This document shows positions 1 through 64,000 of a stretch of DNA of 64,000 nt, one piece after another. Source of the stretch: Actinokineospora spheciospongiae (lineage in GTDB: Bacteria > Actinomycetota > Actinomycetes > Mycobacteriales > Pseudonocardiaceae); the NCBI RefSeq assembly GCF_000564855.1, contig NZ_AYXG01000043.1, positions 62,001-126,000 of the forward strand. The letters run 5' to 3'. Numbering within the stretch: the first letter of the stretch is position 1; each line of letters begins with the position of its first letter. A model generated the notes under the pieces. The model did not search any database. It was not told where the DNA came from and saw only the letters and a program-made list of their open reading frames with translations. The position numbers and the translations under genes were made by a program.

Positions 1-60
1 TCAACCCGGTTTTTTCTCAATCGTCCGCCTTCCGGGCGCTTTGTGACGACAGAAAAACCC

Positions 61-112
61 GTGAACGGCAGCAAGCCCCCGACCGCATGGCCGGGGGCTT
101 GCTGCCGTTCAC
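61..112. terminator. strong hairpin, probable terminator
   Basis: Two perfectly complementary 20-nt arms (61-80 and 93-112) enclose a 12-nt loop. There is no T-tract, as is common in high-GC actinobacteria. It lies just after the stop of the minus-strand zinc-ribbon gene and would end that operon; it could also stop a gene entering from the left of the window. Confidence 0.8.
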
Positions 113-133
113 GAACGCCGTGGCCTGACCCGC

Positions 134-346
134 TCACACGGGGGGGACGATTCCGGGAAAGTGTCCCACGGTCTGACAGTGTGGGCACGGGCGTCCATTG
201 TCCACCGTGCGAGGTACACCACCGATGATGGCGAGCTTGGGGTCCGCGATCAGGCCCCCGCCGCCACACAGCACGCACACCGTGTGGGTCTCCGACGGGA
301 CCTCCACGTCGTCGCCTGTCTCGTCGTCCCCGTAGCCGCCGTTCAT
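134..346 (-). CDS. small zinc-ribbon-like protein, 70 aa
   Basis: This 70-residue protein has an acidic N-terminus (about residues 4-20) and two CxxC knuckles, one reading CVLCGGGG and the other CPHC, the usual layout of a small treble-clef or zinc-ribbon fold. The ATG has a GAGG sequence about 8 nt upstream. The gene starts 22 nt after the stop of the preceding 46-aa zinc-ribbon gene, so the two probably form one minus-strand operon ended by the hairpin at 61-112. No partner gene is visible and the role is unknown. Zinc binding is inferred from cysteine spacing alone. Confidence 0.6.
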   Translation of the reverse strand: MNGGYGDDETGDDVEVPSETHTVCVLCGGGGLIADPKLAIIGGVPRTVDNGRPCPHCQTVGHFPGIVPPV

Positions 347-367
347 CTGTGCCGCCTCACTGGTTCG

Positions 368-508
368 TCATGCGTCCACCCACTGCGACCCGTCGCACTG
401 CGGGCACGTGATCTTCTCGTCCACTGTTCCGCCGCGCCCGCCCGTGCTCGCGGCGCGCTGCACGGTCACCCACCCCGTGCCGTTGCAACTCGGGCAAATC
501 TGCTTCAT
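368..508 (-). CDS. DnaJ-type zinc-finger miniprotein, 46 aa
   Basis: A 46-aa protein with the N-terminal knuckle CPSCNGTGW and a second knuckle CPQCDGS near the C-terminus. CxxCxGxG is the signature of the DnaJ cysteine-rich domain; here only one finger is present with no J domain. The start was chosen at 508 because an AGGAAGG Shine-Dalgarno lies about 10 nt upstream; a longer frame reaching 601 lacks such support. It precedes the 70-aa zinc-ribbon gene. Function unknown; small CR-like fingers may act as redox- or RNA-linked accessory proteins, but nothing here shows which. Confidence 0.65.
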   Translation of the reverse strand: MKQICPSCNGTGWVTVQRAASTGGRGGTVDEKITCPQCDGSQWVDA

Positions 509-528
509 TGAATTTTTGCCTTCCTGGT

Positions 529-540
529 GGAGTGTACTCC
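529..540. promoter_or_regulatory. short inverted repeat upstream of zinc-finger gene
   Basis: GGAGT-GT-ACTCC is a perfect 5-bp inverted repeat with a 2-nt spacer, lying 20 nt upstream of the 46-aa zinc-finger start and next to its Shine-Dalgarno. It may be an operator or a small hairpin affecting ribosome access. Short palindromes arise by chance, so confidence is low. Confidence 0.25.
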
Positions 541-601
541 GACAAGCCGCAGCGCATGGCGCACGTCGTGGTGCGACAATTCCCGATTCAACTTGTGACA
601 T

Positions 602-945
602 GGAACCGCCGATCGGGCAATCTGCGAATTACCGCTCCAATAGGTGGCGCGGCGCGGTCCGCACCACAGGCATATCGCCGCGTCCTTGATGTCGAGACCG
701 GATTCCGCGTTTCATGGGTGGAGCGCTGATCGGCCGTTCGCCTCGGATTGCGACTCCCGGTGCCATTCCACCGAGGCGGTGCCCGGTCGGGTGGATGTCG
801 ATCTTGGTCTGTGGGCAACCTGGGCCGATCTTGCCTGTGGACAACTCGGGGGAGGGGGAAGCAATACACCCGTACTGGTGAGTCCGCCCAGGTCACGGCC
901 ATGAGAATGGTCACGCAGAGTTGTCCGGGACCCAGGGTTTCGCGT
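602..945. other. intergenic region, no supported gene
   Basis: No reading frame here has a convincing start, codon pattern or recognisable product. Two 9-mers resembling actinobacterial DnaA boxes sit on the plus strand at 810-818 (TGTGGGCAA) and 836-844 (TGTGGACAA, the reverse complement of TTGTCCACA). The remainder is probably the far upstream part of the nuo control region. Confidence 0.5.
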
Positions 946-961
946 TGTGAGCCGCGTCCTA
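946..961. promoter_or_regulatory. degenerate CRP-like half site
   Basis: TGTGA-N6-TCCTA keeps the left half of the CRP consensus but only 3 of 5 bases of the right half. Its centre (953.5) is exactly 32 bp before the centre of the first perfect site, matching the 32-bp spacing of the two perfect sites, which is the reason for listing it. Confidence 0.35.
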
Positions 962-977
962 CACTGGCCCCGATGCT

Positions 978-993
978 TGTGAACCCGTTCACA
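978..993. promoter_or_regulatory. CRP/FNR-family binding site 1 upstream of nuo
   Basis: TGTGA-N6-TCACA matches the CRP-family consensus at all ten defined positions, and the palindrome extends to TGTGAAC/GTTCACA. It lies about 150 bp upstream of nuoA. Actinobacterial Crp proteins (for example mycobacterial Rv3676) use this consensus and control respiratory genes, so Crp control of complex I is the natural reading. Confidence 0.75.
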
Positions 994-1009
994 CCAGGCT
1001 GCGCCAGCT

Positions 1010-1025
1010 TGTGAATGTTTTCACA
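1010..1025. promoter_or_regulatory. CRP/FNR-family binding site 2 upstream of nuo
   Basis: A second perfect TGTGA-N6-TCACA site, with the palindrome extended to TTGTGAA/TTCACAA. Its centre is 32 bp (about three helical turns) from site 1, so both lie on one face of the DNA. A weak -10-like TATGGG at 1046-1051 lies at a distance that would suit activation by a protein bound near -41. Confidence 0.78.
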
Positions 1026-1050
1026 ATCATCACCCGATCGCATGGTATGG

Positions 1051-1066
1051 GTTAGGGCTGCCTAAC
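1051..1066. promoter_or_regulatory. inverted repeat at the nuo promoter
   Basis: GTTAGG-GCTG-CCTAAC is a perfect 6-bp inverted repeat just downstream of the second CRP-type site and about where transcription would start. The TTAGG/CCTAA arms recall DtxR/IdeR boxes, but the spacing is too short for the usual 19-bp box. It may be a repressor operator or a hairpin in the nuo leader. Confidence 0.4.
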
Positions 1067-1129
1067 AACGGGTGGTGTGACCGATGCCCCATAGGGTTCG
1101 GGCCGGAGGAAGCGGGAAAGGACGACGGA

Positions 1130-1534
1130 GTGCCCATGCTCGTAGCCCAATCTTCGGACGTGTCGTCGGACCTGGGGATCTACCTCCCCCTGGTGGTGAT
1201 GTTCGCGCTGGCCGCGGCGTTCGCGGTGTTCTCCGCGCTCCTGGGACCCCTGGTCGGGCCCAGCCGCTACAACCGGGCGAAGTTCCAGGCCTACGAGTGC
1301 GGCATCGAGCCATCGCCGCAGCCGGTGGTGGGCGGTGGCCGCGTGCCGGTCGCCTACTACCTGACGGCCATGCTGTTCATCCTGTTCGACATCGAGATGG
1401 TGTTCCTCTACCCGTTCGCGGTGTCGGCGGACGTCCTCGGTCTGTTCGGACTGGTCGAGATCTTCTTGTTCATCGCGACGGTCGGCTTCGCCTACGCCTA
1501 CGTGTGGCGGCGCGGCGGCCTCGACTGGAACTGA
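1130..1534 (+). CDS. nuoA: NADH-quinone oxidoreductase subunit A
   Basis: NuoA is a small membrane-arm subunit of respiratory complex I, at the junction with the peripheral arm. The 134-aa protein has three hydrophobic helices (about 17-40, 75-95 and 100-125) and the family block [15 protein letters not shown] with the conserved acidic and cysteine positions. GTG at 1130 was chosen, with AAAGGA 8 nt upstream; an in-frame ATG lies two codons later and is an alternative. It is the first gene of nuoA-N. A 46-codon upstream extension from the ATG at 1084 belongs to another frame and is not used. Confidence 0.95.
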
Positions 1535-1551
1535 CGGGAGGCACTGAGGTC

Positions 1552-2100
1552 ATGGGACTCGAGGAAAAGCTCCCCAACGGCATCATGCTGGCCAGCTTGG
1601 AGAAGCTGGTGAACTGGGGCCGCAAGAACTCGCTGTGGCCCGCCACCTTCGGGCTGGCCTGCTGCGCGATCGAGATGATGACGACCGGCGGACCCCGCTA
1701 CGACATCGCCCGGTTCGGCATGGAGGCCTTCCGCGCCTCGCCGCGCCAGGCCGACCTGATGATCGTCGCGGGCCGGGTGACCAACAAGATGGCCCCGGTC
1801 CTGCGCCAGATCTACGACCAGATGGCCGAGCCGCGCTGGGTGCTGGCCATGGGCGTGTGCGCCTCCTCCGGCGGCATGTTCAACAACTACGCCGTGGTGC
1901 AGGGCGTCGACCACATCGTCCCGGTCGACATGTACCTGCCCGGCTGCCCGCCGCGGCCGGAGATGCTGATCGACGCGATCCTGAAGCTGCACGCCAAGAT
2001 CGGCGACGAGCCGATCAACGCCGCCCGGGCCGCGATCCGCGCCCAGAGCGGCGCCCGCACCGAGCTCATCGCGTCCACCGTGAAGTACGCGAAGAAGTGA
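1552..2100 (+). CDS. nuoB: NADH-quinone oxidoreductase subunit B
   Basis: NuoB holds the terminal 4Fe-4S cluster N2 that passes electrons to quinone at the junction of the two arms of complex I. The 182-aa protein carries the four expected ligands: the tandem C37-C38 in [11 protein letters not shown]103 in GVCASSGG and C132 in PGCPPRPE. Length fits the family. ATG at 1552 follows a purine-rich GGGAGG stretch and lies 17 nt after nuoA. A much longer open frame starting at 1084 merely fuses out-of-frame nuoA sequence to this protein and was discarded. Confidence 0.96.
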
Positions 2101-2111
2101 GGTGAACCCGA

Positions 2112-2912
2112 ATGGCTGACGATCCCACCACCCCAGACCCCACCACCCCCGAGTCCGACGCCGGTCACGAGATCGGCGGCGCGGACTCCTCCGCCCAGCA
2201 GCCCGACGAGGGCTTGCAGGTCACCGGCCCCGGCGACGCCGAGCCCAAGGCCCCGCTGGTCACCGGCCGCACCCGCTCCGGCATGTTCGGCATCAGCGGC
2301 ACCGGCGACACCTCCGGCTTCGGCGGCCTGCGGCTGCCCGCGTTCAGCCCGGCCCCGGCCGAGCGGCCCTACGGCGGCTGGTTCGACGAGTTCGCCGACG
2401 ACCTCACCGCCGCGATGGCCAACCGGGACATCCCCGCCTCCGCCGTGCAGCAGGTGACCGTCTCGCACGGGGAGATCACCTTCTACGTGCGCCGCGAGCA
2501 CCTGCTGGAGCTGTGCCGCACGCTGCGCGACGAGCCCGCGCTGCGGTTCGAGCTGTGCAGCTCGGTGTCCGGTGTGGACTACGGCGTGGACGTGCCGCAG
2601 CGGCTGCACTCGGTCTACCACCTGACCTCGATGACGTTCCGCCGCCGCATCCGGCTGGAGGTCGCCCTCGACGTCGACGACGCGCACGTGCCGTCGGTCG
2701 TCGAGGTCTACCCGACCGCCGACTGGCACGAGCGCGAGGCGTGGGACATGTTCGGCATCGTCTACGACGGCCACCCCGCGCTGACCCGCATCCTCATGCC
2801 GGACGACTGGGACGGCCACCCTCAGCGCAAGGACTACCCGCTCGGCGGCATCCCCGTCGAGTACAAGGGCGCGGAGATCCCTCCGCCCGACCAGCGGAGG
2901 TCGTACTCGTGA
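2112..2912 (+). CDS. nuoC: NADH-quinone oxidoreductase subunit C
   Basis: NuoC (30-kDa subunit) is a hydrophilic subunit at the quinone-binding junction of complex I. The 266-aa protein has about 75 N-terminal residues rich in Thr, Pro, Asp and Gly that look disordered, then the conserved domain, including the signature around W205-H206-E207-R208-E209 followed by WDMFGI. The C-terminus ends with the usual basic QRRSYS. The gene lies 11 nt after nuoB and overlaps nuoD by 4 nt. Unlike E. coli, nuoC and nuoD are separate genes. Confidence 0.95.
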
Positions 2913-4306
2913 CCACCTCACACGGGACCAAGGCCGAGAACCTGTCCGACGCCGCCACCGGCACCGACACCACCGCCGAGGGCAGCGACAGCACCGCCCA
3001 GGCCGACTACGCCCAGGAGCGCGAGACCACCGAGGGCCGCGTCTACACGGTCACCGGCGGCGACTGGGACGACGTGCTGGAAGACGCGGTCCACGACGAG
3101 CGGATCGTGATCAACCTCGGCCCGCAGCACCCGTCGACGCACGGCGTGCTGCGGCTGGTGCTGGAGCTGGAGGGCGAGACCGTCACCCAGGCCCGGTCGG
3201 TCATCGGGTACCTGCACACCGGCATCGAGAAGAACTGCGAGTACCGCACCTGGACCCAGGGCGTCACCTTCGTGACGCGCATGGACTACCTGGCGCCGCT
3301 GTCGAACGAGGCCGCGTACTGCCTGGCGGTGGAGAAGCTGCTCGGCGTCGAGGCGCCGCGGCGCGCGCAGGTCATCCGGGTGATCCTGCTGGAGATCAAC
3401 CGGATCAGCTCGCACCTGGTGGCGCTGGCCACCGGCGGCATGGAGCTGGGTTCGCTGACCGCGATGACCTCCGGGTTCCGCGAGCGCGAGGAAGCCCTGC
3501 ACCTGCTCGAGCACCTGACCGGTCTGCGGATGAACCACGCGTTCATCCGGCCCGGCGGCGTCGCCCAAGACCTGCCGGACGACTACGCCACCAAGATCAG
3601 CGAGTTCGTCAAGGTGATGGAGAAGCGCCTGCCGGACTACGACAAGCTGCTCACCGGCCAGCCGATCTGGCGCAACCGGCTCAAGGACGTCGGCTACCTC
3701 CCGGTGGACGCCTGCCTGGCGCTGGGCATCACCGGTCCGGTGCTGCGCAGCGCGGGCCTGGCCTGGGACCTGCGCAAGGTGGAGCCGTACCTCGGCTACG
3801 AGGAGTACGACTTCGAGGTCCCGACCGACACCGCCGCGGACTCCTTCGCCCGCTACCTGCTGCGGCTGGAGGAGATCCACCAGTCGCTGCGGATCATCAA
3901 GCAGGCGGTGAAGAAGCTGGAGCCCGGCCCGGTCATGGTGGCCGACCAGAAGATCGCCTGGCCCGCCAAGCTGTCCATCGGCGCCGACGGCATGGGCAAC
4001 TCCCTGGAGCACGTCCGCAAGATCATGGGCCAGTCCATGGAGTCGCTGATCCACCACTTCAAGCTGGTCACCGAGGGCTTCGCGGTCCCGGCGGGCCAGG
4101 TGTACGTGCCGGTCGAGTCGCCGCGCGGGGAGCTGGGCTACCACCTGGTCTCCGACGGCGGCACCCGGCCGCTGCGCGTGCACGTGCGCGAACCCAGCTT
4201 CGTCAACCTCCAGGCCATGCCCGCGATGAGCGAGGGCGGCATGGTCGCCGACGTCATCGCGGCCGTCGCCTCGCTCGACCCGGTGATGGGGGGATGTGAC
4301 CGATGA
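2909..4306 (+). CDS. nuoD: NADH-quinone oxidoreductase subunit D
   Basis: NuoD (49-kDa subunit) forms much of the quinone pocket next to cluster N2. The 465-aa protein has an acidic and Thr-rich tail of about 65 residues and then the diagnostic block [12 protein letters not shown] with H74 and H78, plus [10 protein letters not shown]-like and late [14 protein letters not shown] segments typical of the family. Start is the GTG at 2909, which overlaps the nuoC stop (GTGA); a longer frame back to 2513 is the shadow of nuoC. The stop overlaps the nuoE start. Confidence 0.96.
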
Positions 4307-5163
4307 GCAGCACCGGTTCCACCTACGGCGGCTCCGGCGTCGGCGCCGGGGACACCCACCAGGCGACGGTGCGCGACACCGACGTCCTGGGTGTCTCCCC
4401 GGTCCCGGCCGAGCACCTGGTGGCCGAGTACGTCGAGGACCTGGGCGTCTTCGACCCGATCGTGGGCAAGGCCCAGGCGATCATCACCCGCTACCCGCAG
4501 TCGCGCTCGGCGCTGCTGCCGATGCTGCACCTGGTGCAGTCGGTGGAGGGCCGGGTGAGCCAGGCGGGCATCCAGTTCTGCGCCGCGCAGCTCGACCTGA
4601 CCGCGGCCGAGGTCAGCGCCGTCGCGACCTTCTACACCATGTACAAGCGCAAGACCTGCGGTGAGCACCTGGTCAGCGTGTGCACCAACACCCTGTGCGC
4701 GGTGCTCGGCGGCGACGACATCTACAAGGCGCTCGGCGAACACCTGGGTTCCGACGGGAAGAAGCTGGGGCACAACGAGACCGCGGGCGAGCCGGGGGAG
4801 CCGGGCTCGATCACGCTGGAGCACGCCGAGTGCCTGGCGGCCTGCGACCTCGGCCCGGTCATCCAGGTGAACTACGAGTTCTTCGACAACCAGACCCCGG
4901 AGTCGGCGGTCGCCCTGGTCGACGCGCTGCGCGCGGGCGAGAAGCCCGCCCCCACCCGGGGCGCCCCGCTGCGCGACTTCCGCACCGCGGAGCTGGAGCT
5001 GGCCGGGTTCTGGCCGGAGGACGAGGCGGACTACCGGGCCACTGTGGACGGTCCGAGTGCCGCTGTGGAAACCCTGCGCGGCGCCAAGCTCGCCGAGGAC
5101 CGCGGCTGGACCGCCGTGCCCTACCCGGACGACGTGCCGCTGCCGGAGGTGGAGAAGAAATGA
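4303..5163 (+). CDS. nuoE: NADH-quinone oxidoreductase subunit E
   Basis: NuoE (24-kDa subunit) carries the 2Fe-2S cluster N1a in the NADH-dehydrogenase module. The 286-aa protein has the thioredoxin-like fold segments and the ligand pairs VCTNTLC and ECLAAC. It is longer than E. coli NuoE (about 166 aa): there are about 40 extra N-terminal residues and about 60 extra C-terminal residues ending in PLPEVEKK, as in other actinobacteria. ATG at 4303 overlaps the nuoD stop (ATGA), and the stop overlaps nuoF. Confidence 0.95.
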
Positions 5164-6485
5164 CCGAACCGACTACCGCCCCGGGCCCGAACAAGCCCGC
5201 GCCGGTCACCCCGGTCCTCACCAAGCGCTGGCTCTCGCCCACCTCGTGGTCGATCAAGACCTACGAGCAGCTCGAGGGCTACACCGCGCTGCGCAAGGCG
5301 CTGGGCGGGACTCCCGAGCAGCTCGTCGAGCTGGTCAAGGCCTCCGGCCTGCGCGGCCGCGGCGGCGCCGGGTTCCCGGCGGGCGTCAAGTGGTCGTTCA
5401 TGCCGCCCAACGAGGACAAGCCGCACTACCTGGTGATCAACGCCGACGAGGGCGAACCCGGGACGTGCAAGGACATCCCGCTGATGATGGCCGATCCGCA
5501 CTCGCTGATCGAGGGCTGCGTCATCGCCTCGTACGCGATGCGCTCGCACCACTGCTTCATCTACGTGCGCGGCGAGGCCCTGCACTGCATCCGCCGCCTC
5601 AACGCGGCGGTGCGCGAGGCCAAGGCCGCCGGGTACCTGGGGACGAACATCCTCGGCTCCGGGTTCGACCTGGAGATCACCGTGCACGCGGGCGCGGGCG
5701 CCTACATCTGCGGTGAGGAGACGGCGCTGCTCGACTCGCTGGAGGGCCGCCGCGGCCAGCCCCGCCTCAAGCCGCCGTTCCCGGCGGCGGCGGGCCTCTA
5801 CGCCGCGCCCACCACGGTGAACAACGTCGAGACCATCGCCAGCGTTCCCTTCATCGTCAACGGCGGGTCGGACTGGTTCCGCACCATGGGCACCGAGAAG
5901 TCGCCCGGCCCGAAGATCTACTCGATCTCCGGGCACGTCACCAACCCCGGCCAGTTCGAGGCGCCACTGGGCACCACGCTGCGCGAGCTGCTGGAACTGG
6001 CCGGTGGCATGAAGGACGGCATCCCGCTGAAGTTCTGGACGCCGGGTGGCTCGTCCACGCCGATGTTCACCGCCGAGCACCTCGACGTCCCGCTGGACTT
6101 CGAGGGCGCGGCCGGGGCGGGCTCCATGCTGGGCACCACCGCGGTGATGGTCTTCAACGACACCGTGTCCGTGCCGTGGGCGGTCATGAAGTGGACCCAG
6201 TTCTACGAGCACGAGTCCTGCGGCAAGTGCACCCCGTGCCGCGAGGGCACCTACTGGCTGACCGGCATCCTGGAGCGGATGGTCGCGGGCCAGGGCACGC
6301 CCGCCGACATCGAGACGCTGCTCGACATCTGCGACAACATCCTGGGCCGCTCGTTCTGCGCCCTCGGTGACGGCGCGGTCAGCCCGATCACCAGCGGCAT
6401 CAAGTACTTCCGGGACGAGTTCCTCGCGCTCTGCGACCAGAACGCGAAGACCTCCGCCCCAGCACTCGCGGGAGCGCACTCATGA
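5160..6485 (+). CDS. nuoF: NADH-quinone oxidoreductase subunit F
   Basis: NuoF (51-kDa subunit) binds NADH and FMN and holds cluster N3, the entry point for electrons. The 441-aa protein shows the NADH/FMN glycine motifs [10 protein letters not shown] and [10 protein letters not shown], and the N3 ligands in [11 protein letters not shown] with a fourth Cys in RSFCALGDG. Start ATG 5160 overlaps the nuoE stop by 4 nt. The C-terminus overlaps nuoG. All key residues are present, so a functional NADH module is expected. Confidence 0.96.
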
Positions 6486-8935
6486 CGATCGCGCCGGAGA
6501 ACCCCACCACGACCGAGAAGCCGCCGGTTCCCGAGGGCCACGTGCGGCTGGTCATCGACGGGGTGGAGGTCGACGCGCCCAAGGGCGAGCTGGTCATCCG
6601 CACCGCCGAGCGGCTCGGCATCACCATCCCCCGGTTCTGCGACCACCCCCTGCTCGACCCGGCCGGTGCCTGCCGCCAGTGCCTGGTCGAGGTGGAGATG
6701 GGCGGGCGGCCGATGCCCAAGCCGCAGGCCTCCTGCACCATCACCGTCGCCGACGGCATGGTGGTCAAGACCCAGATCACCTCCCCGGTCGCCGACAAGG
6801 CCCAGCAGGGTGTGATGGAGCTGCTGCTCATCAACCACCCGCTGGACTGCCCGATCTGCGACAAGGGCGGCGAGTGCCCGCTGCAGAACCAGGCCATGGC
6901 GCACGGGCGCACCGAGTCCCGCTTCGTCGAGACCAAGCGCACCTTCGCCAAGCCGCTGCCGATCTCCACCCAGGTGCTGCTGGACCGGGAGCGCTGCGTG
7001 CTCTGCCAGCGCTGCACCCGCTTCTCCGCGCAGATCGCGGGCGACCCGTTCATCGAACTGCTCGAACGCGGCGCCCAGCAGCAGATCGGCATCGCCGAGG
7101 AGAAGCCGTTCCAGAGCTACTTCTCCGGCAACACCATCCAGATCTGCCCGGTCGGCGCGCTCACCTCCGCCGCATACCGGTTCCGGTCGCGGCCGTTCGA
7201 CCTGGTGTCCACGCCCAGCGTGTGCGAGCACTGCTCGTCGGGCTGCGCGCAGCGCACCGACTGGCGGCGCGGCAAGGTCATGCGCAAGCTCGCGGGCGAC
7301 GACCCGGAGGTGAACGAGGAGTGGCTGTGCGACAAGGGCCGCTTCGCGTTCCGCTACACCGGGGTCGGCGACCGGGTGACCCGGCCGATGGTCCGCGACC
7401 GCGCGACCGGTGAGCTGGTCGAGACGAGCTGGACCGACGCGCTCCAGGTCGCGGCCGAGGGCCTGGCCAGGGCGCGCGACGGCCAGGGCGCCGCGGTGCT
7501 CACCGGCGGTCGGCTGACCGTCGAGGACGCCTACGCCTACGCCAAGTTCGCCCGGATCGCGCTGGGCACCAACGACATCGACTTCCGGGCCCGGCCGCAC
7601 TCGACCGAGGAGCTGGACTTCCTCGCCGCCGCGGTCGTCGGCACCACCCCGGAGACCGGCGTCTCCTACGCCGACCTGGAGGCGGCGCCCGCGGTGCTCA
7701 CCGTGGCCTTCGAGGCCGAGGAGGAGTCGCCGATCGTGTTCCTGCGGCTGCGCAAGGCGGCCCGCCAGAACAAGACCCGGGTGTTCCACGTCGGGCAGTG
7801 GACCAGCCCCAGCGCGGAGAAGACCTCCGCCACCCTGCTGGCCTGCGCCCCGGGCGCCGAACCCGCCGCGCTCGACGGCCTGGGCACCCACGCCCCGGAC
7901 GCCGCCGCCGCGCTGGGCGCCCCCGGTGCGGTGGTCCTCGTCGGCGAGCGCGCCGCCGAGGTGCCCGGCCTGTTCAGCGCCGTGCTGCGGCTGGCCGGGA
8001 CCACCGGCGCCAAGGTGGCCTGGGTCCCGCGCCGCGCCGGTGAGCGCGGCGCGCTCGACGCCGGTGCCGCGCCGACCCTGCTGCCCGGCGGGCGCCTGGT
8101 CAGCGACCACCGCGACCGCGCCGCGGTCGAGCAGGTGTGGGGCCTGGCCGAGGGCAGCCTGCCCCCGGCTCCGGGCCGCGACACCGACGGCATCCTCTCC
8201 GCCGCGTCCGTTGGCATGATCGACGGCCTGGTCATCGGCGGTGTCGACCCGTTCGACCTGGCCGACCCGCAGCTCGCCGAGCGGGCGCTGGCCGCCACCG
8301 GGTTCGTGGTGAGCCTGGAGCTGCGGCACAGCGCGGTCACCGCGCACGCCGACGTGGTCCTGCCCATCGCCCCGGCGGTGGAGAAGTCCGGCTCCTACGT
8401 CAACTGGGAGGGCCGGGTCCGCCCGTTCGGCAACACCCTGTCGGGCACCGGCGCGCTGCCGGACTGCCGGGTGCTGGACTCGCTCGCCGTCGAGATGGAC
8501 GTCGACCTGTTCACCCAGACCCCGGCCGCCAGCGCGGCCGACCTGGCCAGGCTGCCGTCCGTGGCGCGCACCACCCCCGCCCCCTCGGTCGCGGCCGAAC
8601 CGGTCACCCCGGCCGCCGGGCAGGTCGTGCTGTCGACCTGGCGGATGCTGCTGGACGACGGGTCGCTCCAGGTGGACGAGCCGCACCTGGCGGGCACCGC
8701 CCGCCCGGTCGTGGCCCGGGTCTCGCCCGGCACCGCCGCCGCGCTGGGCGTCGCACCGGGTGGCGACATCAGCGTCTCCACCAACCGGGGCGCGCTGACC
8801 CTGCCGGTGCTGATCGCCGACCTGCCCGACGGCGTGGTCTGGCTGCCCGCGAACTCGCCCGGCTCGGCTCCCCGCCGGGTCCTCGGGGCAGGCCACGGCG
8901 ACGTGGTGTCCGTGAACGCTGGAGGCAACGCATGA
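6482..8935 (+). CDS. nuoG: NADH-quinone oxidoreductase subunit G
   Basis: NuoG carries several clusters of the peripheral arm. The 817-aa protein starts with a 2Fe-2S plant-ferredoxin-like domain ([15 protein letters not shown], with a later C for N1b), then the His-Cys segment and the 4Fe-4S set CVLCQRC, and then a molybdopterin-oxidoreductase-like domain. VCEHCSSGC followed about 40 residues on by EWLCDKGRF supplies the four cysteines expected for the off-pathway cluster N7, found in some bacterial complexes. The central region is Ala/Gly rich, like actinobacterial relatives. Start overlaps nuoF and stop overlaps nuoH. Confidence 0.95.
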
Positions 8936-10233
8936 CCAGGGCCCAACTGCTCGCGGACGACCCGCTCTGGCTGATCCTGATCAAGGCCGTGGCGCTGCTG
9001 CTGCTCGGCGCCCTGGCCACCATGGCGATGATCATCCTGGAGCGCAAGATCGTCGCCAGGATGCAGCACCGCCCCGGCCCCAACCGGGTCGGGCCCAACG
9101 GCTGGTTCCAGTCCATCGCGGACGCGATCAAGCTCCCGTTCAAGGAGCAGATCATCCCGGACACGGCCGACCGGAAGGTCTACTTCCTGGCGCCGATCAT
9201 CTCCACCATCCCGGCGTTCCTGGCCTTCTCGGTGATCCCGTTCGGCCCGGAGGTCTCGATCTTCGGCGAGCGCACCGTGCTCCAGCTCGTCGACCTGCCG
9301 GTCGGCGTGCTGGTGGTGCTGGCCTGCTCCTCGCTCGGCGTCTACGGCATCGTGCTCGCGGGTTGGGCCTCCGGCTCGCCGTACCCGCTGCTGGGCGGTC
9401 TGCGCTCGGCGGCGCAGGTGATCTCCTACGAGATCGCCATGGGCCTGTCGATCGTGGCGGTCATCCTCTACACCGGATCGCTGTCCACCGGCGACATCGT
9501 CGACGCGCAAGCCAGTGGCTGGTACTTCTACCTGCTGATCCCCAGCTTCCTCATCTACTGCGTCTCCATGGTCGGTGAGACCAACCGCGCCCCGTTCGAC
9601 CTCCCCGAGGCCGAGTCGGAGCTGGTCGGCGGCTTCCACACCGAGTACAGCTCGATGAAGTTCGCGCTGTTCTTCCTCGCCGAGTACGTCAACATGGTCA
9701 TCGTCTCCGCGTTCTGCACCACGCTGTTCCTCGGCGGGTACATGGCGCCGTGGCCGGTGTCGCTGATCGGGGACAACTACTTCAACACCGGCTGGTGGCC
9801 GCTGCTGTGGTTCTTCACCAAGACCTGGTTCTTCCTGTTCGTGTTCATCTGGCTGCGCGGCACCCTGCCCCGCATGCGCTACGACCAGTTCATGCGGCTG
9901 GGCTGGAAGATCCTGGTCCCGGCGAACCTGGTGTGGATCGTGCTGGTGGTCGCGCTGCGCGCGTTCCGCAACGAGGCCGAGATCTCCGCGACGACGATCC
10001 TGGTCGCGGGCGGCATCGTGCTGGTCGTGTTGATCGGGCTCAGCTTCCTGCTGCCCGACCGCGCGGCGCCGGACGAGGACTCCGACCGGGTGCCGGTCAC
10101 CGGCGGCGGCTACCCGATCCCGCCGCTGGACCTGGTCGTCCCGGACAAGGACGCCGCGGCCCCGCGCCGGGTGCGCCGCAAGCGCCAGACCGCGTCGGTG
10201 GGCGCAGGCGCCGAGAAGGAGACTGAGCAGTGA
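8932..10233 (+). CDS. nuoH: NADH-quinone oxidoreductase subunit H
   Basis: NuoH (ND1) is the membrane subunit that helps form the quinone channel and couples redox chemistry to proton pumping. The 433-aa protein has about eight hydrophobic helices and family blocks [17 protein letters not shown] near residues 43-60, [18 protein letters not shown] and [13 protein letters not shown]. About 70 hydrophilic C-terminal residues (Pro/Lys/Arg rich) are an actinobacterial extension. ATG 8932 overlaps the nuoG stop; a longer frame back to 8137 is a shadow. Confidence 0.96.
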
Positions 10234-10754
10234 GCATCTTCGATCCCTTGAAGGGCTTCGGGGTCACCTTCAGCACGATGTTCAAGAAGGTCGTGACTGA
10301 GGAGTACCCGGAGGACTTCCCCGGCACCGCGCCCCGCTACCACGGCCGCCACCAGCTCAACCGGCACCCGGACGGGCTGGAGAAGTGCGTCGGCTGCGAG
10401 CTGTGCGCGTGGGCCTGCCCGGCGGACGCGATCTTCGTCGAGGGCGGCGACAACTCCGACGACGAGCGCTACTCCCCGGGGGAGCGCTACGGCGCCGACT
10501 ACCAGATCAACTACCTGCGCTGCATCGGCTGCGGCCTGTGCATCGAGGCCTGCCCGACCCGCTCGCTGACCATGCTCAACGACTTCGAGCTGGCCGACGA
10601 CGACCGGCAGCGGCTGATCTACACCAAGGAGGAGCTGCTCGCGCCGCTGCTGCCCGGGATGGAGCAGCCGCCGCACCCGATGCGCCTCGGTGACAACGAG
10701 CAGGACTACTACGTCAACGGCCCGCAGCTCGCCCGAGGGGAGACGCCCAAGTGA
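10230..10754 (+). CDS. nuoI: NADH-quinone oxidoreductase subunit I
   Basis: NuoI is the ferredoxin-like subunit with two 4Fe-4S clusters (N6a and N6b) carrying electrons to NuoB. The 174-aa protein contains both full motifs, [12 protein letters not shown] and [12 protein letters not shown], about 40 residues apart. GTG at 10230 overlaps the nuoH stop; the stop overlaps nuoJ. The length is normal for the family. Confidence 0.96.
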
Positions 10755-11593
10755 GCGCCACCATGCTCCTCGCCCAGCAGGGCGCCGCCACCGTCTCCAC
10801 CGGTGAGGCCGTGTCCTTCTGGGTCCTGGGCCCGCTCGCCCTCGCGGGCGCGCTGGGCATGATCTTCGCCCGCAACGCGGTGCACTCCGCGCTGTTCCTG
10901 GTGATGACGATGCTCAGCCTCGGCTGCATCTACATGGTCCAGCAGGCGCCGTTCCTCGGCTTCGTGCAGATCATCGTCTACACCGGCGCGATCATGATGC
11001 TGTTCCTGTTCGTGCTGATGCTCGTCGGCCGCGACGCCTCGGACTCGGTGGTCGAGGTGCTGCGCGGGCAGCGGCTGTGGGCCGGGGTCCTCGGCGTCGG
11101 CCTCGCGGTGCTCATCACCGGCGCCGTGGCCCGCTCGCTGATCGACGTCACCGACCAGGGCCTCGCCGCCGACACCGCCAACGGCGGTCGCGGCAACGTG
11201 GCCAACATCGGGCAGCTCATCTTCTCGGACTACCTGTTCCCGTTCGAGCTGACCTCGGCGCTGCTGATCACCGCCGCCGTCGGCGCGATGGTCCTGGGCT
11301 ACGTCAACCGCGAGCAGCGCGGCCGCAGGACGCAGAAGGAACTGGTCGAGGCCCGCTTCCGCGGCGAGCACGACCGGCCGTCCCCGCTGCCCGGCCCCGG
11401 CGTGTTCGCCACCGCCAACTCGGTGGCCACCCCGGCCCTGCTGCCCGACGGCTCGGTCGCCCCGGAGTCGCTGTCGCGGCTCATCGAGTCCACCACCGCG
11501 GACAAGCTCGCGGCCGAGCGCGAGTCCGTCGCGGGCACCGGCCCGGCCGCCGGGACCCGCGCCCTCGCCCCCGGCAAGGAGGAGTCGCGATGA
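10751..11593 (+). CDS. nuoJ: NADH-quinone oxidoreductase subunit J
   Basis: NuoJ (ND6) is a five-helix membrane subunit of complex I. The 280-aa protein has the hydrophobic part in residues 1-185, with the block [24 protein letters not shown] containing the family's characteristic distorted helix. The last about 90 residues are hydrophilic and Ala/Pro rich; E. coli NuoJ (184 aa) lacks them but actinobacterial homologues have them. GTG start overlaps the nuoI stop (GTGA). Confidence 0.94.
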
Positions 11594-11889
11594 CGCCGAC
11601 GTACTACCTGCTGCTGTCCGCGCTGCTGTTCACCATCGGCGCCGTCGGCGTGCTGGTGCGGCGCAACGCCATCGTCGTGTTCATGTGCGTCGAGCTGATG
11701 CTCAACGCGGTGAACCTGTCGCTGGTGACCTTCGCCCGGCTCAACGGCGACCTGCACGGGCAGGTCATGGGGTTCTTCGTGATGGTCGTCGCGGCCGCCG
11801 AGGTCGTGGTCGGCCTGGCGATCATCCTGTCGATCTTCCGCACCCGCCGGACCGCGTCGGTCGACGACTCGAACCTGCTGAAGTACTAA
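11590..11889 (+). CDS. nuoK: NADH-quinone oxidoreductase subunit K
   Basis: NuoK (ND4L) is a three-helix antiporter-linked membrane subunit. The 99-aa length is exactly that of the family. It contains two conserved membrane glutamates, in [13 protein letters not shown] and [11 protein letters not shown], which lie on the proton path. ATG 11590 overlaps the nuoJ stop. nuoL follows after 10 nt. Confidence 0.95.
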
Positions 11890-11899
11890 GGGGAACTCG

Positions 11900-13891
11900 G
11901 TGACCGGAACGTTCAACCTGGCGCTGGACACCCAGCCCGCGGCCGGGGCGGCGAGCGCGGCCTGGCTGCTGCTGGTCCTGCCCGCCCTCGGCGCCGCCGT
12001 CCTGCTGATCGGCGGCAGGCGCACCAACAAGTGGGGCCACCTGCTCGGCAGCGGGATGGTCATCGCGGCCTTCGCCTACGCGGTGGTGCTGTTCTTCGAC
12101 ACGACCTCGCTCGCGGCCGAGGACCGGCTGCGGGACCTGCACCTGTTCGACTGGATCTCGGTCAACCAGCTCTCGGTCGACTTCGGCCTGCGGCTGGACC
12201 CGCTGTCCATCACGTTCGTGCTGCTGATCACCGGTGTGGGCTCGCTGATCCACATCTACTCGATCGGCTACCTGAACCACGAGCTGGAGGACCGGCGCCG
12301 GTTCTTCGCCTACCTGAACCTGTTCATCGCGGCCATGCTCCTGCTGGTCCTCGGCAACAGCTTCGTGACGCTCTACTTCGGCTGGGAGGGCGTCGGTCTC
12401 GCGTCCTACCTGCTCATCGGCTGGTACCAGGGCAAGGACTTCGCGGCCACGGCGGCGAAGAAGGCGTTCCTGATGAACCGCGTCGGTGACGTCGGCCTGG
12501 CGCTGGCGATCTTCCTGATGTTCAAGACCATGGGCTCCACCCAGTACGACGTGGTGTTCAGCCAGATCGGCGACCAGTCCACCGGCACCATCGTGGCGAT
12601 CGGCCTGCTGCTGCTCCTCGGTGCCTGCGGCAAGTCCGGCCAGTTCCCGCTGCAGGCCTGGCTGCCGGACGCGATGGCCGGTCCGACGCCGGTGTCCGCG
12701 CTGATCCACGCCGCGACCATGGTGACCGCGGGCGTGTACCTCATCGCCCGCTCCTCGCCGCTGTACTCGCTGCCGCAGGCCGAGGACGCCCGACTGGTCG
12801 TGATGATCATCGGTGCGATCACGCTGCTGCTCGGGTGCGTCATCGGCTGCGCCTACGACGACTTCAAGAAGGTCCTGGCGTACTCGACGGTCAGCCAGAT
12901 CGGCTACATGATCCTGGCCGTGGGCCTCGGCCCGGCCGGGTACGCCTTCGGCATCCTGCACCTGCTCACGCACGGCTTCTTCAAGGCCGGGCTGTTCCTC
13001 GGCGCCGGGTCGGTCATGCACGCCATGAACGACGAGGGCGACATCCGGCGGATGGGCGGGCTGTGGAAGAAGATGCCCGTCACGTTCGTCACCTGGACCC
13101 TGGGCTACCTGGCGCTGATCGGCTTCCCGTTCCTGTCCGGGTACTTCTCCAAGGACGAGATCATCAACGCCGCGCTCGGCCAGGGCGGCACCCGGGGCTG
13201 GGTCTTCGGCGGCATCGCGCTGCTGGGCGCGGCCCTGACCGCGTTCTACATGACCCGGCTGCTCATCCTGGTCTGGCTGGGCAAGCCGCGCTGGGAGAAC
13301 CTGACCAGCCCGGCCACCCCGGACCCGGAGAGCCCCGAGGCGCCGGTCGGCAAGCCGTACCACCCGCACGAGTCGCCCAGCACGATGACCATCCCGATGA
13401 TCATCCTGGCGTTCGGCTCGGTGGCGGGCGGCGCGATCCTGTCCGCGGTGCTGCCCGAGTGGCTGACCCCGGCCATCGGTGAGGTCGAGGAGACCCACGG
13501 CGCGCTGTCGCACACCATGGTCGGCATCCTCACCGTCGTGCTCGCCGCGATCGGCGCGGGTCTGGCGTTCCTGCTCTTCGGCAGGCGCGAGACCGCGGTC
13601 GAGCGGCCCAAGCGGGTGTCGTTCCCGGTCCGCGCCGCGCGCGCCGACCTGTTCGGCAACCACCTCAACGAGGCGCTGTTCGCCCGTCCCGGCACCTGGC
13701 TCACCCGGGCCCTGGTGTACGTGGACAACCGCGGCGTGGACGGTCTGGTCAACGGCATCGCGGCGGGCCTCGGCGGCAGTTCCGGCCGCCTGCGCCGCAC
13801 CCAGACCGGGTTCGTCCGGTCCTACGCGCTGTCCATGCTCGGAGGGTCGATCCTGGTGATCGCCGCACTGCTGATGGTGAGGTTCGCATGA
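11900..13891 (+). CDS. nuoL: NADH-quinone oxidoreductase subunit L
   Basis: NuoL (ND5) is the distal antiporter-like proton-pumping subunit. The 663-aa protein has about 15 membrane helices, the conserved GWEGVGLASYLLIGW and WLPDAMAGPTPVSALIHAATMVTAGVY blocks with the pumping lysines and histidines, and a C-terminal lateral-helix region. The GTG start follows AAGGGGAA. The stop overlaps nuoM by 4 nt. Length and motifs agree with a functional subunit. Confidence 0.95.
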   Translation: MTGTFNLALDTQPAAGAASAAWLLLVLPALGAAVLLIGGRRTNKWGHLLGSGMVIAAFAYAVVLFFDTTSLAAEDRLRDLHLFDWISVNQLSVDFGLRLDPLSITFVLLITGVGSLIHIYSIGYLNHELEDRRRFFAYLNLFIAAMLLLVLGNSFVTLYFGWEGVGLASYLLIGWYQGKDFAATAAKKAFLMNRVGDVGLALAIFLMFKTMGSTQYDVVFSQIGDQSTGTIVAIGLLLLLGACGKSGQFPLQAWLPDAMAGPTPVSALIHAATMVTAGVYLIARSSPLYSLPQAEDARLVVMIIGAITLLLGCVIGCAYDDFKKVLAYSTVSQIGYMILAVGLGPAGYAFGILHLLTHGFFKAGLFLGAGSVMHAMNDEGDIRRMGGLWKKMPVTFVTWTLGYLALIGFPFLSGYFSKDEIINAALGQGGTRGWVFGGIALLGAALTAFYMTRLLILVWLGKPRWENLTSPATPDPESPEAPVGKPYHPHESPSTMTIPMIILAFGSVAGGAILSAVLPEWLTPAIGEVEETHGALSHTMVGILTVVLAAIGAGLAFLLFGRRETAVERPKRVSFPVRAARADLFGNHLNEALFARPGTWLTRALVYVDNRGVDGLVNGIAAGLGGSSGRLRRTQTGFVRSYALSMLGGSILVIAALLMVRFA

Positions 13892-15516
13892 CGTCGGCGA
13901 CCAATTCCTGGGTGCTGGCAGCGCTGCTGCTGCTCCCGCTGGTCGGCGCGGGGGTGGTCACCGCGCTGCGGGCCGACGCCCGCACGGCCAAGCTGACCGC
14001 GCTGGGCTTCTCGCTGGCCGAGTTCGCCCTGGCCATCGCGTCCTGGGTGCTGTTCGACACCGGCGGCGCCCGGATTCAGCAGTCGTTCTCCTTCGACTGG
14101 ATTCCGGCGTTCGGGGTGCACGTCTCCTTCGGCGTCGACGGCATCGCGCTGGTGATGATCGCCGTCATCGGCCTGCTGGTCCCGCTGGTGATCGGCGCGG
14201 GCTGGTCGGAGAAGCTGCCCGAGGGCCGCACCGCGGGCGGGTTCTTCGCGCTGATCCTGCTGGAGCAGGCGCTGACCGTCGGCGTGTTCGCCGCGACCGA
14301 CGTGTTCCTGTTCTACGTGCTGTTCGAGATCATGCTGATCCCGATGTACTTCCTGATCGGCTCCTACGGGGGCGCGCGCAGGCAGTACGCGGCGGTCAAG
14401 TTCTTCCTGTACTCGTTCCTCGGCGGCCTGATCATGCTGGCCTCGGTCATCGCGCTCTACGTGATGTCCGCCGACGAACTGGGCTCGGGCACCTTCGACT
14501 GGGCCACCCTGGTCCGCACGGTCAGCGACGCGCCGCTGTCGACGCAGATCTGGCTGTTCCTCGGCTTCTTCGTCGCCTTCGCCATCAAGGCGCCGCTGGT
14601 GCCGCTGCACACCTGGCTGCCCGACGCCACCGCGGAGGCGCCGATCGGCGTCGCCGTGCTGCTCGTCGGCATCCTGGACAAGGTCGGCACCTTCGGGTTC
14701 CTGCGCTACCTGCTGCCGCTGTTCCCGGCGGCCAGCGCGGAACTCGCCCCGCTGGTGCTGGTGCTCGCGGTGGCCGGTGTGGTCTACGGCTCGCTGCTCG
14801 CGGTGGGCCAGTCGGACATGAAGCGGTTCGTGGCCTACGTGTCGATCGCCCACTTCGGGTTCATCGCGCTGGGCATCTTCTCGTTCAGCTCGCAGGCCAT
14901 GACCGGCTCGGTGACCTACATGGTCAACCACAGCATCGCCACCGGGATGCTCATCCTGGTGATCGGCATGGTCATCGCCCGCGGCGGCTCGTCGCGCATC
15001 GCCGACTACGGCGGCATGGCGAAGCTGACCCCGCTGCTGGCCGGGATGCTGCTCATCGCCGGGCTCAGCTCGCTGTCGCTGCCCGGCACGAACTCGTTCA
15101 TCTCCGAGTTCCTCGTGCTCATCGGCTCCTTCCCGAAGGCGCCGGTCTACACGATCATCGCCACCGTCGGCATGGTCTTCGCCGCGCTCTACGTGCTCTG
15201 GCTCTACCAGCGGATCATGCAGGGGCCGCTGCGCGGCGCCGCGCTGGTCGGGGTCGAGCCGGGTGAGCCGGTCTCCGGGGGCAGCAGCGCCGGTGGCGCC
15301 CTCGCCACCGCCACCCAGACCGAGACCAAGAAGATCCTCGACCTGACCGGCCGCGAGAAGTGGGTCCTCGCCCCGCTGCTCGTGCTGATCGTCGGCCTGG
15401 GTCTGTTCCCCAAGCCCGTGCTCGCCACCGTGGCGCCCACCGTGGACGCCACGATGTGCGCGGCGGGCCAGGCCGACCCGGTCCAGTCCGCAGAGAGGCA
15501 GTCGCAGTGTCCGTGA
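13888..15516 (+). CDS. nuoM: NADH-quinone oxidoreductase subunit M
   Basis: NuoM (ND4) is the central antiporter-like proton-pumping subunit. The 542-aa protein has about 14 membrane helices, the conserved acidic segment LFEIMLIPMYFLIG and the PLHTWLPDATAEAPIGVAVLL block. ATG 13888 overlaps the nuoL stop (ATGA). It extends slightly past the start chosen for nuoN. Confidence 0.95.
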   Translation: MTSATNSWVLAALLLLPLVGAGVVTALRADARTAKLTALGFSLAEFALAIASWVLFDTGGARIQQSFSFDWIPAFGVHVSFGVDGIALVMIAVIGLLVPLVIGAGWSEKLPEGRTAGGFFALILLEQALTVGVFAATDVFLFYVLFEIMLIPMYFLIGSYGGARRQYAAVKFFLYSFLGGLIMLASVIALYVMSADELGSGTFDWATLVRTVSDAPLSTQIWLFLGFFVAFAIKAPLVPLHTWLPDATAEAPIGVAVLLVGILDKVGTFGFLRYLLPLFPAASAELAPLVLVLAVAGVVYGSLLAVGQSDMKRFVAYVSIAHFGFIALGIFSFSSQAMTGSVTYMVNHSIATGMLILVIGMVIARGGSSRIADYGGMAKLTPLLAGMLLIAGLSSLSLPGTNSFISEFLVLIGSFPKAPVYTIIATVGMVFAALYVLWLYQRIMQGPLRGAALVGVEPGEPVSGGSSAGGALATATQTETKKILDLTGREKWVLAPLLVLIVGLGLFPKPVLATVAPTVDATMCAAGQADPVQSAERQSQCP

Positions 15517-17105
15517 TGTCCTCGGTCCTGTTCCTCGCACAGGTCCAGCCGGTGCCGTCCCCGGCACCGGCCAAGATCGACCCGCCCGCGCTGGACGCGG
15601 TGTGGCCGATCCTGATCGTGCTGGCCGCGGCCTGCGTCGGCGTGCTGTTCGAGGCGTTCCTGCCCCGCCACCAGCGCTGGCCCGCCCAGGTCGCCCTGTC
15701 CCTGCTCGCGCTCGCCGGAGCGGGGGTCGCCCTGGCGACCTACCTGTCCGACGCGCCGGAGGCGGGCGAGATGGCCATGTTCAACACCCTCGCGGTCGAC
15801 CGGCCCGCCCTGTTCCTGTGGGGCACGCTGCTGGCGCTGTCGGTGGGCGCGGTGCTGCTCATCGCCGACCGCTCGGTCGAGCCGGGCGGCGCGTTCGTGG
15901 CCACCGCGGCCATCCGGCCGGGCACCGTGCAGGACCGGGCGCAGGTCACCGCGACCGGGATGCAGACCGAGGTCTTCCCGCTGACGCTGTTCGCGCTCGG
16001 CGGCATGATGATCTTCTGCGCGGCCAACGACCTGCTCACCATGTTCATCGCGCTGGAAGTGCTGTCGCTGCCGCTGTACCTGATGTGCGGCCTGGCCCGG
16101 CGCCGTCGGCTGCTGTCGCAGGAGGCGGCGGTCAAGTACTTCCTGCTCGGCGCGTTCGCCTCGGCGTTCTTCCTCTACGGCGTGGCCCTGCTCTACGGCT
16201 ACGCGGGCTCGGTGCGCCTGGCCGACATCTCCGCCGCCGCCGCGGGCACCGACCGCTCCGACACGCTGCTGTTCGCGGGCATGGGCCTGCTGGTCGTCGG
16301 CCTGCTGTTCAAGGCGTCGGTCGGCCCGTTCCACACCTGGACCCCGGACGTCTACCAGGGCGCCCCGACCCCGGTCACCGCGTTCATGGCCGCCTGCACC
16401 AAGGTCGCCGCGTTCGGCGGCATCCTGCGGGTGCTCCAGGTCGCGTTCGAGTCGACGCAGTGGGAGTGGCGCGGGGTGCTGTGGGGCGTGGCGATCGCAT
16501 CCATGGTCATCGGCGCGATCCTCGGCCTCACCCAGACCGACGTGAAGCGGATGATCGCCTACTCCTCGGTGGCGCACGCGGGCTTCCTGCTCATCGGCGC
16601 CATCGCGCTGACCGACCGGGGCCTGTCCGGCACGCTGTTCTACCTGCTCACCTACGGCTTCACCACGCTGGCGGCGTTCGGCGTGATCAGCCTGGTGCGC
16701 GACTCCTCCGGCGAGGCCACGCACCTGTCGCAGTGGGCGGGGCTGGCGAAGCGGTCGCCGCTGGTGGCCGGGGTGTTCACCTTCCTGCTGCTCGCCCTCG
16801 CGGGCATCCCGCTGACCAGCGGGTTCGTCGGCAAGTTCGTGGTGTTCGAGGCCGCGATCGACGACGGCATGGCCCCGCTGGTGGTGATCGCGCTGGTCGC
16901 CTCCGCGGTCGCGGCGTTCTTCTACCTGCGGGTCATCGTGCTGATGTACTTCAGCGAGCCCGCTGCGGACGGCCCGACCGTCACCGTTCCGGGCGCGTTC
17001 ACCACCGCCGCGATCACCCTGGGCGTGTTGGTCACCCTGCTGCTGGGCATCCTGCCCTCGTTCGCCCTCGACTGGGCGGCGGGCGGGGCGTTCGCCATCC
17101 GGTAA
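15507..17105 (+). CDS. nuoN: NADH-quinone oxidoreductase subunit N
   Basis: NuoN (ND2) is the third antiporter-like subunit and the last gene of the operon. The 532-aa protein has about 14 helices and the block FHTWTPDVYQGAPTPVTAFMAACTKVAAF with conserved lysine and histidine. Three close starts exist (GTG 15507, GTG 15513, ATG 15516); 15507 was chosen because GAGAGG lies about 9 nt upstream, but the others change only the first three residues. A strong terminator follows the stop. Confidence 0.93.
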   Translation: MSVMSSVLFLAQVQPVPSPAPAKIDPPALDAVWPILIVLAAACVGVLFEAFLPRHQRWPAQVALSLLALAGAGVALATYLSDAPEAGEMAMFNTLAVDRPALFLWGTLLALSVGAVLLIADRSVEPGGAFVATAAIRPGTVQDRAQVTATGMQTEVFPLTLFALGGMMIFCAANDLLTMFIALEVLSLPLYLMCGLARRRRLLSQEAAVKYFLLGAFASAFFLYGVALLYGYAGSVRLADISAAAAGTDRSDTLLFAGMGLLVVGLLFKASVGPFHTWTPDVYQGAPTPVTAFMAACTKVAAFGGILRVLQVAFESTQWEWRGVLWGVAIASMVIGAILGLTQTDVKRMIAYSSVAHAGFLLIGAIALTDRGLSGTLFYLLTYGFTTLAAFGVISLVRDSSGEATHLSQWAGLAKRSPLVAGVFTFLLLALAGIPLTSGFVGKFVVFEAAIDDGMAPLVVIALVASAVAAFFYLRVIVLMYFSEPAADGPTVTVPGAFTTAAITLGVLVTLLLGILPSFALDWAAGGAFAIR

Positions 17106-17115
17106 AGCAGCGATC

Positions 17116-17158
17116 CGCGTGAGGGGCCGGGCACGGACTGTGCCCGGCCCCTCACGCG
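17116..17158. terminator. terminator of the nuo operon
   Basis: A 19-bp perfect stem with a 5-nt loop begins 11 nt after the nuoN stop. It is extremely GC-rich and has no U-tract, the usual form of actinobacterial intrinsic terminators. It separates nuoN from the polyprenyl synthase gene. Confidence 0.88.
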
Positions 17159-17284
17159 TTCGGGGACACCCTGTGGGGTCGGCCACGTTGTCAGTGGTCC
17201 GGAGCCCGCAGCGCGCGGTGAGGGTTCACTCGCCAAGTACGCTCGTTTCCGCGACCAGCCCACCCGATCAGGAGTGCCGAAGCA

Positions 17285-18301
17285 GTGACTGCCACCGAGA
17301 ACTCCGCCCAGCCGGACCTGCCCGCGTTCCTCGGGCTCGACTCGGCTGACCCGGCGCTGATCGCCCGCGTCGGCGCGGACCTCGGCCGGGTCGAGGACCT
17401 GCTGCGCGCGGTCGTGCACAGCGACGTCGACTTCGTCGACCAGGCGGCGCTGCACCTGGTCAAGGCAGGCGGCAAGCGCTTCCGCCCGCTGTTCACCCTG
17501 CTGGCCGCCGAGGTCAACGAGGGCGCGACGGACGCCGTGGTCGCCGCAGCGGCCGCCGTCGAGCTGGTCCACCTCGCCACGCTCTACCACGACGACGTGA
17601 TGGACGAGGCCACCATGCGCCGCGGCGACGAGAGCGCCAACGCCCGCTGGGACAACTCCATCGCCATCCTCACCGGCGACTTCCTCTTCGCGCACGCCTC
17701 GATGCTGGTCGCCGACCTGGGCCCGGTGGCCACCCGGGTGATCGCCGAAACCATGCGCGAGCTGGTGACCGGGCAGATGCGCGAGACCGTCGGCCCGCGC
17801 GACGACGACCCGATCGAGCACTACCTGTCGGTGATCGGGCAGAAGACCGGGTCGCTCATCGCCACCTCCGGCCGCTACGGCGGCATGTTCTCCGGTGCCC
17901 CCGCGGCGCAGACCGAGGCGCTGTACCGCTTCGGCGAGGTCATCGGCGCCGCGTTCCAGATCTCCGACGACGTCATCGACATCGCCTCACCCGCCACCGA
18001 GTCCGGCAAGACCCCGGGCACCGACCTGCGCGAGGGCGTCCGCACGCTGCCGATGCTCTACGCCCTCGCCGACGACGCCGACCCCCGGCTGGCCCGGCTG
18101 CTCGCCGGACCCGTCCACGACGACGCCGAGGTCGAGGAGGCGCTGGAGCTGCTGCGCCGCTCCTCGGGCCTGGAGCGCGCCCGCAAGACCCTCGACAGCT
18201 ACGCCGACCGGGCGCACGCGGAGCTGGCCGCCCTGCCCGCCGGTGCCGCCCGCGACGCCCTGGAACTGCTCACACGCTACGTGGTCGAGCGCACGCGCTG
18301 A
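17285..18301 (+). CDS. polyprenyl (isoprenoid) diphosphate synthase
   Basis: An all-trans prenyltransferase that would extend allylic diphosphates with isopentenyl diphosphate. The 338-aa protein has the first Asp-rich motif D103-D104-V-M-D107 followed by RRG, the GGKRFRPL block near residue 61, and a second motif reading SDDVID with D228, D229 and D232. Its place directly after nuoN, and the similarity of this arrangement to actinobacterial grcC-type genes, suggests the menaquinone side chain (heptaprenyl to nonaprenyl) as product; chain length cannot be read reliably. GTG start at 17285 follows AGGAGTGCCGAAGCA. It has its own upstream region after the nuo terminator. Confidence 0.88.
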   Translation: MTATENSAQPDLPAFLGLDSADPALIARVGADLGRVEDLLRAVVHSDVDFVDQAALHLVKAGGKRFRPLFTLLAAEVNEGATDAVVAAAAAVELVHLATLYHDDVMDEATMRRGDESANARWDNSIAILTGDFLFAHASMLVADLGPVATRVIAETMRELVTGQMRETVGPRDDDPIEHYLSVIGQKTGSLIATSGRYGGMFSGAPAAQTEALYRFGEVIGAAFQISDDVIDIASPATESGKTPGTDLREGVRTLPMLYALADDADPRLARLLAGPVHDDAEVEEALELLRRSSGLERARKTLDSYADRAHAELAALPAGAARDALELLTRYVVERTR

Positions 18302-18451
18302 GCCACCTGGCGTGTCGCGGATTGTGACATCGCGGCGAAAACCCCGGTCGCACATGTCCTGCTCACCCGCTCGCAGTAGCCTTCCCTACGCTTGGGCAAC
18401 CGTTTCACCCGCGTCCACCCCATGGCGCGGCCGGGGAGGGAGACGTCGGCG

Positions 18452-20599
18452 ATGCCGTTCTTCGGGCAGGTGTGGGTCTGGAGCCTCGCCGGTTTCCTGG
18501 TCGGTTCCCTGCTGTGCTGGCTGCTGATCGCCAACCCGGCCCGCAAGCGGGTCTTGGTGCTGGAGCGCAGGCTGGCCGAGGACCGCCGGGTCGAGCCGGT
18601 GCGCGGCACCGAGCAGGCCCCCACCCCCGAGCGCACCGCCGTGGTGCCCGGCTACGCCGACGAGCGCGACGAGTACGACCGCCGCGACAGCGACATCCGC
18701 CCCCTCCACGACGACCCCGCCCACGACGTTGACGACCACCACCCCGACGACCACCACCCCGAAAACCGCCACGACGGGTACGACCGCGACGACGCGGCCC
18801 CACACCCGGACCGCGCCGACGGCGACCATGGCGACGACCTCCGCGACCGCCGCGATGACCACCGCGGCGACGACTTCCACGACGACCGCGCCCCCGGCAA
18901 CCTGTTCGTGCCCACCGAGGCCGCCGCGGAGACCACCCGGTACCTCCCGCCCACCCCCGGGGACCACGACGACCGCGACACCGACAGCGGTGCCACCCGC
19001 GGCGACCTGGCCCACTTCGGCGACCTGGGCGACCTCGCCGCCCACGCCCACGACGACCGCGGGAACGACTTCGCCGACGACCGCGACGGCTGGTACGCGG
19101 GCCGCGACGCCGACGGCGAGCACCTCGTCGACGACCTGCCCGGCCGCTCCCGCGACCTCGACGCCGAGCGCGCCGACGACGACCGCATCGACCTCGTCGA
19201 CGATGGTGACGACCACGGCACGATCTTCACCCAGCACACCGAGCGCATCCCCGCCGCGCTGATCCGCTCCCTCGACGACAGCACCCCCGACCCCGACGCC
19301 GTCCCCCGCCACGGCGCCGACCAGGACGACCTCGACCACCGCGCCGACCAGGACACCGCCGACCAGGGCCACCCCGACCAGGGCCACCCCGACCACGGCG
19401 ACCCGGACCGCGACCACGTCGAGCACCGCGCCGACCTCGACCACGCCGACCTCGACCACGCGGACCGCGCCGAGCACGGTGACCACGCCGAGCACGACCA
19501 GCCCGCCGACCTCGACCGCGCCGACCTCGACCACACCGACCTCGGCGGCGACCGCGCCGACCAGGACGAGCCCGCCGACCAGCCCCGCGTCGACCAGGAA
19601 CCGCCCGCCGACCAGGACCACCGCGGCACCCGCCGCCGCCGCGCCCGCCGCGACGAGCACGACGCGGACCTCGCCGACGACGACGCCCTGGTCGACGACC
19701 TCGCCGACGACGTGGACCAGGACCTCGACGAGGTGCTGCCCGCCGAGAACCGCCGCAGGCACGCCCCCGGGTCGCTCTCCGGCGCGCTGCCCGAGCTGAC
19801 CCCGTTCGGCAGGCCGGTCGAGGAACCCGCCGCCGAGACCAGCATCGTCCCCAGGATCACCGACGAGCGCCCGGCCGACCCGGAGCCCGCCGCCGCGGAG
19901 ACCACCTTCGTGCCCCGGGTGACCGACGAGCCCCAGTCCCGCCCCGAGCCCCATTCCCGCCCTGAGCCGCAGCCCCGCCCCGAGCCCCAGCCCGAGCCCG
20001 CCCCGGAGCCGGAACCCGCCGCCCGGGAGCCCGAGGTCCTCGCGGGCATCACCCCCGCCTACACCCCGGCCGGGCCGCAGCGCCCCGGCGACCCGCTGCC
20101 CAAGCGCGTCCCCTCCCGGCCGCGCACCCGCGTCCCGTTCGGCGGGACCGGTGCCGCGGGCGGGTCGGCGCCGCTGCCGGAGCGCCAGAAGGTCCCCGCC
20201 GCCTCGATGGGCGCGCCCATCCCGTTCGGCGTGGAGACCACCAGCAACGGCGGCCGGGAACGGTCCCTGTTCGAGCCGATCGTCCCGGTCGACGAGGCCC
20301 CGGCGGCCAAGGCGGAGGCGGCCCCGGCGCACGCCCAGCAGCGCAGGCGCGGTGCCCGCACGCTCCAGCAGACCGCGGGCGGCGTCGACCCGTTCGTGCC
20401 GCCCGGCCCGTTCGGCCCCGGTTCGGCGATGCCGCTGCCCGGTGGCCGCCCGCCGTCGGGCGAGTACACGATCAAGGCCAGCGTGACCGCGCTGCGCTAC
20501 TGCTCCCCGGAGTCGCCGAAGTTCGACCGGACCGTCGCCGAGGTGTGGTTCCGCTCGGTCGACGACGCCGAACGGGTCGGGTTCCGCCCGCTCCCGTGA
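18452..20599 (+). CDS. membrane-anchored acidic low-complexity protein with C-terminal sunset-type motif
   Basis: Function unknown. The 715-aa protein has one N-terminal membrane helix (about residues 8-27, WVWSLAGFLVGSLLCWLLIA), a short basic segment, then about 350 residues made mostly of Asp, His, Arg, Ala and Glu with irregular ADLDHADLDHAD-like repeats, a Pro/Glu segment (about 500-540), and a C-terminal domain of about 50 residues containing YTIKAS, a Tyr-Cys-Ser-Pro turn and RTVAEVWF...GF. That last pattern matches the sunset-type domain at the ends of many actinobacterial proteins. The start at 18452 was chosen for the GGGAGGGAGA ribosome site 8 nt upstream; a longer frame to 18392 lacks one. 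The Asp/His-rich middle could bind metal, but this is speculation. Confidence 0.75.
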   Translation: MPFFGQVWVWSLAGFLVGSLLCWLLIANPARKRVLVLERRLAEDRRVEPVRGTEQAPTPERTAVVPGYADERDEYDRRDSDIRPLHDDPAHDVDDHHPDDHHPENRHDGYDRDDAAPHPDRADGDHGDDLRDRRDDHRGDDFHDDRAPGNLFVPTEAAAETTRYLPPTPGDHDDRDTDSGATRGDLAHFGDLGDLAAHAHDDRGNDFADDRDGWYAGRDADGEHLVDDLPGRSRDLDAERADDDRIDLVDDGDDHGTIFTQHTERIPAALIRSLDDSTPDPDAVPRHGADQDDLDHRADQDTADQGHPDQGHPDHGDPDRDHVEHRADLDHADLDHADRAEHGDHAEHDQPADLDRADLDHTDLGGDRADQDEPADQPRVDQEPPADQDHRGTRRRRARRDEHDADLADDDALVDDLADDVDQDLDEVLPAENRRRHAPGSLSGALPELTPFGRPVEEPAAETSIVPRITDERPADPEPAAAETTFVPRVTDEPQSRPEPHSRPEPQPRPEPQPEPAPEPEPAAREPEVLAGITPAYTPAGPQRPGDPLPKRVPSRPRTRVPFGGTGAAGGSAPLPERQKVPAASMGAPIPFGVETTSNGGRERSLFEPIVPVDEAPAAKAEAAPAHAQQRRRGARTLQQTAGGVDPFVPPGPFGPGSAMPLPGGRPPSGEYTIKASVTALRYCSPESPKFDRTVAEVWFRSVDDAERVGFRPLP

Positions 20600-20687
20600 G
20601 GCGACTGGCGTCCGCCGGGCGCGGGTGGTAGCAAGTTCCAGGGCGCGCGGACGGGCCGCGCCACCCGATGGCGAGGAGGCCAACCCC

Positions 20688-21092
20688 GTGCGGCGACCGC
20701 TCCTGTTGTCTGCCCTGCTGCTCCTGGCGGCGGTCCTGGTCGCCTGGAACCGCAACGCCAGGCGCGCCGCCGCGGCCCCGGTCACCGCCCCCGCGAGCCC
20801 GTTCCCAGCCGAACCCGCCGCAGCAGCCCCGGCCGCCGGCCCCCACGACGCCGAACCCCACGACGCCGAGCCCCACGACGCCGAGCCCCACGACGCCGAA
20901 CCCCGGAGCGCCAGGCCCCAGGACGTCGAGCCCCGCAACGCCGAAGCCCCGGACGTCGAGATCCCGGTGGGCCAAGGCGCCCAGGTCGACGACGCCTGGT
21001 ACGACGACACCCCGACCGGCGCGTTCCCGGTGCAGCGCCACCCGGACGCCGAGGTCACCCGCGTGTCCGGCAACCTCGACGACGTCCTGTAG
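20688..21092 (+). CDS. small anchored protein with PHDAE pentapeptide repeats
   Basis: Function unknown. The 134-aa protein starts with a basic-hydrophobic signal or anchor (RRPLLLSALLLLAAVLVAW), then an Ala/Pro linker, then eight five-residue units around P-H-D-A-E (about residues 52-91), then a conserved-looking tail with DDAWYDDTPTGAFPV and ending LDDVL. GTG 20688 was chosen because GGAGG lies 9 nt upstream; a longer frame from 20625 has no support. It lies 88 nt after the acidic sunset-motif protein and shares its design (anchor plus acidic repeats), so the two may act together at the cell envelope. Confidence 0.65.
   Translation: MRRPLLLSALLLLAAVLVAWNRNARRAAAAPVTAPASPFPAEPAAAAPAAGPHDAEPHDAEPHDAEPHDAEPRSARPQDVEPRNAEAPDVEIPVGQGAQVDDAWYDDTPTGAFPVQRHPDAEVTRVSGNLDDVL
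20841..20960 (+). repeat. 15-bp coding tandem repeat, eight units
   Basis: Eight head-to-tail 15-bp units encode the PHDAE pentapeptides. The first four are nearly identical (CCCCACGACGCCGAR), the last four have diverged to PRSAR, PQDVE, PRNAE and APDVE. The gradient suggests recent expansion at the 5' side, where copy number could vary between strains without breaking the frame. Confidence 0.9.
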
Positions 21093-21155
21093 GACCCCCG
21101 AGCAACGACTGAGGCCCCCACCGGCGGTGGGGGCCTCAGTCGTTGCTCGGGGGTC
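21093..21155. terminator. 30-bp perfect hairpin, bidirectional terminator
   Basis: Two 30-nt arms (21093-21122 and 21126-21155) pair perfectly around a 3-nt loop. The left arm begins at the base after the stop of the PHDAE-repeat gene and the right arm ends 3 nt before the korB stop, so it should terminate both convergent units. Confidence 0.92.
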
Positions 21156-21157
21156 GG

Positions 21158-22228
21158 TCAGTCGCCGACGACCGTCCAGGTGTCCCTGCCGCGCAGCAGG
21201 GACTGGAGGTCGGCCTTCCTGGTCTCCCGCGCCTGGGTGACCTGGGCGCGCGCCGAGTCGTCGTAGGTCGGCCGCGACACCGAGCGGAACACGCCGGTGA
21301 CCGTGTGGCTCAGGTCCTGGGCGGACAGCCGCGACAGCGCGAACGCGTACGACGGGTCGTCGGTGTGCGCGTCGTGCACCACCAGCGCGTCCTCGCCGAC
21401 GTCGGCGACCCTGGCCACCTCCAGCGTGCCGAACCCGGCCCGCACCACGCCGAACTCGCCGCCCGCGCCGAACCGGATCGGCTTGCCGTGCTCCAGCGGG
21501 ACCAGCCGCTGCTCGGCCTCGCCCGGCTCCTTGAGGACGTCGAACGCGCCGTCGTTGAAGATCGGGCAGTTCTGGTAGATCTCCACCAGCGCCGTGCCCC
21601 GGTGCTCGGCGGCCTGCCGCAGCACCTCGGTGAGCCCCTTGCGGTCGCTGTCGAGCGCGCGGCCGACGAAGGTCGCCTCGGCGCCCAAGGCCAGCGAGAC
21701 CGGGTTGAACGGGTGGTCCAGCGAGCCCATCGGCGTCGACTTGGTGACCTTGCCGGTCTCCGAGGTGGGCGAGTACTGGCCCTTGGTGAGCCCGTAGATC
21801 CGGTTGTTGAACAGCAGGATCTTGAGGTTCACGTTGCGCCGCAGCGTGTGGATCAGGTGGTTGCCGCCGATGGACAGCGCGTCGCCGTCGCCGGTGACGA
21901 CCCACACCGACAGGTCCTCGCGCGCGGTGGCCAGGCCGGTGGCGATGGCGGTGGCGCGGCCGTGGATGGAGTGCATCCCGTAGGTGTTCATGTAGTACGG
22001 GAACCGCGACGAGCACCCGATGCCGGACACGAACACGATGTTCTCGCGCTTGAGGCCCAGCGAAGGCAGGAACGACTGCACCGCGTTGAGCACGACGTAG
22101 TCGCCGCAGCCGGGGCACCAGCGCACTTCCTGGTCGGACTTGTAGTCCTTGGCCTTCTGCGGCTCGTCGGTGGTCGGAACACCGGCCAGCCCCCCGAGGC
22201 CGGGCAGACCAAGCTCGATCGCGGTCAT
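21158..22228 (-). CDS. korB: 2-oxoacid:ferredoxin oxidoreductase beta subunit
   Basis: The beta subunit binds thiamine diphosphate and an iron-sulfur cluster for CoA-dependent oxidative decarboxylation of a 2-oxoacid, most likely 2-oxoglutarate to succinyl-CoA with ferredoxin reduction. The 356-aa protein has WCPGCGD near residue 38, a conserved GIGCSSR, the TPP motif GDGDALSIGGNH followed by NN about 26 residues later, and a fourth Cys in NCPIFND. The start MTAIEL at 22228 has GGGGAG about 8 nt upstream; a five-residue longer start exists. It is cotranscribed with korA and overlaps a 21-codon ORF. Confidence 0.93.
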   Translation of the reverse strand: MTAIELGLPGLGGLAGVPTTDEPQKAKDYKSDQEVRWCPGCGDYVVLNAVQSFLPSLGLKRENIVFVSGIGCSSRFPYYMNTYGMHSIHGRATAIATGLATAREDLSVWVVTGDGDALSIGGNHLIHTLRRNVNLKILLFNNRIYGLTKGQYSPTSETGKVTKSTPMGSLDHPFNPVSLALGAEATFVGRALDSDRKGLTEVLRQAAEHRGTALVEIYQNCPIFNDGAFDVLKEPGEAEQRLVPLEHGKPIRFGAGGEFGVVRAGFGTLEVARVADVGEDALVVHDAHTDDPSYAFALSRLSAQDLSHTVTGVFRSVSRPTYDDSARAQVTQARETRKADLQSLLRGRDTWTVVGD

Positions 22229-22290
22229 CGTGTCACTCCCCAATTCGCTGAGAAAAGATCACTCCGCACTTCGCCCGCAAGCTCGCTCAT
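22225..22290 (-). CDS. 21-aa bridging ORF between korA and korB
   Basis: The 58-nt korA-korB gap is filled exactly by an ORF whose ATG overlaps the korA stop (ATGA) and whose TGA overlaps the korB ATG (ATGA). It encodes MSELAGEVRSDLFSANWGVTR. Two precise 4-nt overlaps suggest a translational-coupling bridge that hands ribosomes from korA to korB rather than a functional peptide. The korB Shine-Dalgarno lies inside it. Chance formation is possible. Confidence 0.4.
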   Translation of the reverse strand: MSELAGEVRSDLFSANWGVTR

Positions 22291-24182
22291 GCGTCGATCC
22301 CCTTGACCACACCGGTCAGCACGTCCTGCAACTCCTCGGCCATGAACGGCAGACCGGCCACCTTGGTGTGGCTGATGACGTCGACCAGGTACTTGCCGCG
22401 CAGCAGGAGCGCGAGCTGGCCCAGGTTCATCTCCGGGACCACGACCTTGTCGTAGGACCTGAGCACCTCGCCCAGGTTCTTCGGGAACGGGTTGAGGTTG
22501 CGCAGGTGCGCCTGGGCGATGGCGTGCCCCTGCTTGCGCACCCGGCGGCAGGCGGCGCCGATCGGGCCGTAGGACGAGCCCCAGCCCAGCACCAGCACCC
22601 GCGCCTTGCCGGACGGGTCGTCGACCAGCAGGTCGGGCACCTCGATGCCGTCGACCTTGGCCTGGCGGATGCGGGTCATCCGGTCGTGGTTGTTCGGGTC
22701 GTAGGAGATGTTGCCGGTGCCGTCGGCCTTCTCCAGCCCGCCGATGCGGTGCTGGAGACCGGCGGTGCCGGGGACCGCCCACGCCCGCGCCAGCGTCTCC
22801 GGGTCGCGCAGGTACGGCCAGAACTCGCCGGACCCGTCCGGGGCGTTGGGCTCGGTGGCGAACTCGACGCCCAAGTCCGCCAGGTCGCCGACCTCGGGGA
22901 CCAGCCACGGCTCGGAGCCGTTGGCGATCGCGCCGTCGGACAGCAGCATCACCGGCGTGCGGTACTTGAGCGCGATGTGCGTGGCCTCCACGGCCGCGGC
23001 GAAGCAGTCCGCGGGCGACTGCGGCGCCACGATCGGCACCGGGGACTCGCCGTTGCGGCCGAACATGGCCTGCAGCAGGTCGGCCTGCTCGGTCTTGGTG
23101 GGCAGGCCGGTGGACGGGCCGCCGCGCTGCACGTCGATCACCAGCAGCGGCAGCTCGGTCATCACCCCGAGGCCGATCGCCTCGGACTTGAGCGCCACGC
23201 CGGGGCCCGAGGTCGAGGTCACGCCCAGCGCGCCGCCGTAGCTGGCGCCCAGGGCCGCGCAGATGCCCGCGATCTCGTCCTCGGCCTGGAAGGTGGTGAT
23301 GCCGAACTGCTTGTGCTTGGACAGCTCGTGCAGGATGTCCGAGGCCGGGGTGATCGGGTACGTGCCCAGCAGCACCGGCAGCCCGGACTGCTGCGAGGCG
23401 GCCACGATGCCGTAGGCCAGCGCGGTGTTGCCGGTGATCTGCCGGTAGGTGCCGGGGCTCAGCTTCGCCGGGGCCACCTGGTAGGTGGTGGCGAAGGACT
23501 CGGTGGTCTCGCCGTAGTAGTAGCCCGCGCGGAAGGCCAGCACGTTCGCCTCGGCGATGTCGGGCTTCTTGGCGAACTTCTCCCGCAGGAACTGCTCGGT
23601 GCCCTCGGTGGGCCGGTGGTACATCCACGACAGCAGGCCCAGGGCGAACATGTTCTTGCAGCGCTCGGCGTCCTTCTTGCCGAGGCCGGTCTCGGCGAGC
23701 GCGCCCTGGGTGATGGTCGCCATGGCGACCTGGTGCACCTGGTAGGCGGCCAGCGACTCGTCCTCGAGCGGGTTGGCGTCGTAGCCGACCTTGGTGAGGT
23801 TGCGCTTGACGAACTCGTCGGTGTTGACGATCAGCGTGCCGCCCGCGGGCAGGTCGGCGATGTTGGCCTTGAGCGCCGCCGGGTTCATCGCCACCAGCAC
23901 GTCGGGGCGGTCGCCGGGGGTCAGGATGTCGTAGTCGGCGAAGTGCACCTGGAAGCTGGAGACACCGGGGATGGTGCCCTGCGGGGCGCGGATCTCGGCC
24001 GGGAAGTTGGGCATCGTCGACAGGTCGTTGCCGAACGCCGCCGCCTCGGAGGTGAACCGGTCGCCGGTGAGCTGCATGCCGTCGCCGGAGTCACCGGCGA
24101 ACCGGATGACGACCCGGTCCAGTTTGGTGATCCCGGCTCCGCGGGTGCTCCCGGCCACGTCGCCGTCCAAGCCTGTGCTCAT
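22287..24182 (-). CDS. korA: 2-oxoacid:ferredoxin oxidoreductase alpha subunit
   Basis: The alpha subunit of KorAB, with the gamma domain fused at the N-terminus as in actinobacteria. The 631-aa protein begins with the GDSGDGMQLTGDRF block (about residues 30-43), followed by the gamma domain, then the pyruvate-ferredoxin domain I block YPITPASDILHELSKH and the EDEIAGICAALGASYGGALGVTSTSGPG segment that contacts the cofactor, and domain II near the C-terminus. No polyferredoxin domain is present, so an external ferredoxin is needed. ATG 24182 follows GAGAGAGGG. In this neighbourhood the enzyme would link the TCA cycle to low-potential electron carriers. Confidence 0.93.
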   Translation of the reverse strand: MSTGLDGDVAGSTRGAGITKLDRVVIRFAGDSGDGMQLTGDRFTSEAAAFGNDLSTMPNFPAEIRAPQGTIPGVSSFQVHFADYDILTPGDRPDVLVAMNPAALKANIADLPAGGTLIVNTDEFVKRNLTKVGYDANPLEDESLAAYQVHQVAMATITQGALAETGLGKKDAERCKNMFALGLLSWMYHRPTEGTEQFLREKFAKKPDIAEANVLAFRAGYYYGETTESFATTYQVAPAKLSPGTYRQITGNTALAYGIVAASQQSGLPVLLGTYPITPASDILHELSKHKQFGITTFQAEDEIAGICAALGASYGGALGVTSTSGPGVALKSEAIGLGVMTELPLLVIDVQRGGPSTGLPTKTEQADLLQAMFGRNGESPVPIVAPQSPADCFAAAVEATHIALKYRTPVMLLSDGAIANGSEPWLVPEVGDLADLGVEFATEPNAPDGSGEFWPYLRDPETLARAWAVPGTAGLQHRIGGLEKADGTGNISYDPNNHDRMTRIRQAKVDGIEVPDLLVDDPSGKARVLVLGWGSSYGPIGAACRRVRKQGHAIAQAHLRNLNPFPKNLGEVLRSYDKVVVPEMNLGQLALLLRGKYLVDVISHTKVAGLPFMAEELQDVLTGVVKGIDA

Positions 24183-24565
24183 GAGCTGCCGATCCCTCTC
24201 TCCTGACAGCGGTCCGTCCGCGGGTCAGGCCGCCCGTACCCGGCTTCCCGGCGGGCCGCGCACCGTCCGAGGCTAGTCTCCGGCCGCGCGCTGACCGCCG
24301 ACGTACCGGCAGCAGGTCGGCTGTTCGCCGCCTTTGTCCACGGTAGGCACCCGGTGGGCCGAGGCCCGCTGGGTGCGTTGTAGATCACAAAGAGTCCACT
24401 CCCACGCCGGGTGGCGATGGGATATGGGCGTACCGATTAGTGTAACCGGCGGTTACAGCTATCCCAAGCTCTGGTCGACGGTTCCCGCTGTGTGGATGAT
24501 TCTGCCGGATCGCGCTTGCCGTCGGCACAAAGCCGACTTAAGCGCGGCTTGGACCGGGCGCGGGG
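24183..24565. promoter_or_regulatory. korA upstream region with a perfect 17-bp palindrome
   Basis: No gene is supported here. TGTAACCG-G-CGGTTACA at 24441-24457 is a perfect 8-bp inverted repeat around one base, about 260 bp upstream of korA and about 110 bp past the stop of the crotonase gene. It looks like a TetR- or GntR-type operator. An imperfect CACCC...GGGTG inverted repeat sits at about 24348-24375. The true korA promoter could not be placed. Confidence 0.45.
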
Positions 24566-25330
24566 TCAGGACGAGCCGGAGATCCGGGCCTTCATCGTCG
24601 CCAGCAGCTCGGCGAACTCGGGCGTGCCCATCGACTCCACCTGCACGACCAGCTCGGCGTCCACCGCCTCGGCGTGCCCGGTCATCGCCGAGGTCGCCCG
24701 CAGCGTCCGCTTGATCGTCTTCACCAGCTCCCTGGGCCCCCTCGCCGCCGGGGCCGCCAACTCGACGGCGGCGGCGACCAGCGCGTCGTGGTCCCCGTCC
24801 ACGGTCGCGAAGGACAGCCCCAGCCGCCGCGCCTCCTCGGCGTCGGGGACCTGCTTGAACAGGGTCATCGCCGTGGCGGTCTGCGGGCCGACGACGCGCT
24901 GCAACATCCAGGTCATCCCGCCGCCGGGGTGGATGCCAAGCTGCAGGAACCGCGCGTCGTAGCGGGCGCGCGGCCCGGAGATCCGCACGTCCGCGGCCAG
25001 CGCCAGGTTCAACCCGGCCCCCACCGCCGCACCCCCCACGGCCGCGACCGTCGGCAGCGACGAGTTCGCCACCGCCAGGAACCCGGCGTAGATCCCGCGC
25101 AACCCCTCGGCCTTCGACTCACCCAGCACGGTGAGGTCCGCACCCGCGCAGAAGGCGGGCGGAGCGCCGGTCACCACGATCGCGGAGACCTCGGGGTCCT
25201 CCTCGCACTGCCGCACGAGGTCGGCGAGCCGCGCGGAACCGGCCAGGGTCAGCGCGTTGCGCCGCTCGGGGTCGTTGAGGGTGAGCACGGCGACGCCGTC
25301 GCGCCGCTCCAGCAGAACCGCGTTGTCCAT
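24566..25330 (-). CDS. enoyl-CoA hydratase/isomerase-family protein lacking both catalytic glutamates
   Basis: Crotonase-fold protein of 254 aa. It has the N-terminal LNDPERRNALT block, the oxyanion-hole segment GAPPAFCAGADL, and the second oxyanion loop VGGAAVGAGLNLALAADVRI. Aligned by eye to rat mitochondrial hydratase, the two catalytic glutamates (E144 and E164) correspond to F128 (in ARFLQLGIHPGGG) and A154 (in TATAM). Hydration by the classical mechanism is therefore unlikely; the protein may do another crotonase reaction or bind acyl-CoA only. The start at 25330 (MDNAVLLERR) fits the family; a 24-residue longer frame looks non-native. The ribosome site is weak. Confidence 0.82.
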   Translation of the reverse strand: MDNAVLLERRDGVAVLTLNDPERRNALTLAGSARLADLVRQCEEDPEVSAIVVTGAPPAFCAGADLTVLGESKAEGLRGIYAGFLAVANSSLPTVAAVGGAAVGAGLNLALAADVRISGPRARYDARFLQLGIHPGGGMTWMLQRVVGPQTATAMTLFKQVPDAEEARRLGLSFATVDGDHDALVAAAVELAAPAARGPRELVKTIKRTLRATSAMTGHAEAVDAELVVQVESMGTPEFAELLATMKARISGSS

Positions 25331-25414
25331 GGCCGACAACCTAGCCCGGCGCACCCCCGGGCAGCGCCCGGTGTGGACTCCGCCACCACCCCCTGCCTGC
25401 ACCCCCGCCCACCG

Positions 25415-25873
25415 TCACCCGGGCTCCGGCCCGGCAGGCCGCTCCAGGAGCGTGGAGAGCACCACGGTGGAGACCGTCCGCGACACCATGTCGACGCTGC
25501 GCAGGCGTTCCAGGGCCTCTTCGAGGTGGTGGATGTTCGCCGCGCGCAGGTGCACGATCGCGTCCGCCGACCCGGACACGGTGTAGGCGGCCACCACCTC
25601 CGGCAGGGGTTCGAGCCGCTGCCGAATCCGGTCGGGGGACACGTTCCCCTGGCAGTGCACCTCGACGAAGGCCTCGGTGCCCCACCCCAGCGCCTCCGGG
25701 TTCACCACCGCGGTGAACCCCTTGAGCACCCCCAACTCCAGCAACCGGTCCACCCGCCGCTTCACCGCGGGGGCGGACAGCGACACCGCCTTGCCGATCT
25801 CGGCGTAGCTCGCCCTGGCATCGGCGACCAGCCGCGAAATGATTCGCTGATCTATCACGTCCACACGCAACAT
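25415..25873 (-). CDS. Lrp/AsnC-family transcriptional regulator
   Basis: A 152-aa regulator with an N-terminal winged HTH (IDQRIISRLVADARASYAEIGKAVSLSAPAVKRRVDRLLELGVLKGF) and a C-terminal RAM ligand-binding domain (AFVEVHCQGNVSPDRI...GSADAIVHLRA). It is divergent from the dimethylargininase gene, the usual arrangement for a local Lrp regulator sensing an amino acid, probably arginine or ornithine related (inference). ATG 25873 was chosen because it begins the conserved region; a frame to 25903 would overlap the promoter of the neighbour. No Shine-Dalgarno is obvious. Confidence 0.88.
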   Translation of the reverse strand: MLRVDVIDQRIISRLVADARASYAEIGKAVSLSAPAVKRRVDRLLELGVLKGFTAVVNPEALGWGTEAFVEVHCQGNVSPDRIRQRLEPLPEVVAAYTVSGSADAIVHLRAANIHHLEEALERLRSVDMVSRTVSTVVLSTLLERPAGPEPG

Positions 25874-25902
25874 ACTGCCGGTCAACAGGCAAGGAAGCGA
25901 CA

Positions 25903-25931
25903 TTGAAGGAGGTCAACGGGGTCAATAGATT
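25903..25931 (+). promoter_or_regulatory. sigma-A-type promoter of the dimethylargininase gene
   Basis: TTGAAG (25903-25908) and TAGATT (25926-25931) are separated by exactly 17 nt. The predicted transcription start falls at or 1 nt before the ATG at 25939, so the mRNA would be leaderless. The AGGAGG inside the spacer is therefore part of the promoter and not a ribosome site. Confidence 0.65.
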
Positions 25932-25938
25932 TCGATCC

Positions 25939-26829
25939 ATGACGCCACCCGCGAGCACCGCCACCCTCGTGCTGCCCGTCCCCACCGCGGCCGTCGCCCA
26001 CGCGGAGCGGGTCCCGACCACCCGCCGCTACCTCATGTGCGAACCCAGGCACTTCACCGTCGAGTACTCCATCAACCCCTGGATGGACCCCACCCGACCG
26101 GTGGACACCGCGCTCGCGGTGGCCCAGTGGAACGCCCTCGTCGCCACCTACGAGTCCCTGGGCCACCGGGTCGAGCGCATCGACCCGGTCGACGGCCTCC
26201 CCGACATGGTCTTCGCCGCCAACTCCGGCACGGTCATCGGCGGCAGGGTCCTCGGCGCCCGCTTCCGCGCCCCGCAGCGGGCCGCCGAGGCCGACCACTA
26301 CCGCCGCTGGTTCCTCGACCACGGCTACCGCGACGTCGTCATGCCCACCCGCGTCAACGAGGCCGAGGGCGACCTCACCTGGACCGGCGAGGTCCTCCTG
26401 GCCGGAACCGGCTTCCGCACCGACCCCGCGGCCCACGCCGAGGCCCAGGAGGCGCTCGGCGTCCCGGTGGTCTCCCTGTCCCTGGTCGACCCGGCCTACT
26501 ACCACCTCGACGTCGCCCTGGTCGTGCTCTCCGAGGCCACCCGCGCCCGCCCGGCCCACATCGCCTACTACCCGGGCGCGTTCAGCCCCGGCACCCGCTC
26601 AGCCCTGCGCCGCCTCTACCCCGACGCCGTCCTCGCCACCGAGGCGGACGCCGCCTGCCTGGGCCTCAACGCCGTCTCCGACGGCCGCAACGTCGTCCTC
26701 GCCGCCGAGGCCACCCACCTCGCGGCCGAACTCGAAGCCCACGGCTACACCCCCCACCCGGTGGACATCTCCGAACTCCGCAAGTCCGGCGGCGGCCCCA
26801 AGTGCTGCACCATGGAACTCCGGGGCTGA
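25939..26829 (+). CDS. dimethylarginine dimethylaminohydrolase family protein
   Basis: An amidinotransferase-fold hydrolase that would cleave Ng,Ng-dimethylarginine to citrulline and dimethylamine; related actinobacterial enzymes act on arginine-like substrates. The 296-aa protein has CEPRHFTVEYSINPWM near the N-terminus, PDMVFAANSGTV with the substrate-binding Asp, the catalytic-His region YYHLDVAL, and the C-terminal GGGPKCCTMELR with the nucleophile at C289. The start at 25939 rests on the leaderless promoter just upstream; a TTG at 25903 would put the -35 box inside the coding region. Probably controlled by the divergent Lrp regulator. Confidence 0.88.
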   Translation: MTPPASTATLVLPVPTAAVAHAERVPTTRRYLMCEPRHFTVEYSINPWMDPTRPVDTALAVAQWNALVATYESLGHRVERIDPVDGLPDMVFAANSGTVIGGRVLGARFRAPQRAAEADHYRRWFLDHGYRDVVMPTRVNEAEGDLTWTGEVLLAGTGFRTDPAAHAEAQEALGVPVVSLSLVDPAYYHLDVALVVLSEATRARPAHIAYYPGAFSPGTRSALRRLYPDAVLATEADAACLGLNAVSDGRNVVLAAEATHLAAELEAHGYTPHPVDISELRKSGGGPKCCTMELRG

Positions 26830-26904
26830 GCACCGGTCGGTTCTGCGGCGGAGCGGTGCCGACGGCCTTGCGCCGCACCGCGATCGCCCGGGTCGCCGAC
26901 CCCG

Positions 26905-26928
26905 CCGAGGGGGCGCGCGCCCCCTCGG
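26905..26928. terminator. hairpin between convergent genes
   Basis: A 24-bp perfect palindrome (12-nt arms, CCGAGGGGGCGC and its complement) lies between the stop of the dimethylargininase gene and the stop of the convergent alpha/beta hydrolase, where it should terminate both. Confidence 0.8.
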
Positions 26929-26938
26929 TGAGCGGACC

Positions 26939-27760
26939 TCAGCTCGCCAGGAACTCCAGCAGCGCGGCGTTGAACTCCTCCGGGTGCGAGGCGTTGATCC
27001 CGTGCGGACCGTCCTCGATGACGACGACCCGCGCCCCCGCGATGCCCGCCGCCGACCGCTTCCCGCTCACCTCGAACGGCACGATCGCGTCCGAGTCGCC
27101 GTGGATGACCAGGGTCGGCACCGTCACCGCGGCCAGGTCGCCGCGGAAGTCGGTGCGGCCGAACGCCGCGATGCAGTCCAGCGTCCCCTTGGGGGAGGCG
27201 AAGGCGGCGATGTCGCGGGCGTGGCGCCGCTGCGCCTCGCTGACCTTCAGCGTCGACCCGGCGGTGAAGAAGTTCTTCGTGAACTCGTCCAGGAAGGCCT
27301 GGCGGTCGGTCAGGACCCCCTGCTGGAAGGCGCCGATCGTGGCCTCGTCCAGGCCGCCGTCCGGGTTGTCGTCGGTGCGCAGCAGGTACGGGGGCACCGC
27401 GGCGGCCAGCACGGCCCGCGACACGCGCGAGGTGCCGTACCGGCTCAGGTGGCGCACGACCTCCCCGCCGCCCATGGAGAAGCCGACCAGGGTGGCGTTG
27501 CGCAGGTCGAGGTGTTCGAGCAGCGCGTTGAGGTCCGCCGCGAACGTGTCGTAGTCGTAGCCGGTCCACGGCTGGGAGGACTCACCGAAGCCACGGCGGT
27601 CGTAGGTCACGACCCGGTGACCGCTGTTGACCAGGGCGGGGACCTGGGCTTCCCAGGACCGGCCGCTCAGCGGCCAGCCGTGGACTAGCACCACCGGGGG
27701 GCCGTCGCCGAAGTCCTCGTAGTGCAGTTCGAGCGTGTCGTCGATGCGCAGCGCGGGCAT
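26939..27760 (-). CDS. alpha/beta hydrolase, non-heme haloperoxidase/arylesterase type
   Basis: A 273-aa serine hydrolase. It has the oxyanion segment VLVHGWPLSGRSWE, YDRRGFGESSQP, the nucleophile elbow GFSMGGGE, the acidic residue in VIHGDSDAIVPF and the catalytic His in DGPHGINASHPEEFN. These and the length match the chloroperoxidase/esterase branch, in which halogenation is a perhydrolase side reaction and ester hydrolysis is the likely activity. Start MPALRIDD at 27760 fits family length; a GTG 11 codons upstream is possible. The CRP-like site at 27799-27814 lies just upstream, shared with the divergent small peptide gene. Confidence 0.87.
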   Translation of the reverse strand: MPALRIDDTLELHYEDFGDGPPVVLVHGWPLSGRSWEAQVPALVNSGHRVVTYDRRGFGESSQPWTGYDYDTFAADLNALLEHLDLRNATLVGFSMGGGEVVRHLSRYGTSRVSRAVLAAAVPPYLLRTDDNPDGGLDEATIGAFQQGVLTDRQAFLDEFTKNFFTAGSTLKVSEAQRRHARDIAAFASPKGTLDCIAAFGRTDFRGDLAAVTVPTLVIHGDSDAIVPFEVSGKRSAAGIAGARVVVIEDGPHGINASHPEEFNAALLEFLAS

Positions 27761-27798
27761 GGGCGGCGGATTTCCCGGGTGCGGTGTGGACACGCGGA

Positions 27799-27814
27799 AG
27801 TGATCGCGATCACA
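27799..27814. promoter_or_regulatory. CRP-like palindrome between divergent genes
   Basis: AGTGA-TCGCGA-TCACA differs from the CRP consensus at one position, and GTGATCGCGATCAC inside it is a perfect 14-bp palindrome. It lies 39 bp from the hydrolase start and about 160 bp before the 49-aa peptide gene, so it could control either. Confidence 0.5.
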
Positions 27815-27976
27815 GCGAGTCGGGTGTCATGTGGGCCCGCACGGGGAAATACCTGCCCGAGCAACCAGAATTCCCGTACAGTCGATCGCATCCGGCCAAG
27901 CCGGGTTCTTCCCGCCCTCCCTCGGCAGCGGACTCCCGCAGCGAGTGGACGCGGACCTCATCGTAAGGAACAGCCC

Positions 27977-28126
27977 TTGAACGAGAACACCCAGCACCGC
28001 GACCTCCGCAAGGTGCCCGTCCCGGTCTTCCAGAACGTGCCCGAGCCCGAGCACGAGGAGCAGCCGAAGGTCACCCACGCGGTCACCGCCGTCCCGCGGC
28101 CCGTCTTCACGAGCCCGCAGGCCTGA
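27977..28126 (+). CDS. 49-aa peptide of unknown function
   Basis: An ORF starting at TTG with AAGGA 8 nt upstream. The peptide is polar, without a hydrophobic anchor or Cys, and carries two related segments: KVPVPVFQ near residue 12 and AVPRPVFT near the end, joined by a Glu/Pro/His linker. A -10-like TACAGT is at 27877-27882. The last 20 bp overlap the end of the convergent TetR gene. It could be a ribosomally made peptide precursor or a small regulator, but no modifying enzyme is nearby. Its reality rests on the ribosome site and the ordered repeat. Confidence 0.45.
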   Translation: MNENTQHRDLRKVPVPVFQNVPEPEHEEQPKVTHAVTAVPRPVFTSPQA

Positions 28127-28652
28127 CCAGCAGGGTCACCGCCTCGGCCACCCCGGTCGAGCCCGCGGCGCCGGTCGCCAGCCTGCGCAGTTGCAAGCCC
28201 GCGACCAGTGCCACCACCGGACCGGTCAGCCGCTCCGGCTCGGGTACGCCCAGACCGGTGAGCACGGACAGCGCGAGCGCGTCGTACGCGGCGAAGCACT
28301 CCGCCGCGGCGTCCCGCAGCGACGGGTCGCGGCCCGCCTGGATGTAGAGCTCCAGCGGCGCGATCTCCTCCCGGCCGAACACCGTGCTCTCCACGATCTG
28401 CTCCACCAGGGCCGCCGCCTGCTCCACCGACACCGGCCCGCGCTGCTGCCGGGCGAACGCGGTCAGCCTGGTCGTCTCCTCCCGCACGAACAGCAGCAGC
28501 GACTCGCGCAGCAATTCGGTCTGCGTGGCGAAGTGGTAGGTGATCGACCCCAGCGAGACGCCCGCCTCGGCGGCGACGCGCCGGTTGGTCACCCCCGCCA
28601 CACCGGACGCCCCGATCACCCGCAGGACCGCGCGGAGGATGCGCTCACGCAC
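28107..28652 (-). CDS. TetR-family transcriptional regulator
   Basis: A 181-aa TetR repressor with the HTH in residues about 3-45 (RILRAVLRVIGASGVAGVTNRRVAAEAGVSLGSITYHFATQTELL) and a TetR C-terminal ligand domain. The ATG overlaps the amidase stop by 8 nt, so the two are translationally coupled. The 20-bp palindrome upstream of the amidase is the likely operator for autoregulation and for the divergent siderophore-interacting gene. The ligand is unknown; an amide or its product is the natural guess. Confidence 0.88.
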   Translation of the reverse strand: MRERILRAVLRVIGASGVAGVTNRRVAAEAGVSLGSITYHFATQTELLRESLLLFVREETTRLTAFARQQRGPVSVEQAAALVEQIVESTVFGREEIAPLELYIQAGRDPSLRDAAAECFAAYDALALSVLTGLGVPEPERLTGPVVALVAGLQLRRLATGAAGSTGVAEAVTLLVRPAGS

Positions 28653-30027
28653 GCGGCGGCGTCCGCTCGTACCAGCGCTCGACCTGCTCCAACTCCGCTG
28701 CCAGCGAGAACAGCAGCGGCTCGCTGTCGGCGGGCCCGAGCAGTTGCGCCCCCACCGGCAACCAGTCGTCGGTCAGCCCCGCGGGCACGTTGACCCCGGG
28801 CCAGCCCAGCACGTTCCACGGCCAGGCGTACGGGCACGACCGGATCATCGTCCGGTCGGTCTGCCAGCCGGTCAGGCCGTCGATGCCGCCCACCGGCAGC
28901 GGCGGTTTGGCCGTGGTCGGGGTGAGCACCACGTCGGCCCGGTCGAAGATCCGGCCGACCCGCCTGTGGAACAGGCCCAGGGTGGCGTGCGCGGCGGCCA
29001 GCGCCCGGCCGCGGAGCAGTCCACCCATCCGGCCGTTGTCCCGGGTGCGCCGGTCCAGCAGCGCCGGGTCCGGCACCCGGCCGTGCCAGTCGTTGAGCCC
29101 GCCCAGCGAGCGCGGCAGGAAGTTCAGGCCGATCAGGCCGTAGGCGGGGTCGGCGAGCACGATCTCGTGGCCCAGCCCGTGCAGCACCCTGGCCAGCCGC
29201 ACGACCGCCGCCCGCACCTGCGGGTCCAGCGCCACCGGCAGCCCGGTGAACGCCGGGCGCAGCGACAGCGCGATCCGCAGCCGCCTCGGCGTGGTCCGCG
29301 CGGCGTCCTGGTGCGCGGTGCCGGTGTCGGCCAGCACGTCGAACAGCAGCGCCGCGTCCCCCACCGAGCGGGCCAGCACGCCACTGGTGGTGATGCCGTT
29401 GAACAACTCCTTCTCCGGCAGCGGGGAAAAGCGCCCGCGCTGCGGCTTGACGCCCACCAGGTGCGTCCACGCGGCCGGGATGCGCACCGACCCGGCCCCG
29501 TCCGACCCGACCGCCGCGGGCACCACACCCGCCGCGACCGCCGCCGCGGACCCGCCGGAGGACCCGCCCGGGCTGTGGTCGAGCCGCCAGGGGTTGCGGG
29601 TCACCCCGAACGCGCTGCCCTCGGTGATCGGCCACTGGCCGAACTCCGGGGTGTTCGTCTTGCCCACGACGACCGCGCCGGAGGCCTTGAGCAGCCGGAC
29701 CAGCTCGCAGTCGGCGGTCTTGACCGGGAACTCGCCCGCGCAGCCGAACGCCGTCGGCGCCCCGGCGAGGTCCACGTCGTCCTTGATCGCGATCGGCACG
29801 CCCAGCAGCGGCAGCCGCTCGCCGTCGCGCAGCCGCTGGTCGGCCGCGCGGGCCTCGGCGCGCGCCTCCCGGTCGCGCACGAACCGGAACGCGTTGAGCG
29901 TCGACCGGGTGTCCTCGATCTCCGCCAGGGCCCGGTCGACCAGCTCGACCGAGGTGACCGCGCCGTCGGCAAGCGCTTGCGCGGTCGCCACCAGCCCGGC
30001 GAACCGCAGATCCGGTGTCGTCGTCAT
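28645..30027 (-). CDS. amidase signature-family hydrolase
   Basis: Amidase-signature enzyme (Ser-cisSer-Lys triad) of 460 aa. Catalytic Lys lies in VPIAIKDDVDLAG, the cis-Ser and Ser in the glycine/serine-rich block PGGSSGGSAAAVAAGVVPAAVGSDGAGSVRIPAA. ATG 30027 has AGGAGG about 7 nt upstream; a longer frame to 30438 runs through the operator and the divergent gene. Substrate unknown (amide, nitrile-pathway or aryl amide). It heads an amidase-tetR operon. Confidence 0.9.
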   Translation of the reverse strand: MTTTPDLRFAGLVATAQALADGAVTSVELVDRALAEIEDTRSTLNAFRFVRDREARAEARAADQRLRDGERLPLLGVPIAIKDDVDLAGAPTAFGCAGEFPVKTADCELVRLLKASGAVVVGKTNTPEFGQWPITEGSAFGVTRNPWRLDHSPGGSSGGSAAAVAAGVVPAAVGSDGAGSVRIPAAWTHLVGVKPQRGRFSPLPEKELFNGITTSGVLARSVGDAALLFDVLADTGTAHQDAARTTPRRLRIALSLRPAFTGLPVALDPQVRAAVVRLARVLHGLGHEIVLADPAYGLIGLNFLPRSLGGLNDWHGRVPDPALLDRRTRDNGRMGGLLRGRALAAAHATLGLFHRRVGRIFDRADVVLTPTTAKPPLPVGGIDGLTGWQTDRTMIRSCPYAWPWNVLGWPGVNVPAGLTDDWLPVGAQLLGPADSEPLLFSLAAELEQVERWYERTPPRA

Positions 30028-30036
30028 CGCCGCCTC

Positions 30037-30056
30037 CTGTTCGTTCGAACGAACAG
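30037..30056. promoter_or_regulatory. 20-bp perfect palindromic operator
   Basis: CTGTTCGTTCGAACGAACAG reads identically on both strands. It lies immediately upstream of the amidase Shine-Dalgarno and about 53 bp before the divergent siderophore-interacting gene. Form and place match TetR-family operators, so the coupled TetR gene product is the probable ligand. Confidence 0.8.
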
Positions 30057-30108
30057 TAACAGCGGCCGGTTTGGCGACCACCCGCCACGAGGGTGAGGAT
30101 GGGCCGCG

Positions 30109-30888
30109 ATGAGCACGAACCCCGACACCCCGCCCCGCCGCCGCTCGCGCAGGCAGGAGACCCGGCTCTGGCGCGTGCCGGTGGTCCGCGTCCAGCGGGT
30201 CACCCCGCGCCTGGCCAGGGTGACCGTCCAGGACCCGTCGCTGGCCGACCTCGCCGGGGCGGGCACCGACCAGAACGTGATGCTGTACTTCTACCCGGAG
30301 GGCACCGAGTTGCCCGAGCCGCTGACGCTGGAGTCCGCGCGCGGCCTGTGGTCCAAGGTCCGCCCGCTGACCAGGACGTACACCATCCGCCGCCACGACC
30401 CGGCCACCGACGAGGTCGACTTCGACTTCGTCCTGCACGGCGACTCCGGTCCGGCCTCGGCCTGGGCGTCGCGGGTCGAGGTCGGCGACGACGTGGTCTT
30501 CGTCGGCCCCTCACCCGCCTACCAGCCCGACCCGGCGGCCGACTGGTACCTGCTGGCGGGCGACGAGACCGCGCTGCCCGCCATCGCCAACATCCTCACC
30601 GCCGTCACCGCCCCCGTGCGCGCGTTCGTCGAGGTCGCCGACGCCGCCGAGGAGCAGGACATCCCCGGCGTCACCTGGCTGCACCGCGACGCCCCCGCGG
30701 GCGAGAGCACGGTCCTCGTCGACGCGATCCGCGCCGCCGACCTGCCCGGGGGCACCCCCGAGGTGTGGCTGGCGGGGGAGCGCGCGGCCATGGTGGCCGT
30801 GCGCGCGCACCTGTTGGAGGAGCGCGGTTTCCCGCGCAAGCAGGTCCGCCCCACCACGTACTGGCGGTCGGGCGAGAGTGGCAACTGA
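30109..30888 (+). CDS. siderophore-interacting flavoprotein (SIP-type ferric reductase)
   Basis: A 259-aa protein of the ViuB/SIP family, FAD-dependent reductases that release iron from ferric siderophores in the cytoplasm. Diagnostic blocks are RTYTIRRHD (FAD binding, about residues 88-96), the glycine/acidic ETALPAIANIL block, and the C-terminal VWLAGERAAM and TYWRSGES. It is divergent from the amidase-TetR operon across a single palindrome, so its expression may follow the same signal and not iron; no 19-bp DtxR/IdeR box was seen upstream. No siderophore biosynthesis gene is in view. Confidence 0.87.
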   Translation: MSTNPDTPPRRRSRRQETRLWRVPVVRVQRVTPRLARVTVQDPSLADLAGAGTDQNVMLYFYPEGTELPEPLTLESARGLWSKVRPLTRTYTIRRHDPATDEVDFDFVLHGDSGPASAWASRVEVGDDVVFVGPSPAYQPDPAADWYLLAGDETALPAIANILTAVTAPVRAFVEVADAAEEQDIPGVTWLHRDAPAGESTVLVDAIRAADLPGGTPEVWLAGERAAMVAVRAHLLEERGFPRKQVRPTTYWRSGESGN

Positions 30889-30975
30889 CTCAGTGTCCGG
30901 TTGGAACTTCTCGCCCCCGGCCCGCGTTTGACCTTCCGGACCGAACAACGACTTCACACCGGGGAGGAGCGCGCC

Positions 30976-31839
30976 GTGCACCGCCACGCCAACGCGGTCA
31001 AGACCGCGCTGCTCCTCGCCGGCCTCAGCGCGCTGATCGTCCTGGTCAGCTCCCTGTTCGGCGCCACGGCCCTGCTGATCGGCCTCGGCGTGGCGCTCGT
31101 GGTCAACGCCTACGCGTTCTTCAACTCCGACCGGCTGGCGCTGCGCGCGATGCGCGCCCGACCGGTCTCCCAGGCCGAGCAGCCCGCGCTGTACCGGATC
31201 GTCCGCGAACTGGCCACCGCCGCCCGCCAGCCCATGCCCCGGCTCTACCTCAGCCCCACCCAGGCCCCGAACGCCTTCGCCACCGGCCGCAACCCCAGGA
31301 ACGCGGCCATCTGCTGCACCACCGGCCTGCTCGACCTGATGAGCGAGCGTGAACTGCGCGGCGTCCTCGCCCACGAGCTGTCGCACGTCCGCAACCGCGA
31401 CACCCTCGTCAGCGGTGTGGCGGGCGCCCTGGCAGGCGCGGTCAGCGTGGTCGCGAGCCTCGCCCTGCTCACCGGCCTCTTCGGCGATGACGACGACGAG
31501 GACAACAACCCGCTGATGCTCCTGCTGGTGGCCGTCCTCGGCCCGATCGCCGCCACCATCGTCCAACTGGCCGTCAGCCGCTCCCGCGAGTACCAGGCCG
31601 ACGCCTCCGCCGCGGAGCTGACCGGCGACCCGATCGGCCTGGCCAACGCCCTGCGCAAGCTGGACGCGGGCACCCAGGTGACCCCGCTGGCCCCCGAACC
31701 CGCCCTGGTCTCCCAGTCCCACCTGATGATCGCCAACCCCTTCCGCCCCGGCGACGGCCTCTCCAAGCGGTTCTCCACCCACCCGCCCATCGCCGACCGC
31801 ATCGCCCGCCTGGAACGCCTGGCCCTCCCGGACTTCTGA
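30976..31839 (+). CDS. htpX: membrane zinc metalloprotease HtpX
   Basis: An M48-family membrane protease in quality control of membrane proteins. The 287-aa protein has two N-terminal helices (about 10-50), the zinc motif H133-E134-L-S-H137, two more hydrophobic segments (about 145-165 and 175-195) and the third zinc ligand Glu in [12 protein letters not shown]. Start GTG 30976 has GGGGAGG 8 nt upstream; the family length agrees. The NACHT gene follows after 45 nt on the same strand. Confidence 0.93.
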
Positions 31840-31884
31840 TCCACTCCCGGGATTTCCGCCCGCCCGCCCTCTAACCTGAGCCAC

Positions 31885-34812
31885 GTGCGACGAGACCCGC
31901 CGATCACCTTCCGCGGCGCCCTGCAGATCCTCGGCCACCACGACCGCCCCTGGCTGACCCGCCTCAACGGCCTGCTCGGCGGCGTGGTCCTGGCGGCGGG
32001 CGGCATCCCCCCGATCACGGCCCTGTTCGGCTGGGTCGACCAGAAGAACGAGGCCACCGCACTGACCAGGCAGGCGCTGGACGCGGTGTCCGACCGCCTG
32101 ACCCGCACCGGCGGCCTGGACCGCCACCAGTTGGTCATCGCCGCGCACACCACCATCGCCACGGCAGCCGTCTTCGACACCGTCCACGCGGCCTACCCGG
32201 AGTCCAACCTCACCGACCCGGAAAAGCTCGGCATCCTCACCGCGAACTGGGCGGACAAGGGCGAGTCCCTGGTCCGCGCCCTCTACGCCGCGGACGTGCC
32301 CACCCCGTCCCTGGTCCGAGGCTTCCACGAGAACACCGCCGTGGTCCGCTCCTGGGCGATGAGCCTGCTGAACGAGGTCTTCCACTTCCTCGACGGCCTC
32401 GACCTCGACGCCAGCCCCCGCCAGATCCCCCAACTGCTCGCCCTGGTCGAATCCGCCTACCGCGACTCCTACCTGATCCTCGCCGCCACAGTCCCCGAGT
32501 TCAAGGTCTGGTCCGACCTCGGCGAACACGCCGCCACCCGCTCCGCCCTGGCCCGCTTGGAATCCCTGCTCACCACCCCCGTCGCCGCCCAGCCCCGCGA
32601 CCTCCGCGACACCGTCCGAGCGATCAACCGAGCCGAACTCGACCGCCCGATCATCGACGTGGACACCGACGGCTACGGCACCGACGCGGTCTTCCCGGCG
32701 GTCTCGGACATCTTCATCACCCCCCGCTTCCGCGCCTGGTACGCCAGCCGCGGCTCCCGCCTCGGCGACGAGCAGTGGTGGCAGGAAATCTCCCTGGGCG
32801 AAGACCTGGACCTGGTCCTCGCCCGCCACTTCCTCACCGGCGAGGCCACCAAACGCCCACTGCTGCTCCTGGGCCACCCCGGCGCAGGCAAGTCCCTGCT
32901 CACCAAGGTCCTCGCCGCCCGCCTCCCGGACTCGACGTACACGGTCATCCGAGTCCCCCTGCGCCGAGTCGACGCGGACGCCCACATCGCCGACCAGATC
33001 CGCGAAGCCCTCGCCCAGTCCACCCACGGCCGCGTCGACTGGTCCGCCCTCGCCGACCAGAGTGCCGACACCGTCCGCGTGGTCCTCTTGGACGGTCTCG
33101 ACGAACTCCTCCAGGCCACCACGAACGACCGAGGCGGCTACCTCACCGACGTGGTCGAGTTCCAGCGCCGCGAAGCCGCCATGGGCCGCCCGGTCGCGGT
33201 GGTCGTCACCTCCCGAACCCTGGTGGCCGAACGGGTCCGCCTCCCGGACGCAACCCCCGTGGTCAAACTGGAGGAGTTCGACGACGCCCAGATCGACCGC
33301 TGGGTGTCGGCGTGGAACCAGCACAACACCCGCCCGATGGACGCGGAAACCGCCAAGGCGCAAGGAGAACTGGCCCGCCAGCCGCTCCTGCTGCTGATGC
33401 TGACGCTGTACTTCACCGACCCGGCGGTGGGCCCGGTGGAGGACCTGTCGGAGTCCGAACTGTACGGCCGCCTGTTCGACACCTACGCCCGCCGCGAGGT
33501 CACCAAGCAGGCGGGCCGAGTCCTCCCGGACGCGGAGTTCGAGGAGGCCGTGGAAACCCAGTTGACCCGGCTTTCCGTTGCGGCCCTGGGCATGTTCAAC
33601 CGAGGCCGCCAGTCCATCACCGAAGCAGAACTCACCGCAGACCTACTGGCCCTGGGCGAACAAGTCCCGGACGGCGGCAAACTCCTGGGCGAGTTCTTCT
33701 TCGTCCACTCCGCCGAGGCGACCACAGGAACCGTCCACCGCAGCTACGAGTTCCTGCACGCCACCTTCAACGAGTACCTGGTGGCAGCCCGCGTCGTCGA
33801 CGTCCTCCGCGACCTGGCCGAAGGAACCTTCGCCCGCCGCAAACGCCGCCACCCCGACGACGACCTGCTGTTCACCCTGCTGTCGTACCAACCCCTCACC
33901 ACCCAACGCCCGGTGCTGGCCTTCATCACCCAACTGTTCGACACCCTGGGCGACGAAGCCAACGACATCGCGGCGGCCCTAGACCTCCTGCTCCCCACGC
34001 ACCGCCCACCCGGGAACCGCCACCCCGAGTACCGCCCCCTCCCCGCTGACCACATCCGCGCCAGCGCGGCGTACTCGGCCAACCTGTTCCTGCTCCGCGC
34101 CACCATCGCTCCGATCGACCCGGAGACCGTGTGGCCGCAGGACGAAACGGACAGCCGGTGGATCGCCTTGGCCGACCTCTGGGCCGCGGGCTTGGACAGC
34201 GATGGCTACCGCTCGCTGTTCGGCGTGTTCAACTTCGCGGGCGGCAAAATCCGCTCCTCACCGGGCGCGTCCACCACCGGCTTGGACCTCCTCGACGCGC
34301 AACACCTGCGAGGCCGCCGTGCGGTCCTGGAACAGTTCAGCGTTGCGGTCGTCCTCGACCGGCACTACAGCGGATTCGGCAGGGGAAATGACTGGGCGGT
34401 CCACTGCTCGGGCTGGCTGACCGCACTGCTCGTCCAACCCGACTCGTTGGCCTATGGTTTCCTGACTCCGCCGGATTGGATCGAGGTGCAGGAAATGGCG
34501 GAGGTCGCCAACCTCGCCTACGGCGTGCTGGCCGTGCGCTGCGGCGACTGGGAACCGAAGTTCGTCGAACGCTATCTCCGCTGGCTCCTGCGGTTGCCGC
34601 TGCTGAACCCGCCCTCGCCCCTGCCCATGATGCTGGCGTACCACCACTACCGGGAGGTGTTCGACCGGTTGCTCTCCGAGGTCGAGAACGACCGGACCCC
34701 ATACTGGGCGGAACTCCTCCGAACGCTGACCCCTGAACGCCTGGCCGACTTCCCGGTCGGCACCATCGCCGACTACCTCGGAAGCGTCGACATCAGGCTC
34801 CCCAAGTTCTGA
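31885..34812 (+). CDS. STAND P-loop NTPase of NACHT type, orphan
   Basis: A 975-aa protein. Residues 1-290 are mostly helical and resemble the N-terminal helical domains (NNH type) attached to bacterial NACHT proteins; a Gly/Ala hydrophobic stretch is at about 28-48. The NACHT ATPase carries Walker A G330-HPGAG-K336-S337, Walker B with D403-GLDE407 (the NACHT-type DGxDE), a sensor-like VVVTSR, and the YEFLHATFNEYLVAA motif typical of the module's end. The C-terminal about 270 residues are unassigned and show no obvious LRR, WD40 or TPR pattern. Bacterial NACHT proteins include anti-phage immune sensors, so immunity is a reasonable inference. The GTG lacks a clear ribosome site; a TAACCT box 7 nt upstream suggests a leaderless transcript. 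Confidence 0.85.
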   Translation: MRRDPPITFRGALQILGHHDRPWLTRLNGLLGGVVLAAGGIPPITALFGWVDQKNEATALTRQALDAVSDRLTRTGGLDRHQLVIAAHTTIATAAVFDTVHAAYPESNLTDPEKLGILTANWADKGESLVRALYAADVPTPSLVRGFHENTAVVRSWAMSLLNEVFHFLDGLDLDASPRQIPQLLALVESAYRDSYLILAATVPEFKVWSDLGEHAATRSALARLESLLTTPVAAQPRDLRDTVRAINRAELDRPIIDVDTDGYGTDAVFPAVSDIFITPRFRAWYASRGSRLGDEQWWQEISLGEDLDLVLARHFLTGEATKRPLLLLGHPGAGKSLLTKVLAARLPDSTYTVIRVPLRRVDADAHIADQIREALAQSTHGRVDWSALADQSADTVRVVLLDGLDELLQATTNDRGGYLTDVVEFQRREAAMGRPVAVVVTSRTLVAERVRLPDATPVVKLEEFDDAQIDRWVSAWNQHNTRPMDAETAKAQGELARQPLLLLMLTLYFTDPAVGPVEDLSESELYGRLFDTYARREVTKQAGRVLPDAEFEEAVETQLTRLSVAALGMFNRGRQSITEAELTADLLALGEQVPDGGKLLGEFFFVHSAEATTGTVHRSYEFLHATFNEYLVAARVVDVLRDLAEGTFARRKRRHPDDDLLFTLLSYQPLTTQRPVLAFITQLFDTLGDEANDIAAALDLLLPTHRPPGNRHPEYRPLPADHIRASAAYSANLFLLRATIAPIDPETVWPQDETDSRWIALADLWAAGLDSDGYRSLFGVFNFAGGKIRSSPGASTTGLDLLDAQHLRGRRAVLEQFSVAVVLDRHYSGFGRGNDWAVHCSGWLTALLVQPDSLAYGFLTPPDWIEVQEMAEVANLAYGVLAVRCGDWEPKFVERYLRWLLRLPLLNPPSPLPMMLAYHHYREVFDRLLSEVENDRTPYWAELLRTLTPERLADFPVGTIADYLGSVDIRLPKF

Positions 34813-34834
34813 GCGAACCCGGGGAGCCCGATGG

Positions 34835-35716
34835 TCAGCCGGTGGCGCCCGCGGCCTTGGCCAACTGCATCACGTACTGGCCGTAACCGGACTTCGCCAG
34901 CTTCGCGCCCAGCGCGTACGCCTCGTCGGCGGAGATGAACCCGCGGTCCAGCGCGATCTCCTCCAGGCAGGCGAGCCGAACCCCGGTCCGGTGCTCCAAC
35001 ACCTGCACGAACTGCCCGGCCTCCAGCAGCGAGTCGTGCGTGCCGGTGTCCAGCCAGGCGAACCCGCGGCCCAGGTCCAGCAGCCGGGCCCGCCCCTGCC
35101 GCAGGTACTCCAGGTTCACGTCGGTGATCTCCAGCTCGCCGCGCGGGGAGGGCTCCAGCCCTTTGGCGATCTTCACCACGTCGTTGTCGTAGAAGTAGAG
35201 CCCGGTGATCGCCCGGTTCGACTTCGGCTCGAGCGGCTTCTCCTCGATGGAGACCAGCATCCCGTTCTCGTCGACCTCGCCGACGCCGTAGCGCTCGGGG
35301 TCCTTGACCGGGTAGCCGAACAGCACCGCGCCGTCGATGTCGGAGACGTGGGCCTTCATCAGGTGCGAGAAGCCCACCCCGAAGAAGATGTTGTCCCCGA
35401 GCACCAGCGCCACGTCGTCGGCCCCGATGAACTCCTCACCGATGATGAAGGCCTCGGCCAGCCCATTCGGCGCCGCCTGCTCGGCGTAGCTGAAGCGCAC
35501 CCCGAACTGCGACCCGTCCCCCAGCAACCGCTGGAAGTTCGGCAGGTCGGTCGGCGTCGAGATGATCAGGATGTCCCGAATCCCGGCCAGCATCAGCACC
35601 GACACCGGGTAGTAGATCATCGGCTTGTCGTACACCGGCAGCAACTGCTTCGACACCGCCTGGGTGATGGGGTGCAACCGGGTCCCACTACCCCCGGCGA
35701 GAACGATGCCCTTCAT
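34835..35716 (-). CDS. rfbA: glucose-1-phosphate thymidylyltransferase
   Basis: RmlA makes dTDP-glucose from dTTP and glucose-1-phosphate, the first step to dTDP-rhamnose and other deoxysugars. The 293-aa protein begins [16 protein letters not shown] (nucleotide-binding signature), with [16 protein letters not shown] and EEKP blocks in place. ATG 35716 has AGGAG 7 nt upstream; a frame extending to 35944 enters the tandem-repeat region and was not used. No rfbB, C or D is next to it here. The gene is transcribed away from the repeat array. Confidence 0.95.
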
Positions 35717-35960
35717 CACGGCTCCTGTCGTAAGTCCTTGATCTGACCGGTCCCGCACGCCCCCCGGCCCCCGATCCCTCGGAGTCGAGGCTACCGCGAC
35801 CGACCGGGGCTCCTCGCCCGGTTCGTCCCGCCACCCTGCCGCGCCCCGAGCGCCACCACTGCTCCCGATTGCGCAACCCTGCCCGCCGCCACTCGCGGCC
35901 CGCCGGACGCCCACTCGGCCCCACCACCGCACCCCCGCCGCCAAGCCCCGGCACCCGCCC
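35717..35960. other. upstream region of rfbA, no gene
   Basis: About 245 nt between rfbA and the regular part of the repeat array. It should hold the rfbA promoter (minus strand), which could not be identified with confidence. The last 20 nt look like a decayed repeat unit. Confidence 0.4.
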
Positions 35961-36217
35961 TCGAGACGCCGTGCCCGCCCTCGAGACGCCGTGCCCGCCC
36001 TCGAGACGCCGTGCCCGCCACCGAGATGCGGTGCCCGCCGTCAAGACGCCGTGCCCGCCCTCGAGACGCCGTGCCCGCCACCGAGATGCGATGCCCATCG
36101 TCAAGACGCGGTGCCCACCGACGAGGCGTGGCACCCTCCTCGAGACGCAGCCCCCGCCGTCGAGATGCGGTGGCCGCCCCCCGAGATGCGGCGACAGCCG
36201 AGATGCGGTGGCCGCCG
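35961..36217. repeat. 20-bp-period tandem repeat array, about 13 units
   Basis: Units follow NCGAGAYGCSGTGCCCGCCN. The first eight units (35961-36120) are in exact 20-bp register, with a 60-bp higher-order block seen at 36001-36060 and again, with changes, at 36061-36120. From 36121 units decay and slip by 1-2 bp; the last (36198-36217) ends 1 nt before the yajQ stop codon. Twenty is not a multiple of three, so this is not a coding repeat. No function is known. Confidence 0.92.
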
Positions 36218-36218
36218 G

Positions 36219-36710
36219 TCAGCGGTAGTTCGTGAACTGGAGCGCGATGCCGAAGTCGCTCGCCTTGAGCAGGGCGATGACCTCCTGCAGGTGGTCCTTC
36301 TTCTTGGCCGAGACGCGTAGCTGGTCGCCCTGGATCTGCGCCTGGACGCCCTTGGGGGCCTCCTCGCGGATCTTCTTGCCGATCTCCTTGGCCTTCTCGC
36401 TGCTGATGCCCTGCACCAGCGTCCCGGTCACCCGGTACGTCTTCCCCGACAGCGTGGGCTCACCCACGTCGAAGGCCTTCTGGGAGACGTTGCGCTTGAC
36501 CAGCTTCTCCTTGAACACCTCGATGGCGGCGGTGCACCGCTCCTTGGTCTCGGCCTTGATGGTGATCGCCTCGTCCCCGGCCCAGCTCACCTCCGCCCCA
36601 GTACCGCGGAAGTCGAAGCGGTTCGCCAACTCCTTGGCCGCCTGGTTGAGCGCGTTGTCCACCTCTTGCCGGTCAACCTTGCTCACCACGTCGAATGACG
36701 GGTCCGCCAC
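36219..36710 (-). CDS. yajQ: YajQ-family nucleotide-binding protein
   Basis: YajQ (UPF0234) proteins bind nucleotides; in Xanthomonas a homologue binds cyclic di-GMP and controls transcription. The 163-aa product has the normal length, the N-terminal [24 protein letters not shown] and the C-terminal [19 protein letters not shown]-type block ending in FTNYR. GTG 36710 has GGAGG 9 nt upstream. A link to cyclic di-GMP is tempting because an EAL protein lies 7 kb away, but nothing else connects them. Confidence 0.93.
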
Positions 36711-36804
36711 GTGTCTCGCACCTCCGCGTTCAGGGCTCACTGGGGTCCCGTGGATGCTACCGCCGCCCGCCCCACCCCCACCCCCGCGCGTCAGGGGGTA
36801 CCCG

Positions 36805-36835
36805 TTGGCGGAGCCCCGGGGGCATTGGGTAAGGT
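36805..36835 (+). promoter_or_regulatory. probable promoter of tRNA-Tyr
   Basis: TTGGCG (36805-36810) and TAAGGT (36830-36835) are separated by 19 nt, slightly long for a sigma-A promoter. Transcription would start about 20 nt before the tRNA. Confidence 0.5.
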
Positions 36836-36862
36836 CTCCGTCGTCCACAGTGGTGGACACCC

Positions 36863-36943
36863 GGCGGGTTGCCCGAGCGGCCAATGGGAGCGGACTGTAA
36901 ATCCGTCGCGAAAGCTACAGAGGTTCGAATCCTCTACCCGCCA
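36863..36943 (+). tRNA. tRNA-Tyr (anticodon GTA)
   Basis: The acceptor stem GGCGGGT (36863-36869) pairs with ACCCGCC (36936-36942). The anticodon loop reads CTGTAAA with GTA at 36897-36899, and there is a long variable arm as expected for bacterial tRNA-Tyr. The discriminator is A36943 and CCA is not encoded. A terminator begins 5 nt later. Confidence 0.95.
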
Positions 36944-36947
36944 CAGC

Positions 36948-36982
36948 AAGGCCCGTGTTCTCACTGCGAGAACACGGGCCTT
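36948..36982. terminator. terminator after tRNA-Tyr
   Basis: A perfect 15-bp stem with a 5-nt loop followed by TTTGTT. It closes the tRNA-Tyr transcript and overlaps the end of the frameshifted hicA on the other strand, so it may serve both. Confidence 0.9.
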
Positions 36983-37223
36983 TGTTGCGGTTTGGTCTTC
37001 TGTTGGAGCAGCGCCAAGAACTCCGCCGGTGTCAATCCCGCTCGGCGGATGGTGGAGGCGAGGGCGCCGCGCTTCACTGTGCCGTGCACGGGATGGTCAC
37101 GGTGCGTCCGTCGGCGTTGCGGTGGACGGCATGGCTGCCTTTGGTGCGGGTGAAATCGAAGCCGACGGCATCGAGCGCGCGGATCACCTTCTTGACCGAG
37201 AGGTTGGACAGGGCTGAACTCAC
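36961..37223 (-). pseudogene. hicA: HicA-type mRNA interferase toxin, frameshifted
   Basis: HicA toxins are small double-stranded-RNA-binding-fold nucleases that cleave mRNA. From the GTG at 37223 (overlapping the hicB stop, GTGA) 49 residues read normally, including VKKVIRALDAVGFDFTRTKGSHAVHRN with the catalytic His of the GSH motif, then stop at 37074. The expected C-terminus (HGTVKRGALASTIRRAGLTPAEFLALL) continues in another frame to 36961. One missing C in the ATCCCG stretch near 37089-37091 explains both. The gene is either inactivated, misread by one base, or frameshifted during translation; inactivation is most likely. Confidence 0.72.
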
Positions 37224-37441
37224 GCGGCGGTGGCTGGGATCTGGAACGAGGTGACCAGGGGCGTAGTGGTGACCTCCGCCTCGGGAACCTCCGCGAAGTA
37301 CAGTTCAACGGCTTCGCGGAGGTTGGCCAGGGCCTCTTGGATCGATTGGCCCTGGCTGGCAACGTCCACCTCCAGGCATTGGGCGATGAACCAGTCCTCT
37401 TGCTGGTGCACTGCTGCGGTCAGCGTTCGCTGTTCGCTCAT
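37220..37441 (-). CDS. hicB: HicB-family antitoxin
   Basis: A 73-aa HicB-type antitoxin with the partial RNase H-like fold (TLTAAVHQQEDWFIAQCLEVDVASQGQSIQEALANLREAVELYF). There is no ribbon-helix-helix or HTH extension, so DNA binding may rest on another factor. The order hicB then hicA with a 4-nt overlap is a common alternative arrangement. With hicA frameshifted, hicB may persist as an unneeded antidote or protect against HicA toxins elsewhere. Confidence 0.85.
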   Translation of the reverse strand: MSEQRTLTAAVHQQEDWFIAQCLEVDVASQGQSIQEALANLREAVELYFAEVPEAEVTTTPLVTSFQIPATAA

Positions 37442-37972
37442 GTGCCCCAGTGTCCACCTGCCCAGGCCACGTGTCTCCCGCAGACGCCGGGCCGGTCACG
37501 CGTTGGCAGTCGTGGGTGCGTTCGCTGTTTGCTAACGGTCTCCCGCCTCATCAGGTCCCGTGTCTCCTGTGAATGCCGGGTTCGGCTTGCCGGGCAATTG
37601 CGCTGATGTCGTATTCGGCACCGGCGGCCGTGTGGTCAGCATTGCCGATGCGGGAATGCGTGCTCGGGGTTTCGGGCGGGGGCCGGCCGCGCCCCCTGTG
37701 GTGCGGCCGGTCCCCGCGGCGTTGGGGACTGCCCTTTCCGCGGCTGGCTGGGCTGCGGAAAGCATGGGAACAATCGATCGAATTCGGGTGTGCTGCCGAA
37801 TGGTGGGGGGTGGTTGGGCTTTCTGTGGTAGCGCGGTGGCGCGTTTGATGGATCTCTGCTGGTAAGCCGGTGAAGTCGAGGGTGGATCACCCGCAAGAGG
37901 GACGTCGGGAGGGGTGGGGGTGGTTAGTTTTCGGCTCCGAACCGATTGGTCCTACGCAGGGGGTTTGCTGAG
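37442..37972. other. long intergenic region, no supported gene
   Basis: About 530 nt between hicB and the secreted-protein gene. Possible short frames lack ribosome sites and codon bias. TTCGG-CT-CCGAA (37930-37941) is a short inverted repeat about 30 bp before the secreted-protein start. The base composition is a little richer in G/T than neighbouring genes. Nothing else stands out. Confidence 0.4.
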
Positions 37973-38524
37973 ATGGCGTGGAAAAGACGTGTGGGTGCGG
38001 TATTCGCGGTTGTCGCGGTGTTGGGGGGCTCCGGGGTGGGTGCTTCGGCTTCGGCGGACAAGGACAAGGGCAAGCGGGAGGGGGAGGTCGTCGCCCGGGT
38101 GGTGGAGGGGGAGCCGCCTTCGGGGGCGGTGAAGGTGGAGTTGGTGCCGGACACCGGGGCGGATCGGGCGACTGGGGAGGTGGGGGTGCAGGCGGCGTTC
38201 CTGCCGTTCAACTTCAACTTCGACTTCACCGTCAGCCTTGCCTCGCGGACCTTCTGGCCTGTTCTGGGGCGGGCGTGCGTGAGCCTGCGGGGGACCGGGA
38301 GCGCTGACCCGAGCTACTACCAGCGGGAGGTGAAGGTCGAGATGTGGGACGCCTACGGCACCGACACCAAGAAGGGCCTCACCGCCCGGTACTCGCTCAA
38401 CGGCGGCTACTACGGCTACTGCTGGTCGGGCCTGTCCTCCGGGCACGAGCACTACTTCCGCATCTACAAGGACTGGAACCTCGGTGCCCGGGTGTGGGGC
38501 AACGGTTGGACCTCGCCCATCTGA
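37973..38524 (+). CDS. secreted protein of unknown function
   Basis: A 183-aa protein with a clear signal peptide: MAWKRR, then a hydrophobic core AVFAVVAVLGGSGVGA and a likely cleavage after ASASA near residue 30. The mature protein has a charged linker, then about 110 residues rich in aromatic residues with two Cys (in GRACVSLRG and YGYCWSGLSS) that could form a disulfide, and a beta-rich look. Start 37973 gives the best signal peptide; a frame to 37946 would add nine residues. No family was recognised. Confidence 0.6.
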   Translation: MAWKRRVGAVFAVVAVLGGSGVGASASADKDKGKREGEVVARVVEGEPPSGAVKVELVPDTGADRATGEVGVQAAFLPFNFNFDFTVSLASRTFWPVLGRACVSLRGTGSADPSYYQREVKVEMWDAYGTDTKKGLTARYSLNGGYYGYCWSGLSSGHEHYFRIYKDWNLGARVWGNGWTSPI

Positions 38525-38534
38525 CCCCCTGGTC

Positions 38535-38568
38535 CGAGGACGGGGCGGCGACAACCGCCCCGTCCTCG
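38535..38568. terminator. terminator between convergent genes
   Basis: A perfect 14-bp stem around CGAGGACGGGGCGG with a 6-nt loop lies between the stops of the secreted-protein gene and the convergent membrane gene. Confidence 0.88.
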
Positions 38569-38583
38569 TCCTGGAGGTGGGCT

Positions 38584-39765
38584 TCACAGGCCGTCCACCC
38601 GCAGGACGGTGGTGGCCGTGTCCGGGGTGGCGGACCGGCGGACTCGGACCACCGGTTCCACCTCGGTGACCACGCCGACGTTGATCAGGACCTCGGGGTG
38701 GTCCGGGTCGGCGAGGGTGATGCGGTTGCCGGGGGAGGGTTTGGTCCTGCCCTTGGGCGTGAAGACAACCGTGGTGTCGTCGAGCGTGGTGAGGGTGCCG
38801 GGGGTGCCGGTGATGGCCACCGCGACCGGGAGGTCGGGGACCGCGCCCAGGTCCGTGGTGACCGTCCCGTCCGGGGCGACCACGCCGAGGAGGCCTTCGG
38901 GGCTGGCCAGCAGGCTGGTGCGGCCCGCGTCCGGGACGCTCAGCAGGTCGCTGGTGCGGGTCAGCGTGGTGACCGTGACCTGTGGGTCCGCCACGCCCGC
39001 GGTGACCGGCACCGGCACCGCACCCACCAGGGCCACCGTGTTCCACGCGCCCGCCCCGGTCTGGAACAGCGCCCAGGTCACCCCGGGTTCCACCGACGGC
39101 GTCGCCACTTGGTCGTCGAGGACGGACGTGTGCAGGGTGACGTCCCGCGCTCCCGGTTCGGCCAGGGCGAAGCCGATGGAGCCGCCGCCCGCGGGCACCT
39201 CGTCCCCGGGCAGGGCCGTGGCGGACACGAAGCCGACCGCGCGCTGGCCGCGGGCCACCGGTGCGGTGGCGCGCAGCACCAGCCGCGACGGGTCGGGGGT
39301 GCCTTGGACGTCGAGTGGGCTGGTGGCGAAGCCCACCCGTTCTCCGCCGCCGGGGTCCACCGCGACCAGGACGACCACCACCAGCGACGCGGCCCGGTTG
39401 GGTGAGGTGCCCGCGTAGACCACCCGCGACGCCCCGCCCTCCGGCCAGGCCGCGCGGGCCCGGTCGGCCAGCTCCTCATCGCCGATGAGGTTGCCGCGCG
39501 GGGTCCACTCGGTGACCGGGGCGGCGGGGGGTACCTCCGTGCCCCGGTCCCGGGCCGCGAACCCGCCCACCACCAGTGCCAGTGCCACCACCGCCGCGGT
39601 GACCGACACCAGCGCGCGCTGCCGCCGCTGGGCGTGCCTGCGCTGGTGCAGCCGCCGCAGCACCCCGTCGACCGCGGCGCCGTCCCCGTGGACCTCGACC
39701 GCGTCGAGTTCGCGCCGGAGTCGGGTGGCCGTCCGGTGGGTCTCGTCCTGTCCTCCCGCGATCAC
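38584..39765 (-). CDS. membrane protein, probable anti-sigma partner of the ECF sigma factor
   Basis: A 393-aa protein with a hydrophilic N-terminal part (1-50, charged), one membrane helix at about 51-71 and a long extracytoplasmic beta-rich domain. Its GTG overlaps the sigma-factor stop (GTGA), and the topology is that of anti-sigma factors or of the membrane partner proteins found with SigE-family factors. No zinc anti-sigma HxxxCxxC motif is present, so the assignment rests on position and topology. Downstream is a terminator. Confidence 0.6.
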   Translation of the reverse strand: MIAGGQDETHRTATRLRRELDAVEVHGDGAAVDGVLRRLHQRRHAQRRQRALVSVTAAVVALALVVGGFAARDRGTEVPPAAPVTEWTPRGNLIGDEELADRARAAWPEGGASRVVYAGTSPNRAASLVVVVLVAVDPGGGERVGFATSPLDVQGTPDPSRLVLRATAPVARGQRAVGFVSATALPGDEVPAGGGSIGFALAEPGARDVTLHTSVLDDQVATPSVEPGVTWALFQTGAGAWNTVALVGAVPVPVTAGVADPQVTVTTLTRTSDLLSVPDAGRTSLLASPEGLLGVVAPDGTVTTDLGAVPDLPVAVAITGTPGTLTTLDDTTVVFTPKGRTKPSPGNRITLADPDHPEVLINVGVVTEVEPVVRVRRSATPDTATTVLRVDGL

Positions 39766-40268
39766 GGCCTCCTCCTCCCCGGCGCGGCGGGCTCGTCGGC
39801 CCCCCACAGCTCGCGCACCCTGGCCAGCCCTCTGCTGGTCAGCGACTTCACCGTGCCCACGGCACAGCCCAGTTCCCTGGCGGCCTGCGCCTCGGTCATG
39901 TCCAGGACCACCCGGCACACGACCGCCGCCCGCTGCCGGGCGGGGAGCTGTTGCAGCACCGCCAGCACGTGGTGGCGGTTGTCGACCGCCCGGGAGAAGT
40001 CCGCCACGTCCAACTGCTCGGCGTACTCCGCCAGCGGCACCGGCGGCTTGCGCCGGACGGTCCGCAGGAACTCGTGGTAGACGGCCTTGCGCGCGTAGGC
40101 GACCGCGTTGTCCGCGGGCACCCGGCGCCACCGGGCCAGGCAGCGCAGCAGCGCCTCCTGCACGATCTCCTCCGCGTCGGTCCGGCGTCCGGCGAGCATC
40201 AGGGCGTAGCGCAGCAGTTGGTCGTACCGCTCGCGGACGAACGCGTCGAAGTCCGGGTCACCCGGCAC
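39762..40268 (-). CDS. ECF RNA polymerase sigma factor, SigE-family type
   Basis: A 168-aa ECF sigma factor. Region 2 is FDAFVRERYDQLLRYALMLAGRRTDAEEIVQEALLRCLARW, and region 4 is LQQLPARQRAAVVCRVVLDMTEAQAARELGCAVGTVKSLTSRGLARVREL. The pattern matches the Streptomyces-type SigE family. ATG 40268 is chosen because it starts at the conserved region. Coupled to the downstream membrane protein, which probably controls it. The target promoters are unknown. Confidence 0.88.
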   Translation of the reverse strand: MPGDPDFDAFVRERYDQLLRYALMLAGRRTDAEEIVQEALLRCLARWRRVPADNAVAYARKAVYHEFLRTVRRKPPVPLAEYAEQLDVADFSRAVDNRHHVLAVLQQLPARQRAAVVCRVVLDMTEAQAARELGCAVGTVKSLTSRGLARVRELWGADEPAAPGRRRP

Positions 40269-40361
40269 GTCTTACCTCCCGATCCACTCCCCAGACCGCC
40301 CGGTCGCCCGGAAGGTTGCCGTGCCCGGCGGGAATCTCCCCGCCCGCGCTACCGTGCGGCC

Positions 40362-40778
40362 ATGAGCACCGCCTTCCACCTCGCCATCCCGGTCGACGAC
40401 CTCGACGCCGCCCGCCGCTTCTACGGCGAGCTGATCGGGTGCCCGCGGGGGCGGGAGGCCGACACCTGGGTGGACTGGGACCTGGGGGGCCACCAGTTGG
40501 TCACCCACCTCGCCCCGGGCGGGCGCGGCGACGCGGCCGTCAACGCCGTCGACGGCCACGGGGTCCCGGTCCCGCACTTCGGCCTGGTCCTCGACGTCCC
40601 CGACTTCCAGGCCCTGGCCGGGCGCCTGCGCGCGGCCGGGACCGAGTTCGTCATCGAGCCGCACGTGCGCTTCCCCGGGCAGCCCGGTGAGCAGTGGACC
40701 ATGTTCCTGCGCGACCCGGCGGGCAACGCCCTGGAGTTCAAGGCCTTCGCCGACCGCGACCAGCTCTTCGCCCGCTGA
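40362..40778 (+). CDS. VOC-family (glyoxalase/dioxygenase-like) protein
   Basis: A 138-aa metal-binding fold protein with the paired beta-alpha-beta modules: N-terminal FHLAIPVDDLDAARRFYGELIG, then a central HFGLVLDV, and C-terminal MFLRDPAGNALEFKAF with a Glu metal ligand. This is the VOC superfamily (glyoxalase I, fosfomycin or bleomycin resistance, extradiol dioxygenase); the reaction cannot be told. The next gene starts 3 nt after its stop and is surely cotranscribed. Confidence 0.85.
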   Translation: MSTAFHLAIPVDDLDAARRFYGELIGCPRGREADTWVDWDLGGHQLVTHLAPGGRGDAAVNAVDGHGVPVPHFGLVLDVPDFQALAGRLRAAGTEFVIEPHVRFPGQPGEQWTMFLRDPAGNALEFKAFADRDQLFAR

Positions 40779-40780
40779 CG

Positions 40781-41776
40781 ATGGACCTCGACCTCGTCTC
40801 GCGGACCGTGTCCCAGGGCCTCGCCGGTCCCCGCCCGAAGGCCGTCGCCGACGCCGTCCGGCGGGTGGTGGGCGTGCCCGCCCGCGACGTGTTCGCCGCC
40901 GCCCTGGCCGTCCGCGCCCGCACGGACGGGTTGGTGCTCGCCGACGTGGACGACGCGATCACCTCCGGTTCCGTGGTGCGGACCTGGGCGATGCGCGGCG
41001 CCCTGCACCTGGTCGCCGCGGCGGACGCGGGCTGGCTGGTCGCCCTGCTGGGGCCGCGGGCCGCGCACGGGCTGCGGGAGCGCAGGCACCGGCTCGGGCT
41101 CGACGACGCCAGGGTCGCGCACGGCACGAAGGTGATCGCCGAGGCCGCGGTGGTCCCGCGCACGCGCCCGGAACTGCTGGCCGACCTGGCCGCGGCGGGG
41201 ATGGCGCTGGACGACAGCCGGGCCTTCGCGCAGTTGGTCGCGCACGCGGCGATGGCCGGGGAGGTCGTCCGGGTCGCCGACCGGGACGGGGAGCCGACGT
41301 TCCTGCGCGCGGAACCGGTGGTCGAGGACGAGGCGGTGCTGCTGAACCGGCTCGCCCTGCGCTACCTCGACGGGCACGCGCCCGCCGGGTGGGAGGACTT
41401 CGCCACCTGGTCCGGGCTGCCCACCGGCAAGGCCAAGGCGGCGTTCGCCGGGCTGTACCCGCCCGCCGCGCGGCCGGAGCCGCCGCGGACCGCGCGGCTG
41501 CTGGGGCACTCGGACCCGTACCTGTCGGCGTACCGGTCGCGGGCGTTCGTGGTGCCCTCGGGGTTCGAGGGGCGCGTGCAGGAGGGCGACGGGGTGGTGA
41601 ACCCGGTCGTCTTGGTGGACGGGGCCGCGGTGGGGACGTGGGGGCTGGAGGGCGACGAGGTGCGGGTGGCGCCGTTCGCGATCCTGCCGCGCGGGGTGGG
41701 GTCGCTGCTGCGGGTGGAGACGGGGGAGCTGGGCCGGTTCCTGGGGCAGCCGTTGACGCTGCTGGAACGGGCCTGA
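40781..41776 (+). CDS. winged-helix DNA-binding domain protein (AlkZ-like/YcaQ superfamily)
   Basis: A 331-aa protein of the HTH_42 group, with the conserved SGSVVRTWAMRGALHLVAAAD block near residues 64-85, a central winged-helix region, and a C-terminal segment LGHSDPYLSAYRSRAFVVPSGFEGRV...VVLVDGAAVGTW. Relatives include DNA glycosylases such as AlkZ and YcaQ that act on interstrand crosslinks or alkylated bases; many are of unknown role. Whether this one has the glycosylase active-site QxQ/QxD motif was not clear. Translated directly after the VOC gene. Confidence 0.75.
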   Translation: MDLDLVSRTVSQGLAGPRPKAVADAVRRVVGVPARDVFAAALAVRARTDGLVLADVDDAITSGSVVRTWAMRGALHLVAAADAGWLVALLGPRAAHGLRERRHRLGLDDARVAHGTKVIAEAAVVPRTRPELLADLAAAGMALDDSRAFAQLVAHAAMAGEVVRVADRDGEPTFLRAEPVVEDEAVLLNRLALRYLDGHAPAGWEDFATWSGLPTGKAKAAFAGLYPPAARPEPPRTARLLGHSDPYLSAYRSRAFVVPSGFEGRVQEGDGVVNPVVLVDGAAVGTWGLEGDEVRVAPFAILPRGVGSLLRVETGELGRFLGQPLTLLERA

Positions 41777-41783
41777 GGACCGG

Positions 41784-42728
41784 TCAGCGGCGGACCGGGC
41801 GGCGCAGCCACATCGTCCACAGCGGGCGGTAGCCGTGGGAGTACCAGAACGGCGTGGAGCGGGGGTTGGGCAGGGCGTGGTGCAGGAGGGTCACCGGGAT
41901 GCCCTCGTCGTCGAGGACCCGGTGGGCGTGCGCGGCGAGGGCCGAGCCGATCCCGGTGCCGCGCTCGGCCGCGGTGACGCCGAGGCTGGCCAGGTAGGCC
42001 ACCTCCGGCGCCGAGGTGTAGCGGCGGGCCCACCGCGAGGTGGGTGGGAGCTGGAGGTGGACGTGGCCGAGGACGCGGTCGCCGCGCACGGCCACCCACA
42101 CCGCGGGCCGGGGCTCCCCCAGGAGGAACACCAACTGGTTGCGCAGGGCCTCGGCGGTGTCCTCGCGGGGGGTGACCTTCCCGAAGGGGGCGTCGTACTC
42201 GACGACCTCCAGGTTGAGGGCCACGAGGGTGTCGAGGTCGTCCGGGGTGGCGGGGCGGATGGTGGCGTCCGTCAGCGGGGTCGGGCCGGGACGGCCCGCG
42301 GTGCGGGCGGCGATGGTGCTGACCGGGGCGAAGCCACGGTGGACCAGGGCCAGGACCGCCTCGGTGTCGCGGCTGGGGAGTTCCAGGACCGCCGCCGAGT
42401 CGGTGTCGCCGGGGGTGGTGGCGCCGTGCAGGAGGTCGAACCAGGTGTCGAGGAGGGCGCCGAGGGTGGTGGCCCGGTCCGCGCCCGCCAGGCGGACCTC
42501 CAGGTTGTGCCGCTTCGCCGGGTCCCAGGTGCGCGCCGCCGTGCCGACCGCGGATTCCTGGTACCAGGCGATCGCCGCGCCCGCGGGGGCGGTGATCAGC
42601 TTGCCCGCGCCGGGGGACAGGGGCGGGGGCGCGGGCAGCAACGGGTCCAGGTCCGCCAGGCGGGCGGCGTGCTCGTCGGCGACGGCGGCGACGGCGGTGA
42701 GGTCTGGGGTGGGATCGGCGGGGCTCAC
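41784..42728 (-). CDS. GNAT-family N-acetyltransferase
   Basis: A 314-aa protein with a GNAT domain in the C-terminal half: TIRPATPDDLDTLVALNLEVVEYDA, VLGHVHLQL, and acetyl-CoA motif A in VAYLASLGVTAAERGTGIGSALAAHAHRVLD. The N-terminal half could be a decayed second GNAT. GTG 42728 was chosen as the first start in the region with conserved character; the open frame continues to 43202 but upstream sequence looks noncoding. The acceptor substrate is unknown. Its stop is 7 nt from the stop of the convergent winged-helix gene. Confidence 0.8.
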   Translation of the reverse strand: MSPADPTPDLTAVAAVADEHAARLADLDPLLPAPPPLSPGAGKLITAPAGAAIAWYQESAVGTAARTWDPAKRHNLEVRLAGADRATTLGALLDTWFDLLHGATTPGDTDSAAVLELPSRDTEAVLALVHRGFAPVSTIAARTAGRPGPTPLTDATIRPATPDDLDTLVALNLEVVEYDAPFGKVTPREDTAEALRNQLVFLLGEPRPAVWVAVRGDRVLGHVHLQLPPTSRWARRYTSAPEVAYLASLGVTAAERGTGIGSALAAHAHRVLDDEGIPVTLLHHALPNPRSTPFWYSHGYRPLWTMWLRRPVRR

Positions 42729-43251
42729 GCGGCCATCCAAGCGCAGCGACCGGCCCGGCGTGCCGCGATCGGGGCGGGACGGTTCCTCGTTCGGGTGGGT
42801 GATGCCGGGGGACGAGCTCGGTGTCTCTGCGTTGGGACGGCGTTGCGCCAGTGGGGTGATTGTCGCCGCACCCCGACCGGAGAAGGCGGCTCGTGTCGGT
42901 CGGGGTCCCCGGCGGCCCCGGGGGTGCGTGGAGTGGATCTCCGCGCTGCGCCTGGGCCAGGACTTGAGCGGGAGCGGGCCGGGCGGTCGTCGCTGGTGGC
43001 CCGGTGGGTGCCCCGCGGCGCGAGAACGTGCCGGGAGTGCTCGACAGTGGTCCGGTGGTGTTGCGGGGGTGAGCGAAAACCGGGTTCGGCGGGCTGTCGA
43101 GCGGTGGGCGGACGCCTGAACTTGGTGTCCACGAGTAACTAGCACACGTGCCAGTTTCGCCTGATCGGGGTACAGTCGGCTCGCCGTCGGGGGACTCGCC
43201 ATGCGCGGGGGTGGTCAGCAGGGCCATCCACCGGCCGTCCGAGGAGGTTGA
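42729..43251. other. intergenic region between divergent genes
   Basis: About 520 nt with no supported gene on either strand. A -10-like TACAGT is at 43171-43176, with no good -35, in place to transcribe the GGDEF/EAL gene. Otherwise nothing is recognisable; the region must contain promoters for both divergent genes. Confidence 0.4.
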
Positions 43252-45936
43252 ATGTCGGACCACCATGGCGGGGCCGCTCCCGGCCAACTGCCCGCGGTGA
43301 GCACCACTGCCGACACCCCGGACGAGGGGCAGCAGTGGGCGTCCGAGGAGCCCCCGCCGAATCGGCGGTTCCTGGTCTTCTCCGTCCTGGTCCTCACCTC
43401 CTCCCTGGTCGCGGCCGCGCTGGTGTCGCCGTGGTCGATGCCCTCCGGCGGGGCGCAGGTGATCTGGATCGGGCTGCTGCTGGCGCTGGGCTTCCTGGTC
43501 GCCGAGCAGCTCGGCATCAACATCGACGTGCGCAGCGGCGTGTCCTGGTCGATCTCCTTCTCCGAGATCCCCCTGGTCATCGGGCTGTTCGTGGCCCCGT
43601 TCGAGGTGGTGCTGGCCGCGCACCTGGTCGCGGGCGTCGGCACGCTGCTGGTCCGCCGGGTGCAGGACCGCATCCTCTACAACGCGGGCGCCATGGTCTT
43701 CGAGATCGTCAGCGCCTTCGCCGTGTTCGGGTTCGTCAACCGCTGGCTCGCCGGGGTCGGGCCGAGCTGGACCGGCGTGCTCGCCGGTGCGCTGGCCGCC
43801 CCGCTGTCGAGCACCCTGCTGGCCCTGGTCTGCGTGCGCGTCCTCGGCCGCCGGATGCGGCTGGGCGCCGCGGTCCGGCTCGTCCTGCGCACCCTGGTCC
43901 TCGGCCTGGTCAACGCCTCCACCGGCGTCGTCGGCTACCAGGTCGTCATGCACGCCGAGGCCGGGTGGCCGCTGCTGGTGCTGGCCATGGGCGGGCTGGC
44001 CGCGCTCTACATCGCCTACTCCGGGCTGCTGCGCGAGCAGCGGGACCTGGAGGCGCTCTCGGAGGTCAGCCTGATCGTCGCCCGCTCCGGGCACCAGGCC
44101 GCGGCGAAGCCCTCGATGGGGCTGGCCGACCCGAACGAGGTCGCCGAGGTGACCGACCCCGACGAGTGGCAGGTCATCGCCGAGCGGATCAAGGACCAGC
44201 TCGGCGCCGCCAGGGTGGTTCTGCGGCTGCGGTTCGACCCGCAGCTCCCGCTGCACACCGTGGTCTCCGGCACCGACCTGCCCGGCGAGATGTACGACCT
44301 CGAGGCGACCGGGCCCAAGGCGGACGCGCTGCTGCGGCTGCCCGGCTCGCACGTGCGCCACTTCCGCCGCGGCGACGCGGTCCCCGAGGTGCGCCACGCC
44401 CTGCTGCGCCGCGACGCCGAGGAGGCGCTGGTGGTGCCGCTGCGCAGCGCCAGCCACCTGCTCGGCGTGGTCGAGGCGCACGACAAGCTGTCGCGGTGGC
44501 GCGGCTTCGGCCAGGCCGACACCCGGCTCATCGGCACCATGGCCAGCCACCTCGCCACCGCCATGGACAACCGCAGGCTGCTCGCCACCCTGCGCCACGA
44601 CGCCTACCACGACCCGCTGACCGGCCTGCTCAACCGGCCCGGCTTTCGCCGCGCCGCCGGGGAGCCCATCCGCCAGCACCCCGACTCGGTCGTGCTGCGC
44701 ATCGACCTCGACGTGCTCTCCACCGTCAGCGACGCCCTCGGCTACGCCTGGAGCGACCGGATGGTGGTGGCCGCGGGCAGGCGGCTGCGCGACGCGCTCG
44801 GCCCGGACGTGGCGCTGGCCCGGCTGGAGGGCGGCCAGTTCGCCGTGCTGCTGGCCGAGACCACCCCCGAGGAGGCGCACCGGGTCGCCGAGCGGCTGCG
44901 CTCCGGGCTCGCCGCCTCCTACCCGGTCGACCGGCTGACCGTCGAGGCCAGCTCCGTGGTCGGCTACTCCACCCCGCGCACGGTCGGCACCGACGCGGAG
45001 GACGCCCTCGAACTCGACGTCGACGCGCTGTTGCAGCGCGCCGACGTGGCGCTGCGCGCGGCCCGTTCCAGCGGCGAGAACGTGCGCGTCTACCTGCCCA
45101 CGATGGGCCAGATCTTCCTGCGCCGCTTCCAGTTGGTCACCCAGTTCCGCCAGGCGCTGGAGACCGGCCAGGTGAAGGTGCACTACCAGCCGAAGGTGGC
45201 GCTGCCGAGCCGCCAGGTGCTCGGCGTCGAGGCGCTGGTGCGCTGGCGGCACCCGGAGTTCGGCAGGCTCGACCCGGACGAGTTCGTGCCCGCCGTGGAG
45301 GCCGCCGGGCTGGTGGACGCGCTGACCGGGTTCGTCATGGACCAGTCGCTGATCCGGGTGCGCAAGTGGCTCGACCGCGGGCTGCGGATCGCCGCCGCGG
45401 TGAACCTGTCGGTGCGCAGCCTGGACGACCCGAACTTCCCCGACCGCGTCGCCGAGGCGCTGGAGCGCCACCAGGTGCCGCCGGAGCTGCTGACCCTGGA
45501 GCTGACCGAGTCCGGGGTGATGGCCGACCCGCAGCGCGCCCTGCCGGTGCTGCGCCGGTTGCACACCCTGGGCGTGACGCTGGCGGTCGACGACTTCGGC
45601 ACCGGCTACTCGTCGCTGGCCTACCTGCGCCAGCTCCCGGTGGACGAGGTGAAGATCGACAAGAGCTTCGTGCTCGGCATGGGCACCGACCTCGGCGACC
45701 TCGCCGTGGTCCGCTCCATCGTCGAGCTGGGCCACTCGCTGGGCCTGATCGTGGTGGCCGAGGGCGTGGAGGACGACGCCGCCCGCGACCAGTTGGCCGC
45801 GATGGGCTGCGACGTGGCGCAGGGCTACCTGATCTCCCGCCCGCTGTCGGAGAGCAGGCTGGAGGCGTGGCTCCAGGCCCGAACGACGCAGGCGAGGGGC
45901 TTGCGCGACGAGACCGTACTGACCCTGTTGTCGTAA
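43252..45936 (+). CDS. membrane GGDEF-EAL protein, degenerate cyclase and probable c-di-GMP phosphodiesterase
   Basis: An 894-aa signalling protein. The N-terminal about 300 residues hold about eight membrane helices (an MASE-like sensor), followed by a GAF-like region (about 300-440), a GGDEF domain whose signature reads EGGQF at 526-530, and an EAL domain with E660-A661-L662 in VEALVRWRHP, NLSVRS, LELTES, D780-D781-FGTGYSS, KIDKSFV and AEGVED. The GGDEF motif lacks the key acidic residues, so synthesis of c-di-GMP is unlikely; the EAL metal and catalytic residues are present, so hydrolysis is likely, possibly with GTP binding by the dead cyclase. ATG 43252 has AGGAGG 6 nt upstream. Confidence 0.9.
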   Translation: MSDHHGGAAPGQLPAVSTTADTPDEGQQWASEEPPPNRRFLVFSVLVLTSSLVAAALVSPWSMPSGGAQVIWIGLLLALGFLVAEQLGINIDVRSGVSWSISFSEIPLVIGLFVAPFEVVLAAHLVAGVGTLLVRRVQDRILYNAGAMVFEIVSAFAVFGFVNRWLAGVGPSWTGVLAGALAAPLSSTLLALVCVRVLGRRMRLGAAVRLVLRTLVLGLVNASTGVVGYQVVMHAEAGWPLLVLAMGGLAALYIAYSGLLREQRDLEALSEVSLIVARSGHQAAAKPSMGLADPNEVAEVTDPDEWQVIAERIKDQLGAARVVLRLRFDPQLPLHTVVSGTDLPGEMYDLEATGPKADALLRLPGSHVRHFRRGDAVPEVRHALLRRDAEEALVVPLRSASHLLGVVEAHDKLSRWRGFGQADTRLIGTMASHLATAMDNRRLLATLRHDAYHDPLTGLLNRPGFRRAAGEPIRQHPDSVVLRIDLDVLSTVSDALGYAWSDRMVVAAGRRLRDALGPDVALARLEGGQFAVLLAETTPEEAHRVAERLRSGLAASYPVDRLTVEASSVVGYSTPRTVGTDAEDALELDVDALLQRADVALRAARSSGENVRVYLPTMGQIFLRRFQLVTQFRQALETGQVKVHYQPKVALPSRQVLGVEALVRWRHPEFGRLDPDEFVPAVEAAGLVDALTGFVMDQSLIRVRKWLDRGLRIAAAVNLSVRSLDDPNFPDRVAEALERHQVPPELLTLELTESGVMADPQRALPVLRRLHTLGVTLAVDDFGTGYSSLAYLRQLPVDEVKIDKSFVLGMGTDLGDLAVVRSIVELGHSLGLIVVAEGVEDDAARDQLAAMGCDVAQGYLISRPLSESRLEAWLQARTTQARGLRDETVLTLLS

Positions 45937-45950
45937 GGGACCCCCCGGTT

Positions 45951-45978
45951 TTGACCCTGCGACACCGTTGTGTATGGT
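45951..45978 (+). promoter_or_regulatory. promoter of the tRNA-Thr/tRNA-Met/rpmG unit
   Basis: TTGACC (45951-45956) and TATGGT (45973-45978) with a 16-nt spacer form a good sigma-A promoter. The start would be near 45985, 35 nt before tRNA-Thr. Confidence 0.8.
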
Positions 45979-46020
45979 TACCCGCGTCGCCAGGGAAACC
46001 AGGCGGCAGGAGCCAGACCA

Positions 46021-46093
46021 GCCCCTTTAGCTCAGTCGGCAGAGCGTCTCCATGGTAAGGAGAAGGTCTACGGTTCGATTCCGTAAAGGGGCT
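46021..46093 (+). tRNA. tRNA-Thr (anticodon GGT)
   Basis: Acceptor GCCCCTT (46021-46027) pairs with AAGGGGC (46086-46092). The anticodon stem TCTCC/GGAGA encloses ATGGTAA with GGT at 46054-46056. The TTCGATT T-loop is present, CCA is not encoded. The position before tRNA-Met and rpmG is conserved among actinobacteria. Confidence 0.96.
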
Positions 46094-46157
46094 CGACGGT
46101 TGAAGCCGCGGTTGCACCGGGAATTTTCGCGGTGTGTCGCGGCTTGAACCATGTCAT

Positions 46158-46230
46158 AGCGGCGTAGCTCAGTTGGTAGAGCAAACGGCTCATAATCGTT
46201 GTGTCGCCGGTTCAAGTCCGGCCGTCGCTA
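46158..46230 (+). tRNA. tRNA-Met (anticodon CAT), elongator type
   Basis: Acceptor AGCGGCG (46158-46164) pairs with CGTCGCT (46223-46229) with one G-U. The anticodon loop CTCATAA has CAT at 46191-46193, with the AACGG/TCGTT stem. No three G-C pairs in the anticodon stem, so it is not an initiator. A lysidine-modified tRNA-Ile2 also has CAT, but the place before rpmG favours elongator Met. Confidence 0.92.
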
Positions 46231-46336
46231 CGCGATAGACCGAGGGGTTCGCCCCTCGCATCCTTGAGACCCGGTCCACGCCGTGGGCCAGGCCTCCCCG
46301 CCCGCAGGGCGGTCATCGGTTACGAAAGGCATCGCT

Positions 46337-46501
46337 GTGGCTTCTACTGACGTGCGGCCGAAGATCACGCTCGCGTGTGAGAGCTGCAAGCACCGCAACT
46401 ACATCACCAAGAAGAACCGGCGCAACGACCCGGACCGCCTGGAGATGAAGAAGTTCTGCCCGAACTGCGGCGCGCACAAGCTGCACAAGGAGACCCGCTG
46501 A
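46337..46501 (+). CDS. rpmG: 50S ribosomal protein L33
   Basis: A 54-aa L33 of the zinc-binding (C+) type with CESC and CPNC knuckles, so it can store zinc. Start GTG 46337 has GAAAGG 8 nt upstream; a frame extending to 46283 is not native. It lies between the tRNA pair and hadAB as in mycobacteria. The terminator at 46539 follows. Confidence 0.95.
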
Positions 46502-46538
46502 CCCACCGGGCCCCACGGGCCCCCTGGTTGGCTGACTG

Positions 46539-46564
46539 AGCCGTCCTACCTCGGTAGGGCGGCT
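46539..46564. terminator. terminator after rpmG
   Basis: A 12-bp stem (AGCCGTCCTACC with its complement, one G-U pair) with a tight loop, followed by TTTGGTCGTTTT. It ends the tRNA-rpmG transcript; the hadA -35 box begins inside its tail. Confidence 0.75.
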
Positions 46565-46595
46565 TTGGTCGTTTTCAAGCGCGCCTGACTAAGGT
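46565..46595 (+). promoter_or_regulatory. probable promoter of hadAB
   Basis: TTGGTC (46565-46570) and TAAGGT (46590-46595) are 19 nt apart, the same spacing as in the tRNA-Tyr promoter. The -10 box ends 6 nt before the hadA GTG, so a leaderless mRNA is likely; AAGG within the box could alternatively serve as a ribosome site. Confidence 0.5.
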
Positions 46596-46601
46596 GCTCC
46601 C

Positions 46602-47057
46602 GTGGCACTCGACCAGTCGTTTGTGGGGCGTACCTACCCGCCGTCGCCCGTGTACGAGGTGGGGCGGGCGAAGATCAAGGAGTTCGTGGACGCGATCGGC
46701 GACACCGATCCCGTGCACCGCGACCCGGAGGCCGCGCGCGCCGCGGGCTTCCCGGACGTGGTGGCACCGCCGACGTTCACCACCATCCTGAACCTCGAAC
46801 TCATCAACACCATCGTGTCCGACCCCAAGCTGGGGCTCGACTACGGCCGGATGGTGCACGGGGACCAGAGCTTCGAGTACCACCGGCCCGTCGTGGCCGG
46901 GGACCGGCTGGTCGCGGTGGGTTCGGTGCAGAGCATCATGAGCCGGGCGGGCAACGACTTCATCGTGCTCCGGGCGGAGATCACCACCGAGTCGGGCGAG
47001 CCCAGGGTCACCGGCACGGCGCAGTTGGTCGTGCGGGACGCGGGAGTCGACTCGTGA
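46602..47057 (+). CDS. hadA: (3R)-hydroxyacyl-ACP dehydratase subunit HadA-like
   Basis: A 151-aa MaoC N-terminal-like hot-dog protein (the HadA or UPF0336 type), the substrate-binding half of a FAS-II-type dehydratase; catalysis is supplied by HadB. Blocks FVGRTYPPSPVYEVGRAKIKEFVDAIGD and MVHGDQSFEYHRPVVAGDRL are typical. It overlaps hadB by 4 nt (GTGA). Mycobacteria have the same locus (hadA-hadB-hadC) for mycolate precursors; here hadC is missing, as expected for an organism without long mycolates. Its substrate is thus probably a normal fatty acyl chain. Confidence 0.88.
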   Translation: MALDQSFVGRTYPPSPVYEVGRAKIKEFVDAIGDTDPVHRDPEAARAAGFPDVVAPPTFTTILNLELINTIVSDPKLGLDYGRMVHGDQSFEYHRPVVAGDRLVAVGSVQSIMSRAGNDFIVLRAEITTESGEPRVTGTAQLVVRDAGVDS

Positions 47058-47455
47058 GCGCGCTGGAGAAGGGCGCCGAGCTGCCGCCGCTGCAGGTCCG
47101 GCTGACCAGGGCCGACCTGGTCCGGTACGCGGGCGCGGCGCTCGACCACAACCCGATCCACTGGAACGAGCGCTTCGCCAAGGAGGTCGGCCTCCCGGAC
47201 GTCATCGCGCACGGGATGCTGACCATGGGCGTCGCCGGTCGCGTCGTCACCGAGGCCCGGGTGGGGACGCTGGTCAGCTACAGCGCCCGGTTCACCCGGC
47301 CCGTGGTCGTCCCGGACGACGACAAGGGCGCCCTGGTGGAGCTGAGCGCCAAGGTCGGCGCGGTGCTCGACAACGGCGACCTGCGCATCGACATCACCGC
47401 CCGGTTCGACGGCCGGACCGTGCTCGGCAAGGCCATCGCGATCGTCCGCCCCTGA
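47054..47455 (+). CDS. hadB: (3R)-hydroxyacyl-ACP dehydratase subunit HadB-like
   Basis: A 133-aa MaoC hot-dog dehydratase, the catalytic half of the HadAB dimer. The hydratase-2 motif is DHNPIHW (catalytic Asp about residue 32, His about 37), followed by GLPDVIAHGMLTMG. GTG 47054 overlaps the hadA stop. A hairpin follows the stop. Confidence 0.9.
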   Translation: MSALEKGAELPPLQVRLTRADLVRYAGAALDHNPIHWNERFAKEVGLPDVIAHGMLTMGVAGRVVTEARVGTLVSYSARFTRPVVVPDDDKGALVELSAKVGAVLDNGDLRIDITARFDGRTVLGKAIAIVRP

Positions 47456-47459
47456 GCCC

Positions 47460-47489
47460 CCGGCGGCCGGACACCTGCCCGGCCGCCGG
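47460..47489. terminator. terminator after hadB
   Basis: Perfect 11-bp arms (CCGGCGGCCGG and complement) with an 8-nt loop begin 5 nt after the hadB stop. There is no U-tract. Confidence 0.7.
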
Positions 47490-47613
47490 AATTGCTCCGG
47501 TCGCCAGGGGGACGCCCGCAACATTTGTCGTCCGGGGCTGGCCAAACCGGGGGTGTGTCGGGTAATGCGGCCCACTCGCCCAGCCCCGGTGGGACGGGAC
47601 TACATTCGCCCGG

Positions 47614-48720
47614 GTGACGGCATCCGACCTCATCTCCTTCGCCCGCGGCGCCCCCTCCCTCGACATCATCGACGTGGCAGGCCTCAAGGCCGCCACGGAC
47701 GCGGCGCTCACCCAAGACCCCGGCGGCGCCCTCGGCTACGGCACCGCGATCGGCTACCCCCCGCTGCGCAAGCTGCTCGCCGAGCGGCACGGCGTGGCCG
47801 AGGACCAGGTGCTGGTCACCAACGGCTCGATGCAGGCCGACGCGTTCCTGTTCGACCAGCTCGTCGTCTCCGGCAGCCCGGTCGTGGTGGAGCGGCCCAC
47901 CTACGACCGCACCCTGCTGGGCCTGCGCGAGCGCGGCGCCGACGTGCGGCCGGTGGCGCTGGACCTCGACGGCATCGACACCGAGGAGCTGGCCGCCCTG
48001 CTCGACGGGGGCCTGCGCCCGACGTTCGCGCACATCATCCCCAACTTCCAGAACCCGGCCGGCTACACGCTGAGCCTGGCCAAGCGCAAGCGCCTGCTGG
48101 AGCTGGCCGAGCAGTACGACTTCGTCGTGTTCGAGGACGACCCGTACGCGCAGATCCGGTTCGCCGGTGAGCCGCTGCCGACCATGCTGGAGCTGGACGA
48201 GGGCCGCGGTCGGGTCGTCTACGCCAGCTCGTTCTCCAAGACGGTGGCCCCCGGCGTGCGCGTCGGCTACATCGTCGGGCCCAAGGAGCTGGTGGCGCGG
48301 GTGCGGGCGCGGGCGACCAACACCTACATCTCGCCCAACATGTTCGCCCAGGCCGTGGTCTACCAGTTCTGCGTCGACGGCGGCCTCGACCGGTCGATCG
48401 CCAAGGTCAACGCGGCCCTGGCCGAGCGGGTCGCGACGCTGTGCGCCGCGCTGGCCGAGCAGCTCCCGGAGGCGAAGTTCACCGCCCCCGAGGGCGGCTA
48501 CTTCATGTGGGTCGAGCTGCCCGAGGGCGTCGACGTGGCGCGGCTGCTGCCCGCCGCCGAGGAGCGCGGGGTGACCTTCGTCAAGGGCACCGACTTCCTG
48601 CTGGAGGGCGGCGCGTCGACCATGCGCCTGGCCTACTCCGGGGTGCGCGCCGACCAGATCGCCGAGGGCGTCGGTCGCCTCGCCGAGGCGCTGCGCTCGT
48701 TGCGGGTCGCCGCGGGCTGA
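47614..48720 (+). CDS. PLP-dependent aminotransferase, class I/II (AAA/KAT II-like)
   Basis: A 368-aa fold-type I aminotransferase of the GntR/MocR-aminotransferase-domain or 2-aminoadipate aminotransferase (LysN) branch, with no DNA-binding domain. The PLP lysine is K209 in SSFSKTVAPGVRVGY; other blocks are NGSMQADAFLF, PNFQNPAGYT and FEDDPYAQIRF. Start GTG 47614 has no ribosome site but a -10-like TACATT ends 8 nt upstream, suggesting a leaderless mRNA. It sits where mycobacteria carry hadC, between hadB and tRNA-Trp. Confidence 0.87.
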   Translation: MTASDLISFARGAPSLDIIDVAGLKAATDAALTQDPGGALGYGTAIGYPPLRKLLAERHGVAEDQVLVTNGSMQADAFLFDQLVVSGSPVVVERPTYDRTLLGLRERGADVRPVALDLDGIDTEELAALLDGGLRPTFAHIIPNFQNPAGYTLSLAKRKRLLELAEQYDFVVFEDDPYAQIRFAGEPLPTMLELDEGRGRVVYASSFSKTVAPGVRVGYIVGPKELVARVRARATNTYISPNMFAQAVVYQFCVDGGLDRSIAKVNAALAERVATLCAALAEQLPEAKFTAPEGGYFMWVELPEGVDVARLLPAAEERGVTFVKGTDFLLEGGASTMRLAYSGVRADQIAEGVGRLAEALRSLRVAAG

Positions 48721-48731
48721 GAGCACCGGTC

Positions 48732-48772
48732 ACCCGGGATGTGGGCCTCGGTTGCGAGACCCACTCCCGGGT
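48732..48772. terminator. terminator after the aminotransferase gene
   Basis: An extended hairpin: ACCCGGG pairs with CCCGGGT, then GTGGG with CCCAC after a bulge, with an inner CTCG/CGAG stem and a GTTG loop. It lies between the aminotransferase and tRNA-Trp. Confidence 0.75.
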
Positions 48773-48881
48773 ACCGTATGCTCTCGTGCTTGGGACGGCT
48801 TGATCGCCCACGCTGGTCCGCGCGAGCGGTAAGGTGGGGGTCGATCGGGTGCGTTCGCACCACGCAGTCGCGAGGCTGCAC

Positions 48882-50445
<1,564 letters not shown>

Positions 50446-50473
50446 TCCGCTCCCCGCCCGCGGGGACGGACGG

Positions 50474-50505
50474 CCGCACCCGGCGCAGCCATTCGCCGGG
50501 TGCGG
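50474..50505. terminator. hairpin between nusG and rplK
   Basis: Perfect 12-bp arms (CCGCACCCGGCG and complement) with an 8-nt loop, 29 nt after nusG. It could terminate secE-nusG or attenuate read-through into rplK-rplA. Confidence 0.7.
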
Positions 50506-50554
50506 ACCCTGTGGCCGTACCTGGCCACTCCCGATGGAAACAGGAAGCACGGAA

Positions 50555-50986
50555 ATGCCACCCAAGAAGAAGAAGCTCGCAGCGATCATCAAGCTGCAGA
50601 TCAAGGCGGGCCTGGCCAACCCGGCCCCGCCGGTCGGCCCCGCGCTGGGCCAGCACGGCGTCAACATCATGGAGTTCTGCAAGGCCTACAACGCCGCGAC
50701 CGAGTCGCAGCGCGGGCAGGTCGTGCCGGTCGAGATCTCCGTGTTCGAGGACCGCTCGTTCGACTTCAAGCTCAAGACCCCGCCCGCGGCGAAGCTGCTG
50801 CTCAAGGCCGCCGGGGTGGAGAAGGGCTCGCCGGAGCCGCACACCAAGAAGGTCGCCAAGGTGACCTGGGACCAGGTGCGCGAGATCGCCGAGACCAAGA
50901 AGGCCGACCTGAACGCGGTCGACATCGACCAGGCCGCCAAGATCATCGCGGGCACCGCCCGCTCGATGGGCATCACGGTCGAGTAG
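50555..50986 (+). CDS. rplK: 50S ribosomal protein L11
   Basis: A 143-aa L11, part of the GTPase-associated centre. The N-terminal [41 protein letters not shown] block, with the proline-rich hinge that thiostrepton contacts, and the RNA-binding C-terminal domain are normal. ATG 50555 has GGAAGCACGGAA upstream; a seven-residue longer frame is not native. Confidence 0.97.
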
Positions 50987-51107
50987 GACCAGCTCCACCA
51001 GCACCGACGTGGGAGGGCCGAGCGCGGCTCGCACCACAACTGATCAGCGGACGCCGGTTCGCCTTCCTGACCGGAACCGCACTCCAGGACTTACCAGAGG
51101 AACAGCA

Positions 51108-51827
51108 ATGGCAAAGCGCAGCAAGGCATACCGTCAGGCGGCGGAGCTGATCGACCGCGAGCGGCTCTACAGCCCGCTCGAGGCGGCCAACCTCGCCAAG
51201 GACACCTCCAAGGTGAAGCTGGACGCGACCGTCGAGGTCGCCATCCGGCTCGGCGTGGACCCCCGCAAGGCCGACCAGATGGTCCGCGGCACGGTCAACC
51301 TGCCGCACGGCACCGGCAAGACCGCCCGCGTCATCGTCTTCGCCACCGGCGACAAGGCCGCCGAGGCCGAGGCCGCCGGTGCCGACGCCGTGGGCGCCGA
51401 GGACCTGATCGAGCGGATTCAGGGCGGCTGGCTCGACTTCGACGCCGCGATCGCCACCCCGGACCAGATGGCCAAGGTCGGCCGGATCGCCCGCATCCTG
51501 GGCCCGCGCGGCCTGATGCCGAACCCGAAGACCGGCACCGTCACCCCGGACGTGACCAAGGCCGTCAACGAGATCAAGGGCGGCAAGATCAACTTCCGGG
51601 TGGACAAGCAGGCCAACCTGCACCTGGTCATCGGCAAGGTCTCCTTCGACAAGGAGAAGCTGGTCGAGAACTACGCCGCCGCGCTGGACGAGGTCCTGCG
51701 GGCCAAGCCGTCGGCCGCGAAGGGCCGCTTCCTGAAGAAGATCACCTTCTCCACCACGATGGGCCCCGGCATCCCGGTCGACCCGTCGCGCACCCGCAAC
51801 CTGCTGGAGGACGAGGCGGCTGTCTGA
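51108..51827 (+). CDS. rplA: 50S ribosomal protein L1
   Basis: A 239-aa L1, of the stalk that moves E-site tRNA and a translational repressor of its own operon in many bacteria. [18 protein letters not shown] and the two-domain layout are standard. ATG 51108 has AGAGGAACA about 6 nt upstream. The 121-nt gap after rplK may hold an L1-binding site, not resolved here. Confidence 0.97.
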
Positions 51828-51839
51828 GCCTCCCCTCCC

Positions 51840-51885
51840 GACGAACGAGGGCGGTCCCGCTTCGGCGGGGCCGCCCTCGTCCGTC
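51840..51885. terminator. bidirectional terminator after rplA
   Basis: A stem of about 21 bp (one A-C mismatch, one G-U) capped by a TTCG tetraloop, between the rplA stop and the stop of the convergent membrane-protein gene. Confidence 0.88.
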
Positions 51886-51898
51886 GTCGGGCCCCGTC

Positions 51899-52678
51899 TC
51901 AGCAGGTCTCGCGCTCGTGCCGGGAGATGGTCCACTGGTCGCCGCGCGAACCCCCGATGACCTTGATCGTGAAGCGGCCGAGGCGGGGACCCGCGCTGAC
52001 CTCCAGGTCGCAGGAGCTGACCACCACCGTCCCGTCCGGACCCGGGGCGAGGCTGACGCCGGTGGGGAAGTACACCTCGGCGTAGTCGTTCTTGCCGGTC
52101 ACCTCCGCGTGCAGCCGCCGCACCGCGGTGGCGCAGTCGGGGGCGTTGAAGTGGTTCGCGAACGACCGCTCCACCGCCTCGGTCTCGAACCGGGTGCAGG
52201 CGTCGGGGAGGGTCTCCTGGGCGACGTTGTCGTAGAAGGCGCGGATGGCCTCCTTCGGGTCGGTGGCGAACAGGACCGTGCGCTCGGTCTTGAAGCCACC
52301 GGTCACCGAGGCCGGGAGGCTCTCGTCCGGGTTGCCGAAGTACTTCTCGTAGGCCCAGTTCGCCGCCAGGACCACCACCAGGAGGAAAGCCAGCCTGCGC
52401 AGCCACTTGGACAGCAGCAGCCTCTTCCACACCGGCCTGCCCCGGCGGCGCGGCCTGTCCGGTTCGGGGGCCTCGCCGAACCGCGAGGAGTCCCGGAACT
52501 CCTGGAAGCGCTGGAACTCCTGGAACTGCCGCCAGCGCTCGGCTTCCTCCGCGCTCAGGGGCTGGGCGGGCGGGGTCGCGCCCGGCGTCGCCGGGGGCGG
52601 CGCCTGCGGGCGCACGGCGGGCGGCCTCGACTCGGGGTCGCCGGGTCCTGACTGCTGGTTGTCGGCCACGTCGACCAT
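51899..52678 (-). CDS. single-span membrane protein of unknown function
   Basis: A 259-aa protein. Residues 1-75 are Pro/Gln/Glu-rich and end in a short repeat-like [13 protein letters not shown]; a basic patch precedes one membrane helix (about 100-118, [14 protein letters not shown]). The rest is extracytoplasmic, with four Cys that could make two disulfides (CTRFE, DCATA, SCDLE, the C-terminal TC). ATG 52678 was chosen at the end of the intergenic space; a longer frame to 52927 would overlap the rplJ leader. No family recognised. It is divergent from rplJ. Confidence 0.65.
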
Positions 52679-52694
52679 TCTGCCGTGACCCGAT

Positions 52695-52724
52695 TTGGAG
52701 AGTCGACAGCCGGGCGCGTACTCT
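52695..52724 (+). promoter_or_regulatory. promoter of rplJL
   Basis: TTGGAG (52695-52700) and TACTCT (52719-52724) are 18 nt apart. It starts only 17 bp from the divergent gene's ATG. Transcription near 52731 would give a leader of about 210 nt. Confidence 0.6.
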
Positions 52725-52730
52725 TCGGGG

Positions 52731-52930
52731 AGTTCTACCGAAGACCGCTGGTTTCCCGCGCTGCCCGCCAGGGCCGCGCAGGACGAAGGCCCCGGATGTG
52801 GGCGGCCCGCGCAGGGGGAACGAGGAAGACGCAGCGCCCCGCGCGCTGCCACGCCCCGTGCCGCTCCCGCGCCGGGGCGTTCGTGCGTTCCAGGGCCCTC
52901 GTGATGCCGGCGCAACCCCATGCACACGAG
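52731..52930 (+). ncRNA. L10-type ribosomal-protein leader of rplJL
   Basis: The long untranslated leader contains CCGAAGACCGCTGGT (52738-52752), which resembles the conserved core of the L10 leader motif that binds L10-(L12)4 through a kink-turn, and several long GC-rich helices (around 52778-52890). Autogenous control of rplJ-rplL is the known role of this family. The exact fold and limits were not computed. Confidence 0.6.
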
Positions 52931-52942
52931 AGGAGGCGTCCC

Positions 52943-53500
52943 ATGGCGAAGCCTGACAAGGTCAACGCCGTCGCCGAGATCGCGGACAAGTTCCGCACCA
53001 GCTCGGCTGCCGTCGTGACCGAGTACAGCGGCCTCACCGTGGCGCAGCTGACCACGCTGCGGCGCGCCCTCGGCTCCGGCTCGTCCTACCGCGTCGCCAA
53101 GAACACCCTGGTGAAGCGGGCGGCCGAGGACGCGGGCGTGGAGGGCCTCGAGTCCCTCTTCGTCGGTCCGACCGCCATCGCGTTCGTCACCGGTGAGCCG
53201 GTCGACGCGGCCAAGGCCATTCGCGACTTCGCGAAGGACAACAAGGGCCTGGTCGTCAAGGGCGGCTACATGGACGGCCGCGCGCTGTCCGTGGACGAGG
53301 TCACCCGGATCGCCGACCTGGACAGCCGCGAGGTCCTCCTCGCCAAGCTGGCCGGTGCGATGAAGGGCAACCTGTCCAAGGCAGCGGGCCTGTTCCAGGC
53401 CCCCGCCTCGCAGGTCGCGCGCCTCGCGGCCGCCCTGCAGGAGAAGAAGGCGGCGGGCGAGCCCGCCGCCGAGGCTGCCGAAGCCCCAGCCGAGAGCTGA
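52943..53500 (+). CDS. rplJ: 50S ribosomal protein L10
   Basis: A 185-aa L10, the base of the L7/L12 stalk and the repressor of its own operon. N-terminal [39 protein letters not shown] and KNTLVKRA are standard; the Ala/Glu-rich C-terminus is where L12 dimers bind. ATG 52943 has GAGAGGAGG upstream. Confidence 0.97.
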
Positions 53501-53563
53501 TCACCCACCCGGTAAGTACATCGCGCCCGTTCGACCGGGTGTGTTAGTGAAAGGAACGCCACC

Positions 53564-53950
53564 ATGGCGAAGCTCAGCACCGACGAGCTGCTCGACGTCT
53601 TCAAGGAGATGACCCTCCTGGAGCTGTCGTCCTTCGTGAAGCAGTTCGAGGAGACCTTCGAGGTCACCGCCGCCGCCCCCGTCGCCGTGGCCGCCGCCGC
53701 GCCGGGTGCCGCCCCGGCCGAGGCCGCCGAGGAGCAGGACGAGTTCGACGTCATCATCGAGGCCGCCGGTGACAAGAAGATCCAGGTCATCAAGGTCGTC
53801 CGCGAGGTCGTCTCGGGCCTGGGCCTGAAGGAGGCCAAGGAGCTGGTCGAGGCCGCTCCGAAGGCCCTCCTGGAGAAGGTCAACAAGGAGGCCGCCGAGG
53901 CCGCCAAGGAGAAGCTCGAGGCCGCTGGCGCCAAGGTCTCCGTCAAGTAG
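53564..53950 (+). CDS. rplL: 50S ribosomal protein L7/L12
   Basis: A 128-aa L12 with the N-terminal dimerisation region, an Ala-rich hinge ([20 protein letters not shown]) and the C-terminal factor-binding domain [40 protein letters not shown] 53564 has GAAAGGAA upstream. A strong terminator follows. Confidence 0.97.
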
Positions 53951-53967
53951 TCCAGCGCAGCAGCCCG

Positions 53968-54001
53968 AAGGGCCCGGCACCGTCAGGTGCCGGGCCTTTT
54001 T
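53968..54001. terminator. terminator after rplL
   Basis: A 14-bp stem (one G-U) with a GTCA loop ends in a run of five T. One of the few classical terminators of the window, closing the rplJL operon before the mce operon. Confidence 0.93.
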
Positions 54002-54161
54002 GCGTTCCGGCACAACCTCCGCGAGCGGGACAAGGGCCATCCGAGTACTTTTCCGACTCGGCGGTAACTCCCGCAGTAACCAGGATGGTCCGCCGTCGTT
54101 GCATCCACTGACGCGGTTCGGCGGGCGGCCGGGCGGCGGAGCACAGGTTCGGGGAGGTCCG
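54002..54161. promoter_or_regulatory. upstream region of the mce operon
   Basis: The 160-nt region after the rplL terminator must contain the promoter of the mce operon. A short inverted repeat CCGAGT-N9-ACTCGG lies at 54041-54061. No regulator gene is next to the operon, and no promoter could be fixed. Confidence 0.35.
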
Positions 54162-55298
54162 ATGAGCGCCGAGGTGGTCATCGAGGGTCTGACGAAGTCC
54201 TTCGGCAAGCAGGCCATCTGGCGGGACGTGTCGCTGACGCTGCCCCCCGGTGAGGTGTCGGTGATGCTCGGCCCGTCGGGCACCGGCAAGTCGGTGTTCC
54301 TCAAGTCGATGATCGGCCTGCTCAAGCCGGACCGGGGGAGCTGCGTGATCAACGGCGTGGACATCGTCACGTGCAGCGAGGCGAAGCTCTACGAGACGCG
54401 CAAGCTCTTCGGCGTCCTGTTCCAGGACGGCGCGCTGTTCGGGTCGATGAACCTCTACGACAACGTCGCCTTCCCGCTGCGCGAGCACACCAAGAAGTCC
54501 GAGTCCGAGATCAAGCGGATCGTGCTGGAGAAGCTGGACCTCACCGGTCTGCAGGGCGCGGAGGGCAAGCTCCCCGGGGAGATCTCCGGCGGCATGCGCA
54601 AGCGCGCGGGCCTGGCCAGGGCGCTGGTGCTCGACCCCGAGATCATCCTGTGCGACGAGCCGGACTCCGGGCTCGACCCGGTCCGCACCGCCTACCTGAG
54701 CCAGCTCCTCATCGACCTCAACGCCCAGATCGACGCGACGATCCTGATCGTCACCCACAACATCAACCTGGCCCGCACGGTGCCGGACAACCTGGGGATG
54801 CTCTTCCGCAAGGAACTGGTCATGTTCGGCCCGCGCGAGGTGCTGCTGACCAGCGACGAACCGGTGGTCGAGCAGTTCCTCAACGGCCGCAGGCTCGGGC
54901 CGATCGGCATGTCCGAGGAGAAGGACGCCGCGCAGATGGCCCGCGAGCAGGCGCACGTGGAGGCCGGGCACGCCGACGGCACCGCGGGCGAGGACATGCG
55001 CGGCGTGGTCCCGCAGCTCGTGCCCACCCCCGGGCTGCCGCCGCGGCAGGGCGAGCGCCGCCGCAAGGACCGGGTCATGAAGATCCTGCACACCCTGCCG
55101 CCGGTGGCCCAGCAGGGCATCATCGCCTCGCTGACCGACGACGAGCGGCGCCACTACGGCGTCGGCGGCGCCCGCACCGGTTTCGCCCAGCCGGTCGCGC
55201 AGCCGTCGCCGCGGCCGCGGCCCCAGCCGGGTCCGCACGACACCCAGGAGATCGCCCGGGTGCCCGAGCCGGGGTGGCCGGGGGGCGGGCGCCCGTGA
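54162..55298 (+). CDS. mceG: Mce transporter ATPase MceG (Mkl)
   Basis: The ATPase of the Mce lipid importer. The 378-aa protein has Walker A G37-PSGTGK43-S44, Q-loop in FQDGALF, signature SGGMRKR, Walker B IILCDEPDSGLDP and the H-loop in VTHN. The C-terminal about 130 residues extend the ABC domain and end in a Pro/Arg-rich tail, the MceG form. ATG 54162 has GGGGAGG upstream. Mycobacterial mceG stands alone near rplL; here it leads straight into yrbEA with a 4-nt overlap. Confidence 0.92.
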   Translation: MSAEVVIEGLTKSFGKQAIWRDVSLTLPPGEVSVMLGPSGTGKSVFLKSMIGLLKPDRGSCVINGVDIVTCSEAKLYETRKLFGVLFQDGALFGSMNLYDNVAFPLREHTKKSESEIKRIVLEKLDLTGLQGAEGKLPGEISGGMRKRAGLARALVLDPEIILCDEPDSGLDPVRTAYLSQLLIDLNAQIDATILIVTHNINLARTVPDNLGMLFRKELVMFGPREVLLTSDEPVVEQFLNGRRLGPIGMSEEKDAAQMAREQAHVEAGHADGTAGEDMRGVVPQLVPTPGLPPRQGERRRKDRVMKILHTLPPVAQQGIIASLTDDERRHYGVGGARTGFAQPVAQPSPRPRPQPGPHDTQEIARVPEPGWPGGGRP

Positions 55299-56089
55299 CC
55301 ACCGGGGCCGCCCGCGGCGACTTCCCCGGCGCCGGGGCGCTGCGCGAGACGGGCAAGCTGTGCGCGCTGGGCATCGACGTCGTGGTGAACACGTTCCGGC
55401 GGCCGTTCCAGGCCCGCGAGTTCATCCAGCAGTGCTGGTTCATCGCCAGCGTCACGATCCTGCCGACCGCGCTGGTCGCCATCCCGTTCGGCGCGATCAT
55501 CGCGTTGCAGCTCGGCACGCTGATCGTGCAGCTCGGCGCGCAGTCGTTCACCGGCGCGGCGAGCGTGCTGGCGATCATCCAGCAGGCGGCGCCGCTGGTG
55601 ACCGCGCTGCTGGTGGCGGGCGCGGGCGGGTCGGCGATCTGCGCCGACATCGGCTCGCGCACCATCCGCGAGGAGATCGACGCGATGGAGGTGCTTGGCG
55701 TCTCCGCCGTGCAGCGCCTGGTCGTGCCCAGGGTGCTCGCCGCGATGCTGGTGGCCGTCCTGCTCAACGGGCTGGTCAGCGTGGTCGGGGTGATGGGCGG
55801 CTACTTCTTCAACGTGGTGCTCCAGGGCGGCACGCCGGGCGCGTACCTGGCCAGCTTCTCCGCCCTGGCCCAGCTCTCGGACCTGTGGATCAGCGAGCTG
55901 AAGGCGCTGATCTTCGGGTTCATCGCCGGGGTCGTGGCCGCCCACCGGGGGCTCAACCCCAAGGGCGGCCCGAAGGGGGTGGGTGACGCGGTGAACCAGT
56001 CCGTGGTCATCACGTTCCTCCTGCTGTTCTTCGTCAACTTCGTGCTGACGGCGGTGTACCTCCAGGTCGTCCCGGCGAAGGGGAGCTGA
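55295..56089 (+). CDS. yrbEA: Mce transporter permease YrbE/MlaE family (A)
   Basis: A 264-aa MlaE-type permease with about five to six membrane helices and the coupling block TREEIDAMEV-like IREEIDAMEVLGVSAVQRLVVPRVLA that contacts the ATPase. GTG 55295 overlaps the mceG stop (GTGA); the longer frame to 54371 is mceG shadow. Partner of yrbEB. Confidence 0.92.
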   Translation: MTTGAARGDFPGAGALRETGKLCALGIDVVVNTFRRPFQAREFIQQCWFIASVTILPTALVAIPFGAIIALQLGTLIVQLGAQSFTGAASVLAIIQQAAPLVTALLVAGAGGSAICADIGSRTIREEIDAMEVLGVSAVQRLVVPRVLAAMLVAVLLNGLVSVVGVMGGYFFNVVLQGGTPGAYLASFSALAQLSDLWISELKALIFGFIAGVVAAHRGLNPKGGPKGVGDAVNQSVVITFLLLFFVNFVLTAVYLQVVPAKGS

Positions 56090-56091
56090 GC

Positions 56092-56943
56092 ATGGCTTCG
56101 GCAGCCGATTCCGCGAAGCGGATCGCCAAGCGGGGCTACGACCGCCCGATGGGGGTCCTCGACGAGCTGGGCGACCAGCTCTCGTTCTACCTGCGCGCGC
56201 TGGCCTGGATACCGCGGGCGCTGCGCCGCTACACCAAGGAGACGATGCGGCTGCTGGCCGAGGTCAGCTTCGGCTCCGGCGCGCTGGCGGTCATCGGCGG
56301 CACCGTCGGGGTGATGGTGGGGCTGACCGTGTTCACCGGGGTGGTCGTCGGGTTGCAGGGCTACGCCGCGCTGGACCAGATCGGCACCGCCGCGTTCTCC
56401 GGCTTCGCCTCCGCCTACATCAACACCCGGGAGATCGCGCCGCTGGTCGCCGGGCTGGCGCTGTCGGCGACGGTGGGGTCCGGGTTCACCGCGCAGCTCG
56501 GCGCGATGCGGATCTCCGAGGAGATCGACGCGTTGGAGGTCATGGCGGTCCCGAGCCTGCCGTTCCTGGTGACCACCCGGATCATCGCCGGGTTCATCGC
56601 GGTCATCCCGCTCTACATCATCGGCCTGCTGACGTCGTACCTGGCGTCGAGGTCGATCACCGTCTACTTCTACGGGCAGTCGGCCGGGACCTACGACCAC
56701 TACTTCAACCTCTTCCTGCCGCCGGAGGACGTGTTCTACTCGTTCGGCAAGGTGTTGATCTTCGCGATCATCATCATCCTGTCGCACTGCTACTACGGCT
56801 ACAACGCCAGTGGCGGCCCGGCGGGCGTCGGGATCGCCGTGGGGCGGGCGGTGCGGACCACGATCGTCACCGTCGCCATCGTCAACTTCTTCATCGGCTT
56901 CGCCATCTGGGGCACCACGACGACGGTGAGGATCGCCGGATGA
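56092..56943 (+). CDS. yrbEB: Mce transporter permease YrbE/MlaE family (B)
   Basis: A 283-aa MlaE-type permease with the coupling block ISEEIDALEVMAVPSLPFLVTTR. It forms the heteromeric channel with YrbEA. It begins 2 nt after yrbEA and overlaps mceA by 4 nt. Confidence 0.92.
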   Translation: MASAADSAKRIAKRGYDRPMGVLDELGDQLSFYLRALAWIPRALRRYTKETMRLLAEVSFGSGALAVIGGTVGVMVGLTVFTGVVVGLQGYAALDQIGTAAFSGFASAYINTREIAPLVAGLALSATVGSGFTAQLGAMRISEEIDALEVMAVPSLPFLVTTRIIAGFIAVIPLYIIGLLTSYLASRSITVYFYGQSAGTYDHYFNLFLPPEDVFYSFGKVLIFAIIIILSHCYYGYNASGGPAGVGIAVGRAVRTTIVTVAIVNFFIGFAIWGTTTTVRIAG

Positions 56944-58307
56944 GTCAGCAGAGCACGAGCCGGGGTGGGTTGGGCAAGCTCATCAAGCGGAGGTTGTCCG
57001 GGCTGGCGTTCATCCTGATCGTCGCCGGGCTCGTCGCGCTGAGCATCGCCATGTACAACAAGGCGTTCACCCCGGTCGCCTCGGTCACGCTGACCACCGA
57101 CAAGGTCGGCAACCAGCTCGCGGTGCACTCCGACGTGAAGGTGCGCGGGCTGGTCGTCGGCGAGGTCCGCGGCATCACCCCGACCCGCGACGGCGCCGAG
57201 CTGGACCTGGCGCTGGACCCGGACAAGATCGACGTCATCCCGGCCGACGTCTCCGCCCGGTTCCTGCCCAAGACGCTGTTCGGCGAGCGCTACGTCTCCC
57301 TGCAGATCCCCGACGGCGCCTCCGCCGCCCGGCTGCGCGGCGGCGACCGCATCCGGCAGGACACCTCCACCGCGGCCGTCGAACTGGAGCAGGCGTTCGA
57401 GAGCCTGCTCCCGGTGTTGCAGGCGGTGCAGCCGCAGAAGCTCTCCAGTACCCTCACCGCCATCTCCACCGCCCTCGCGGGCCGCGGCGACGCCCTCGGG
57501 CAGACCCTGTCCGACCTGGGTTCGCTGGTCGGCGAGCTGAACCCGCACCTGCCGCGGCTGCGCGAGGACCTGGTCCAGTTGGCCACCGTCTCCGACACCT
57601 ACAGCGACGCCGCGCCGGACCTGGTGCAGGCGCTCACCGACCTGACCGTCACCTCGCGGACCGTCGCCGAGCAGCGCGCGAACCTCGACAGCCTGTTCGC
57701 CACGACCACCACCGCCGCGCGGGACCTGGAGTCGTTCCTGCGGATCAACCGGGACAACCTGATCCGCCTCGCCGACAGCTCGCGGCCCACCCTGGACGCG
57801 CTGGCCCGGTACTCCCCGGAGTACCCGTGCCTGCTGGGGATGATGGCCGACAACGTCGACACGCTGGACAAGGTGTTCGGCAAGGGCACCGACCGGCCCG
57901 GCCTGCACGCCACCATCGAGGTCACGGTCAACCGCGGCAAGTACGAGCCCGGCAAGGACACGCCCGCCTACGAAGACGACCGCGGCCCGCGCTGCTACGA
58001 CTTCACCCAGTTCCCCACGCCGTTCCCGCAGAACCCGCCGGACGGCCAGATCCAGGACGGCACCTCGCCCAAGCCCGTCGCCCGCTCGCAGCAGGACGGG
58101 GTCAACCCGCCCGCCAACCTCGGCGGCACCACCCCGCAGTCCGCCCCGGCCGACGGCGACCTCGGCCTGGCGAACTCGCCGGGGGAGGCGGACTTCCTGG
58201 CCCAGTTGCTCGCCCCCGACCTGGGGGTGGCGCCCGAACAGGTGCCGAGCTGGAGCGCGCTGCTGCTCGGCCCCGCCTACCGCGGCACGGAGGTGAGCTT
58301 CAAGTGA
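56940..58307 (+). CDS. mceA: MCE-family protein MceA
   Basis: A 455-aa MCE-domain protein. One N-terminal membrane helix (about 20-37) is followed by the MCE beta-barrel domain (VTLTTDKVGNQLAVHSDVKVRGLVVGEVRGITP...) and a long helical tail that in known complexes builds a tunnel across the envelope for lipids. The C-terminal about 130 residues are Pro/Gly-rich. ATG 56940 overlaps yrbEB. Confidence 0.92.
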   Translation: MSQQSTSRGGLGKLIKRRLSGLAFILIVAGLVALSIAMYNKAFTPVASVTLTTDKVGNQLAVHSDVKVRGLVVGEVRGITPTRDGAELDLALDPDKIDVIPADVSARFLPKTLFGERYVSLQIPDGASAARLRGGDRIRQDTSTAAVELEQAFESLLPVLQAVQPQKLSSTLTAISTALAGRGDALGQTLSDLGSLVGELNPHLPRLREDLVQLATVSDTYSDAAPDLVQALTDLTVTSRTVAEQRANLDSLFATTTTAARDLESFLRINRDNLIRLADSSRPTLDALARYSPEYPCLLGMMADNVDTLDKVFGKGTDRPGLHATIEVTVNRGKYEPGKDTPAYEDDRGPRCYDFTQFPTPFPQNPPDGQIQDGTSPKPVARSQQDGVNPPANLGGTTPQSAPADGDLGLANSPGEADFLAQLLAPDLGVAPEQVPSWSALLLGPAYRGTEVSFK

Positions 58308-59341
58308 GGGGCCTCGTCGCACCGCTGGTCAAGCTGGCGGTCTTCATGGTCGTCACGGTGGCCGCCACCGGCGTGCTCGCGGTGAGCATCGCCAACATCG
58401 ACCTGTCCGACACCACCACCTACACCGCCCGCTTCACCGACGCGACGCAACTGCTGCCCGGTGACGACGTCCGGATCTCCGGGGTGCGGGTCGGGCAGGT
58501 GGAGGAGGTCGCCATCGCCGACCGCAAGCAGGCGGAGGTCAGGTTCTCGGTGACCGCCGGGCGCAGGCTGCCCGCCTCGGTCACCGCGCAGATCAAGTTC
58601 CGCAACCTGGTCGGGCAGCGCTACGTCGCGCTCGGGCAGGGCGCGGGCGGCGACCCGAACGCCGTGCTCGACCCGGACGGGGTGATCCCGCTGGAGCGCA
58701 CCCGGCCCGCGCTGGACCTGACCCAGTTGTTCAACGGCTTCAAGCCGCTGTTCCAGGCGCTGTCCCCGGACGACGTCAACAAGCTGTCCTACGAGGTCAT
58801 CCAGGTCCTGCAGGGCGAGGGCGGCACGGTGGAGAACCTGCTGGCGCACACGGCGACGCTGACCACCACCCTCGCCGACAAGGACCGGGTGATCGGCGAG
58901 GTGATCACCAACCTGAACGGGGTGCTCGGCGCGATCAACTCCCGCGGCGACCAGCTCGGGCAGCTCGTCGGGCAGGTGCAGCAGTTGGTGAGCGGCCTGG
59001 CCGGGGACCGCGAGCCGATAGGCGAGGCCATCGACGCCCTCGGCGGCCTGGCCACGACCACCTCCGGCCTGCTCACCGAGGCCCGCGAACCGCTCAGGCA
59101 GGACATCGCCGCGCTGGGCGGGCTGGTGGACAACCTCAACGCCGACGAGTCCACCGTGGAGCGGTTCATCCAGTTCCTGCCGCAGAAGACCGAGACGCTG
59201 GCCCGGACGGTCAGCTACGGGTCCTGGCTGAACTTCTTCCTCTGCTCGGCCTCCGGTCAGATCGGTGTCCCCGGCCTGATCACCACGCCCATCGACATCC
59301 CGGTGCTGCCCGCGAACCAGCCGAGGTGCACGACGCCATGA
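58304..59341 (+). CDS. mceB: MCE-family protein MceB
   Basis: A 345-aa MCE protein with an N-terminal membrane helix (about 8-26), an MCE domain (YTARFTDATQLLPGDDVRISGVRVGQVEEV) and a helical tail; ends with a Cys in QPRCTTP. GTG 58304 overlaps the mceA stop; stop overlaps mceC. Confidence 0.92.
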   Translation: MRGLVAPLVKLAVFMVVTVAATGVLAVSIANIDLSDTTTYTARFTDATQLLPGDDVRISGVRVGQVEEVAIADRKQAEVRFSVTAGRRLPASVTAQIKFRNLVGQRYVALGQGAGGDPNAVLDPDGVIPLERTRPALDLTQLFNGFKPLFQALSPDDVNKLSYEVIQVLQGEGGTVENLLAHTATLTTTLADKDRVIGEVITNLNGVLGAINSRGDQLGQLVGQVQQLVSGLAGDREPIGEAIDALGGLATTTSGLLTEAREPLRQDIAALGGLVDNLNADESTVERFIQFLPQKTETLARTVSYGSWLNFFLCSASGQIGVPGLITTPIDIPVLPANQPRCTTP

Positions 59342-60339
59342 GCCCGATGAAGCCCTTCCGCCAGCGCAACCCGATCCCGATCGGCCTGGTCAGCCTGCTG
59401 ACCATCGGCCTGGTCCTGACCGCGGCCATCTACTCCGACGACCTGCCGGTCATCGGCGGCGGCACCACCTACAGCGCCGAGTTCAGCGAGGCCTCCGGCC
59501 TGCAGGCCGACGACGAGGTCCGGGTCGCCGGGATCAAGGTCGGCCAGGTGTCCGACATCGACCTCGACCACGACCGGGTGGTGGTCAGCTTCAAGGTCAA
59601 GGACGCCTGGATCGGCGACCGCACCCGCGCCGACATCAGGATCAAGACGCTGCTGGGGCAGAAGTTCCTCTCCCTCGAACCCGACGGCACCGAGGTGCTC
59701 GACCCGGGCACCCGCATCCCGCGCGAGCGCACCACCGCCCCGTACGACGTGCTGGAGGCCTTCCGCGGGCTGGCCGAGACCACCAACGAGATCAACACCA
59801 CCCAGCTCGCGCAGAGCTTCGAGGTCATCACCGAGACCTTCGCCGACACCCCGGACGACGTGAAGGGCGCGCTGACCGGGTTGCAGGCGCTGTCGAAGAC
59901 GATCTCCTCGCGCGACCGGGAGCTGTCGGTGCTGCTCGGCAACACCCGGCAGTTCAGCCAGACCCTCGCCGACCGCGACGCCCAGGTGGTCAAGCTGATC
60001 ACCGACGGGAACCTGCTGCTCGACGAGGTCAACGCCCGCAAGAAGGCCATCGACGCGCTGCTCACCGGCACCCAGGCGCTGTCGCGGGAGCTGTCCGGGC
60101 TCGTCTCCGACAACCAGGCCCAGCTCGGCCCGGTGCTGACCGGCCTCGACCAGCTCACCGCCATGCTCCAGCGCAACCAGACCTCGCTGGCCGAGGGGAT
60201 CGAGAAGTTCGCCCCGTTCGCCAGGCAGTTCAACAACGTCCTGGGCAACGGCCGGTGGTTCGACGCCTACCTCTGCGGCCTGCTGCCGCCCTCGCTCGGC
60301 CCGATCAACAGCTCCGGCTGCCTGGGGGACCCGAAATGA
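59338..60339 (+). CDS. mceC: MCE-family protein MceC
   Basis: A 333-aa MCE protein with an N-terminal helix (about 13-30), the MCE domain (YSAEFSEASGLQADDEVRVAGIKVGQVSDI) and a coiled helical tail ending with a Cys-rich terminus (CGLLPPSLGPINSSGC). ATG 59338 overlaps mceB; stop overlaps mceD. A four-residue longer frame was rejected. Confidence 0.92.
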   Translation: MSPMKPFRQRNPIPIGLVSLLTIGLVLTAAIYSDDLPVIGGGTTYSAEFSEASGLQADDEVRVAGIKVGQVSDIDLDHDRVVVSFKVKDAWIGDRTRADIRIKTLLGQKFLSLEPDGTEVLDPGTRIPRERTTAPYDVLEAFRGLAETTNEINTTQLAQSFEVITETFADTPDDVKGALTGLQALSKTISSRDRELSVLLGNTRQFSQTLADRDAQVVKLITDGNLLLDEVNARKKAIDALLTGTQALSRELSGLVSDNQAQLGPVLTGLDQLTAMLQRNQTSLAEGIEKFAPFARQFNNVLGNGRWFDAYLCGLLPPSLGPINSSGCLGDPK

Positions 60340-61532
60340 GCACCTTCTCCAGCAAGTTCGGCCGCGACCTGTCCCGCACCGTCGCCCTCGCCTGCGTGCT
60401 CGGCCTCCTCGTCGCGGCGGCGCTGTGGTGGCTGCTGCGGGAGCCGAACGAGAAGCGCTACACCGCCGTGTTCCCCGGCGTCGTCGGCCTCTACGAGGAC
60501 AACGACGTGCGGGTGCTGGGCGTCAAGGTCGGCACCGTCGACAAGATCACCCCGCGCGGGGACGTGGTCGAGGTCGAGGTGCTGGTGGACCGGACCGTCG
60601 ACGTGCCCGCCGAGGCGCAGGCGCTCATCGTCGCGCCGTCGCTGGTGTCCGACCGCTACGTCCAGCTCGCCCCCGCCTACACCGCGGGCCCGGTCATGGC
60701 GACCGGCGCGGTCATCCCGCGCGAGCGCACCTCCACCCCGCTGGAGGTCGACGACCTCTACGCCAGCCTCACCAGGGTCAGCGAAACCCTCGGCCCGAAC
60801 GGGGCCAACAAGAACGGCGCGTTGTCGGACCTGCTCACCACCGCCGCGACCAACCTCGGCGGCAACGGGCAGGCCCTCAACGACACGATCAAGCAGCTCG
60901 GTCAGCTCTCCAGCACCCTGTCCGGCAACTCCACCGACCTGTTCGCCACCGTGGACAACCTCCAGAAGTTCACCACCGCGCTGGCGGGCAGCGACGAGCA
61001 GGTGAACCTGTTCAGCAGGCAGCTCGCCCAGGTCAGCGAGTTCCTGGCGGCCGAGAAGGGCAACCTCGGCGCCTCGGTCGACCAGCTCGGCCGGTCCCTC
61101 GGCGTGGTGCAGCAGTTCATCAACGACAACCGCGGCCGCATCCGGTCCAACGTGGACAAGCTGGCCTCGGTGACCCAGGTGCTCACCGACCAGCGGGCCG
61201 CGCTGGCCGAAACCCTCGACATCGCCCCGCTGGCGCTGGGCAACGTCTACAACACCTACAACGCCGCGTCCGGCACCCTCGACGCCAGGGCCAACATCAA
61301 CGAGCTGACCCAGCCGGTGATCGTCACCCTGTGCAAGCTGGTCCGGCAGGGCACCCCCACCGGGCTGCCCACCACGCTGGCCGACGCCTGCGACCAGCTC
61401 GCCCCGATCGTGCAGGGCCTGGTGCCGCTGCCCACGCCCGCGCAGATCATCTCCGACCTGCAGAGCGGGCGGCTGCCGTCGCTGCCGCTGCCGCTCGCGG
61501 GCCAGGTCTTCGGCACCACGGGAGGCCAGTGA
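60336..61532 (+). CDS. mceD: MCE-family protein MceD
   Basis: A 398-aa MCE protein with the N-terminal helix (about 14-33, VALACVLGLLVAAALWWLL), MCE domain (YTAVFPGVVGLYEDNDVRVLGVKVGTVDKI) and a long helical tail. The C-terminal about 100 residues include two Cys. ATG 60336 overlaps mceC. Confidence 0.92.
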   Translation: MSTFSSKFGRDLSRTVALACVLGLLVAAALWWLLREPNEKRYTAVFPGVVGLYEDNDVRVLGVKVGTVDKITPRGDVVEVEVLVDRTVDVPAEAQALIVAPSLVSDRYVQLAPAYTAGPVMATGAVIPRERTSTPLEVDDLYASLTRVSETLGPNGANKNGALSDLLTTAATNLGGNGQALNDTIKQLGQLSSTLSGNSTDLFATVDNLQKFTTALAGSDEQVNLFSRQLAQVSEFLAAEKGNLGASVDQLGRSLGVVQQFINDNRGRIRSNVDKLASVTQVLTDQRAALAETLDIAPLALGNVYNTYNAASGTLDARANINELTQPVIVTLCKLVRQGTPTGLPTTLADACDQLAPIVQGLVPLPTPAQIISDLQSGRLPSLPLPLAGQVFGTTGGQ

Positions 61533-62773
61533 TGGGCGCCAGGGCAGTCGCCACCAGGGTGGCCGCCGCGGTGGGCGCGGTCGTGCTCACCGCCTCCGGG
61601 TGCGGGTTCACCGGCGTCTACGACCTGCCGCTGCCCGGCGGCGCCGACCTCGGCGACCACCCGTACACGGTGAAGGTCGAGTTCCGCGACGTGCTCGACC
61701 TGGTCCCGCAGTCCGCGGTCAAGGTCGACGAGGTCGCCGTCGGCCGGGTCGACTCGGTCGGCTTCGCCGCCGACGGCTGGACCGCCGAGGTGACCCTGCT
61801 GGTCCGCGGCGACGTCGACCTGCCCGCCAACGCCTCGGCCAAGCTGCGCCAGTCCAGCCTGCTCGGCGAGAAGTACGTGGAACTGGCCGCGCCCCCCACC
61901 GGCACCGCGGCGGAGGGCAGGCTCGCCGACGGGGCGGTCATCCCGGTCGGCCGCACCAACCGCAACACCGAGGTCGAAGAGGTCCTGGGCGCGCTGTCGC
62001 TGCTGCTCAACGGCGGCGGCGTCGAGCAACTGCGCGACATCACCCGGGAGCTGAACAAGGCCACCGAGGGCCGCGAGACCGACATCCGCGCGCTGCTGGA
62101 CAACGTCAACAGCGCGGTCACCACCCTCGACGCGGGCAAGGCCGACATCACCAGGGCCATCGACGGCATCAACCGCCTGGCGATGACCCTCAACGGCCAG
62201 CGCGACCGGATCGTCGGCGTGATCGACGGCATCGGCCCCGGCCTGAAGGTCCTCACCGACCAGCGCGAGCAGCTTGTGACCATGCTGCAGAGCCTCGACT
62301 CGCTCTCCGGGGTGGCGGTCGACACGGTCAACCGCAGCCAGGCCGACCTGGTCGCCGACCTCAAGGCGCTCACCCCGACGCTGCTCAAGCTGGGCGAGGC
62401 GGGCAACGACCTGCCCAAGTCGCTGGAGCTGCTGATCACCTTCCCGTTCACCGACGCGGCGGTCGCGGGCGTCAAGGGCGACTACTTCAACATCTACGCC
62501 GACATCGACCTGAACCTGTCGAACGTCCTGGACAACCTCGGCCGGTCCCGGCAGAACCCGCTCGACAGCCTCATCCCCGGCATCGGCGGCACTCCCGCCC
62601 CGCCCGCCGGGACCGGCGCCACCCCCGGCACCCCGGCGCCGCCCCTGCTGCCGCTGCCCCCACTGCCCGGCCTCGGCACCCCCACCGCCCCGCCCGCGGC
62701 GGGCGCGCCGCCCACCCCCGCGCGGACCGGCCTGCCCGGCCTGCTCGACTCCCTGCTCGGAGGCGGTGCCTGA
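61532..62773 (+). CDS. mceE: MCE-family lipoprotein MceE
   Basis: A 413-aa MCE lipoprotein (the LprK position). The signal sequence ends in TASGC, a lipobox-like site with Cys at about residue 24, then the MCE domain and helical tail, then a Pro/Gly/Thr-rich C-terminus (about 355-400) likely to reach the cell wall. It starts in the 1-nt overlap TGATG with mceD and ends likewise at mceF. Confidence 0.92.
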   Translation: MGARAVATRVAAAVGAVVLTASGCGFTGVYDLPLPGGADLGDHPYTVKVEFRDVLDLVPQSAVKVDEVAVGRVDSVGFAADGWTAEVTLLVRGDVDLPANASAKLRQSSLLGEKYVELAAPPTGTAAEGRLADGAVIPVGRTNRNTEVEEVLGALSLLLNGGGVEQLRDITRELNKATEGRETDIRALLDNVNSAVTTLDAGKADITRAIDGINRLAMTLNGQRDRIVGVIDGIGPGLKVLTDQREQLVTMLQSLDSLSGVAVDTVNRSQADLVADLKALTPTLLKLGEAGNDLPKSLELLITFPFTDAAVAGVKGDYFNIYADIDLNLSNVLDNLGRSRQNPLDSLIPGIGGTPAPPAGTGATPGTPAPPLLPLPPLPGLGTPTAPPAAGAPPTPARTGLPGLLDSLLGGGA

Positions 62774-64000
62774 TGCTCACCACGACGGTCCGCAGGCAGC
62801 TCATCGCGTTCGCGGTCATCGCGGTCGTGGCGGTGGTCTACGCCCTGTTCCGGTTCACCGACCTCGGCCGCGCCTTCGGCTCCGAGGGCTACCGGGTGCG
62901 GATGGAACTGGTCGAGTCCGGCGGCATCTTCACCAACGCCGAGGTCACCTACCGCGGCGTGAACGTGGGCCGGGTGGGGGAGATCCGGCTGACCCCCGGG
63001 GGCATGGAGGTCGACCTCGACATCGAGCCGTCCGCCCCGGACATCCCCGCCGACCTCGACGCCCTGGTGGCCAACCGGTCCGCGGTCGGCGAGCAGTTCG
63101 TCGACCTGCGCCCGCGCCACGACGGCGGCGAGGTGCTGCGGGAGGGGTCGCTGATCCCCGCCGACCGGACCAAGACCCCGGTCAGCACCGACACCGTCAT
63201 CCGCGACCTGGACGGCCTGGCGCGCTCGGTCCCCACCGACTCGCTGCGCACCGTCGTCGACGAGCTGGACAAGGCGTTCACCGGCACCGGCCCCGACCTG
63301 CAGGTCCTGCTCGACACGGCGAGCGAGTTCACCAGGGCGGCCAAGGAGAACCTGCCGGAGACGATCAAGCTGATCCAGGACGGCAACACCGTCCTGGACA
63401 CCCAGGCGGCGAACTCCGGCAACATCAAGTCCTTCGCCGCGGACCTGGCCGAGGTGACCGCGCAGCTCAAGGCGTCCGACCCGGCCCTGCGCACGCTGAT
63501 CGCCAACACCCCGGCCGCCGCCGACTCGGTGGTCAACCTGCTGCGCGAGTCCGGGCAGGGCCTGGGCGTGCTCACCGCGAACCTGCTGACCACCTCGGAC
63601 ATCCTCCGCGCCCGGGTCGACGGGATCGAGCTGGCGCTGGTGGTCTACCCGGTGCTGGCGGTCGGCCCGAAGACGGTCGCCCCCGGCGACGGCACCGCCC
63701 ACCTGGGCCTGGCGCTCAACCTGTTCGACCCGCCGCCGTGCACCAAGGGCTACGAGGGCACGACCAGGCGCGCGGGCACCGACGCGGCGCCGATCGCGGA
63801 GAACACCGCCGCCTACTGCGCCGAACCGCTGGGCAGCCCGATCAACGTGCGCGGCTCGCAGAACGCCCCGTTCGGCGGCAGCCCGACCACGCCGAGCCCG
63901 GGGGACATCGCGGCCAACCAGGACCGGTCGCGGGAGCAACTGGCGGCGATGGCGGCGGCGAACCTGCCGGGCACCGTGGGTCAGCCGGGCAGTCCCAGCC
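62773..64000 (+). CDS. mceF: MCE-family protein MceF, cut by the window end
   Basis: The last MCE subunit of the operon, with the N-terminal helix (about 9-24), MCE domain (YRVRMELVESGGIFTNAEVTYRGVNVGRVGEI) and helical tail. At least 409 codons are visible and the frame is open at 64000, so the end and any following genes are not seen. ATG 62773 overlaps the mceE stop (TGATG). Confidence 0.93.
   Translation, partial: MLTTTVRRQLIAFAVIAVVAVVYALFRFTDLGRAFGSEGYRVRMELVESGGIFTNAEVTYRGVNVGRVGEIRLTPGGMEVDLDIEPSAPDIPADLDALVANRSAVGEQFVDLRPRHDGGEVLREGSLIPADRTKTPVSTDTVIRDLDGLARSVPTDSLRTVVDELDKAFTGTGPDLQVLLDTASEFTRAAKENLPETIKLIQDGNTVLDTQAANSGNIKSFAADLAEVTAQLKASDPALRTLIANTPAAADSVVNLLRESGQGLGVLTANLLTTSDILRARVDGIELALVVYPVLAVGPKTVAPGDGTAHLGLALNLFDPPPCTKGYEGTTRRAGTDAAPIAENTAAYCAEPLGSPINVRGSQNAPFGGSPTTPSPGDIAANQDRSREQLAAMAAANLPGTVGQPGSPS

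Follow-up and report, generated by a model that had tools for sequence, protein, structure and literature searches.

The NNH7-NACHT gene and its neighbours

The window, the whole 64,000-nucleotide stretch of DNA that was analysed, carries a predicted NNH7-NACHT receptor gene at 31885..34812 on the + strand (975 aa, GTG start, TGA stop). The ORF check agrees with an earlier sequence-only reading on the coordinates. The gene is backed by relatives. In particular, the best 80 of at least 431 relatives, all from named genomes, are 34–57% identical to the protein in the best segment, mostly across more than 700 residues, which excludes a chance origin of the ORF. Antisense ORFs overlie the gene. 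The −10-like hexamer TAACCT (31872..31877, +) lies 7 nt ahead of the GTG and is a candidate leaderless promoter. Counting the window gene, 22 of 83 family members have TANNNT placed 6–8 nt ahead of the start codon, compared with a mean of 3.1 and a maximum of 8 in 200 shuffles, and with 82 of 831 other called genes.

The gene is bordered by two conserved neighbours that we judge to lie outside the system. The htpX gene (30901..31839, +) ends 45 nt upstream of the receptor gene, the spacing originally reported, and an RfbA-type nucleotidyltransferase gene (34835..35719, −) marks the other edge. The block SIP-htpX-rfbA-yajQ is kept in 16/16 genomes of the genus, and a NACHT gene lies inside it in only two of them, the window genome and A. 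pegani. Judged by this gene order, the receptor gene appears as an insertion in the conserved block. The sequence-only reading saw no defence genes at its flanks, and PADLOC indeed gives no match at E ≤ 0.001 in the 10 neighbours tested. The receptor itself has only weak P-loop matches (E 0.011 and 0.059), and no Avs model is among these two PADLOC matches up to E 1. Therefore, PADLOC lends no defence-island support.

Domains of the predicted protein

The NACHT module occupies 32584..34146 (+; residues 234–754) and includes both helical and winged-helix regions. It contains the Walker A motif GHPGAGKS (32872..32895, +; residues 330–337), the NACHT-type Walker B motif DGLDE (33091..33105, +; residues 403–407, in the longer stretch LLDGLDE, 401–407) and the F-H...EY stretch YEFLHATFNEYL (33745..33780, +; residues 621–632). 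Residues G330, P332, G333, G335–S337, D403, G404, D406, E407, F623, H625, and E630 are invariant in 48/48 aligned sequences, window included, in accordance with the earlier assignment as a NACHT-type STAND NTPase with intact motifs. Pfam NACHT matches residues 324–479 (E 1.5e-4) with 22.0 bits against a curated cut-off of 26.7 when the protein is scanned alone; in the genome search it scores 26.3 bits (26.9 with the neighbours in frame) and is flagged above the cut-off.

The AlphaFold model of the receptor (pLDDT 83.5, pTM 0.80) resembles animal NLRs. Foldseek matches the full model to NLRC4 (E 1.0e-8), NOD2 (E 1.5e-8), and NLRP3 (E 2.4e-8), and the structural comparison with NLRP3 aligns 359 residues within model residues 239–794 (VIA Z 15.8, rmsd 5.4). 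The predicted model supports a NACHT-type STAND protein with an NLR-like NBD-HD-WHD fold. In sequence searches of the PDB, profile A4 gives three matches only (E 0.12–0.59) and the single sequence just six (E 0.29–0.83); A3 has none up to E 1, and A2 has none up to E 0.001. The fold common to NLRC4, NOD2, and NLRP3 covers receptor residues 234–754, but those proteins end in LRRs whereas the receptor has a mostly helical C-terminus, and Pfam finds neither CARD nor PYD in it. The bacterial defence STAND proteins EfAvs5 (E 7.5e-5) and Avs3 (E 2.0e-4), in the same Foldseek list, share the STAND engine and match less strongly than the animal NLRs. Their N- and C-terminal parts are presumably unlike those of the receptor.

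The N-terminal helical domain noted earlier is a named Pfam domain, NNH7 (PF22738), at 31897..32526 (+; residues 5–214), a predicted effector or signalling domain. The match covers profile positions 2–225 of 225 (E 8.7e-55, 186.8 bits against a cut-off of 27), and NNH7 is present in 48/48 scanned members of alignment A2. The literature consulted, mainly titles and abstract openings, yielded no paper containing the word NNH7, no tested function for the domain and no published function test for the NNH7-NACHT family. Residues R80, H88, E205, and W209 are highly conserved and form no recognised catalytic pattern. HEPN RNases carry the motif R-X4-6-H. The R80 and H88 positions are separated by seven residues in 83/83 proteins (R...H in 74/83), a spacing that misses this motif, and we reject an HEPN-type RNase.

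Within NNH7, residues 29–51 (31969..32037, +) form a hydrophobic, nearly charge-free segment, a candidate membrane-inserting part. The segment has no D, E, K, or R in the window protein, and its charge fraction over 83 proteins is 0.037 versus 0.243 in the rest. Its hydropathy (1.64 in the window protein, mean 1.42) is borderline for a membrane helix. The segment holds two or three charges in 20/83 proteins, and the longest charge-free run lies outside it in 45/83. In the AlphaFold model, pLDDT falls below 50 at residues 30–54. This charge-poor composition suggests a membrane effector. HeLo, MLKL, and plant coiled-coil structures are absent among the full-model matches listed, which barely cover the N-terminal part. 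By description, the segment can be likened to that of BELL and HeLo-type domains: BELL, in the portion of PMC7889193 drawn on here, is a helical domain with a hydrophobic segment that works with an NLR engine. However, BELL sits in a separate protein carrying an amyloid motif, whereas NNH7 is part of the receptor chain.

The hypervariable, mostly helical C-terminal domain, the predicted sensor, lies at 34210..34809 (+; residues 776–975). Conservation drops sharply at residue ~776, and mean pairwise identity in the domain is 0.13–0.21; two earlier stretches, residues 101–200 and 676–725, are also variable (0.21–0.26). The C-terminus has no Pfam match, consistent with the reported lack of known repeats. 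Residues 700–975, folded alone, are mostly helical apart from a small strand hairpin, and Foldseek matches them to nothing in the PDB or the viral models at E ≤ 0.001. The claim that the sensor looks new thus stands as regards significant sequence and fold matches, and extends no further for a mostly helical domain. A weak likeness to solenoid proteins (VIA Z 7.0 or less) is not interpretable and was set aside. The variable domain sits in the sensor position; its variability is computed and its sensing role predicted.

Single-linkage clustering of 81 of 83 C-termini (L121, too short, and L156, too long, were left out) gives clusters of 42 and 25. In profile comparison, L090, L109, and L114 have C-termini that join the cluster containing the window protein, with probabilities of 94, 96, and 90%, compared with 2% for the cluster of 25, which comes from another clade. 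With profile links of 90–96%, a wholesale exchange of unrelated C-termini within the window's clade is unsupported. The C-termini of this clade look like one fast-evolving domain, from which the cluster of 25 and the WD40-Roc(-TIR) proteins look distinct. The latter are four relatives from a single genus in which WD40-Roc stands in place of the variable C-terminus, three of them also with TIR.

Distribution and evolution of the family

The family is patchy, multi-copy, and actinobacterial, and tandem and broken copies occur. Counting the receptor's own genome, it is present in 12/16 genomes of the genus, 63/249 of the taxonomic family, and 3/396 across the phylum. The best 80 of at least 431 hits are all actinobacterial, many of them from filamentous genera. 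The term orphan, used in the sequence-only reading, therefore fits the neighbourhood, but not a family with at least 431 relatives and a named domain. The 83 proteins compared are 85 extracted frames minus three under 800 aa (L127 and two pieces of L134, from broken loci) plus the window protein. Genes around 80 loci were called by a simple script, and grouping the 152 immediate neighbours by similarity gives 125 clusters. In some clades the locus is stable and vertically inherited; five Lentzea, for instance, have the upstream gene in common.

No match to the receptor is found in phage records, and 136 pattern matches in viral contigs include no confirmed relative. Eight plasmid records match. 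Three are from Streptomyces and cover 67–72% of the query, four are cyanobacterial and span just residues ~320–645, and one, from Nonomuraea, is 11.85 Mb long and probably a chromosome.

In pairwise alignments split at residue 770 (NG86; C-terminal identity 24–62%), dN/dS is higher in the C-terminal part in 9/9 pairs, by 1.4–2.5-fold. Alignment error and the lower C-terminal GC3 (lower in 75/81) can be partial sources of this excess. All values are below 1 (maximum 0.98), so positive selection is unproven. The receptor gene has the top dN among shared neighbours in 7/7 pairs and the top dS of the compared genes in 6/7. These seven pairs represent five groups, since three come from one Microbispora trio (L100/L116, with no shared neighbours, was dropped), and only neighbours more than 55% identical across 80% of their length were compared, so that faster ones would escape. 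Taken together, the conservation break, the C-terminal dN/dS, and the top dN support a diversifying receptor, as far as sequence comparison can tell.

A putative single-gene immune receptor

The best explanation, which we consider probable, is a bacterial NLR-type immune receptor, encoded by one STAND/NACHT gene, that works by a series of proposed steps. Its role would most likely be the detection of phage or other invaders. We favour this because the computed domain layout joins NNH7 to NACHT in an NLR-like fold with Avs-type matches, because the C-terminus shows a conservation break and raised dN/dS, and because the gene combines the top dN with an accessory, multi-copy pattern, insertion into a conserved block, and no common partner gene. 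The WD40-Roc/TIR relatives and the nearly charge-free NNH7 segment also argue for it. Against it count the missing defence-island support, the lack of confirmed relatives in viral contigs and of matches in phage records, dN/dS values that all stay below 1, the variable stretches ahead of the C-terminus, vertical inheritance in some clades, and the borderline hydropathy and occasional charges of the NNH7 segment. The variable helical C-terminus (776–975) would bind a foreign trigger, likeliest a phage or mobile-element protein. Binding would free the NACHT module for ATP-dependent oligomerisation, as the intact motifs and NLR-like fold suggest. The oligomer would gather the NNH7 domains, and the infected cell would be killed or stalled. 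In the likeliest killing route, the hydrophobic 29–51 segments would emerge and damage the membrane in a manner similar to HeLo, MLKL, or coiled-coil domains; we put this last step at somewhat below an even chance.

Anti-phage bNACHT proteins work as single genes; Kibby 2023 is said to be the founding paper. The bacterial NACHT systems tested come mostly from enterobacteria. In the portion of PMC12169576 drawn on here, bNACHT proteins have a central NACHT module flanked by an N-terminal part and by a C-terminal domain, and bNACHT25 and bNACHT12 share this layout with the receptor. However, bNACHT25 has a PD-(D/E)XK nuclease and NCH1 where the receptor has NNH7 and a variable helical end of ~200 aa, and bNACHT12, with an SNaCT end, is described there as having no discernible effector.

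The N-terminal step could be read otherwise: NNH7 may act as an adaptor and bring in a separate effector whose gene lies elsewhere, leaving the receptor an incomplete system. This is a minority possibility, and it overlaps the immune-receptor explanation, so that its odds are not additional. The C-terminal TIR of some relatives is another candidate effector, so these proteins need no NNH7 killer and NNH7 might be an adaptor. STAND adaptor domains (EADs) are described in the part of PMC10907252 drawn on here, which also treats diversity-generating retroelements, and the conserved NNH7 residues without a catalytic pattern fit an adaptor as well. The scatter of locus neighbours, with no recurrent partner, argues against it.

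A regulatory STAND protein of the AfsR type, which would control development or antibiotic production and whose variable end would track changing metabolic signals, is unlikely. The actinobacterial origin of the best hits, many from filamentous genera, and the stable locus in some clades would suit such a role. Streptomyces has STAND regulators such as AfsR, with SARP, NOD, and TPR domains, according to the part of PMC10936776 drawn on here. However, Pfam finds no DNA-binding domain up to E 1, with NNH7 in its place in 48/48 members, and the gene is patchy, multi-copy, without conserved neighbours, and the fastest of the compared block genes.

Fungal NACHT proteins can act in allorecognition. 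A receptor for inter-strain conflict, which would sense related competitors, toxins, or fused hyphae and not phage, is consistent with faster C-terminal evolution between related species (each represented by one genome) and with the top dS, which could arise from old alleles or exchange. Such a role is improbable, since those bacterial NACHT proteins whose role has been tested act on phage, in the portion of PMC12169576 drawn on here.

The link to HtpX suggested by the sequence-only reading, in which HtpX would cleave the receptor or be sensed by it, is very improbable and is rejected: the 45-nt spacing and the shared strand favour it, and the arrangement recurs in A. pegani, but 14/16 genus genomes keep htpX with no NACHT gene beside it, htpX is near only 1/80 other homologous loci (stretches examined), namely that of A. 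pegani, so that the adjacency is not conserved, the receptor gene has a promoter-like site of its own, and a single common insertion would account for both cases, which are sister branches in a quick tree (SH-aLRT 98). By these surveys the receptor gene appears independent of htpX and the link incidental.

In the immune-receptor explanation, the family is a large set from actinomycetes, many of which produce antibiotics, and in it a constant engine is clearly divided from a fast-evolving predicted sensor. This division opens the question of bacterial NLR recognition to testing. In the WD40-Roc-TIR relatives, the same engine is coupled to an effector domain of an established immune class. The membrane hypothesis, if true, would supply a mechanism for a named, unexplained domain. 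More tentatively, NNH7-NACHT proteins may be one-chain 'resistosomes' of actinomycetes that combine a sensor with ATP-driven assembly and their own hydrophobic, membrane-inserting segment; the sensor end would diversify from one related species to another around an unchanged engine, and one genus would have traded its sensor for WD40-Roc-TIR.

Domain organization and predicted fold

The open reading frame at 31885-34812 (+) is real and encodes a protein of 975 residues, as the sequence-only reading proposed. The N-terminal helical domain claimed in that reading corresponds to NNH7 ('NACHT N-terminal Helical domain 7'; residues 5-214, Pfam E 8.7e-55), and the NACHT domain occupies residues 324-479 (Pfam E 1.5e-4, below the cut-off when the protein is scanned alone). 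The NACHT motifs are indeed intact: the core residues of the Walker A motif, the DGLDE Walker B motif, and the YEFLHATFNEYL stretch are invariant in an alignment of 48 sequences. The structure predicted from these sequences (pLDDT 83.5, pTM 0.80) is matched over residues 234-754 by animal NLRs, with NLRC4 at E 1.0e-8 (Foldseek). NLRP3 (7vtp) aligns over 359 residues (VIA; Z 15.8, rmsd 5.4), and ORC/Cdc6 proteins rank after it at Z 12.9 and lower. EfAvs5 and Avs3, bacterial defence STANDs, also match the model (Foldseek E 7.5e-5 and 2.0e-4). By motif and predicted fold, the protein is of the NACHT kind, itself already known; it would work like an NLR and is a candidate for the anti-phage class of these proteins.

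Around residues 29-51, NNH7 contains a hydrophobic segment, the length of which varies from 13 to 38 residues among 83 proteins (the window protein and relatives of at least 800 residues). It contains no charged residue in 28 proteins, one in 35, two in 18, and three in 2; its charge fraction is 0.037 versus 0.243 in the rest, and its mean hydropathy is 1.42. Model confidence is among the lowest here, with pLDDT below 50 at residues 30-54. By analogy with HET-S, in which a hydrophobic N-terminal helix gets exposed, and with BELL domains (PMC7889193), it is a plausible reading that the segment acts at the membrane. Two observations speak against this role: the segment has borderline hydropathy, and in 45 of the 83 proteins the longest stretch free of charges is found outside it. 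Because R80 (98%), H88 (92%), E205 (98%), and W209 (100%) are conserved, NNH7 is possibly an adaptor or an unrecognised enzyme; a rival explanation is that the receptor acts through an effector encoded elsewhere, which NNH7 would recruit. An HEPN-type RNase was rejected, as NNH7 lacks the HEPN motif.

Evolution of the C-terminal domain

Among the 83 proteins, pairwise identity averaged over blocks of 25 residues is 0.21-0.71 through residue 775, with minima at residues 101-200 and 676-725. After residue 776 it is 0.13-0.21, with a step from 0.34 to 0.13 at the 775/776 boundary. The length past residue 780 is 9 to 367 residues, with one case of 847. When N-terminal parts are 60-70% identical, the C-termini average 37% identity where they align (detectable in 21 of 22 pairs). 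The allele in the window and the one that A. pegani has at this locus share 64% identity in the N-terminal part and 24% in the C-terminal part (cut at residue 770), with dN/dS of 0.53 and 0.98, respectively; the proteins flanking them are 81-87% identical. The C-terminal dN/dS exceeds the N-terminal value 1.4 to 2.5 times in all nine close pairs, none of which reaches dN/dS > 1. In the seven pairs with shared neighbours (4 to 11 genes each; neighbours below 55% identity excluded), the NACHT gene has the highest dN in all seven and the highest dS in six, and the latter could reflect exchange, alleles of great age, or a relaxation of codon usage (in 75 of 81 cases, GC3 drops in the C-terminal part). 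Three Microbispora loci carry a Ser/Thr kinase gene (L142:6474-7919 and counterparts in L159 and L163) directly upstream of the NACHT gene; this gene, too, outpaces most of the remaining neighbours in rate of evolution.

In profile comparisons, the C-termini of the window's clade are linked to one another despite their divergence. Folded alone, residues 700-975 are predicted to be helical except for one small strand hairpin (pLDDT 82.1), and this model has no Foldseek match at E ≤ 0.001. A likeness to solenoids was set aside, as VIA rows at Z 7.0 or less are not evidence. In accordance with the earlier remark that the region lacks known repeats, Pfam finds NNH7, P-loop families, and one DUF6986 match (E 0.0034) in the 48 aligned members, and no repeat, WD40, or TIR family. 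The claim that the sensor is new stands insofar as it matched nothing in the fold search; novelty here means the absence of a significant match only. The identity, dN/dS, and fold results indicate that the C-terminus is a fast-evolving, mostly helical domain located where NLRs carry their sensor, and it is the predicted sensor.

Some relatives have other C-terminal domains. The protein of L156 (Lentzea indica; 7944-12632, +) is NNH7-NACHT-WD40-Ras/Roc, and that of L069 (7218-12263, +) has the same order plus a TIR at the C-terminus (E 3.9e-22); the same scan shows no such domains in four further members that are long or divergent. Of 10 further long frames found, 7 were scanned: the NACHT protein of L170 (1560-6440, +) is NNH7-WD40-Roc-TIR, and L177 (1232-6458, +) encodes WD40-Roc-TIR with its NNH7 half in another frame, the copy being split over two frames; no C-terminal domain is seen in the five other frames scanned. 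All four loci come from one genus (Lentzea, judging from L156), so the gain of WD40-Roc(-TIR) may be a single event. Established systems use TIR as an immune effector domain, and the TIRs of these relatives match ThsB and other TIR models weakly in PADLOC. We came across no description of the WD40-Roc-TIR combination of this genus in literature searched under other names.

Distribution and genomic neighbourhood

NNH7-NACHT genes form a family that is patchy in distribution, multi-copy, and partnerless. At least 431 relatives turn up in named genomes, and every one of the best 80 loci is actinobacterial (Pseudonocardiaceae, Micromonosporaceae, Streptosporangiaceae, Thermomonosporaceae, and Streptomycetaceae among others). 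Counting the window's own genome each time, NNH7 matches exceed the cut-off in 63 of the 249 genomes from the same family, where a single genome has as many as 4, and in 3 of 396 sampled from the whole phylum; the whole protein is matched in 12 of 16 Actinokineospora genomes and 19 of 61 relatives' genomes. Copies are tandem in four loci (L109, L115, L150, and L155), broken in L127 and L134, and deprived of nearly the whole C-terminus in L121. Each tandem consists of two adjoining genes with well-separated sequences, reminiscent of eukaryotic NLR clusters. Clustering of the 152 immediate neighbours at 78 loci gives 125 groups, and the largest of these comes from five Lentzea species.

In the window, genes for a siderophore-interacting protein (Pfam SIP) and HtpX (NCBIfam equivalog PRK03072) lie upstream, genes for an RfbA-type nucleotidyltransferase and YajQ/DUF520 lie downstream and convergent, and complex I and other metabolic genes lie farther off. 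None of 10 neighbours has a PADLOC match at E ≤ 0.001, bearing out the view that no defence genes flank the NACHT gene. Between rfbA and yajQ is a tandem array (35954-36179; 20-bp unit, about 11.4 copies, 77% matches). A 192-residue protein (37946-38524, +) without a Pfam match at E 1e-4 recurs in the htpX regions of 9 of 15 other genomes, past yajQ and rfbA.

The suggested link with HtpX is not supported. All 16 Actinokineospora genomes have htpX, and SIP, HtpX, RfbA, and YajQ are close together in the window and the 15 others (RfbA and YajQ are rearranged in G009, and YajQ is inverted in G004), but the NACHT gene lies between htpX and rfbA only in the window and A. pegani. Where the gene is not inserted, the htpX and rfbA matches are 11 to 823 nt apart or overlap by 8 nt, as measured in 13 of 14 genomes (all but the rearranged G009). 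Only 1 of the 80 loci, that of A. pegani, has htpX nearby within the stretches examined; conserved adjacency is thus absent from both surveys. The two NACHT proteins are sisters in a quick tree (SH-aLRT 98), so a single insertion explains both cases. TAACCT precedes the GTG start by 7 nt in the window and is present in A. pegani. Of the 83 family members, 22 have TANNNT 6-8 nt ahead of the start and 61 do not; 200 shuffles give 3.1 on average and at most 8, and among other called genes the count is 82 of 831. This site fits a leaderless transcript from the gene's own putative promoter. The adjacency counts, the single insertion, and the promoter-like site indicate that the NACHT gene is a guest next to htpX, not its partner.

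We take the window protein as a probable single-gene NLR-type receptor; a developmental STAND regulator and an allorecognition receptor are rival explanations. What our results establish is its anatomy and evolution. The variable C-terminal end of such a receptor would bind a trigger, binding would lead to ATP-dependent assembly, and the assembled receptor would cause NNH7-mediated death or arrest of the cell.
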